From: Cristatella mucedo | Lineage: Eukaryota > Bryozoa > Phylactolaemata > Cristatellidae | DNA length: 64,000 bases | Direction of reading: 5' to 3' | NCBI GenBank assembly: GCA_009760855.2 | Contig: WPIO01000014.1 | Coordinates: 3,154,501 to 3,218,500, forward strand | Shown here: piece after piece, positions 1-64,000 of the stretch | How positions within the stretch are numbered: position 1 is the first letter of the stretch | How the letters are laid out: each line of letters starts with the position of its first letter | Position numbers and translations under genes: made by a program | Notes under the pieces: model-generated | What the model saw: only the letters and a program-made list of their open reading frames with translations | Databases searched by the model: none | What the model was told of the DNA's origin: nothing

Positions 1-3000
1 ACGGCAGCTTGGCAAGCGCAGCATCCTCAGCTTCGCATAAGCTCACAAGCTCGGTGTAGAACATTTTGTGCTCGTTGATTTCCAGATCAATTGTGAACAG
101 ACGCGGCTCCAGAGTGGTGCAGAACGTGTTTCCATCCTATGATACCAAAACGACAGGGTAGGCAAAGATTCACGCTGCTTGCGACTTGCTGGGGGAGGGG
201 GCATCAATACGCTAACATGCAGATCCCTCGCAGCACATGAGACGAAGACCAGGACCGTGATAACCCAGACGGTAAGGTGCTTCGAATCCACGACCGAGCT
301 CATGTGTTCGAATCCTTCAGTGGGCGATCCTTTATTGCAAACTGCAAGTAGTAGTGACAGCCATAAAGGCTCTTTTGCTATTATACAAATGAGGCTGTTG
401 AATCTGCTATCTATTGTGTGTGTGTAATGATAACGATCTAATCTTGTCAACTGTGGCATGATTCGAGCCATGGCTTGTCTTGTCTGCAGTAACCGGGATC
501 ATGTGAAATGGACCAACAAAGCAAACAGGTAATCAATTGCCCAAACTAAAAACAAGGTTGCATGAAAACTAGAGTATATAAAATAAATAAATAAACCATC
601 CAGGCAGCACAAGACGACCGCAATGTATTTAAAAAAAATAACATCTGTAGGATTAACCTGGAGAGGACAAGCTATGCAAAACCAAACACCTACTCAAGAC
701 CAGTACATTAGAGTGGTCCCATCGTCTACTACCATTTGAACAAAGCAGCCTTGGGGAAGGATTAGCGATTAAAAGATACCATTAATTGTAAATAACACTC
801 TCCTAATTTCCAAACAGTCAGACAATGTTTGCAAAATATCTGGGTTATGGGCATGATTAAAGGCATTTCCAAGATTCGTGCAACTAATGAACTCGTGTTA
901 CACACTATCAAGACCTTAGAAGAAGGGCTCACTCATTCATTGAAGGGTCAGATGCCAAGAAAATTGGAAATGTAGATGCATTGCTAGGGAATACTGGAAC
1001 CTGCCATCATGCATGATACCATGGTTCCTAGCAAGTGCCTTGACTTGACAAGATCCTCTCTCTGGCCTACAGGTTACCAGTGTGTTCTCACACCGCCCAC
1101 TCCTTGGCCTCCAGACGCCTCATTATTCCTAACAATGAACTAAAATCTGTGGATAATGGACCTTAAGTGTATGCACCGAAAGTCTGGAATATGCATATGT
1201 TCCACTTACCTTTCCGTGTACCCTAGTGAACGTCTTTTTTTGTTCATGTGTGCTTTGCATGCTTATCTGTGCTTGGTTCAGTGCATGCTACCAGTGATTT
1301 TACTAACCTCAAATCCTTAGGAGACCGTGCATTTAGTTCGTATGCTCCCAAAGCCTGGAACTCCCTCCCGACCTGCGTCACAACATCCCCTGACTGGACC
1401 ACATTTAAAAAGAACTTAAAAACACCTATTTAGGACAGCATTTAGTGGGTCCCTGTGTTTCGTCTTTCACTTGCTTATGCGTGCTGACACTGTGCATGCT
1501 GCCACTAACCACACTTGCATGCTGACCCTGTGCGTGTCACCCCTAATCATGTTATTCATGTTGTTTATCAAGGTTTATCGAGATATTACTCACCATTCAA
1601 TCGCGTTTCCCGTTGCAGCAAATGTAAAGCATCTAGAAAGAGATTGAGTTCTCCTGAGGGCGCTTTATAAAGTGTATTATTATTATTATTATTAACCAGT
1701 GACCCCAAGTGATGTTTTGGGTGCTTTTGCATGCTTGTCTAAGCGCAATGTTTGACTAAGCATGAGTGATGCCATTAGTCCCTAGTTTTTCTTCTCTCGA
1801 AATGAGTTGCAAAGTGCCTGGATAGAGACTTGGTTCTCATAGGGCATATAACAACCGACCACATTAATATTATCAATTATTATTACAAAAAGTTGTGGTT
1901 CGACGGTGGCTAAATTCATTTACTAGAACTTTGCACTTCCACAAGGTAAGGCATAGAATCTAGTGATGATGCTACCTAGTGATGATGCTACCTAGTGATG
2001 ATGCTACATAGTGATGATGCTACCTAGTGATGCTACCTAGTGATGCTACCTAGTGATGCTACCTAGTGATGCTACCTAGTGATGCTACCTAGTGATGCTA
2101 CCTGCCGCCGATGCTACCTGCCGCCGATGCTACCTGCCGCCGATGCTACCTGCCGCCGATGCTACCTGCCGCCGATGCTACCTGCCGCCGATGCTACCTG
2201 CCGCCGATGCTACCTGCCGCCGATGCTACCTGCCGCCGATGCTACCTGCCGCCGATGCTACCTGCCGCCGATGCTACCTGCCGCCGATGCTACCTGCCGC
2301 CGATGCTATGTGCTGCTATCTCTTTCTTTATCCGTCTCTCTTGGAGGCTCTTGCTATGCCAGCTTATGGGGGTCAGCTGGACTATACTGCCTGGAAGACT
2401 TCTTTCTTTATCAAATTTACCAAGATGATACCTCTCTGAAGGCTCTGTTTAGGAAACCTGTTTACCTTCTCGGCTTGACAGGATGACTGACAGACATGTA
2501 GACAAACGCACAGACACAGCTGGGAACAAAAGACTGAGTTAGGGAAATCTTAGTCCACCCTAACAAGGATTACTTAAGGTCACCAGAATATAATACCGTT
2601 TAGACAGATGTGCAGCACGTCGTGCTGTGTATTTTTAACATACGAATGACAGCAAGTATGCCTGTTGCGGAGCACACCCACCACCACATGGCAGGCACTC
2701 TGCATGCTCCCACTTAAATAAAAAGTATAAGCACCACGGTGATTAAGCATGTTACACCATCAAAATAAAATATTCCAAATCACCTACATATGACCATATT
2801 CTTGCTCTTGATAAAATGGCATCCGTCAATGCATACTTTCAGCCCTACTAATGACCCACAATTCCCGAAGTTGAACGCTAGTGTGCGTATGCTAAACAGT
2901 CACTAAGCGGCAAGAAATGTATACCACTGAATATTCTCTGTACATGGCAACAAGGTTCAGTCTCGCAATTCAGCAATTCTGTTGCTTCACGGGACAGGAT

Positions 3001-6000
3001 TACCTATTGTACATTGCTGCAAAGATGCCAACATACCATGAGGCCAATTTGAGCATTTGCTGGTTGGTGTCGTAATAAATGCTTCTTAGGTGGAATCATG
3101 TCCTGCAATACTTCTTTATGAGGTTCCATTACCTCAGTGACAGTCCTGCCAGTAGCTTCGGCCATGACTCGTAATCCTTGCATCGCCTGTAAGATAAAAA
3201 GCTCTTAAAGATATGATAACTCGGCTAAGGTAAGCTAAGGTGGGTTAGAGGCACATCTAAAGGACCAAATAGAACAGAGGGTATGCTGGGTGAGTGACAG
3301 GTCTTTGAAGTCAATTGACTGGGAGCCACTTGATGGGGAGCCCAGTGCAGCTCGAAGAGAAGTGGGATGGTGCGTGGCAGGTGCTACGTTTGTCACAGAC
3401 AACCCTAGCTGTCGAGTTTTGCACTATTCGTAATAAGCATATTATGCAGACAGTAAGACTTGCAAGGTGGGAGGTACATAAGGTAAGAAGAGATACCATA
3501 AATGCACGGTCTAACATGATAGGTATACCTGATTCTGGAGCTGGTGCGGTCATCTAGTGAAAGATCGCTTTAAACGAGAGCACCCAAATTCTTTGTCTAC
3601 ACTGGGATATGCTGACCGAGCTAAATTTGAGGGTAAAGCTTTCCAGTTTATAAGTGACACTGAGTTTTCCCACAACTATTAAGGTTGGTTCTGTCATGAT
3701 TCAATTATAGAAAGTTTGCTACTATGGGTGCAAATTTCAGCCAGACAAACTACTAAAGACTTGGGAGAATCTGATGTGTCCATTAATGTGCTTATAAGCC
3801 CTTTCAGCCAATGACACATAGAGAATACAGGTTTCATGGCTGCTTAAAAATCAAACTGCATGTAAAATGAATCTGCTAGAATGCTCTGTGCGTGCTTACG
3901 TTTTAAGACTATGACTAGACTATTGGCTTGCAAGCCAAATACTGAACTACAGCCAACTTTTACTTAAGGCTAATCCAAGGAAACATACACAAGCAGAACA
4001 GACCCACCTCACCACAACAGAACATACTCAAGCAAAGTCGCATGACGTCAGCATTTAACAGATATTCTGATGCATTTACCTGTTCCCGGACATGTGTGTT
4101 CGGAGATGTAACCTGTCGCACAAGTTCGTGAGAAACGTCGTGTAGTGACTTCTGCTGTACCAAAGCAAGGTCATTGTCGGCACCAATGGGCAGGGTAGCC
4201 GCACACGCCTTCAGCATGCCATCCAGAACAGACTTGGACAAGTCGATGGCCCCACTGGAGACCTATCAAAATAACTATCATGAAAAGCAGCAGCAGAGGC
4301 AGCAAAGCCTGGACTTCTAGATACACTAGCAGTTACACGTATTACACAAAATGGAGGTCATCAGCAAATGCAAATTGTCTACATACTACCCATTCGGGCC
4401 AAATAACAGAATCACCATTAACACAGCCAATACAGGCGTTGACAGGTTGGGTGCCAAGTGGTAGAATCTTACAGATGCCTCACCTCTCCTGTTAAATCAA
4501 GCATGACGAACAGCAGAGCCTTGAGAAATAAAAACTGGTGTTGTAGTACCCAGCGTAGACTTAGCCGCTCACACATAAACTTGATGGCGTAGCACCTGTA
4601 AATATGAGGCTATTTAAAGGGCCTGTATTTGCATTTACAGCAGGGTTAGTACTGATCTCATTACTCATCACCAAAAGAATTTATAAAATTTAATTGGATA
4701 AACTTACCCTCCAAGTTTGGCATACCAAGCACGCTCGTAGCATAAGGAACACATCTTCTCTGCCAAGTACTCAAACAGCGGCAGTTGACATGCCTAAAAC
4801 CCCAAACCAATAGCTCCTTCAGTTCACAGCAAATCTATAGGCCAAAGCATCAGCAAAAGAAGCAAAACAACAAACGGCAACATATCGAGCCTTAAAACGT
4901 CCGATTTCCAGCAGAAATGCAGCTTTATGTCAACCTGCATATATGCAAGCCTACAGCAGCTGAGACAAAATAACAAAGTACGGTTGGGAGCAACTCTCGC
5001 TTTGCAAGACCCTAGATATTCGTCTTCTACTAATGCCTTTTTGGACAAAAAAGTCTACGACAGCCAGTCGATTTTTTACTACCATTATTCAAACCTCAGT
5101 GCTCGGTCAATCAATGCAGCATTATGAATTCGACAATGCTCAAGCAGCTCTGCTACTCCATTACTGATTGCACACGACACCAGTCACATGCCACTACAGC
5201 TGTAATCAGAGAGTACATACACTTATGTCCAGGACCCAAGTCGCCGAGTTCCTTCTACACCACAATCATTTACAAGAGTGCAATCAACATTCAACACTAC
5301 ACTTCACACAGCTTAGGGCTTAAGCTAAAAAATAAAAAAATTCCATAAGGCAAACACAAATATCTCATCCATGGTGCACAGATAAGTAAGTTCCTCGCCA
5401 CTTGCATCCCTTCAGACCGTCGTGATGATCGAAATATTAGCTAAACTAGCTGCAAGGTCGCAATACAATTTCTTCACACTCTGGTGACACTTCAGATGAT
5501 ACCATAAGAAGGCAATAGAATAATCCAGATATTCTCATTCTTGCTTCTGCTTTGCTGCTGTCAGCCAATCAAAAAATATAGCCCCAGATGCTATGGATTG
5601 CTGTGATTTTTTCCGGCCAGCCAAAAATGTGCTCTAATGTTTCATAACCTCCTGGCACGAAGTCACTAAAATATACAATCATAGCATTTTCATACCCATC
5701 CAACATTAATCACTCAATGGAACATTTCCCTTTTCACACATCTACCAGACACTGAGCCTTTTGGGTGACTTTAGTTCTTGTGTTGTGGCTACACAGTGGC
5801 ATGGGCTATAACTTCCTCTCTTACAACTTCTTTCACCGATGGCTAGTTGCTCACGACTCTTGTCACTGTGCTGCTTGCCTTTCAGTGCTTCCACTCAGAG
5901 CCTGCCAGTAGGAGCTGCATACTGGTGCTCTTACGACAATCCAATGAATAGGCAGCATACATACCCAAGCAGCTGATTCAGCAGCCTCAATAATATAAGG

Positions 6001-9000
6001 GCAACAGAGCCTTAGCGGTTCTCATATTGCTTGCAGAGAGCAACAAAGAATTGTCCGTATCAGGTATCTAACCCACGACCTAGGTCGACGAGGCATAGTC
6101 GCAAAAAATCCTTGCTTCCCTTAATGCTCAGTGTTTAAGGCTTGCTAGAGCACCAATTAAAGTCATCGGGCATCTATGAACTTCAGCCATCCGAGAGTTA
6201 TCCAGCTTGGGTGGCTATAAGAGTTCAAATTACAGGCTTGAAACAAAAGAAACGCTAAGATCGGGCGGTTTTAGCCGGAAGATTTGCCATTTATAAGGAT
6301 AGCACTATCTGTAAGAATTGTCATTTATAAAGGTAGCATTATCTAAGAATTGCCATTTATAAAGGTAGCACTATCCTTCGATGTTTCCCAGCATTAATAA
6401 CTTCAACATGCATCGTATTTGAGCAAACTACCTTGCAGCAAAAGAATAATAAGTGTATACCCCCATACTTCCATCTAGGCCACTCGTGGCCGTGAAATGC
6501 CGGGGGCTAAACACTTCCGTAGCAATGCTAAGTGAATATTGACAGTAATGCATCAAAAGGGCATTGCAATCATTAGATAGGATGATGGCTTGAGATTAGC
6601 AAATTCACCGCTTGCTATAATATAAACAAATAAACTAGCACTGCATCGAAGGCCCAATCAGTTAGACCTAGCCGGTCGTGAAAGACCGACACCAGGGGTT
6701 ACTGGCTCATTAAAATGGTAGCACTTCGGAATAGAACTGCCTCACTTCCAGACCTTCAACAGTAATACAAAGACACTACAAGGATCGATATTAGTAAATA
6801 TATAGTCAGTACAAGGCTCGCTAAGAGTGGCATCCTCCAGCGGAAAGCAAAACACAAGCAATCATAAGGCAAATCGTTACACTGGAAAGAACACGGGAAT
6901 TTTACTGCCCTCAACATAATTTGAAACTCGGAGGCAGAGCAGTGATGGTTAGGGACTGCTTTGCCACAAAGCGTGTTGGAGCTATGCATCAGATCGAATG
7001 TATCATGGAATAATACGTTTTACTTCATGAGTTCAAAGAAAACACTCTGTTTGGGGTCGGTATATTTGGAAGTAAGATAACGACCTAAGCCTGCTGCCAG
7101 ATCAACATTTTTTTTGAAGAATCCGAATTGGTATGCTAATGCAGTGCCCAAGCCGGTCGCTAGATCTAAACCTCAGAAAATGTATGGGACCATATCGGCA
7201 GGCAGCTGAGGCAGATGTACAGCCTGCATCAACAGCCAAGCTTTCAATAAAATTCAGGCTCTGTGGAATGCCACAGCAGAGGGTACGATGCGGAAGCTTC
7301 AAACATCTATGCTTCGGCAAACAAGGAAGGTCATAAAGAATCGTGGTAGGGTGAAGCCATACTGAATACATTCATATAAACAGCAAATGCGTTAGTATGT
7401 GGGGTGTGTCCTTAAATATTTTCACACACTGCTCACAACTTTGGAATGTCTGACATCATAGAAAATCCTCTTATTACCAGAACTGAGTGAGTAGCAGCCA
7501 TAGCAACTGTGGCCACACCGTGAGAAATTTTTGCAACAGAGTGTCCTATCACCTTACTACTGTACTAAAGCCAAGTGGTGTTATAGTATCCTATGTACAT
7601 CTAAATCGTGCAATCGACTGCAAAAACCTGAATGTGTGACCAGTTTTCTAACAATGCTTTCTTGTATGCACACACAACACTTGTTGGGAACACAGCAATT
7701 GTGGCCGAAGCTTAACTCACCCGCTCTTTGTTTCCTACAATGGTGACAGTCGTGTCCAACACCAGTGCCAGGGCCATCTGCCCGGGTCGACACAGCTCCT
7801 TTTCCTCGTGGCCCATGACCATGGCCAAGGCATCCACCAGCACATAGACGTCAATGCTATCTTGTGGTCTGCTAGTTCTGTCACTGCTACTACTGCTTAT
7901 CGGAAATGGACCTATAAAGACAGCAGGAGCATGACAGGCCAATGAACTGATCTCAAAGGGCCACTGAAAAAAGCAGGCCAAACCAAATATGCTTACCGGA
8001 CATCTGTGCAACAGCAACGATTACAAAGTGCCGAACCACAGAAACTATGAATACTAGTACCGATAACTGTACTTCCTTTATGGCAGCAGCAACTGCAAAA
8101 GAAAAGAGCATTCCTTAAGCAATCTCTAGCCACCCGGTATTAAACACTATAAGAAACATTGAATACATCCCATCCTTTATATACCGAACATCCCCGAAAG
8201 GGCAATCTTGATTGTTTCACGTGCATACTCATCAGTTGCACGATGATACGAAGGAAGTGGCTGATCTGAAGATGAAGCACCAGCATAACATAAGCTCTCT
8301 TCGGTGAACCTAAAGTGAGATACACTTTGATGGCCTAAGAAATGAAGAAACATAGTAACACCATGCACACACTTGCTAGCCCGGAAGGTTGGTGACAAAT
8401 AAAGTAGCTCGCTGTCAAAAAGGCATCTTACGACGGATGTGTCAGTAAATGAGTCAGTGAAAGCTTGTCGTCATCCAAGCTAAGTGTAGACATAAGAAAA
8501 CATCTCAGCACTTCCCAGGCATGTTTTCGATAAAACAGGTCTACCGAAGACGACTTTAATGTGGTGACAGCACACTCGATAGCCTGCAACAGAGAATAGC
8601 AGGAACCATCCTATAGAGATGACTGACTTCTAGATAAATGACATGTCATTTGCCTAAACGAACAAGGACATTGTCAACACGAAGAGCAATCTGGAGATCG
8701 GTGGGCATCATTATATCGCACTACTAGTATCAGTGTCTGCAACATTTGCAAAAGAATAAAACAGTACAACCGGCATTAACTAAGAATATGGGGCTTCTAA
8801 AGAAAGACCCGGTGTGGTTTTTAAAGAAATAAAAGCAAAAGCACATATGTACTGTCCCGAATGACAGGATTAGAAGATAACTTTCCAAGTAAACAACCAA
8901 TGATCCTCATTGCTCGAAGCTAAGTGAAGAAGCCCTGTAGCTATACTACAGCACAAAAGTTTACAGTCGGCCAAAGCATAACGTTTGCTCTACCTCCACT

Positions 9001-12000
9001 TGCTGACCTAATCTCCAAGTAAAATTCCCAGACAAAAAAGACCACTGGCACTCTTAGAGCAAATAACTTATGTTCTCCCTCTGAGATGCCTCGGTTTGCT
9101 GGAGCTATATATAACCAAAATAATAAATGCATCCTTTGCCTTAACGTGTATTCTTTCATCCTAAAAAAGAGGCTGCTGTCATGTCACTCATTAGGAGGTC
9201 GACACTACACCAAGAAGACTTCACCAGTCTCTACCCAGTCCCTCTCCCTATTGCTATTCCTATTAATCACTTTGGATAGAATAAAGGCAGACTCATACAT
9301 AAAAACCTCGAAACTAACAAGTAAGTTCCTGTCAGGGTTTACAGCAAACCTTTTCAGAGTCAGCATTGCTGTAACCATATACCGACATCAGTAATGGTGA
9401 ATTAGGTGTAAAGTGATCCGTGATAGCTCTGCTATATCTCCCTGCAGCTTGGGATACCACTTGATCACAGAGTACTTATTGAGCTCCTATCCTCTCGTCT
9501 GTGTATCATACATGTTATCACTAATCAATTGATATGCTTCCATCCCAACATGTGTAAAGTGACTAGAACGAGATTTGGTTCCCTTGGGAGGCTATATAAC
9601 TGTTTTAGTAGTATACCTACTATTGACTCTATACCACTTACAAGGTGTTTTGGGGCGATAGACAGCCAGCTGCAATCAAACACAATAAGGTCTTTGAGCA
9701 AAGCAGAAGGGCCGAACACGAGACAGAGATACAAAGCACCAGCTTGCAGCACAACCTACACGAGGAAAGGAAATAGCATACCTTTCTCACGGGCATCTGG
9801 ATAGACACCTTGCTGTCCGGGAAGTGTACAGTGATGCATGGACTATCAGCACTGCCAGCATCAGACTCACTGTCCTCGTAGGAAAGCTGCTGTGGTTCCC
9901 GAAGCATCTTTCGGTTGCCACCGCCAAACTTGCCTAGCACACGGTAAGCAACGTGTGCTATGCCTTCGTTAGAGCTCCTCAGACAGCGCCATAAGGCCTG
10001 CATGAGCTCTGCCCGCACCGGCTGGATGTGGTCGTATAAGAACTCGGGCTGAAGGTTGTCGACGCAGAGCTCAAGTGTGCGTAGCCCCTGGCAGACATAA
10101 AAACAACGACAAGCTCGTAAGCCAACAGCCAGGCTGAACAGACGTATTAGTGCCGCCGACCTACATGGGCTGCCAGTAGGTCGTGGCAACACCTTCATCC
10201 ACATACGAAACCACAAGTGCGCATGCGTTCATAGGCACCGGCACTACCTGGCTGATGAGTGTCTGAGATCCGTTCAGCGCCGACACCAACGGGTCCATGA
10301 GCATGGGTAGGTAAGGCAGTAGCGAGCTGAGCCGGACTGGCACCGTCAGGCAGAGCTCGACGAATAGATCCTTCATGTGCTGCTTGTGCAACCCACTCTG
10401 CAGACTGTTCAGACCTGCAGGGACAAAAGCTCATTTTATTCCTAAGGCATATCAGTCAGCACGAGTGAAGAGCAGAGTACAGGCAGCCGTGCTGTGCAGC
10501 CGAATTAAGCTGATTCAGCAATGGTACAAATGGAACACATACTGTGCAGCAGTGTTGGCAGAAGTGGCAAAAACTCCTGGTAGAGCAGGTCGTGGCTTCC
10601 ACCACCTATCGACCGAAACAAGGCTCTCAGAAGCAGGAAGTAGTTGTAGGGTTCCTTGGCTGTCATCGCCAGCTCGATTGATCGGTTGACTATAGTGTGC
10701 AGATGAGGCTGCAAGATGATCAAGATTGCACACACCTGCCACGCTAAATTGGGGGGGGGGTGTTGTTAAACATAGATGACTGAAACTGCCAGTACTCAGC
10801 CTCCACCACATCTACCATACCACCCACTTATTTCACAACCCCACTGCACACACTAGGCAAAGCTTGCAAGCGACAAAGTTTTTTCACAACCCCACTGCAC
10901 ACACTAGGCAAAGCTTGCAAACGACAAAGTTCACTCTTCGGTGTACTGCAAAAGCTACATCTACTAAGCACAGCAGGCTTTAAAAAAGCATAATTGAGAT
11001 TACGACGATTGCACTAGAGTAACACACGTTCATGCAGCAGGTATGCAACCAGAGTCACACAAACCTTAAGCATCTGCTCATTCTCAGCAGCAAACAATGA
11101 AACTGAGCCGAAGACGAGCTTAAACAGCTTCAAGTACAAGCTCGACCGCTCAACGTGTACTGCTGAAAAAGAACAAGGCAGACTTCGATGAAACATAATT
11201 GAAACTTAAGACGAAACTACTGCACCAAGCAATATAGCTCAATAGATTTGTGCACAGCGCAAACCATCTAAATTGCAATAGCAATGGCAATGGCTCAGAA
11301 GTCAAGCAAACCGACTTACAGCCCATATCTTCAAGTCGAGCAAGCAAGTACTCAACAAGGATGGTCGCAAAACTTGCAGAAGTTGTCGGGTTGGCGAGAA
11401 ACGAGTTGGCGACAATCTGAAAGATCCCATGCAGGTCATCAACAACAACGGCAGCATGATGATCCAGCCAAGTTTCACTAAATGCTAAGATCATACCTGG
11501 AGAGCATAATTATTGTGTATTCGCTCAACCATGAAGTCAATAGTGACAGAGAATATTTCACGGAAAGTGGTCGGATTCATCATTGTAAACTACAAAGTAG
11601 GTAACATGAGTACTGCTAAACAAGTAGTAAGTATTAATCGACATTTTTTGAGAGCTTCTAAGCGGCGACCTGCTGCTACAGCTGCTGCAGCCGCATAACA
11701 AGTACGCACCACACCAGCGAAGTGCTCCAGAACTTCCTTCTCTTCTTTGGTGCGTACCTGGTTCACACTGTAAGTAGCATTTGTTTAAAGTCAAAGCTGT
11801 TAATAGGCAGCAGCATGGTTTTGTAATTTCTCGAGTAACAACGAAGCAAAAGGACAAAAAACACTCACGCTGCTGGCCGTATGAAAGCCTGTCCAGTCGT
11901 GGTAATGCTTATCGTATAGATGTCAAGTGCCCTGAGAGCAAACTTAACAAGTCGCACGAAGACAAGCGTTTCCTTGGGTTGAAACTGCCTTACTTGCCCA

Positions 12001-15000
12001 AGTACAGCATCTGAAAAAGGGACGTGCAAAATTGGTCAGGACTCAAAAACTCTAAACTCTAAGGGCACCACCATATAGTTAACAGGGTTGAGTATGGCAT
12101 CCTCCAGCATATACGGTTTAATAAACTTCAGCTGAAGTCAGCCGTGGTTACAATTATAATAATGGCTGTAGCAATGGTATGCAGGTGAAACACCAGAGCA
12201 ACCGAGTCTTCAAAATTACACAGGGAGAAAGACCAGTGTATCAACTACACAGGGAGAAAGACCAGTGTATCAACTATCTATAATCAGAACACCTAAACAC
12301 AATGCAAGGATACTGAGGCATTTCGGCTTTCTAACAAACATCAAACAAAGCTAGCCCACGACTAGCATCAATACAAAAGAGATACCTGTGAAGAAAAACA
12401 AGTACACAGGGAGCTAAGTACAGTAGCAGCCATACTAAACATGTGGGTGACAACTCCTTCCAACCTTTGCCTGTTCACAGCCACCGACAAATCGTTTTCG
12501 GGTTTAAAAATGAGGTGCCCAAATGGCAGAGACCCAATTAGCAAAAACCTAGCAAATCATAATGAAGTGAACTTGTGTGTTTCGACTATCTGTCATAGAC
12601 TAGCCACCAACTGGCGTACAGGTTTGAAACTTCAAACCTTAAGACCAATATCGAAAGAATGCTACTTGGACTAACTGCTAAATATGTGGATACCAGCCCA
12701 TGAAATGTGTTACTGCACTGGCAATACAGAAGGTAAGCTTAGAAAACGCAGAACCCAAAAAACCATAAAAAGAATTTTAAATGTCGCCAGATGCTTAGTG
12801 AGCCAGATCACTAAATAAACTTGCTGCTTCTTCAGTAACCACCATCGAGTGTACCGTAGAAATGAGCCATGCGACCTGAGTTAACTAGAGCATTGTGAGA
12901 ACTGGAGAAATGCCACATGACTAGCACCACTTGGCACGTACTCCCAATATTTATCCCGTGCAGCTTGCTCAGTTAAGGTAGCACCTTAACTCAGTAAGCA
13001 TTGAATTTCCCCCCTCAGAGAGGCACGATGCTCGATTTTTCCTACGACAATGAATTATAATAATAATAATTCATTTGTGCAGCACCTGTAAAAAGCTTAT
13101 TCTCTTTCTAGACACTTTATATGTGCTTAAAAGGAACCATGCACATATATTCAGTGCTAGCATGCACAGAATGAACGCAAATATTAACGGACGGCAGCTT
13201 GCTCTTTAAAGTCTCATGGTCATGCCTTCCAATACTCCACATTTAAGGCAATAACCAACATCTGCAACTTAAAGCTGCGGGGAACATGAAAAGCATTGCA
13301 ATCTGGTGGTTCGCCTAGACCAGTGGTTCTCAAGCTTCCTAATGCCGCGACCCCTTTAACACAGTTCTTAACGTTGTGGCGAACCCTGTGAAAGGGTTAT
13401 TCGACCACCATAGGGGTCAAACCTAAAAACAAAAAACACTCACGCTGCTGGCCGTATGAAAGCCTGTCCAGTCGTGGTAATGCTTATCGTATAGATGTCA
13501 AGTGCCCTGAGAGCAAACTTAAGAGCCCGGTGAAAGGGTTATTCGACCCCCATAGGGGTCGCGACCCACAGATTGAGAACCGCTGACCTAGAGAGTCGTC
13601 TATGAGACACTCACAACCTGTGGCCAACAGTGTCAGCTCGGGGTATACAACCTAAGTGAGAAGTGCAGCTGAATAGACTAGCCCACGAAACAGCTAAAAC
13701 AGCAGTAGCAGCAAAGGTCGGCTAACCAAAAAATGCCACAACTTGCAGCAGCATGCGCACAGGCAGCACTACCATGTCAAACTTATGGACGTGAGTTCCC
13801 ACAATCTTATCGCCTGCACAGCAAACGCATTTGCGGCCAACAGTCTTGAAGCAAAAAGAAAGGATGACAAACATACTCTTCGAAGGCCACACGAAGGCTG
13901 CTGATGCTGCAGCCGTCAGCTCAGTGTCGAGGAAAACGTTCAACCCCTGACCAGTCCTGAGCGTACAACTATTTGACTTGGTTTGCTGTTCGACCAACAT
14001 TTTCTTTAGCAAAAAAGACATGACTTACTTTCTTGGATTTTAATATCAATCTGGTGGCCACACTAGGGACATCTGTTGAGGACTGGTAGTATTTTGTGGT
14101 ACCCCTGCTAAGTTAGATCTGCTACAGTCTGCTATAGTTAGCACAAGAAAGAACTTTAAAATCCCTTACACTACTTTCCCTTGTTCACAGTTGTTTAAAT
14201 GATGCATTCCCACCAAACCAGTTACCTCTACATACATAATACACAAGTCCTCCAAAGGACTTGTAAGCTTATAATTGGGTCGTTAAAGATCAGCACCCCT
14301 TGCTATATACATCTGCACTACAGTCAACCTACAGATAAAAAAAAACGTGTTCTTCACGATCCAACTCGAAATAATGCAATGTGCCGACCACGCACGACAG
14401 GGCATGGCCCTTGGGTCAAAGTCTCAGTGGTTATTGCAGACAGCCGGTAATGGGTAAGCTTATAATTGGGTCGTTAAAGATCAGCACCCCTTGCTATATA
14501 CATCTGCACTACAGTCAACCTACAGATAAAAAAAACGTGTTCTTCACGATCCAACTCGAAATAATGCAATGTGCCGACCACGCACGACAGGGCATGGCCC
14601 TTGGGTCAAAGTCTCAGTGGTTATTGCAGACAGCCGGTAATGGTGAGTGTAAACCGACCGGCACGACCACTACATAACAGTTCGGGCACAGTAAAGATTC
14701 GGAATAGCAAGGTAATGGCAGCTAAGACTTTCGAGGGCATGTGTTTTATCACCTGCAGGCGTCTTGCAAGATGCAATGCCCCAGGTAATGGTCTTAACAC
14801 CGCAGACAAGCGTCTTGACAAGGCTTCGGCAGTCCACCACGGAGTAATTGCTCATCTGGACAGTCGAACCGAACTTGGTCTACAAGAAAAATGTCAAAAA
14901 GTTCTGCTGGGACGTCCAGGTGCACAATCTATACTAGCCTTCGAGTTCGATCAAGTCAGCCGAGGAGCATAGCCAAGAAGCTTCACAATACCTTTTCTTC

Positions 15001-18000
15001 CTTGTCGGTGCAATCTATGTAGGCCTAAGACGAAGATAAAAAAAAAAGTGGTCAGAGTGACAAGAGATGAAATATTCGGAAGGGGGGCTACTACGGTAAT
15101 GTGAAAGCACAAGCCAAGCCACACAGGTCCATATCAAGCCAGCACAGAATTGCAGGTCACAGGCTCACCTTGTCATCCTTGTCGAAAGACAGCATAGAGG
15201 TATCCATGCCGGCAACGCCTTTCTGAGTTTGCAGTGCAGGCTTTGAATCCTCTTTTGCTAATGTGGCATCGATTAGCTTGGCATCAAGCAAGGTTTTGAC
15301 ATCTGCTTGCTTACTACAGCGACAATACCAATAAGCTGCATTGACCAAAGTAGTTTAGTGGTGCAAGAACACAAGCACAGTGAATAGGAAATAGGTTGGA
15401 ACGTACCACTTTTGCAGTATCACTGGCAGCTGATACTCAGCAACGACCTTGAACCTCAATACACAAACCTCTAACATTTTCATTAAAAGTTCCCGGCCCT
15501 AAAGCGGCAACAAAAGCAGCGATCATGATCCAATCTTAGTTCTGAAACTTAATGATCACTTGCACCACTGGAATGTACCCACAATGTATCTCTGTCTGTG
15601 ACTCCACAAAGCCACAAAGACTACTTGGGTGTTATGAAGGAGAGTTTTGAAATAGCACACTCACAGCATAAGTGGCTTTCGGTACGCATTCGGTAGCCAA
15701 CTGACTTCATCTCACACAGCAAAGTGAAATTGGAAGCATAGCAGAGCCAGAAGAGCAGTTGAGGTGGTGAGTAGCATGGAAGTAGCAGCTCAGGGCAGCT
15801 GAAAAGGATACAATGCTCTCACCGTGCCATTTTCCTGGTCACTTTTCTGTTTAACGCCCTCGACGAGGTTCAGAAGTAGCTTGCACGACATGGTCTGAAT
15901 GTTACTAGGCAAAGTCTCGTCATGCACACTCTTTGCAAAGAGACCAACGGCAAGTGCAAGATCAGTCAACGGCAGTGCTGACCGCACGTGATGCACAAGG
16001 TCAGCCAAGGTGCTGTAAGCAAGTGGCCGCAGCGAGTCGTGGGCAGTCCATCCGCCTCCTGTCAGCATATTTTCATCGAACAGGCGCTCAATGTGGGGAA
16101 CGAACTCTAAAGTGAGAGAAAACCTCCTCGATAGCTTACCAAAACCAACAGGGGGGCAGTCCACACAGCATACAGTAACATGGGACTAAATAGAACCGGA
16201 AGTCCCATCAGATTCGTGAGGACTACTACAGGAAATGTCATAAGCATAAGAAGCAGTAACATTAAAATAAAAACCAGAACATGATCTGCCACCATAAGAT
16301 CGTGGTACCTTAACAAAACAAAAACCAGCAGAATCTGAAGAATCCGTGTTTGAACATCACTTAGGCTAACGCATATAAGCAATAAGGCTCACACTTACTA
16401 TTTCGAAGTTCGGTTGCCAGGATGTGCCGTGCAGCGATAAGCAACTCCTTTCGCAGATGAGCCACCTCTTGTGGGCAAAGTGCCAATAGACCCAACATGC
16501 CTCGGACAAGTTGCTGTGAATGAGCGGCAACTACATCCTGCAACCACGAACGAAAACAGCTACCTTAATTTTTTCCTTTTGCAGCAAATGTAAAGCGCCT
16601 AGAAAGAGATTGGGTTATCTGAGGGCGCTTTATCAAGTGCATTATTATTAGTATTATTATTATTATTAATTGGAATATCAATCTACAAAATATGCGGAGC
16701 AGGCTTAATAACCATACACTGTTCAGGATGCACGAATCAAAGACTGGTTACATGGGGGAAAAAGTTTCAGATATGATATGCAGCACAGCAGAAAACCTCT
16801 GAAAGTTTAAATTCCAAAAATTATACTCAGGGAATCCTGTGCCTTCGTCAGAAAAAGACATAAACTCGCTACCTCTTAAGTACAATCCCAGAGCATTGTG
16901 AGAACCGCAAGCACGACTTACACATAAATACCCCCTCGTATAAATTTCGTGCAGCTGGCACAGAGGTGAGGAGTGCCGGCTTACTCGGCAAACGTTTCTG
17001 CCTTGAATTTCAATCCTCCGACAGGCACCATGCACGGCTTTTCCTACTATAGTAAACGTCCAACAGGGCAAGGAACAGATAGCGCTGACAAGTTTCCTGA
17101 CAACTGACCAACATCCAGAAGCAAAAAATGGCCATCGGCTACTTGGGCCAATCCCACCTTGATGCAGGCATTGTAAGCCTGCACAATTCTTACAGAAGCT
17201 GGCACTTGAAAATGTAATGGTCAGATCCTCAATCCTTCACATATAATGCAATAACTTGCATCTGCAACTTCACAAAGTCGCTAGAATCATACAAAGTGGT
17301 ACAAAGCAGAGGACCACCTGGAGAGCCATATATGGGACACTAAGCTTAGTGGCTCTTGGTGCGTAACTAGTGGCCACAAAACGAGTGCAGAAAGCAGAAG
17401 TGAGAAGCACAGGTGATTAGGATAGTTCACAAACTAGAAAGTAGAAAAACAGCAGCAGTTGTGGTCAGCTGTCAAAAGGAAATTTTGAGCAGTGAAGGTC
17501 ACAGCTAAGCAAAAACTATAGAAATGAGTTTCCCGTGGCCTATGCCCTGCAGAGCTAATGCATTCGCTGCCAATGGCCTTGAAGCAAAAGTAAAAGAACA
17601 GCAAACGCAAATTGTAGAGACCTCATTGTGAAAGGAGGCCACTGATAGTGCCAGCCAGCAGTCCTGGCACCCAACAATATCTTGATCTATCTTTATCTAC
17701 AGAAAAGTAGCTGAGCAAATGCCATGCGATGTTACTAGATGGCCCGTAGAATATGCACCCAGAAAGCTCAGTATATTCTTTAAGTGCGTAAACAAGCAAC
17801 GACGATTGTAAACACTCAAACAGCATCATCTATGCAGCAACACAATGCACTCAACATAAAGAGGGCGACCGCACGTTGCACAACGATAAGACTCCCAAAT
17901 CAACATAACGTTCCCAGGTCGACACACTTCCCCACTAGAGAAAAATGAAAGTATAGCCAAACCATGTCACTAATTCGCTAACCACAGGGACGTAATAAAG

Positions 18001-21000
18001 TCCATAAGCATATTCGTATGGTACAATTTTGTTCGCATGTGTAAAAAGCTCCGTCCCTGTTAGCTCATTCTTGATCACAATAAGTACCTGATAAACTCGA
18101 ATGATATAAGCAAGAAAAGACAAAGTCTTGATCTGCGCAGCAATGAAGTCTACAAATATCTCTTTGTTGAACATCGGGCTCGTTCTAAAATAAGAAAATA
18201 GCCGACATGTTACAAGGCAACACCGAGAAGATGCAACCACTGCTATCACCTCTCATTGTACCAACGTTGGCAGAAGGTGAAAGCAGCAAACTTCACAATT
18301 TACTAGGTACCAGACACAAACCACTGTTTATTAAATAACCGTTTAGGAGCTGAATGCAATTACCTTTGCTGGGGTGTAGGCTGAAGAACAAGAGCACTCA
18401 TGATGAGTGGAATGAATTCGGCTACCTCCTGGTGGACGTTGCTTTTGAATAGTTGGTACATCAGTACAACGATGATAGGCAGTTCAGCGAGGACTTTAAG
18501 TGATAGCGTGACACGTGGAATGACATTAAACTGCAGAACAATAAGCACGGCACATCAAGACACTTGATTTTTGCAAACTCGGTAGTGACCCACAGCAGCA
18601 GCTAACATTTGAAAATACGAGCCATAAAAAGTATAACACCGATGAAGCAACTAAATAAAGACTAACAAGCTAAACTACATGCAGGACGTATCTAAAACGT
18701 ATCGAATAAGAAAATGCAACGCCAAATGGGAGAAAAAAAGAGATTTACCGTGACAGGCTGATTGTCGGGATTTCGCTTTTCTGTCGTTATTGGAGTAACG
18801 GCAAATATCTCCGGAAGCAAAATGTCTACAGCAATTTCCGTTATGTCTTTCACTTTTATCTGTGATCGTGGCTCAAATATTTTTTGCAAGTGAGAAGGAA
18901 GCTCCTTGTAAATGTTCTTCACAAATTGAAGAAACTTTTGAACCTACAGCAACATAGCCGAATGAAAAGAAGTGCTCCAACAAGTCAATGTGCAATGAAA
19001 CAGCAGCCAAGAACTAAGTAGTTTACCTCGGGACCATACGGTGGACGGTATGTCTTGTGTAGCTCAATGATAATACGTAAGCAAACAAGGACATTCTCTT
19101 CATTCTCAATCTAAAAGAGGATAAGGAAAATCGGGTTCATGAGATGAAATAAAACTCTGCAAACACGAGCATTCACTTAACATCTTGCCACATTTGCCGA
19201 AATGATAGCCTGCCTGACATTTCAGCCAAAACAAAGCTAATTGCCTTCACGCAAGGGGGGGTGAAGAAGCTGCCGATTACCTCGAGCAGATTAAGCACTA
19301 ACGTTAGAATTTGTTTCCAAAATGGTTTCAAGAGCTCGTTGGTTGGCAGCCTGTGCAAAATCTCCAGAAGAATTTTCCGCAGTTGCTACAGGTACAACAA
19401 TGTTCTGTCAATTACTGAAGCGCAGACAATAACAAAAAAGCCCAAATGCTGACAAGACAGCAGCAGCACCAAATGCTGGGCCTTTGAAAAACTTATGACA
19501 CGGCAACGAGATGTCGATTGAACACTACCCGTTGTGGAAAAATCGCAATACCTGCATGCTGAGCTCAGCAATGAACTGCGGCTCTCCTTCCTGAAGCACT
19601 TTCAGAAACACCTTCACAAGGTCGGGTAGCATTTGAGAATACTGAGCAGACGATACAACAGACTACAGCGCAGAATAAGACACGCGGCCAGCATGAGGTG
19701 AATGAACAAGCAGAAAAGCCAGAGCGAGAAATCAATGAACGATCGCCTTTGTTTGCATTTTACCTCGAGGTTCTCGCTCAGCTCCTGAGCTGCCTTCAGC
19801 TTCTTCTCGAGTGCTACAGCAGGAAACGACTATGAGGGTAACAGCAGAATGCAGGCTACTATTGGACACATTCCATTCGGTCCGAGCAAGAGACAAAGAT
19901 GATCAGATCTTATCAGCTACTGGCATCCGTGCCGACTCAAAACGAATAGGGGAGCAGCGCCATTACTTTCAGTTGCATCCATCACAACAGCTGAAAAGAA
20001 GAGATTCTTTTTCTTGCTGATCAGACCTTTGTCAGTACAACCACCCTAATTCACTATTCACAAGACCAAACTTGTGTACGACCTGCATGTCAAACTTGCT
20101 TTGCATCGAAAGGCCAACAAACCAGTTGCCCTTCATACAGTCCAGCACTGTTCTTCATACATTAATCTCGTTCTCTTGCTCCTCTTACAGTAAGTTGCAA
20201 GCACCTGAATAGAGATTGATGTATCTTACGGCACTACGTAAGACTCATTATTAGTATTAGTTTTGCATTATTACTCTCATTTACTGTATCACTGCTGCGA
20301 GGCTCAGGCTACAAGCCAATGGTTTAGCCTAGGCCCAACCAAGGCCAAGGTCGTGCTTACCTCATAGCAATATAAAGTGCCAACAAAGAGATTGAGTTAC
20401 CCGATGTCAAATGCATTATTACTATTATTAGGGTGAATGTATGGAATGACCGAGGTCATGGGCTCGCACCCTCCCCCCCCCCGTGGCATAAGTGAAGCCC
20501 CTGAATAGAGATTAAATTCTCTAGGGCTCCAGAAAAATGAATATATTTTTTATTTAAGGCAGTCATGTGCAAAGAGTTACATAACCCTGAAAAATGCCCA
20601 AAGCTGCCACAAAGGAAGAAAGCATGACAATAGCCACCTACAAGCAGTGGTGCCTTACAGGACACCACAAAATAATAATAATAATGCACTTAATAAAGTG
20701 TCCTCAGAGAACTTAATCTCTTTCTAGGCGCTTTACATTTGCTGCAAAGTGAAATGCAATTGAATGGTAAGTAAAATCATGCTTGAAAAACAAACAAAAT
20801 GAATAATATGGTTAGGGGTGACATACACAGGGTCAGCATGCAAATGTGGTTAGTGGCAGCATGCACAGTGTCAGCACGCATAAGCACATCAAGGACGAAT
20901 CACAGGGACCCACTAAATGCTGTCCTAAATAGGTGTTTTTAAGTTCCTTTTAAATGTGGTCAGGTCAGGGGATGTTCTGACGCAGGTCGGCAGGGAGTTC

Positions 21001-22518
21001 CAGGCTTTGGGACCATACGAACTAAATGCACGGTCTCCAAAGGATTTAAGGTTTGTACGAGGTATTTCTAGACTGTTTGATTCCGAAAAGCGGGTGGTAC
21101 GATGCTTGGCCTGATGGGGTAGTATATCTGAAAGATAGGCTGGAGCCATAGAATGAAGAGACCTAAAAGTGAGCGACAAAACCTTGAAGTCAATCCGTTG
21201 CTTGACTGGTAGCCAGTGCAGGTCGGCGAGAAGTGGAGTAATGTGGCAACTGCGACGCTCACGACAGACAAGCCTAGCTGCAGAGTTTTGCACCAGCTGC
21301 AATCGCCTGATCGCACATGCTGGTAGGCCAGTAAGCAGTGAGTTGCAGAAGTCGAGACGGATTGTCACGAATGCATGGACCAACTTGGACGTGGTATCCT
21401 TTTCTAAACGAGCCCGAATTAAAGCAATGTTATGAAGCTGAAAATAGGCAGATTTGACTGTGGAGCTGATATGGTCGTCTAACGAGAGGTCGCTTTGGAA
21501 TATCATCCTCCTGCTCAAATCCTCACATCCTCCTGCTCAAATCAATCCTCAAGCAGGCTATCATGAACTGCCTGCTGCAAGTGGAATCAGCTGCTATGGC
21601 TCTTCTACTGCCTTTTAAATAAGGCTTTTGCTATTAACTTAATTTACCAATACTATACTTTTAGTTATTCAATACTACGATGTTTAATTCTGTATCTCGG
21701 TAAGGGTGAAGAGCTTGCAGAGCGATTGCAATAAGGTCTTGCTCCTGCATAAAGATTTGCCAAATCACTGACACGGTATGAAACGACCACTGCATTAATA
21801 CTACAGCATCAACATCCGGCGTAATATACACGGTTACACGTTGAAATAAACGTATCGTGATTCACAATATCCTGTATCCATGGCCCAATTTAATAAGTTT
21901 TAAAAAATGAGACTGCCATGTTGAACTGAATTTTTCAGTAAAAATAAGCTAGTTGATAAGCAATTAGTTTAGGCTGGCAAGTTCTTTTTCTGATTCGACT
22001 CAAGCTCACACGTGCTTAGCCTCCATCAATCACCGGCAATTTTTGTTAATATATTTGTGAGCCAATAATTCATCGAGTAGGTGTGAAACTTCAACCCATT
22101 TCAGGGGGCCCTTCTCAAGGCAAGGCTGGGTGCAAAGTAAAACAATGGAACGAAAACAACATGATATGTAGACACTAAGCAGCCGGGAAATCTCATCCTA
22201 ACCCTTAGTCAGCTGATTCTGGGGTAAGAAATTCGCCAACACGAGTCTCATCGATCGCGATTGTCACATAGAAAATGGCAGGCAGTAAGCGAAGTGCGGT
22301 TAATATAATCGTCAAAGGTAAGTCTCGGAAGACCGCACACAAAACAAGCTCAAGCCGGCCCAAGCGCTGAGTATAGCGAACCGGTTGAGGTCACTAGTAT
22401 GCCGTAGCGCTCGGCGTTAGACGGTTACATAAAAACTAACGCATAAATACAAATTACCTGAGGCAGAGTCTCCAATCAGCTGTATGTAAGATTTGAATTG
22501 GATGTCTTGCTGAGCCAT
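1..22518 (-). CDS. TRRAP: TRRAP/Tra1, 5' part (31 exons, continues past the left edge)
   Basis: TRRAP is a catalytically dead PI3K-like scaffold that recruits SAGA and NuA4/TIP60 acetyltransferases to activators in the nucleus. Exons in transcript order (all minus): 22518-22458, 19813-19764, 19641-19552, 19385-19281, 19110-19027, 18943-18749, 18530-18364, 18184-18088, 16537-16399, 16106-15823, 15498-15407, 15313-15169, 15024-14992, 14879-14753, 12010-11869, 11767-11710, 11589-11497, 11416-11320, 11162-11065, 10708-10543, 10414-10248, 10087-9782, 8583-8432, 8375-8185, 8092-7997, 7911-7721, 4793-4708, 4595-4484, 4262-4080, 3186-3037, 136-1. All have GT-AG borders and all phases join, giving about 1,364 codons with no stop. 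Recognition rests on near-identity to recalled vertebrate TRRAP, for example [52 protein letters not shown] and [20 protein letters not shown]. This is the N-terminal HEAT/TPR solenoid; FAT and PI3K-like domains lie outside the window. Start chosen at ATG 22518 ([11 protein letters not shown]); an in-frame ATG at 22632 would add 38 residues. The acceptor at 8375 is the least certain. Confidence 0.95.
248..411 (+). mobile_element. SINE-2 copy (tRNA-derived family)
   Basis: A tRNA-like head (degenerate A box near 262, B box GTGTTCGAATCC near 303) is followed by GGGCGAT-CTTTATT, GCCATAAAGGCTCTTTTG, TATACAAATGAGGCTGTT. The same order recurs, mostly on the minus strand, near 5.98, 32.2, 47.5 and 57.1 kb. 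It lies in the TRRAP intron between exons 30 and 31. Confidence 0.7.
1255..1695 (+). mobile_element. LINE A 3' fragment
   Basis: It encodes the end of the LINE ORF ([20 protein letters not shown], then TTFKKNLKT), the 3' UTR with GCATGCTG repeats, and the family tail CAGCAAATGTAAAGC...GAGGGCGCTTTAT, ending in (ATT)n. Antisense to TRRAP, in an intron. Confidence 0.8.
1735..1885 (+). mobile_element. Second, more decayed LINE/SINE 3' tail
   Basis: GTGCCTGGATAGAGACTTGG, TTCTCATAGGGCATATA and a terminal A/T-rich ATTATT run match the shared tail of LINE A and SINE-1, directly downstream of the previous copy. Confidence 0.5.
1960..2308. repeat. Three-block minisatellite, 16/13/16-bp units
   Basis: Block 1: about four copies of GATGATGCTACCTAGT. 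Block 2: about six copies of the 13-bp GATGCTACCTAGT. Block 3: thirteen perfect or near-perfect copies of GATGCTACCTGCCGCC. Because 16 is not a multiple of three and the unit has no stop, all three frames of block 3 are open and spell the same 16-residue repeat, giving spurious reading frames up to 135 codons. It lies in a TRRAP intron. Confidence 0.95.
3305..3560 (-). mobile_element. LINE A internal relic
   Basis: Alignable with the LINE A ORF copies at 21.2 and 28.9 kb (AGCCAGTGCAG, GAGAAGTGG, CACAGACAA-CCTAGCTG, AGAGTTTTGCAC) but with many substitutions; both strands happen to have an 80-codon open frame. Intronic in TRRAP. Confidence 0.7.
5978..6105 (-). mobile_element. SINE-2 copy, diverged
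   Basis: Reading the plus strand: AGCTGATTCAGCAGCCTCA, AGAGCCTTAGCGG, GCAACAAAGAATTGTCC and CCCACGACCTAGGTCG match the reverse complement of the SINE-2 body and B box. Confidence 0.6.
6275..6378. repeat. Tandem array of a unit of about 35-38 bp, three copies
   Basis: The core GCCATTTATAAAGGTAGCA with CTATCT recurs three times near 6285, 6318 and 6350 with small indels. Intronic in TRRAP. Confidence 0.8.
10831..10931. repeat. Tandem duplication, about 50 bp, two copies
   Basis: TTTCACAACCCCACTGCACA through GCAAGCGACAAAGTT is repeated head to tail with one substitution, in the TRRAP intron between exons 19 and 20. Confidence 0.9.
12216..12276. repeat. Tandem duplication, about 29 bp, two copies
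   Basis: ACACAGGGAGAAAGACCAGT plus GTATCAACT occurs twice in a row in a TRRAP intron. Confidence 0.9.
13050..13140 (-). mobile_element. LINE A solo 3' tail
   Basis: (AAT)n followed by TGCAGCACCTG-region tail and CTTATTCTCTTTCTAGACAC; an extremely 5'-truncated insertion in a TRRAP intron. Confidence 0.65.
13321..13585. mobile_element. SPIN-like hAT MITE carrying a captured TRRAP exon fragment
   Basis: Ends are CAGTGGTTCTCAAG and the inverse, TTGAGAACCGCTG, with CTAATGCCGCGACCCCTTTA inside the left end and GGGGTCGCGACCCACAG inside the right. These match the SPIN/URR1 group of non-autonomous hAT elements, known for horizontal spread among animals. Flanking 8-mers GCCTAGAC and ACCTAGAG share six central bases, as expected for a hAT target duplication. 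Positions 13429-13522 are a perfect copy of 11854-11947: the last 79 bp of TRRAP exon 15 plus 15 bp of intron with the splice donor. A 30-bp piece of element sequence brackets the insert (13388-13418 and 13530-13560). Confidence 0.85.
14263..14643. repeat. Tandem duplication, 191 bp, two near-identical copies
   Basis: Copy 1 is 14263-14453 and copy 2 is 14454-14643. They differ by one A in a poly-A run and little else. It lies just upstream of the TRRAP exon at 14753-14879 and contains no exon, so it should not alter the protein. Confidence 0.95.
16578..16672 (+). mobile_element. LINE A solo 3' tail
   Basis: TTTGCAGCAAATGTAAAGCG, CCTAGAAAGAGATTGGG, GAGGGCGCTTTATC, ending (ATT)n. It is only about 40 bp upstream (in TRRAP sense) of the acceptor for the exon at 16537-16399. 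Confidence 0.85.
20195..20275 (+). mobile_element. SINE-1/LINE A tail, decayed
   Basis: AGCACCTGAATAGAGATTGA followed by GGCACTACGTAAGACTCATT and ATTAGTATTAG matches the shared 3' tail. Confidence 0.5.
20311..20560 (+). mobile_element. Two adjacent SINE-1 copies
   Basis: The first ends with TAAAGTGCCAACAAAGAGAT and an ATTATT run near 20430. The second has ACCGAGGTCATGGGCTC (B box) near 20442, a C-run, GTGGCATAAGTGAAGC, then the tail CTGAATAGAGATTAAATTCT. Both are truncated at the 5' end. Confidence 0.6.
20672..21510 (-). mobile_element. LINE A, 5'-truncated, young copy
   Basis: Reading minus: a 197-codon open frame from 21518 to 20925 covers the C-terminal region of a CR1-like non-LTR ORF2 ([55 protein letters not shown]). 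The 3' UTR and tail end in (TTA)n at 20672. It is nearly identical to the copy at 28285-29060, so both are recent. It lies in TRRAP intron 1, in the same sense as TRRAP. The reverse transcriptase domain is missing. Confidence 0.9.
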
Positions 22519-25500
22519 CTTCACGGGTTGGCCACTTCGCAAATCGTTGTCAGCGCCTTGAAGCATACGAAAATAATGCATGTATAAGGTAGCGTTTAAT
22601 AAAGCTTCAAAATTTTTTCCGTCCACAGACATTATTTAAAGTCGAACTTGACAAAAGTACACTGCAGCGATGCTTAACATCGCATGAAGGGTGGCGAACA
22701 CAAGAAAGATCGGCCACTAATCCATCTTAAGTGCAAAAGGCACGCTGCAGCATACTATGACTTACCGATATGGTACATTGACTGGTGGAAAATAATGACA
22801 GCTATATTCCAGATCGTATCCACGAAGATCTTCAACCAGAAAGCTGCAGTACTCAATAAGCATATGAATCCCGCCGGTACTCCATTACCATTACCCAGAA
22901 CTCCAAGCCCCCAAAAGTGGATATAAGCCCGAATAGAGTGTTATCTGCAGATTCTTTTCCGCTTCCGACCATGGACTACCGCGTTGCTGTTGCATGTTAC
23001 GATGGTTAAGTCAGTGTTATTTTAAAGGTAAGAAGTGTGCCCAGATATTAACATGATTTGGATTGTGATCCTGTTTGTGCAGTTCAGATGCTTTGAGTCA
23101 CTGTGGGTTTTGCGATCGACTTATCCCAGGCATAGGCTGGCTTCCGGTTTTGACTCGCTGGTTCGTCGTTCAGTTGACATTGTACCGTAACCATTTAGCC
23201 CACTATACTTAAGTTATGCGGGACTCCATGCGAGTCTCTAACCCCCTACCCCTGCCTTCAGAATTTCAGGTAATGTCTTGACGTATCACTGAGACTTGCC
23301 GCGAATCATCTGTGAACCGTCGGAATTACTGCTGCAGGGCCACCTGGTGGCCCCTATGGTTTGCGTTATGCGTTTTGGAAATCTCACTGATATACGACGT
23401 GTGAATTTTTTAGGCAGTTGGATTTTTATACTGCTGCTTTGCTTTTGTTTTAGCTAGATGGTCTGGCTGAATTATTAGTACAGGGGCACCCGGGTTTACT
23501 TGAATCGAGCTGCACAAGCTGACTTTGCTAAACAAGTTTAACCATAGCGGTCGACTGCAGCATCCTGCCCACCTAACCTAAGCCACCTCCAGCATCGACT
23601 AGCTGCCAACCAAGTTTGACCGATTAAAGGGAGGGTCATGTGACCCTCGGCATCGCTTGCTCCAGCTCTCTCCTCTCTATCTATCTCTATCTTATCATCT
23701 GTCTCTCTCTTCCTCCTTCTATGTTGGAGCCTACTCGACCACGGTGAGCTCATCTACAGTATACTCTCAGTGCGAGTTTAAGAACTGCGTCTCAACTGTT
23801 AAGCTTGCCAGCTTCTCGTGTTGGCTTAAAATGCATTATCTAGCATCGCAACTCCTCTGCGCACGAGCCTATCACTAGCATGCAGACGGAAACAACCAAC
23901 CATGCTTGCTGTCTCATTGTCGCCCGTAGCCCTAAAAGCATGCCGCACGAAGGATGGTACTCTGCACCCACCGTATTCGAAGAATTGAAATTTGCACATT
24001 GTAATTTAAATTCAATTTAATTTTAAATAAAATGCAACATTTTAATTTGTGATTTTCGGGGGCACGACGCTGGCAGCTGTGGCCTCATTCGATGGTCAAT
24101 CTTCGAGCTTGGAGGCACTATCCGGTGGAAGCATCATTGCTGTGGGGGCGGCGGCGCAGACCTGCTCGGTTACCGTCTGGGCTTGGCTCGAGCTCTTCGT
24201 GAATATAGTTGTTATTTGCCGACTTCTGGTACAATACTTTAAGCATGCTTTTTTTTTCTTTAGAATACTCTTAGGATACCAAAGCAAAGTGTTTTACTGA
24301 CAAATACTCGTTACTCTTGAAGAGTGCACATTCCCTAGTGTCACAAAAATAAACTACCCTGCTTATGCCACATAATATTACAGAGTAATTAGAGTTGTTA
24401 GTCATTTAGTCATCTTACTGGAGAATACCGGTCTGGCAGAAGATTGGTGCTGAAGAATCTCTAAATTTGGCTAACTTATGGAACTGATCCAAAGACCTTC
24501 TCTCCTTCCTATTTGATCTGCTTTCCCCCTTTCGTTTGTCATAATCAGTTCGGCGATAGTGTTGATTCTTCATTTGGTTTGTATGCCTGTTGACATTATG
24601 CTGTATACGTCATCAAACATCCTGGAGCTTTATTTTTCGGTTATCCAGTTAGCCCTTGAAGTATGGTGCTCCCCCACAGATCAGCTGTAGGTTCCCTTCT
24701 TTTTGCGATTGATTCACTTCCTCCTACCGATGTAATTGCCAATCACAATCTAGGCTTTCATTGTTATGCCAATGACACAGAGCTGTATTTGTCCTTGGAT
24801 CCTTATCTGCCTTCTAGCACCTCAAACTTTCTCAGCTCCTTGCCGCATGAATTGCTGGCAGCTTTCTTGAATTGAAGAACGACAAAACCAACTTACTAGT
24901 TATAGGCAAACCAAGTGTTACTCAGTAGCTGGAAAGCCTGGCTCTCCAAACCGGCTCTACCAGCATATCTCTGGTAGCCTCTGCATGGAATCTGGGTGTC
25001 CCCTTCCGTAGTGACTTTTCATTAGTTGACCACTTCATCTCCATTTTCAAGTCTGTCTACTTTCAGCATTGCAACATCTAAAAAATTACGCTTGCCTAGA
25101 TAAGAATTCCTTAGCCTAGCTGGTACATGCATTTTGATATTCCGTTTAGACGTCAGTAACTTACTACTTGCAGGTCTGTGCAGTAAGATGCTTACCGATG
25201 CTACAAAACTCGTCAGCCGGGCTTTTCTGTTGTGAATGCCTCACTGCCAAACTACACCACTTTCCATTGACGTACTGGCTCCACATCAAGTAGCTTATTG
25301 ACTTCAAGGTTCTGTCATTCACTTTTAGGTCCCTTCTTAGAATGTTATGCAAAAGTTGTATTATTATTATTATTACCAATATGGAGGCTTCTTGGGTAAC
25401 CTGCCAAGATTGTGCTAGAAAAATCGTGGCAGACCCTTCTAGTATTCGAAACTTTTGAAATCAGAAGGCTCCATATGCAGAAGTTTGACCACTCCCATGA

Positions 25501-28282
25501 GAGTCGTGGATCTTCAGTCAATTCTAGGGAAGTAGGATGCATGCTGCATATGCATCAATTATTGTATTGTAATGTATCTCCGTCTGTAACTCCACGAAGC
25601 CACAAAGACTATGTGGGTGCTACGCATGTGAGTTGTGTGTAGCGCACTCACAGCCAAAGCGGCTTTCGGTACGTATTCGGTAGCCAACAGACTTCGTCTC
25701 ACGCAACAAGGAGAAAGTGAGAAGTATAGCTGAGTCAGGAGAGCAGTTGAAGTAGTGAGTAGCATGGAAGTAGCAGCTCGGGATGGCTGGAATTGGTGTG
25801 CCATTGTCGGCAGTGCGAGAGTAGTTGTCAAGAATCGTGGAAGCGAGTTCCACAGTCTAGGACCCGCAGAGTAAAAGCTTCTGTGGCCAACGGTCTTTAA
25901 GCAGAGGAATGGAACAGCTAATGTATTGCCCATACAGGACCTGAGGAGGGCACCAGGAGACTGAAACTGGTGCAGCAGTTCAGCTAGGTATGGAGGAGCC
26001 AAGCTGTGGCAGGCCTTATGGGTCATCCTTAAGAACTCAGGTTCAGGAGATGATTTTTTGCTGCATGACTGTCGGCCTCCTTTTTATCAAATTGGCAAGT
26101 CTCTGTATCAAATGTGTGGAAACAAAACGACATTGATCAATGATACTTGTTTTTTTGTGTTGCCAAGATAGTTTGGGATAACACAGAACCCCGTGTGAAG
26201 TCACCTATTACCATCTAGCTTCTATGGATACTTAGGGATCATAAGCCAGTCTAATACGGCTTTGTAAGGCCAGTAGAAGACTCAAAGAAATTGGGAGGTG
26301 AGATAGGGTATCGTGGTAGACCTGCAGCAAATTCCTTGCTCGCGCCTCTGGGGTTTGGCTACCTAGTACAGCCAAGCAGCCCAGTTCTGAGTAAGGCTAT
26401 GCTGGTTTGGCCCAGTGGTTAAAGTGCTTGCCTCGACCAAGGTCGAGGTTAATGTATGTAATTGCCAACCGAGGTCGTGGGCTCAAGCCCCGTGGCATAT
26501 GAGCGCCTGAATAAAGATTAACGTCTTAGGGCACTGTACAAATGAATTACATTTTCTTATATTTGTTGTGATCCCTGATGTAGTGCTGCTTACCTAATCT
26601 TATGTGGAAAGTCCACTGATGCCTTGCAGTATGTCCTTGAACTTAAGCATGACTGTTTATTTGCAGTGGAGCATTACATCAAGGGAGAAGAGCTTACCGA
26701 AGAATGTTTTGATACTTACGAGGATGTAGCTGTTGTGGACAGTGGTGTGCGAAGAGCCACCGTCCACATACGTGGCTCTGTTACTGACTGTGCAGCATAT
26801 GCTGTTCGTAGGCTGAAGGTAGGTAATGAATGTATGATGTCATAATTTGTATAGGTTTGCACAGCTGGTGCTTCTGTTGCACTGCCTCACAACAATTCAT
26901 AGTTTGGCTGGCGGTATTGGAAGCCAGTCACCCGCAAAATAACCTGTGACCACCATGCAGGCTTTGCCTAAATGTAGGAGGTAACATTACCAAAGTTGAG
27001 CTGATAAATTGAATTTATCTGATGGGTAGCATTTAATGGTTCGTTTGCTAAATATTGCAGAGGCTGCACGAGTGAAAGACTAACATGATTCCATCAGTAT
27101 ACTTTGCCATTATTGGTGTGCTTCGGTGTGAACCATCGCTGTCAGGCATTGAGCAGTCACACATTAATATTCCCATAGGTCCCAACTGAAAAAAAATGTT
27201 GTAGCTTAAAAGGTGAGTCTTGCAAAGTGAAGCTGGTGATGTAATAATAGTAAAACATAGCATCTGAGAGAACTAAATCTCTTTCTAGACACATCATTTA
27301 GACTGGAAAAGAGTTGTTAGAGCATGTTAGCTGCTTTGTTATAATATAGTTTCAGCATGCACATGATGGACGATTCTCATCGACGAACCATGTAGTGTAA
27401 GGAACTGGTGGGTTTTTAGTATTCCTTTAAATGTGTCAGTCGGTAGAGTTCCAGGCTTTTAAGTGCTTAGGAACAAGAGACGAAAACGGCGGGTGATCTG
27501 AAGAGTAAGTATTTCAATGAAATCCCAATGATTGAGACCTCTGCTGTGGGACTTGTTCAGAAATGCTGTACCTTACTAAATCGCTATACCATCCCCTTCT
27601 GACTAACCATACCAAACAAGGTAATCTTAGCCACCTGCTGGAAAGAGAAGCAAACTATACTAAGAAACGTCATTTTGGAGACCATTTTAAAAATTGCCTC
27701 TAATCAGTGTTGGTGTGCTAAAAATTCCCCCAAGTATTCAGTTCCGAAGCGTTTTTTCTGTACAGTGAGGCTTACTAGATAGTTGACTTGGGTGACTTGA
27801 CGTTGCTTCCAAATTTGGAGGTGGATATCGAAATTGTGCCCAATCAAAAGGACAAAATGTGGGGACAACATTTGGTAGCTTACATCGACATATGCATTGC
27901 AAGGTAGCAATGCTCATGCTACAGTATTGAGTAGCAGTTGCAACTCAGAACGACGGGAACAAGGCAGTGATGTTGTCGCCCTGGGACGACGAAGGTCAGG
28001 CGAGAAGGCCATAAAAATACAAGTCTTATTGATTAGATTTGCTCGTGGTGCCAAGTCTTTTAAAGTGGTGATAGGGCTTAAGTTGAGCCAATAAACTGTT
28101 CCGAAGATATGCCAGCTTGTAATGTATACTCTCCTATATAACCCGTAACAGACCCGTGCTTTCTAAAAAGCAAAAGCTGTCATCTGCGATGAGCTGAGGG
28201 TTAGTTAACTGGACTTTGGCTGACCGAAAATGAGTTGTGTGGACTGGTGAGTCAAATTGTACTGTTATTATACCGATAGGAG

Positions 28283-28314
<32 letters not shown>

Positions 28315-31300
28315 TTGCACTTGATAAAGCGCCCTCAGAGAACTTAATCTCTTTCTAGGCGCTTTACATTTGCTGCAAAGTGATACGCAATAGAATAGTA
28401 AGTAAAATCATGCTTGAAAAACAAACAAAATGAATAACATGGTTAGGGGTTACATGCACTGGGTCAGCATGCAAATGTGGTTAGTGGCAGCATGAACAGT
28501 GTCAGCACGCATAAGCACATCGAGGACGAATCACAAGGACCCACTAAATGCTGTCCTAAATAGGTATGTTTTTAAGTTTCTTTTAAATGTGGTCAGGTCA
28601 GGGGATGTTCTGATGCAGGTCGGGAGGGAGTTCCAGGCTGTGGGAGCATACGAGCTAAATGCACGATCTCCAAAGGATTTAAGGTTTGTACGAGGTATTT
28701 CTAGACTGTTGGATTCCGAAAAGCGAGTGGTACGATGCTTTGCCTGATGGGGTAGTATATCTGAAAGATAGGCTGGAGCCATAGAATGAAGAGACCTAAA
28801 AGTGAGCGACAAAACCTTGAAGTCAATCCGTTGCTTGACTGGTAGCCAGTGCAGGTCGGCGAGAAGTGGAGTAATGTGGCAACTGCGACGCTCACGACAG
28901 ACAAGCCTAGCTGCAGAGTTTTGCACCAGCTGCAATCGCCTGATCGCACATGCTGGTATGCCAGTAAGCAGTGAGTTGCAGAAGTCGAGACGGATTGTCA
29001 CGAATGCATGGACCAACTTGGACGTGGTATCCTTATCTAAACAAGCCCTAATTTTCATATATGAGGCCTTGTTAAAAGCTTTTGGTGAGGATAGTCATCT
29101 GCTAACAAAAATATTTGGTGCTATGTGAGGAATGGTATATGGCTGTTGACCATACTTAGTTGCAAAACTCTCTATCATGTGGAAGGTATTACGAACCGGC
29201 ATGTATACCTAAACATGAAAGAAAGTCGGAAGTCAGATCGCGATGGTCCCAAGAGATGTGGAAATTGTATGTTTCTGCATGACACTGATACCAAGACGGC
29301 GGTAGCATTTTTGGCAATGATTTGTATCACGGGTAGTCTCTGCTAACTGCTCTGGCCTGGCGTGGCATGGCAGGAGCTCTTATCTAAACCCCATCAAAAA
29401 CTTGAGGATGCTCTGGAGCAAAGCGAACGATCAGCTATTTGTTTAATAATTATTATAATGTCTTGTATACAAACCTAAGAAATCTCCCTATTCGGGTGCT
29501 TTACAACTCGATGCAAGAGAAGCAACAGGCCTTAGTTAATAAAAAGCAACGTATCCTGCCTAGGCAAAAGCACACAAAAAGACACTAACACCGGCCAGTA
29601 TGTCCCTGTTAGTAACATAAACTCAATCATGTACATGTAAGCAAAGTACACAGGATCGCCCCAGGAGATGTCTTTGAGGCTGTGTCACTGCTGTCAAGAA
29701 TCGCTCGTGGGTTATGCACGAGAATGCCCATGCCAAGTCGTATTAGAAGTTAGTTACTAATGCAGAAGTGTAGCTTTTACGGCTATGACAGACCATGAAT
29801 GTATGCGCTTGCAAAGTAATGCTTTGTGAAAGTAATATTTACTTAAAAAAAGGCGGTGCGCTATTCGTTAAATATATAAACGCTCTCTTAAGCTTTTGAC
29901 GTCATCTTTGTGTATATACACGTGTATGTGTCAGTGGATGCTTTGTACTTATTTTCTATTCGTGTCTATGTTATGTTATGAATCATTTACCCTCAACAAG
30001 ATTCATTAGTGGCTCATAGTCGTGATTGTCTCATGTGTCTGGGTTTCATGCGTTGTGACTGGTTGTAAGCTAATTTTCTTCTGGACTATCTACAGGATCC
30101 AAAAGTTTCCCAGGCGACATGGAAGGAATCGGGATCTGCCGTAGAGAAGACTATGGTGTGCATAGCTCTTGTCATGAAAAGAGTCAAGGTTTGTTACTTA
30201 TTTACCTGTTGTTGTCTCGTGCATTTAACTATGTGCACATAACTAAAAAAAAATAATGTGACTTCGTCACCATCTTTGAGTTCAAACTGGTGTGAGGTAT
30301 GACATCGAGCAGACGGGCATTGTTGTCAGTACCTCACTTTTCAAATTTACTAGCATCATATGCTGCCTATGTGCTGTGTGGTATTGCTGCCATGTGGACA
30401 CCCATGACGACCACTGGCATACTCGGGCACATGGTAGGAAGTCGTCCATTGCTGTACGTCTTTTCTTTTATGAAAAGCCCAATACGACAAGAGGTTGTAT
30501 GACCTGTACTGTTCGCTATTGTACCTCCAGCTTTTTAAAGCAATCATGTGATGTACATATAAATAGACATCGCGTTGCTCTCCATTTCATTGCTGTTTGT
30601 TAGGCTGTATAAGGTTTACAGAACGGCTGCTTATTTTCATAATTGTAGGGACTACATCAGGCTACAAGAAAAGGCATCATCAGGTATGACTAAATGGATA
30701 TACATCTTTTTCTATTCACAGTTCACTTGTAGGCAGGAGTTGATGTTCTCCAATTAACTTATTCTTTAATATCCTTGATAATAATGCAATTAGAAACAAG
30801 TAACTCGATGGGTAAAGAAATTGCTATGCAATTCTCAGGAAATTTAGAGGCGCTTTGTTAGTATTGGCTACTTATTCGACCGTGTGGGCATCCGTTCACT
30901 GACTTTGCTTTTTGACTTTCCTTTATAGGATAACCACGTATTGGGAACCAAAAATAGATGGCCTTGAAAGGTTTGTAGTGCCAAATTGTAAACTTCGTTT
31001 TCTTCTGGCTTGTTAAGGCAGACCATGGTAGATGACACCCCTGCCTCAATTGTGGCACTTCTTTTCTTTGGTATCAAGCTTACTTACCTTTTGACAGGCT
31101 GGTTGTAACCCGGCAGGTGCCGCTGGTAGCTGTTTTACTTTCAAAAATACCATTAAATCCGTCACTAGCTGGGTAAGCAGTTATGTTTTTTGTGTGGCAT
31201 TCTCGTTGTGCACATCTATGCTTTGTACGTCGATGCTTTGTATGTGATCAGCAGATGACACCCTTCGAGCAATTTAAACATTGCTCAACTTGTCTGCTTT

Positions 31301-31933
31301 ATGTGCCATTGCTATGAACAATTATGTTTGTCTTTAAACTCTCTTGCGAGGCAAATATTTCGGGGATTCAAACGTGGCAACAGATAGTACCTTGGTTATT
31401 TAGGTGTCAGACCAGTCCACCGTTTGCTTTATCTGCACTAAGCCAGTGATTATAGTGTGCCATTTTCTAATTGAATACCTGCACCAACTTACAATTCTTG
31501 TACTCCTAGCACACCTTTGTGCTTTTATATTTTCGTCAAAATGTGACTCATCGTGGTTTCACCAGCTTAAACACATAACGTAATGCTTCCCTCTTTTATG
31601 TATCCTCCTAAGTAGAGTATGGTTTGGTTTTGTGTGCAGTGCACTTCGGCACATTCGTGTAGCTAGTTGATCAGGCTGATAGTTTCAGCAAGTGATTCGA
31701 CGTGTATTATTTGTCTTTATAGTTATGGGAAGCCAGATGACAATTCTCTGTCAGAGCACAGCGGACCATCTCCTTGTGGCCATACTGGTAGCGAGAGCCT
31801 TCCAAATAGGAGCTCTCGCGAACTATCCCACAATTATACAGGTCGCTCCAGCAGCGACCTGCCAAATCATCTTGGAAATAGTAGCAGAACGAAGCTTTTT
31901 GGTGACAATGTTTTGAGCAGTAGCTCTAGTTAA
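22275..31933 (+). CDS. RPP25: RNase P/MRP subunit p25-like, Alba domain
   Basis: The RPP25/RPP25L family binds the P3 RNA of RNase P and RNase MRP, with POP7, in the nucleolus. Exons: 22275-22317, 26667-26818, 30096-30188, 30649-30683, 31098-31172, 31723-31933; all GT-AG, all phases join, 202 residues, close to vertebrate RPP25. Visible landmarks: EHYIK near residue 16 (vertebrate RPP25L begins MEHYRK); Alba fold from about residue 43 with VHIRGSVTDCAAYAVRRLK; the Alba signature GSAVEKTMVCIALVMKRVKG followed by LHQATR (GLHQ-T in vertebrates); VPLVAVLLSKIPLNP, then AGYGKPDD (vertebrate VPAVWVLLSRDPLDP and GYQPP). The tail from about residue 135 is Ser/Asn-rich and probably disordered. AATAAA overlaps the stop at 31933-31938. 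Exon 1 ([14 protein letters not shown]) is placed only by phase, a good donor and position; exons 2-6 are firm. Whether it is orthologous to RPP25 or RPP25L cannot be separated here. Confidence 0.85.
22660..24640. other. First part of RPP25 intron 1, no element recognised
   Basis: Contains a good splice donor at 23028 (TTTTAAAG then GTAAGAAG) that could belong to an untranslated exon, a TCT-rich tract at 23690-23720 and a G+C-rich patch at 24055-24200. I recognise no coding homology. Confidence 0.5.
24640..25376 (+). mobile_element. CR1-like LINE relic, reverse transcriptase to 3' end
   Basis: AVGSLLFAIDSLP and LGFHCYANDTELYLSL are the decayed counterparts of the LINE motifs PQGSV-GPLLF-IY and YADDTQLYLS; the catalytic pair has become ND. 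Frameshifts and stops follow. The copy ends with (ATT)n at 25360-25374, so it belongs to the LINE A group. Confidence 0.8.
25555..26045 (-). mobile_element. LINE B, 5'-truncated copy
   Basis: Reading minus: THKACHSLAPPYLAELLHQF, LRSCMGNTLAVPFLCLKTVG, RSFYSAGPRLWNSLP, then a frameshift into FSLLRETKSVGYRIRTES. The 3' end CTTCGTGGAGTTACAGACGG with ATTAC-like repeats differs from LINE A. Antisense in RPP25 intron 1. Confidence 0.85.
26396..26560 (+). mobile_element. SINE-1, best copy (tRNA head, LINE-like tail)
   Basis: A box TGGCCCAGTGGTTAA at 26408 and B box GGTCGTGGGCTCAAGCCC near 26484 give a pol III promoter with an insert between them. The tail GAGCGCCTGAATAAAGATTA, CGTCTTAGGGCACTGTAC, AAATGAATTAC aligns with the 3' end of LINE A. 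It ends about 110 bp before RPP25 exon 2. Confidence 0.8.
27240..27480 (-). mobile_element. LINE A 3' relic
   Basis: TAATAATAG, GAGAGAACTAAATCTCTTTC, TAGACAC, then GCATGCACATGATG and AATGTGTCAGTCGG, GAGTTCCAGGCTTT follow the order of the intact minus-strand LINE A copies, with deletions. Confidence 0.7.
28285..29060 (-). mobile_element. LINE A, 5'-truncated, young copy 2
   Basis: A 175-codon open frame (29058-28531) nearly identical to the copy at 20.7-21.5 kb, then the 3' UTR and tail ending in (TTA)n at 28285-28315. Antisense in RPP25 intron 2. It is cut at a slightly different 5' point than its twin, so the two are independent insertions, not a segmental duplication. Confidence 0.9.
29445..29650 (-). 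mobile_element. Third LINE-type 3' end (LINE C), relic
   Basis: AATTATTATAATGTCTTGTA, then CCTAAGAAATCTCCCTATTC, GGGTGCTTTACAACTCGATG resembles the tail at 33510-33575 (TAAGATAACCAAAACTCTAT, ACGGGCGTTTTGCAACATG) and differs from LINE A and B. Confidence 0.5.
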
Positions 31934-33300
31934 ATAAAGCAAACTGCATAGCAACAGTTGATGCTTACACAGCCTGAGCACTTATTTCAGACCGTTGCTG
32001 TGTGCTTAGTTACGTCAGTACTAAACGTTGATCTGTGAGAACAACTTGATACCGACCTTTTTGATACATTCCTGCTGTGTGATTGGGTCCTACATATATC
32101 ACATCTGAAATGGCTAGGCATGTGTTACTTGCAAAAGTGACCACACTGCAAGACCTGCCGGTTGACTAGGAAAAGTGAAAGTAATGGTTATATGGTTTAA
32201 CAGCCTTGTTGATATTACGGCAGAAGAGGAGTAGTGGCTATCAGTTCTACTTGCCATGGGCAATAAAGAATTGCCTGCTTCAGGACTCAAGACTAACGAC
32301 CTGAGTCGTGAAGTAGGAGCACATTGTCCCTAGGCTAAGACTCGGAGATCGGTCTGATACCAAGCTTACCAGACAGATATGAGCCGCTGCCAAAGCACAG
32401 TCAGAAACCTCTGCAGGGCCATATAAAAACATTTTATTAATTTGAAACATGTTATGCAGATCAATGAGGAGTAATGACTTCTATGTACACCAGCTATGCT
32501 ACGACCTACAGTATGAGGAAGTGAAGCCGGCTGCCTGAAACTTCATTTATCAAGCCCCAGGATCAACCCCTGAAGAAACGTGTGACCTTACATAAATGTC
32601 TCTAGAGTCTTCAGTTTAATTGCACGTACATCAAAATCGCTTGGGTAACATCGCCATCACAGAAAACGGGAGCTATGCAGTCAAATCTAAGGTTGCAATA
32701 TGTCGACAACTGATGTGGTTATTGGGCTGGTGTTCGTTCCATATGCTGCAGCTCTTGAGATTATGGGTTAGCCTATGATCTGGCCGGGAGCAAATCCTCA
32801 GTGTTGATGGTTTGGGAACTTGTTAAATGTATTCGCTCACTTAAGTTCCTGGCATTGCTCTAAGCAGACGGCACTTACTGGTATGTTCCTCAAAAAAATC
32901 ACCCATGGGAAGTTTCAAGGTTAATTTCATTGTTAATCGGTGTGTATTAGTTGCACCAACATGGTGAACGCTTGCAACCTGTGAACTCTCGGTTGTACTA
33001 TGGTTTCCTGCGTTACGCCTAAGCATAGAACAAATAAAAAGTTTGACCTGTTCATGAGCATCTACATGAATAGTGACTTGAGACAAGCCGTGGTAGATAG
33101 CTTGATTAGCTAAGTCGCTGGGCATCAGTTCTTGGTGCATAGACTGCTATGCCCAATTGGTTCCGGAAATTGCATTAGAAAACCAATAAACCTGCAAGTT
33201 GTTATTCAGATATTGCTTTTGTTATTATAAGAGGTGTTCCGTGTACTAAGAAAGAAATAAGAGTGCAATTACATCTCATTTTGAATGCAAAAATTTTCTA
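31934..33300. other. RPP25 3' flank; only a decayed SINE-2
   Basis: Downstream of the RPP25 stop and polyadenylation signal. A SINE-2 relic (minus) occupies about 32197-32345 (GGTTTAACAGCCTTGTTG, GGCTATCAGTTC, GCAATAAAGAATTGCCTGC). Nothing else recognised in 32345-33300. Confidence 0.6.
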
Positions 33301-33301
33301 A

Positions 33302-33520
33302 CGATAATAATAACACGATAAAGTGCCCTCAGAGAACTCAGCCTCTTTTTAGGCGCTTTACATTTGCTGCAAAAGAAGCGCGATTGAATGGTTAGTAGTA
33401 GCATATTCGGTAAACAGCAAGAATAACATGGTTAGGGGTGACATGCCCAGTGTCAGCATGCAAGTGTGGTTAGTGGCAGCATGCACAGTGTCAGCACGCA
33501 TAAGCACATAAAGTCGTTGC
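33302..33520 (-). mobile_element. LINE A 3' UTR and tail, abutting a LINE C tail
   Basis: ATAATAATAACACGATAAAG, CTCAGAGAACTCAGCCTCTT, AGGCGCTTTACATTTGCTGC, then GGTGACATGCCCAGTGTCAG match the minus-strand LINE A 3' UTR. At about 33510-33575 a LINE C tail follows. Confidence 0.8.
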
Positions 33521-33599
33521 ATAGCGCCTTAAGATAACCAAAACTCTATACGGGCGTTTTGCAACATGCTGCAGGAGATGCCACAACCAAGGCTAAATA

Positions 33600-34310
33600 G
33601 GAAAAGTGATTCTGGCCCATGTAATAAGACTTTTATGCTGACGATACTCAGCTGTATTTATCAATTAAACCGTTCGAATCTGCTGCAGCGACTGATAAAC
33701 AGGATTCTTGCCTTGCAGACATTCGATCCTGGATGCCGGCAAATTTCCTTTAAACTAAAGGATGATAAAACGCAACTGCTGTTCATAGGACACCCCAAGC
33801 GTGTGGTTAGGGTGTCGTCTTAGGCAGTTGCTTAAATTGTGTTTCTGCAAGGCTAGTTTACAAATCCCTCAGATTTGACGAGGTTTCTTCTTTGCTGAAA
33901 GAATGGCTGCCGGTTGGTCTACGGAAATACAGCAGCTGACCCACAAGGCCTCCCAGGGCTTGGCTCCCCCATACCTAGCTGAACTGTTGCACCAGTTTCA
34001 GACTCCTCGTACCCTCAGGTCCTGTATAGACAATAAATTAGCAGTTCCATTCCTCTGCTTAAAGACCGTTGGCGACAGAAGTATTTACTCGTGAGGGTCC
34101 TAGACTGTGGAACTAGCTTCCACGATTCTTGACAACCATTCTCGCACTGCCGACAATGGCACACCATTTCCAGCCATCCCGAGCTGCTACTTTCATGCTA
34201 CTCACTACTTCAAATGCTCTCCTGACTCAGCTATGCTTCTCACTTTCTCTTTGTTGCGTAAGATGAAGTCTGTTGGCTACCAAATACGTACTGAAAGCAG
34301 CTCAGGCTGA
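33600..34310 (+). mobile_element. LINE B fragment with internal deletion
   Basis: Begins in the reverse transcriptase: TTTATGCTGACGATACTCAG encodes YADDTQ. Then ADIRSWMPANFL and, after a deletion, LTHKASQGLAPPYLAELLHQ, DNKLAVPFLCLKTVGDRS and FSLLRKMKSVGYQIRTES. Several stops and frameshifts. Confidence 0.85.
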
Positions 34311-34629
34311 GTTAAAGTGTGGGCTTGGCCACGTCCATAATGCAGTTCCGCCCCATCCGGACTAACACCACTCCGCCCGGCCAGCGCATAGGCACTGCAG
34401 TTGGACAGTACCGGCTGACAAAGCTGGATTTAATTGCAATGGGTCAGCTGTGGTCGTTGTGATAACAGAACTATCTGGCGGAACCGCAACAACCTGACCA
34501 ATCAGGAGAGGCCTCGCTCACGGTGAGGTCCTGGAGTCGACATAAGATGGTTGCCAATAAACGTGGTCTGTTCGTTGTGCTGCGTCTTATCATTACAGTC
34601 GTGTGACCCGCTAGTCCTGCATCGACCCA

Positions 34630-34667
34630 TTTTCTGCCTGTGCGTCGGCCTGTACGCAGGCTATCCA

Positions 34668-34726
<59 letters not shown>

Positions 34727-34733
34727 CTTTTAC
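34630..34733. repeat. (TC)n microsatellite with a shared flanking sequence
   Basis: A run of TC dinucleotides from 34668 to 34722 is preceded by CTGTGCGTCGGCCTGTACGC at 34638. The same flank, inverted, adjoins the (GA)n tract at 58.9 kb, so both tracts probably belong to one repeat family. The 300 bp upstream (34320-34630) is not classified. Confidence 0.8.
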
Positions 34734-34959
34734 TCTCTTATCTACTGGCGCTCATGAGCTGCTTCCTCGACGGCTACTACCGCTACATCCATTCGCACGC
34801 TTGCTCGCTTCCGTTGCCCGCGTACGATACAATACGGCCGCCGCCGTCAATGCCACAACTCGCTTAAAGGAGGGGGGCAATGTTATCTCGTCGCGCCGCC
34901 ATCTTCCACACGAGCCCCCACAAAAGTTCACCGGGACTCAGGGAAGGCTTAGTCGGCTG

Positions 34960-35340
34960 CCTCTTTAGCGGAGAATTAAACGATGCAAAGTTGGCGCAAG
35001 AGTTGACAGCAGCTTCCCAAAGCCTATTCCAGGCTTTTAGTGCGAATTTGCTGAACGCTCGGTCATCAAAGGATTACAATTTAGTAGGGGCGGCGAGATC
35101 ATAGCAACAGATATGCTGTTGACTAAAGACCAGACAAGCTGCTGAGTTTTTAACCAGCTGCAGACGATTAATGCCATGAGTCTAGAATAAAAGGAAAACG
35201 AATTAATCTAGACACGATGTCACAAAAGCATAAGCTAGGCTGTCCGACTCTTGTCTCCCAAGCCCTGATTTTGGCAATGTTTCTCAGCTGAAAGTAGGCC
35301 GACATAACAGAAGGGGCAATTTGCTCATTCAATGCAATGT
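34960..35340 (-). mobile_element. LINE A-like internal relic
   Basis: AGCTTCCCAAAGCCTATTCC, CTGAACGCTCGGTCATCAAA and CTGCTGAGTTTTTAACCAGC follow the layout of the LINE A ORF end on the minus strand but are strongly diverged; a decayed sister subfamily is likely. Confidence 0.55.
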
Positions 35341-36026
35341 AATATAATCTCCGTTTGTAACTCTGTAACAAAGTCACAAAGACTATTTAGGTGTTACACG
35401 AGTTTTCTATAGCCCACTTAAAGCCTAAGCTGCTATGGTAGTCAACATACTTGATCTCAAAGTGAAAGTAGGTAACATAGCTGAGTCAGCAGGGCAGTCG
35501 AGAAAGTTAGTAGGATGGACGTAGTAGCTCAAAACGGCTGGAAGAAATGTGCCTAGGGTTTCCAGTAACTTTAACAGTTGCAGGAAAACAGCTGTTTTCC
35601 GCCCAAAATTAAAAAACCTTTAACAAGTAATTTATAGTTTGTAAAGGAATTTTAAACGAATAAAACGCTACAACTGAGGCTCCAACGTTCATTGTGGATA
35701 TGAAATAACTAACGGAAAACAAATTATTCTTTTATCAAGTTTTTTTTTTAATGTGTGAATGATTCTTTATGACGATTTTATCAAATTGGCCAAACACTGA
35801 AATTAAAGTGAAATTTTTAAATAAGTAAGATTAATTAAATTGATCAAGTTGCATAAACAAATATTCTTTTCAACCGTATCTTCAGTTTGGGAATACGCCG
35901 CAAAAAGATTGAGTCAAATTATAGAAGAGCTAGAAGGTCACTGAGGAAGATGCAATACAATCATCAAATGTTCTGAAAACTCTACGACAACGTTAGAGAA
36001 TCGTCTGAAAATGCATGAAATTAATA

Positions 36027-36103
36027 ATTATAATTTACTTGATAAAGCGCCCTCAGAGAACTTAATCTCTTTCTAGGCGCTTTACATTTGCTGCAATTGA
36101 TTT
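36027..36103 (-). mobile_element. LINE A solo tail inside the hAT
   Basis: TACTTGATAAAGCGCCCTCA, GAGAACTTAATCTCTTTCTA and GGCGCTTTACATTTGCTGCA: only the last 75 bp or so of LINE A, ending in A/T at 36027. Confidence 0.85.
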
Positions 36104-36276
36104 GATAAACCTGCTGGAGGGTGTACATCCAGATAAGAGCCCGTGAACTATAAGAGAACACAAACGATTGCCGATTTCCAGTGGTGAAAGAGTCTGAAGG
36201 AGATTATTACTGATCTGGCTACCGATGGATTATCGATTAAAGCTATCGCTAGAAACACGTATATACGGCAGTTAAT

Positions 36277-37477
36277 TGTAACGCCGAAGGCTCGGGGGGT
36301 AGGCTTGACCTGCCGCTTACCTAGCGGCGTAGCCTAGCGCCTACTGCCGTTCGGTGCGCGCCTACGCGCAATAAGCTGGCCGCCACGAAACGAGCGTTTC
36401 TGGCGCTAACCTGCTTACCGTTACTAAAGGGGGTCGTGAGTACGCGGCGTGAATTGGAAAGCGAGACACAAATTGGGGATTTTACTGAACTTTATTCGCA
36501 AGCGCACAAAGTCGCCGCGCGTCTAGTTCAGCTTTATCTCCACACTCCTCGCTCGTTCTCAACAGCACCAACACTCTTGCGGAGGGAATACTTCTCCACA
36601 CTGAGCGCGAACCGGAGCCTAATCCCTAACCGGAGAACTAGGACTTCGTTTCCACCTGTGCGGAAGGAATACTCCACACACGCCACCTCAAGCACTCTTG
36701 CGGAGGAAACACGTCTCCACACTTACGCTACTTACATCTATACTGGGGAACAGCCCTAATAGACGGAGCTCAAACTGGGGCCTAAACCCTAACCGGAGAA
36801 CTAGGGCTCCACACACGTCAACTACGCCTAGCTCGCACCGGCAAATCCCTATGCCGAGACCACGTGCTAGCACGCACACACAAAACACAAACGAAACACA
36901 GAATGCCAGCTCGGGCGCGATACGACCGTATTCAGTGGAGTCCACCGAATCCTCCTAGCACTGTCTTGTCTTGTTCCGTCCATCGTCGGCGGACAGCCCG
37001 CCCTCCTCCCTCGCTTTCAGAGAAACGAGTGCCCGACGGCGTCGAAGCGCAGAGTCGGACCGAAGACCAGAAGAGACCAAAACACAAGGCCCACAGCGAG
37101 CGTCGCTCGACTCTTAAATACTTAGCTGAGACAATGGGGCAAGAGCTTAGTGGTATTGGGCCCGACACCACTGGAATGTCCCCTCTGTCCAGCTTGAATG
37201 GCGAATGGGTTCCAGACGATTCTTTTTGGACAGAGTGATGGCGAAGGTTGACAGGCCAGCCAACATCAATCAGCAGCTCCCGCGGGTATCGGACCAATTC
37301 TTAAGGCCGAATCGCCACCGCTGGTCAGAGAGCTTCCTGGCTTGCTCTTAAGCGCTTCGTCTCTAACCGCACTGACGCTCCTCTCTGGCTCACTGCTCCA
37401 GGACAAAGGAGTTCTAGCCCGCCTCCGAACAGCTCTTGTTCTCGCTAAAATTCAGCCAAGGCCAGCAGGGCGCTACA
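36277..37477. mobile_element. G+C-rich LTR-like insertion (possible solo LTR), 1.2 kb
   Basis: Starts TGTAACGCC and ends GGGCGCTACA, i.e. TG...CA with short inverted ends, flanked by TAAT and CAAT (possible 4-bp duplication with one change). It interrupts the hAT transposase frame. Inside, imperfect repeats such as CTCTTGCGGAGG and AACCGGAGAACTAGG recur. No gag, protease or polymerase is seen. Open frames of 107-124 codons here have no homology I know. It could instead be a DNA element. Confidence 0.6.
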
Positions 37478-37479
37478 CA

Positions 37480-39410
37480 ATCTCATGAGACGGATTCAAA
37501 CTTCCAGCGAATGAAAGCAGCGTGATGAAGCTGGTGCATGATGTGACGATTACGAAGGAATTAGAAGCAAAACGATTTCTGACATCAAAGGAAAAACTCG
37601 AGAGAGGAGTGAAGTTTAGCATGACATTGGATGTCATGTCATGTCATGTATCTCCGTCAGTAACTCTACAAAGTCATACAAACCATGTGGGTGTTATGCA
37701 GGAGAGTTTTGTAGAGCGCACTCACAGCCTATGCGGCTTTCGGTACGCATTCGGTACCCAACAGACTTCGTCTCACGCAACAAAGAGAAAGTGGGAAGCA
37801 TAGCAGAGTCAGGAGAGCAGTTGAGGTAGTGAGTAGCATAGAAGTAGCAGTTCAGGACCGCTGAAAAAGATGTGCCATAGTCGGCAGTTGGAGAGTAGAT
37901 GTCGTTGCGTAAGAATTTTGGAAGCGAGTTCCACAGTCTAGGACCTGCAGAGCTAAAGCTTCTGTTGCCAACTGTCTTTAAGCGGAGGAACGGGACAGCT
38001 AATTTATTGTCCACACAGGACCTGAGGGTGCGAACAGGCTGAAACTGATGCAGCAGTTCAGCTAGGTACAAAGGAGCCAAGCCGTGGCGGGCCTTGTGGG
38101 TCAGCGTAAGAACTTTGGATGAATGCACAACCGTGAGAGGATGTCAGTTCTTCGAAGTCAACATTTATGATAGCGGCGATACTGCAACAGGGAAGACGGG
38201 TCTTGTTGGCATATTTGGTTCGTGCACTGCTCTCGATATGGTCGAATTTATGAAACAGAATTTGAGCGTTTTTAGAGTAACAATGGAGAGGGATTTGGTG
38301 GGATCTACTCAGGTCGGCGCCGCAGTAATTAAGCAATGCATTAGCCACATCGATGTCGTCGGACAGTTCTGCTTAAATCTTGGTGTGTGCCTTGGAGTGT
38401 GTGACACAGTATACTAGAAGAGTACTGAGACAGACGATTTAAACCTTGATAGTGACGATAGTGATGAAACGGACAATTTTGAAGCAGGTATGGACTTGAA
38501 AGTGATCAGTGACGAGACATTAAAAGACGTCGATTACTACGATCTGCTCACAAAATTAAGCTTGTCAAATTCATCAAAAAATCGACAATTCGAAGTAATG
38601 TCTTGCAATCCAAAGTAAAAGCTAAATTCGGACGCACTATTAAACTGCATCTTGACATGAAAACGCGCTGGAACTCCATTCCAAAAATCTTAGACCCGCT
38701 AGTAAAGACAGAAGTCGAAATCCAAGTGACACTAACCGAATTCACGGTGCTGAAAATGATTGAGACAATGGATTTTGACGCGCCAAAAACTCTTCTTAAG
38801 GCAATGAGACCTGTGAAACTTGCAGTTGAGAATCTTAGTCAAAAACGGACTTGTATGAGTCCTGACACAATTTTAAAATTCATGTTCAACAAGCTCTCTT
38901 ACATGAGTAATGACATTGGTACCAACCTCGTGGAAATTTTGTAGTGTCGCGTTGAAGAGCAATTGAACAAGAATGTCATGACCCTCTTTCGCAGTCTCAA
39001 AGATCCATCAGTCACCCCGTCTAAAACTACGCTACAATTACACAAGAAATTTAGCGTCTCGTCTATTTGGAGTCAACGATGTAGAAATTATCTTCGAAAA
39101 GTTTTCAAATGATGCTGAAAAGTGCATACTTTTCTCTTCAAGATGAATTGAATTGTTTTCTTCAAAAAGATGGATTATCAGTTGCAGTCGGAGGGCAAGA
39201 AAGTTTCAAATGGCTCAAGTCCGAATTCACGCTCTCCAGGAACTCTGGCACAGAATATCTCCGGTAATTGTACAACGAAATTCTATCCAGTAAACTGACA
39301 TCAACGGTCGTGATTTTTTTGGCCTGTACAAATTTCTGAACAAAATTAAAATCGCCTCTCTCAGACAAGTCATTTAATGCTTTTGCATTCATGAAATATT
39401 ATTATAAGAA
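37480..39410 (+). pseudogene. hAT transposase, decayed and interrupted
   Basis: Segments in order: FKLPANESSVMKLVHDV near 37495; LERGVKFSMTLD up to 37633; after the LINE B insertion, CQFFEVNIYDSGD; GSCTALDMVEFMKQNLSVF; IDVVGQFCLNLGVCLGVCDT (matching the hAT block with HQLC--H--HLAVCD); DMKTRWNSIPKILDPLVKT near 38655; and the C-terminal dimerisation block with LSDKSFNAFAFMKYYYKK near 39365. An upstream piece, TDGLSIKAIARNTYIRQ, lies at about 36215-36270, before the LTR-like insertion. Stops and frameshifts mean it is not functional. Confidence 0.85.
37634..38114 (-). mobile_element. LINE B copy inserted in the hAT transposase
   Basis: A 144-codon open frame (38128-37694) reads THKARHGLAPLYLAELLHQF, DNKLAVPFLRLKTVGNRSFS and AGPRLWNSLPKFLRND. 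Flanked by the direct repeat TTGGATG at 37627-37633 and 38115-38121. Joining the flanks makes the transposase frame continuous. The 3' end carries TGACA-type repeats near 37634. Confidence 0.9.
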
Positions 39411-40858
39411 GTAAAAATTTTGATGTAGAACTTATCACGAAAGATATATGACAGAACGATGTTCACACGAATAAGCTATTGATTTTAAAATAAGTGGAAA
39501 ATGCAAAAAAATAGTAAAATCAGCTGTTCACAGCTGTTTTTGGAAACTGGAAACAGTAAACAGCTGTTTTTCAAACATGTCTGTTTATCAGAAACCCTAG
39601 ACATGCCGCAGTCGGCAGCATGTTATTCGTTGTATAAGAATTGTGGAAGTGGGTTCCACAGTCTACGACCTTAAGAGCAAAGCTGCTGTCTCCAATGGTC
39701 GTTAAGCGGATGAATAGAACAGCTAATTTATTGTCCATAGAGGACCTGAGCACAAGATGAGGCTGAAATTGGCGCAACAGTTCAGCTAGATATGAAGGAG
39801 CGGAATCTCGCGTCACAGTAAGAATTGTATCTGTATCCACCGATCAACTGGGAGCTATCACAATTCCTTCGGCAAATGAGACACATTGCTGAATCTCGGG
39901 GATTGATTTGTGGACTAGCTTTTCAGCCGTATTCATCACGAGCTTCAGAGTCTTGATGGCTTTTCTGGTAGCCCAGCCATAACGGAGTTCTAGTAGTCTC
40001 CCTCTCTCTCTCTCTCTCTGACTCAATGAAAGGCGAAATTCTGTTTTTCGACGACTTCAGCCAGAAAGAGAATATATGTAGTGAAAATAAGGGGGCCTAA
40101 TACCAAACCCAGAGGTACCCCGTACTATAAGGTCCCCACCGAATGACCCAAGGCCATTTACACCAAGTCATGGACGTCTCTTCACTGAGATGGGATCTAA
40201 CCCAATTCAGCACTGTGCAAGTGATACGTAGGTGTGTGGAGAGGCACGCTCATGGAGGATTCGGCTATCAATTATGTTAAATGCTGAGAGATCTAGACGG
40301 GCAAGCAGAGGCCGTACTTTTTACAGTCTTTGGGAATAGCAAAGCCTCCAGTTGATAGACTGTAGCCAGATTGATGATAAGTAGGTAGCAGAAGCTACAA
40401 GTAGATCTGCTAATGGAAATGTCACTATTAGAATGGTGCTGTGGTTCCAGAGTATGCCCGAGGCTTATTACCACGAGGTGACCTGTGGCTGACGTATACT
40501 TTACATGTAACGGACTTGTAACTCGTGTATTTACATTCAAGTTATGTCGGAGCCAACCCAACTTGTAGGCATTGCCACGGTATAATTAATTCCAATTTAG
40601 TCTACTGCTGCGACTGTGGGACCAACTAATAGATTGACACGCGTAAAGTATGCTTATTCATTGTGATGAATAAGCTAGCTGCTTGCTTCCCAAGATCATT
40701 TTACAAAATTAACGTTCGTGCACATTTAGATATTGCTGTTCGGCAACAGAAGCAGGTGCAGTCTCTCACCGGTCACTCATCACAATGATGCTCAGTGCAG
40801 TTGCACTAGATCATACAATGCTGGGCCATTTAGTCATGCTCGTTTGGCTACCTGTGCA

Positions 40859-41151
40859 CACAGGCAAAGCTAGGGGGGTGGCAGCTGCCACCCCTGGCCT
40901 GGTAGGTGGGAGCCGAGTCTGACACCTGGTCAAGCTACCAGCCCAGCACTTTTGCACCGCTAGCCCCTTGGTGCTACGCCAGACTGCATGACACCTGTAT
41001 GCGCTAGGGGGGGGGACACACCAAAGACCCGTTAACAGGGGGTTCTGCCCCCATATCCCTTTACAGGGAGCTCCATCTAATACCCCCTTTAAGGGGAGAC
41101 CAGCCCCAGACCCCATGCCACCCCAGCGGTCTACTCCTGGCTTTGCCTCTG
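40859..41151. mobile_element. Non-autonomous hAT MITE, 293 bp
   Basis: Ends CACAGGCAAAGCTAGG and, inverted, CAGAGGCAAAGCCAGG (14 of 16 match). Flanking 8-mers CCTGTGCA and CCTGTGTG share six bases. The ends resemble the CAG-GGC-GAGCCAGG type ends I recall for DUF4371-type hAT elements. Runs of G and C produce an internal hairpin near 40876-40900. Lies 325 bp from the BFAR stop. Confidence 0.8.
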
Positions 41152-41159
41152 CCTGTGTG

Positions 41160-41476
41160 TGTCAGAGGTGACTGCACACTGTGTGTTGATAAATTTTAGA
41201 CGACCGAAAACTGAATGCAGCTCAGAATTTCATTCTCAGACTCATCTTATAGAATCTCACATGTCCCGAGCTCCGCTTCCATAAGAAAGTGAGGTCACGA
41301 GCACCGGTATACAAGCCAGTAAGTCACGCGTGGCCTCATTTCCAAAAGGATTTCAACAGCCACGTACAGCACGCGCTGCAAAAGGACGGCAAGCGCTTAG
41401 CTCTAAGCTGCAAGGTTGGTCGAGGGGTTGTGTGACAGCAACTTAAACTGGTTTGCTATGGGACTAGAGCAGAGAA
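41160..41476. other. 3' flank of BFAR, nothing recognised
   Basis: No element, no poly-T tract (which would mark a retrocopy tail) and no clear AATAAA in BFAR sense in this stretch. Confidence 0.4.
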
Positions 41477-42829
41477 TCACGGCTGGAAGTTGATATGAAA
41501 CAACTGCCTAATCTGCCACACGGGCACGTAAAGCAGCTCGGCATAAAATAGGGCATCGGCTACAAACTTGGGCGTGATACTCCAAACGGCAACCATGGCC
41601 AAAAACACGAGCATCCATATCAGTGACGACTTCACACTGCTGCGTAGAACGTGCCATGCAATGCCTGCATTGTGCAGTGCCAGGTAGTGGGTCAGATGTC
41701 TGCGCAGTGCAGCAGCTTCCGAGACAGTCAGCAGGAAACAGGTGACAATGGCGCCCCGAGTAAGCCAGTAGTGAACGTCCATCCAGTCCCAGGCAAACTC
41801 GGCGAAAATCACGAACGGCAGAAGCGCTGCCTTGGTGCAAATGGTCGCCCAGTGCTCCGCGGAAAGCTGCGCAGCAGATGGCTGAGCGGTGGCGTTCCGC
41901 TCCGACGGCTGTGCTGCTGCCTCCTCGGTGTCGTTGCCGCTGCCTCTGCTGCCGCTATCGGAGCAGCAAGCGCGAGCCAGAGGCACGAAGACGTCCTCGT
42001 AGTTGAAGCAGTACAAGTACAGCAGGGTCGAGCGTGGACAATGCACGAACCCGTACAGCAGGAACAGCGTTCGGCCCGGATACAGCGACCTGTACTCCCA
42101 CAGGTTGGCCGGCATTTTGGCTATGCCGGTGGCGAGCAGCTGCGAGAACGAGAGAACCAGGCTCTTCCTGTGCAGCGAGTCGCCAATCTGCAGCTCGAGC
42201 TCCAGGTAGGTCTCGTCCAGCGCGCCGATGACAGTGCCTGCGAGCTGACGGTCAACGAATCGCCGCGAGTACGGCTCGGCCCAGGGGCCCAGGCTGGCCA
42301 CGTACAGGCCAACGTCGGCGGCAGTCCACTTCGGCACGGGCTTGTGCTGCAAGTCGTCGCCGGCCTCGCCGACGTGCATCAGGCTCGAGCCGAACCAAAA
42401 GCAGACGCCCAGCGACACGACCAGGAATGCGCCGAAGCAGCAGCCTCCAGTGAGTATGCTGCTCTCGTTTCGCTTCAGCTGCCTCGCCAACGTCTCCTCG
42501 AAGTCGGCCAGGACGCTCCTCACGCTCTCGTCGCCTTCGACTTCACGCTGGCGCTCTGTGTGTCGATCGCGGAAGAAGTGCTCTATCGTCTTGCGAATCG
42601 TCACGTTCGTCCTCGGAATTCCGACGAAGGGCTGCCGGCAGAGTGGGCATATGGTTTTCTTGGATGCTGCGACCCAGTTCGCCAAACAGTGGCGGCACGT
42701 CGTGTGGCCGCAGTTCAAAGTCGTCGGGAGGACCATTAGCTCACAGCAGCAGCTGCACAGAAAATCCTTTTCCATATCCGAACTTGAGCCAGCAGCGTCG
42801 GCAGTCGTCAACCGCACTTCGTCCTCCAT
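41477..42829 (-). CDS. BFAR: BFAR, bifunctional apoptosis regulator (RING-SAM ER membrane E3 ligase), intronless
   Basis: One open frame of 450 residues, the length I recall for vertebrate BFAR. Residues 25-64 form a C3HC4 RING: C25, C28, C40, H42, C45, C48, C61, C64. A hydrophobic segment at about 127-150 follows. A SAM-like domain spans about 165-232 (KWTAADVGLYVASLGPWA). The family signature NLWEYRSLYPGRTLFLLYGF is at 243-262, YLYCFNYEDVFVP follows, and AEFAWDWMDVHYW is at about 343-355. Further membrane segments lie near 330-350, 357-376 and 402-422. Known role of the family: ER-anchored E3 ligase that restrains mitochondrial and death-receptor apoptosis. A low-complexity Ala/Gln/Ser insert at about 290-325 is lineage-specific. 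The gene is G+C-rich, unlike its A+T-rich surroundings, and has no intron, unlike every other gene here. The antisense open frame over it is a shadow. Confidence 0.95.
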   Translation of the reverse strand: MEDEVRLTTADAAGSSSDMEKDFLCSCCCELMVLPTTLNCGHTTCRHCLANWVAASKKTICPLCRQPFVGIPRTNVTIRKTIEHFFRDRHTERQREVEGDESVRSVLADFEETLARQLKRNESSILTGGCCFGAFLVVSLGVCFWFGSSLMHVGEAGDDLQHKPVPKWTAADVGLYVASLGPWAEPYSRRFVDRQLAGTVIGALDETYLELELQIGDSLHRKSLVLSFSQLLATGIAKMPANLWEYRSLYPGRTLFLLYGFVHCPRSTLLYLYCFNYEDVFVPLARACCSDSGSRGSGNDTEEAAAQPSERNATAQPSAAQLSAEHWATICTKAALLPFVIFAEFAWDWMDVHYWLTRGAIVTCFLLTVSEAAALRRHLTHYLALHNAGIAWHVLRSSVKSSLIWMLVFLAMVAVWSITPKFVADALFYAELLYVPVWQIRQLFHINFQP

Positions 42830-44060
42830 TGCTGCGACTAGCTAAGCAGCTGCACAGTGTGTGGTGGTGGTGGCTGGCTCGACGGCGTATTGCCTATCAA
42901 CGACAAGAGGAGGAATCTTAACTGACAGGTCTCTTGAGCGGCTACTGATCGCAATAAAACCGCCCAATGACCACGAAACTGAACGCCGGAATACGAGTGT
43001 GCGTAGCCGCTCTCGAGCGACATACCCAAGACGTGCGAAAATCGCCAGAGCCAGCCACCCACCCAGCCACCCCCCCCCCGTGGGTGAAGCTAGTTTCTCT
43101 GGTTGGACTATCAAGGGTGCGACATTCACGGCTCGACAATCGGTGGGGCTACAAGAAGCCTGCTCGCTCTCGAGTAGAGTTAGCGTCTCGGCGACTTGGG
43201 CCATGGCGGGGCGTTACAGAGCTGTAACTCGACACGTTCTCAGAGAATTTTTCGAATGGCACACCTCGGAAGTGGTGGCCCTGGTGGTACAACTCGCGCC
43301 GCCCATGCTACGCGTCGAGCTCAGCGATACGTAGCACGCTTAGACGATGCACCCCCTCTTCCAGGCGAAGGAACGATGCCAAACCGTCTACTAAAACAAA
43401 AGGAAGCGACGCTCTGCCGGGGGAGTGGCCACGTCCACTGCAAGAGGTACGACCGTGAATCGAGGAGCAAACTGAAAACCAGACAGAAAAATACTGCGGC
43501 CGGCCTATGAAAGCGCTGCGAGCCGGCCACGCAAGCATGACGGCCCGGCTGTCGGTTTCACGAGCTCCACGCTTATCGCGAGCGACGCGGCGCTTTCGGC
43601 TTCCTGTTGGGCGCCGCCAACCGCCGTCCCGTGGGGTTTACGCCAGCCGGCGAGCAGCAATATGTTAGCCAACTGCAGCACCGTTTCAGTAGCTAACGCT
43701 TATTCTGGCCCCTGGCGCACAGTGCAGGCACCCGCGGCTACATACGGTACACGTCGCATACCGAGTCCAGTTGTCCGCGGCTTCCGCGCGACACGAGGGC
43801 AAAGCCCGAACGGTCAAGGTACGCCATCGAACCGCAATCGTACACTGGTCACTAAACGGCTCTTCCAAGCGAAAACTGCCATAGCGCAGCCTCAAGTGCG
43901 ACAACGACGCATAATTCACTACAGGAGTATCGAAGCAAATGCAGGATGCTTCAATAATAAATGTTGCCCTCCTCGGAATAGTATTACCTGGTCGCAAGTG
44001 ACGTCGCGACTTGTAACTCGGTCGGATTCCCGTCGGCGGCGAGGTTAAGGGGGCGGGACG
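42830..44060. other. G+C-rich BFAR upstream region with an unassigned ORF
   Basis: CpG-rich sequence expected of a promoter. On the plus strand an open frame from 42861 to 43334 ends with MAGRYRAVTRHVLREFFEWH (ATG at 43202) and about 23 further residues. I do not recognise it; it may be a real small exon or chance in G+C-rich DNA. No splice partner was found. Confidence 0.35.
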
Positions 44061-44074
44061 AATTGGTGCGAGGT

Positions 44075-44448
44075 CGCTATGCACTTCCTGCTATGGGCGG
44101 AGGGCCTATAACGGGCTATTAAACATATGGTCGCCAGCGTCTGTTTATATTTACGATACATAAAACACATTTTGAGATATATTATCTGCCTAGATTTTCT
44201 CCCTAATAACCTTTACGCAAAATTGTAAACCCAAAAACTCAAAGCCAAAAAATACAAATCTAACCGCCAGACCGTAGAACGTTAACCCCCAAACTCACAG
44301 CCTCTAAGCACTAGACCAAAAATCATAAACCCTGTGATAAAAAGATTGATCAAAATGAGTTGATGGAACCTAAAAATAAACAGACACTGGCGACCACGTT
44401 TAACAGCCTGCGGTAGGCATTGCGCCCATAGCAGGCTAGCCCGCAGCG
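44075..44448. mobile_element. Foldback/MITE-like element with about 75-bp inverted repeats
   Basis: The left arm (44075-44150; CCTGCTATGGGCG, GGCTATTAAAC, GGTCGCCAGCGTCTGTTTAT) is the imperfect inverse of the right arm (44375-44448; ATAAACAGACACTGGCGACC, GTTTAACAGCCTG, CGCCCATAGCAGG). The A-rich centre has repeated AAACC/AAACTC words and no ORF. Family unknown. Confidence 0.8.
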
Positions 44449-44789
44449 TGAGCGAGATTCTACTCACGGCTACTAAGGTCATGACTTCGTTAGCATGGTC
44501 TAGATCGAGTGACTAAGCACAACTAGGCGATTTTTAAGAGATTCATTTTCCCAGGGCTCTTTTCACTTAATGGAAATACGCATGTAGAGCTCTAACTCCC
44601 TAACTGGGTATCTTCTCGCGAAACGAAAACTTAATAGCCGAGGAAGCATGCAAACATACACAATGTAGGCTGCGTTAAGTCGTCAGCTGACGTTTATGAG
44701 TGAAAAATCGTTGCCATCATTGGCGGAGCAAAGATTTTTGTGTAGGGGGAAAGACCACCAATTTTTTTTATTTAGGGCAAGACCCACGG

Positions 44790-44885
44790 GTTTTTCAAAT
44801 ACATGAGCCCGGAGGCATATGTGAAGCGCCTGAATAGATATTAAGTTCTCTTGGGACGCTATATAAATGAATTATGTTTTTTATA
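44790..44885 (+). mobile_element. SINE-1 3' part
   Basis: GAGGCATATGTGAAGCGCCT, GAATAGATATTAAGTTCTCT, TGGGACGCTATATAAATGAA matches the tail of SINE-1 at 26.5 kb; tRNA head lost. Confidence 0.7.
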
Positions 44886-45169
44886 TTAAATTGTTTATGT
44901 ACGTGCATATATGTATACATCGTCAAGGGTCCTATAAATTGGTAATCATTAAGTGGCGTATTTTTAGGGTTTACAATTTATAAGCTAACAGTCTTGCTTC
45001 TATAAATCAATTTGAATTTTTTCAATTCAGAGCCTTAACTCATTTGATCTTGAAAATTCCCACGTCTGAAAAATTGAGTCCCAGTCAGTTGGCATGAATG
45101 GCCAATGACGTCAAAAGGTCTACATCAAGCCACTGTAATATGTGCTCATGTATAATGATAGTTAATGCT

Positions 45170-45193
45170 GGAATTGTTGCTTGCAACAATTCC
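45170..45193. repeat. Perfect 11-bp palindrome with 2-bp loop
   Basis: GGAATTGTTGC, TT, GCAACAATTCC. The word ATTCCCACGTCTG follows it and also occurs at 45055. No function visible. Confidence 0.7.
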
Positions 45194-45959
45194 CACGTCT
45201 GTTGTTCTATCGGTTCTGGTTATACGAAGGATCATTACATTTTCGGGGGAGATAACTACACAGCAGCTCATATTCCCTAAACTAGTCATGTCGTTTTCGA
45301 AAAGCTGACTATTCGGCAGCCAGAGAGTGCATCTGTGCAGCATCAGATCATGCTACTCGCTTAGAAGCCTAGAGTACAACTGACTCACCATCAATCGGGT
45401 CTAGCTCTTTATGGTAGTCAGTTTAAAAGGTCTGTCGGGGGGGGGTAGGATTAATGCAATTGATCGGGTCGAAACTCTGCTGGTAGGTAGCAGCCGATGA
45501 CTAGGTAATCAGCAATAGCCTCCTGCTTCGCGGGAGGTTTGCTGTATAACTTTACTTTTATCTTCTTCTTTCTTTCGCATTCACAATCTAATCGCTTCGC
45601 ATGCACACGTTTTAATACTTGCGAGACAGACATTCTCCAGCGAGCTAAATATAACGCCAACGTCCTGCTGCAGAAATTCAGGCATGCTAAGATATGTAGG
45701 GAAGCTTAAGCCAAGTTAGTCCATGCATTTTTTCACACCACATGAATACTTTTGTAACTTCTCTTTGCACGTCTTCCAGTGTTCGAAATGCGATGCTTAC
45801 AGACTGGGAGAAAAACTTGGCAGCTAGGCATGACTCTCCTGACTGTCACAACCGCCATATTTAGTCATTTATCTCCTTTGCGTCCATGCTTTGGCTAAAG
45901 AGTAAGGTCCTAGCCTTTAACCACCAGGGCTGTGGGCTAGAGTCCTGCGATTAAGGTAT

Positions 45960-46075
45960 TGTCTTTAAGGTCCTGTCGTTCGCTTTCAAATACCTACCTT
46001 CTCTTGCACCGACTTATCTATCAGAACTGCTAATTCCTCAGGCTTTCCCATCCTCTTATTCTGCTCGTTTGTAAC
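45960..46075 (+). mobile_element. LINE A ORF relic
   Basis: FKVLSFAFKYLPSLAPTYLS aligns with [20 protein letters not shown] of the young LINE A copies. A weak SINE-1-like stretch precedes it (GGTCCTAGCCTTTAACCACC). Confidence 0.6.
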
Positions 46076-46603
46076 CGCAATGGTTTTAGCTGGACGTCCG
46101 CCCAAGCAAGCCTTACGCTCCAAGGCAGAGCTTACCCTCCCTAGTCTAGCTGTGGTGGCTGCGGCCTTGCCTGTTGTGCCTTTTTAGCTCCTTTCTGGGA
46201 CGGCGGCGACCGTGCGGCAAGCCTAACTCGCCTTGGTAACTCTCACGGGGCGGTGGATGAGACGTGGCCGAAACAAACGCGGTCTCCAACGGGGCCTAGC
46301 GGCTACAGTTTATTTAGAGGGGATGTTACGTGGCGGTCGCGGGGCGCGAACCTGAGCTACCGCTCCACGCCATAGACACGTCTCGTACACCAGAGACTCA
46401 CTGACGATGCCGTCCTGACCGGGGCCTCTCGTCAGATCCCTGCATAGTCACCAGGATGCGAGCGGCTAGCACACCGGGCAGTCTAATTGAACTTGGCTGT
46501 TTATCGCTGGAGGCTGCGACGTCTTCGAAGTTCCAGGGTCGGCGCTCGGCGGTACTGCGGCGTGGAGCCGCCGACGTGCACAAGGGCGGAGTGCTTGCGT
46601 TCT

Positions 46604-47017
46604 TCCCTCCAGGCCTAGCCGTGGGTGCGCCGTCTCAATCTGCCTCTGCGTCCTACACCCGAGCATTCCCTCATCCCCGAGATCTTTGTCCATTCACACC
46701 AATACATCGGAATCCCCACTGAGATAGGACCTGAACCATCCCTTGCTGTGCAGTGCCAGTGATGCCCATGCGAGATGCGAGGCGGTCAAGAAGGACTTGG
46801 TGATCGATAGTATCAAAAGCTCCCAAAAAATCGAGCAAAGCAGAGATACTCTACTTAAATCTGCGTTCATGAGGAGGTCGTTATACATCCGAAGCAATAA
46901 TGATTCTGTGGAGGGATGAGCTCTAAAACCAGACTGGAGCTTCCCTCCAGGCCTGGCCGTGGGTGCGCCGTCTCAATCTGCATCTGCGTCATACACCCGA
47001 GCATTCCCTCATCCCCG
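46604..47017. repeat. 78-bp direct repeats flanking a reverse transcriptase fragment
   Basis: TTCCCTCCAGGCCT-GCCGTGG through CATTCCCTCATCCCCG occurs at 46604-46681 and 46940-47017 with three differences. The 258 bp between them, read minus, encode reverse transcriptase pieces (FRAHPSTESLLLRMYND, then SFDTIDHQVLLDRLASR with frameshift). Confidence 0.85.
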
Positions 47018-47056
47018 CTCGCTCTCTCACATACTCTCACTCTTACCTCTCAACTC

Positions 47057-47085
47057 TCTCTCTCTCTCTCTCTCTCGGCGACAAA
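47057..47085. repeat. Short (CT)n microsatellite
   Basis: About 14 CT units after a longer CTC-rich stretch from 47018. Confidence 0.9.
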
Positions 47086-47534
47086 CCGGTTGCACATGGA
47101 TCCTATGAAATAACCGTTGTAGGATTAGCCCCACGTAGGCGATAGGTGAGCGGGCAGCTCTTCCTCAATCGCCTGGCCGGCAAGGCGGGAGGCTGATGAG
47201 CGAGCGAGCGGCGCCGGCTGGTTGCTCCTCCCACCGCGATCCGGCGACCTCTCCCAGTAGCACCGTCTATTGGGATTCTCAGGAGGATTAGTTGCCGTTG
47301 ATCTGTTATGTCTAAGAGCGCACAGCTTGTCACACCAACATCGCATATTTTGGCTAGGCATTAGTTCAGGGATAGGCGAACGCGGCCCACTGTAAAGCTG
47401 CCTGAACTGCAAGCTGTCCAGCCACATTCCACATGCTTGCACACAGCATCCGTCCCAATCGCACCGCATGTGTTCTATTTATTCCTGTGAGCTATTCCTT
47501 TGCGCGTATCTTAAATAAATAAATAAATCCTAGC

Positions 47535-47700
47535 TGATTAAACAGCCTCTTTTTGTATAGTGACAGAAGAGCCTTTATGGCTATCACCACCGCTTGCAGT
47601 GGCGATAAAGAATCGCCCACCACAGGAATCGAACACACGACCTCGGGACCGAGGTCGTGAAAGCAACCGCCTTACCTAGTGAGCCATCACGGCTAAGAAC
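47535..47700 (-). mobile_element. SINE-2, best preserved copy
   Basis: Read minus: head GCCGTGATGGCTCACTAGGT, B box GTGTTCGATTCC, then GTGGGCGATTCTTTATCGCC, GCCATAAAGGCTCTTCTGTC and AGGCTGTTTAATCAGCTAGG, ending in (ATTT)n. Full length about 165 bp. Confidence 0.8.
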
Positions 47701-48083
47701 ACAACTATTTAGGACAGTATTTAGTGGGTCCCTGTGATTCGTCCTTCATGTGCTAATGCGTGCTGACACTGTGCCTGCTGCCACAAACCACACTTGCATG
47801 CTGACCCTGAGCATGACACCCCTAACAATAATAATAATAATAATATTGCACTTGATAAAGCGCCCTCAGAGAACTTAATCTCTTTCTAGGCGCTTTACAT
47901 TTGCTGCAAAGTGATACGCAATAGAAAATACTAACCATGTTATTCGTGTTGTTTATCAAGCAGGATATTACTCACCATTCAATCGCGTTTCCCTTTGCAG
48001 CAAATGTAAAGCGCCCAGAAAGGGACTGAGTTCTCTGAGGGCACTTTATCAAGTGCATTATTATTATTTATTATTATTATTAC
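47701..48083 (+). mobile_element. LINE A 3' end interrupted by a minus-strand LINE A tail
   Basis: The outer copy (plus) runs from CTATTTAGGACAGTATTTAG to (ATT)n at 48083. At 47827-47930 an inverted LINE A tail, starting (AAT)n and ending GCAATAGAAAATA, is inserted with a 5-bp target duplication CTAAC at 47822 and 47931. Confidence 0.9.
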
Positions 48084-48304
48084 GTATAGCTGTGTTTCGA
48101 ACTACATTCTTCGGAGACCGCGCCTTCAGTTGGCAGTATGGTCCCCACGTCGGAAACTCACAATTGACTGAATACACCTGATGACATATCAAAGCAAGCA
48201 AACAAAAAATACCGACTGTTCCTCACAGCATTTGCTTGTCTACGTGTATAGCTTTTTGTGACTAGGCGTGCACTAATTGTTCATTTTATTATTGTTAATC
48301 AATT

Positions 48305-48397
48305 TGACAGGCTTAATTTCCAGACCATTTCAAGTACCCAGAAATAGATTTAGTTATCCGAGGGAAATATGCAAATGCTTAAGTATTATTATTAGGT
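48305..48397 (+). mobile_element. LINE A tail relic
   Basis: TTCAAGTACCCAGAAATAGA, TTTAGTTATCCGAGGG and a terminal TATTATTATTAGG. Confidence 0.55.
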
Positions 48398-48589
48398 TAG
48401 AAAAGGAAATGCTATACAAATAGAAAATGAGACCACTTAATTAACAGGCTCTAATTAACACTTGCAAGACAAACTCCTCATTTCTCTCTACTTTCTAAAT
48501 GTGTTCTAGTTTTGATAGCCCAGAGTACTCATTGACTTTCAATAGGCTCAAATTGCAGATGGTCAATTTCAGTAACCGGCTGTGCACGA

Positions 48590-62008
<13,419 letters not shown>

Positions 62009-64000
62009 CATTCTCTCATACCATTCGTGCTTCTTGACACAACACAACCGAGTGGACACCGTATGATTTCTTAGTAAAGCATGATGCAAAGCCGGTTGTC
62101 TCTGTAAATCTTGAAGTGTTGCTAGAAGCAGTCAAACTCTACCGTTTGCCACTCAAACAAGCAGGCAGGCTTACTTCGTAGATATATGGATATATAGATT
62201 ATATCGTAGGTATATAGATGCTCTAGACACTCAAGTGCCTATGCTTGTCAAGCTCTAACCTTGATACACAATGTCATACGATTCTTCTCTTGGCTGCACT
62301 GACCTGTTTAAACAAAAAGATAATGTTAAAGCAACTGGCAGAAGTAAAGTATTGAAGTGTATCATAGGACTTACAAATATTACTAGAACAACTCGGTTGA
62401 AGGAACAAAAGAATATAGAAGCTTTTCAGATTTTGCTTTAATGGCTAGTTTTGTGCCAGCCTTTCGTGAAGTTACTAGTGGAGACACATAATCCAGACAT
62501 ATGTTCAAGACTCCCATGTGCTGTCGATGCATTCGGGCAAATAATGTGCTTTTAGACCGTAAATGCAGTTACTGAAAAGGGGACATAGCTGTACTTGTTT
62601 TGGTTTTCTACTTGCAGCAAGCTCATATTTGATTTTTGTCAACTATGGAGCAGTGAATCGACCATGCTTTGAAACTAGGTCTCACTAAACAATAACCAAT
62701 TAATGAAAGTGTCCACAAAGAGGTTGACCAAAAAATGAAGCTTGAAGAGGTTTGTCGATGACATAGCATAACCATGCATAGTAGTAAAAATCGGCACCTT
62801 GGTGAGGCGTTTGTGTACTGGGTTTTCCTATGCTGTGCTAAGCAGATAGGTTTGACGATATACATTATATGGGAATAAAGCAAATGCTCATTCTTTACTG
62901 AGCCTCTGGAGATAGATGGTGAACAACGGCTTATATGCTATCAGCTGGCTGATTGCTGAGCTTTGAGACATGTCACTAACTAAGGCATATACAGATGCTT
63001 AAAGTGGAAGTGATTTGCTTAGTAATATTGCAATTCAAGCAGTGTTACAGTTACTGTGGTGAAACGATTGCATCTACAATTCACGTGACTTCTACAGCAT
63101 AGTCGGCCTATTCTATTTTAGGGTCAGAGTTTCTGGTTGGCTGAAAAATAGAACAGGGTACCTTAAAAGTTCTGATGTTCATTGGCCATGCTGCATAGCC
63201 GGATGCTTTTCAGGCAAAACAGAAGAGAAGTATGGGTTTCATATAACCACACTGCCAAGTCATGGCTGATAAATATTTGATTTCGGTAATGGACAAGGAA
63301 ATTCATGATCTTGGACAAAGCAAAGTCGTTAGCAGCAAGCGGTAGGCGTATGCTTCAAAATCCCCAGGTTTCAAAATTACCACCTTACGAAACAGCTCGG
63401 ATTAAGCCATATGATGCCGTAATCATTGCATCATTCAAGTGATGGTACAGGTATGCCTTGCTACAACACGCCAAAGAGAGATTCAAGCTGATGAAGGAAG
63501 TGTCTGTAGACGGCTACGAGCAATGTGTATTCGGGCATGATATTCTTTTAATGTTTAGGCAGTGGTAATTTGCTTCCATAACAGTTGTCTTATTCATGTA
63601 GATGACCTGGTAAGAAGTGGTGCTTACTTTGCAGATTTGTAAATATTTAATTTGGCCTGCTGTAGTGTGACCAGTGCAGTGGCTGGAGGGTGCATGCAAA
63701 AAAATTTCTCCTAAGTTATTCAAGCACCCAAAAGGGCCTTCCAACGTTCAGTTGTAGGCTCTGAATAACGCGATGCTACAATAAACCCTGCTTTATATAT
63801 AAGGCACTAAGAAGCAATATATTATTGACCATCCTTATACATTTCTTGCTGAAAGTCGCCTGCCGTGGGACTGATCGTCCAACCTCTGAGCTACATGTTC
63901 AGTGCACGACCAATTGAGCGACTACCAGAACTTGTACAACGGTTAGAAAGATGTTTCGTTCTCAAAGGTGCCATACAATGTCTTATCATGGTTATCAATA
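62009..64000. other. TRIM37 intron or 3' flank, nothing recognised
   Basis: If the donor CACATG|GTAGGC at 61970 is used this is intron; if not, the protein ends at 62008 and this is flank. No mobile element or exon could be supported. Confidence 0.4.

Follow-up and report, generated by a model that had tools for sequence, protein, structure and literature searches.

Pack-TYPE or transduplication elements are DNA transposons that hold fragments of host genes (PMC8903248; PMC2572040), and those of plants shuffle coding DNA genome-wide (PMC8903248). A survey of 100 animal genomes reported 370 Pack-TIRs and attributed most of the single-copy ones to gap filling that is independent of transposition (Tan et al., 2021; PMC8277862). 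In the sections of that survey that concern us here, 56.9% of 281 unique Pack-TIRs lie within 15 kb of their source, the majority of these within 5 kb; microhomology is found at a breakpoint in 67.6% of cases, breakpoints lean toward the interior of the element, exonic sequence is captured in 13.4%, the median insert is 224 bp and the median gap 4.6%, and in primates 91 of 97 Pack-TIRs have a plain element in outgroups (PMC8277862). Templated insertions made by alternative end joining (polymerase theta) are described as imperfect repeats of 5-8 nt with adjacent templates (PMC2895639). As for the carrier studied here, SPIN (SPACE INVADERS) has been placed in the Buster group, with nnnTAnnn given as the target site for TcBuster (PMC3499496); a SPIN-like hAT with about 1,000 copies in the snail Biomphalaria (PMC5440852) and a report of SPIN in the bug Rhodnius (PMC11614815) mean that such elements are already known in invertebrates.

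We analysed a window of 64,000 nucleotides from the bryozoan Cristatella mucedo, in which an intron of TRRAP contains a short hAT-like element interrupted by a perfect copy of the end of a nearby TRRAP exon. We regard this locus, with good though not full confidence, as a single-copy animal Pack-TIR (a Pack-hAT) in which the exon end was captured after insertion, by templated gap repair. Like the single-copy Pack-TIRs as the survey presents them, it combines a TIR element, a unique host insert, a near cis source that is exonic, microhomology at one breakpoint, internal breakpoints and an insert younger than the element. It departs from the Pack-TIRs of Tan et al. in a gap of 22% of the element, above their median, in a 94-bp insert that falls under theirs, and in an additional insert of element sequence. 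A 94-bp match cannot reach the BLAT score of at least 100 used as a cut-off in the Pack-TIR pipeline outlined there, which is a detection threshold and not a biological criterion; a further measure used there, a unique parental copy at a length ratio of 80-120% with no TE in the neighbouring 100 bp, gives 94/94 bp here, and no sequence of this element adjoins the source. With polymerase theta insertions, as characterized in the portion of PMC2895639 cited above, the locus shares copying from nearby DNA and microhomology at joins, and differs in that 94 bp were copied from a template 1.5 kb distant. A host gene fragment within a DNA transposon is also what defines Pack-TYPE and transduplication elements in the cited accounts; unlike the plant elements treated in PMC8903248, a second insert-bearing copy was not found in the host assembly. 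Among the matches listed from a search of the openly licensed PMC literature, no title concerned this locus.

Results

A TRRAP exon end is present twice

Window positions 13429-13522 equal 11854-11947 over 94 bp with 0 mismatches (100% identity), in the same orientation, and a chance match is excluded by the expectation value (BLAST within the window, E 6e-45). Of the 94 bp in the copy, 79 are exonic and 15 are intronic and include the splice donor, as the original prediction had it; the copy starts 1,575 bp from the start of its source, so that the parental copy lies close by in cis. Because intron and donor are included, the copy was derived from DNA and not from spliced RNA. The relevant features are as follows.

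11854..11947, minus strand: source of the captured piece, made up of the final 79 bp of a TRRAP exon plus 15 bp at the start of the following intron
11869..12010, minus strand: template TRRAP exon, 142 bp, assigned by TRRAP match, splice sites and frame
12011..14752, minus strand: TRRAP intron housing the element, 2,742 bp, donor 14752 to acceptor 12010, predicted from splice signals and reading frame

The assignment of the source to TRRAP, also proposed before, holds: its translation aligns with residues 579-618 of human TRRAP (chain 8h7g_C; E 4e-8), and a second frame on the same strand likewise matches TRRAP in solved structures. In Pfam, two of four translated window stretches match Tra1 regions and the other two, one of them a LINE-like frame, match nothing. 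Splice signals and a frame check place the borders of the source exon at an acceptor TTTTTCAG followed by ATG and at a donor AGC/GTGAGT on the minus strand. By the same reasoning the next exon is predicted to start at 11767 and the upstream exon to end at 14753, and the three exons join into one open frame.

In the 572-Mb host assembly the 94 bp were found at just two places (2 candidates, 2 scored). The genome search suggested earlier thus returns no further 94-bp copies, while element copies lacking the insert are numerous. A retroposed exon, considered as a source, is ruled out by the 15 bp of intron in the copy, and a multi-copy captured family is unsupported with 2 matches in the whole assembly. 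At the source, BLAST with the element finds no element sequence beyond the 94 bp. Rfam and tRNA scans of the window found nothing.

Several other repeats were observed in the window. The TRRAP intron that houses the element also contains, some 0.7 kb away from it, a 190-bp tandem duplication at 14263-14643 (99% identical), and there is a 29-bp tandem at 12217-12276; the two suggest further recent local duplications. The TRRAP region also holds a 51-bp tandem duplication (98%) at 10831-10931, outside the exons assigned here. A 752-bp repeat pair (20671-21420 and 28302-29053; 95.9% identity) has LINE-like ORFs by eye, and its first copy (20671-21420) had no match in Pfam. Elsewhere in the assembly, COX1-like pieces were noticed on contigs C166, C83, C549 and C299, apart from C688 (21 kb), which has a full COX1; these pieces probably represent mitochondrial DNA that was copied into the nucleus. 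The COX1 of C688 reads TGA as Trp: translation tables 4, 5 and 9 yield one identical open frame of 517 codons, and under the vertebrate table 2 no frame exceeds 350.

The carrier is a member of a SPIN-like hAT family

SPIN-type ends at 13321 and 13585 delimit a 265-bp member of a multi-copy family. The ends, CAGTGGTTCTCAA and CAGCGGTTCTCAA, show 0 mismatches to the SPIN-type terminal inverted repeat pattern, and both element ends, with at least 10 bp of each terminus, flank the insert. The identification as a SPIN-like hAT element, made originally from the same ends, is thereby upheld. We presume the name SPIN to be right for this family on the strength of its end sequences, and the longer copies L022 and L019 seem to resemble SPIN interiors. 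What the family shares with SPIN is SPIN-type ends, 8-bp flanking repeats with a central TA and a short MITE form.

An element search of the host assembly (572 Mb, 688 contigs; the window is on C55) gave at least 62 matches, including the window's own and the exon; this is a lower bound, 40 of 1426 first-look candidates having been scored. The exact right-end pattern occurs at 69 places including the window, against 0 for the reversed control. Among the 68 other copies with this end, 62 also have a recognisable left end within 900 bp, and 58 of the 62 measure 158-194 bp, the usual family length being about 187 bp. In 46/62 the 8-mer flanking the copy upstream carries TA at positions 4-5, and the flank pairs match at 7 or 8 of 8 positions in 39/62. 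The window's own 8-mers, GCCTAGAC and ACCTAGAG, have the TA at 4-5 and match at 6/8, so that "near-perfect", as they had been called, overstates their agreement. These properties fit a non-autonomous, SPIN-like MITE of the Buster group of hATs. Searches of viral and prokaryote contig collections with exact patterns from the element's ends and its right arm found no match.

Two of the 58 copies of 158-194 bp (L073, L083) fit the consensus poorly over about 24 columns. Four of the 62 are longer: L096 and L116, which resemble the longer copy L022, as well as L056 and L092. None of the 62 was shown to hold a single-copy host insert, a result whose scope stops short of the L096 and L116 interiors. 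Six right-end copies lack a left end; five of these match the consensus from a start at positions 11-50 through to its end, and L111 only from 144.

A few copies were noted in their own right. In L092 (C442:3279479-3280449), a repeat that by eye is tRNA-like and a lengthy (AT)n tract break up the SPIN-like copy. L019/L056 (C22:3820852-3821169) is a SPIN-like derivative 318 bp in length, and its 88-bp interior differs from that of the 498-bp L022; since this interior has 11 matching places, itself included, L019/L056 represents a small derivative family. L042 (C44:3298090-3298500), outside the 68, is a 187-bp copy with a non-native middle of about 33 bp, of which no second copy was found within about 5 kb.

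The element is a mosaic

The family consensus was built from 29 copies of at most 195 bp. Both ends were recovered in 31 of 38 distinct family regions (L047 repeats L041, and L048 stands for the window itself), and L019 and L022 were left out as longer; the 29 are the best matches to the window element, not a random sample. Against this consensus the element reads 1-65, an extra 131-162, 66-76, the 94 bp of TRRAP and 118-187, the TRRAP piece standing in place of consensus 77-117 (41 native bp lost, 22% of the element).

13313..13320, no strand: left flanking repeat GCCTAGAC, target-site duplication with TA at 4-5
13321..13386, plus strand: left arm of the SPIN-like MITE, consensus 1-65, with 6 mismatches and one inserted base
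13387..13418, plus strand: additional 32-bp stretch repeating right-arm consensus 131-162, with entry at GGCGACCCC
13419..13428, plus strand: short stretch best read as native left arm, consensus 66-76; its first C may be common with 13418
13429..13443, minus strand: captured 15 bp of TRRAP intron with 5' splice donor GTGAGT
13444..13522, minus strand: captured 3' end (79 bp) of the TRRAP exon, with 100% identity to 11869-11947
13518..13521, plus strand: CTTA microhomology at the right junction, where the exon end equals native consensus 118-121
13523..13585, plus strand: right arm of the SPIN-like MITE with terminal inverted repeat
13586..13593, no strand: right flanking repeat ACCTAGAG, 6/8 match to the left one

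All pieces share one orientation, as would be expected if a single growing strand had switched templates several times. At the right exon junction, microhomology of at least 4 bp, such as CTTA, arises in 1.4% of simulated single junctions (P 0.014), and a 2-bp discrepancy follows it directly; at the left exon junction the microhomology is 0-1 bp.

A 30-bp stretch of the element had been reported as duplicated around the insert. The repeat is real, but it extends over 38 bp at 92% identity (13381-13418 and 13523-13560), and 32 bp of its left copy are extra, the rest being readable as native left arm. Its interpretation as a scar of breaking and rejoining around the insert is not supported as it stood: the repeat reads as an extra, templated 32-bp insertion of right-arm sequence, some 10 bp to the left of where the exon piece begins. 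The 9-bp word GGCGACCCC at the self-copy junction is found in the consensus at both 57-65 and 122-130 (P 0.0035, self simulation). A search with the compound left junction (63 bp) gave 17 matches (16 candidates, 16 scored), and only the window's own covers all 63 bp; one other is the window's right arm, and the 15 elsewhere extend no further than query position 52. That the extra 32 bp mark a subfamily is accordingly unsupported, the compound junction being found at the window only.

The extra 32 bp differ from the window's right arm at 2/32 sites and have T, A and T in common with it at consensus 142, 143 and 155. These states occur singly in 2, 6 and 3 of the 29 consensus copies, and all three together in 0/29 and in 0/113 locus rows (some rows being one place twice). 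The template was thus likely the element's own right arm. Another family copy, L126, is by count equally close (2/32 differences), sharing 143A and 151A and missing two of the three states common to the extra copy and the window's right arm; it could have been the template instead.

The 10 bp between the inserts score 14 against consensus 66-76 (2 mismatches in 11) versus -2 for a continuation of the right arm, and 474 of 20,000 shuffled versions fit consensus 66-76 as well. A return to the native left arm has moderate support on this comparison; if it is discounted, the lost native stretch is 52 bp.

An old element with an apparently recent insert

The arms of the element diverge from the consensus at 11/122 sites (9.0%; left 1-65 and right 131-187), a count that omits consensus 118-130, beside the junction, and at 13/133 with the whole right arm. 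This agrees with other copies, whose mean divergence is 7.8% (the 29 best matches) or 7.2% (56 copies selected on the right end). Between the TRRAP piece and its source, 0/94 sites differ (95% upper bound 3.1%); for an unconstrained copy of equal age, the probability of remaining unchanged at 94 sites is about 1.4e-4 (Fisher 0.0015). Since the arms have diverged at 11/122 sites and the flanks agree at 6/8, with the exon copy at 0/94, the capture appears to have come well after the insertion: the contrast points to a capture younger than the element's insertion, barring a reset by gene conversion, which could mimic the youth of the 94-bp copy. The earlier view of a recent event therefore stands for the capture, for which break repair by copying fits, but not for the element, which is not young.

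Splice signals within the copy

Splice sites were scored with a weight table. The copied donor, identical to the real one, scores 5.9, third strongest of the 214 GT sites in 12013-14700. The copy had been said to bring no acceptor, which is too strong: an internal AG (first exon base 13506) scores 6.3 as an acceptor, against 4.1 for the real acceptor of the next exon at 11767 and 10.2 for the source exon's own. Among the 166 AG sites of 12013-14700, no fewer than 12 score above 6.3. This acceptor-like site would define a predicted 63-nt pseudo-exon (13506-13444). Spliced after the upstream exon, both it and a longer, 174-nt pseudo-exon are predicted to bring an in-frame stop.

Discussion

Based on this anatomy we can offer a proposal for how the locus arose. 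A non-autonomous SPIN-like hAT MITE of about 187 bp would have entered the TRRAP intron long ago. Much later, a break or a stalled fork within the element would have been repaired with template switching: the new strand, growing from the left arm, could have switched at the shared GGCGACCCC to right-arm sequence, most likely the element's own, and copied 32 bp of it, gone back to left-arm sequence over some 10 bp, and then made a 1.5-kb jump to the TRRAP exon. After copying 94 bp across the exon/intron border, it would have been rejoined to the right arm at CTTA, with the loss of 41 native bases. The order of the mosaic, the presence of the 94 bp at two places, their source at the DNA level and the contrast in age are observed; the break, the polymerase steps and the origin of both inserts in one event we infer. 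Features that count against even this best explanation include the microhomology of at most 1 bp at the left junction, a consensus built from the copies most similar to the window element, and a 41-bp loss (22%) above the published median gap of 4.6%.

The alternative that deserves most attention divides the process into two repair events, a 32-bp duplication of the right arm first and an exon capture about 10 bp away later; we consider it possible but doubtful. It would account for the 2 differences between the 32-bp copies beside 0/94 in the exon copy. However, that contrast is not significant (Fisher 0.063), and one compound event is therefore allowed, not proven; an error-prone polymerase or another template copy such as L126 could also yield 2 differences. 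Independent inserts so near each other are less parsimonious, and the compound-junction search found the duplication alone in no other copy. A capture tied to transposition, in which the gap left by the element's excision was repaired from the neighbouring exon, or the element took up the exon elsewhere before jumping here, seems to us very unlikely. Elements of the hAT superfamily do leave gaps upon excision. Multicopy Pack-TIRs of animals have been linked to transposition in the survey sections cited above (PMC8277862), yet no further insert-bearing copy emerged from the assembly search, the source is just 1.5 kb off, and the arms and flanking repeats are far older than the inserted piece.

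An undiverged insert in an old element would be expected equally if an old capture had later been re-homogenised by gene conversion from the TRRAP exon; the identity ends abruptly on both sides, though, with flanks that by eye contain no diverged homology, and we rate this history as slightly more improbable than one tied to transposition. An assembly artefact is the least credible of these explanations, and extremely so: the locus is on a 7.25-Mb contig, and a misjoin would not usually fall within a mobile element and come with both microhomology and a second templated insert. Capture after insertion, by templated gap repair, is thus the reading we prefer. The kind of repair accident has already been described in animals, and this locus is apparently a recent one-off instance of it.

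The resulting Pack-hAT is most likely without function. A role of the copy in splicing is only a possibility, raised by the predicted splice sites, and it is highly improbable that some TRRAP transcripts include the captured exon end as a new poison exon, with a fall in TRRAP output as the result. Were it so, a single accident of repair in an old transposon would have given a major transcription-cofactor gene a regulatory exon. Apart from splicing, the 94-bp direct repeat now spans an exon border and could seed deletions or unequal exchange in TRRAP.
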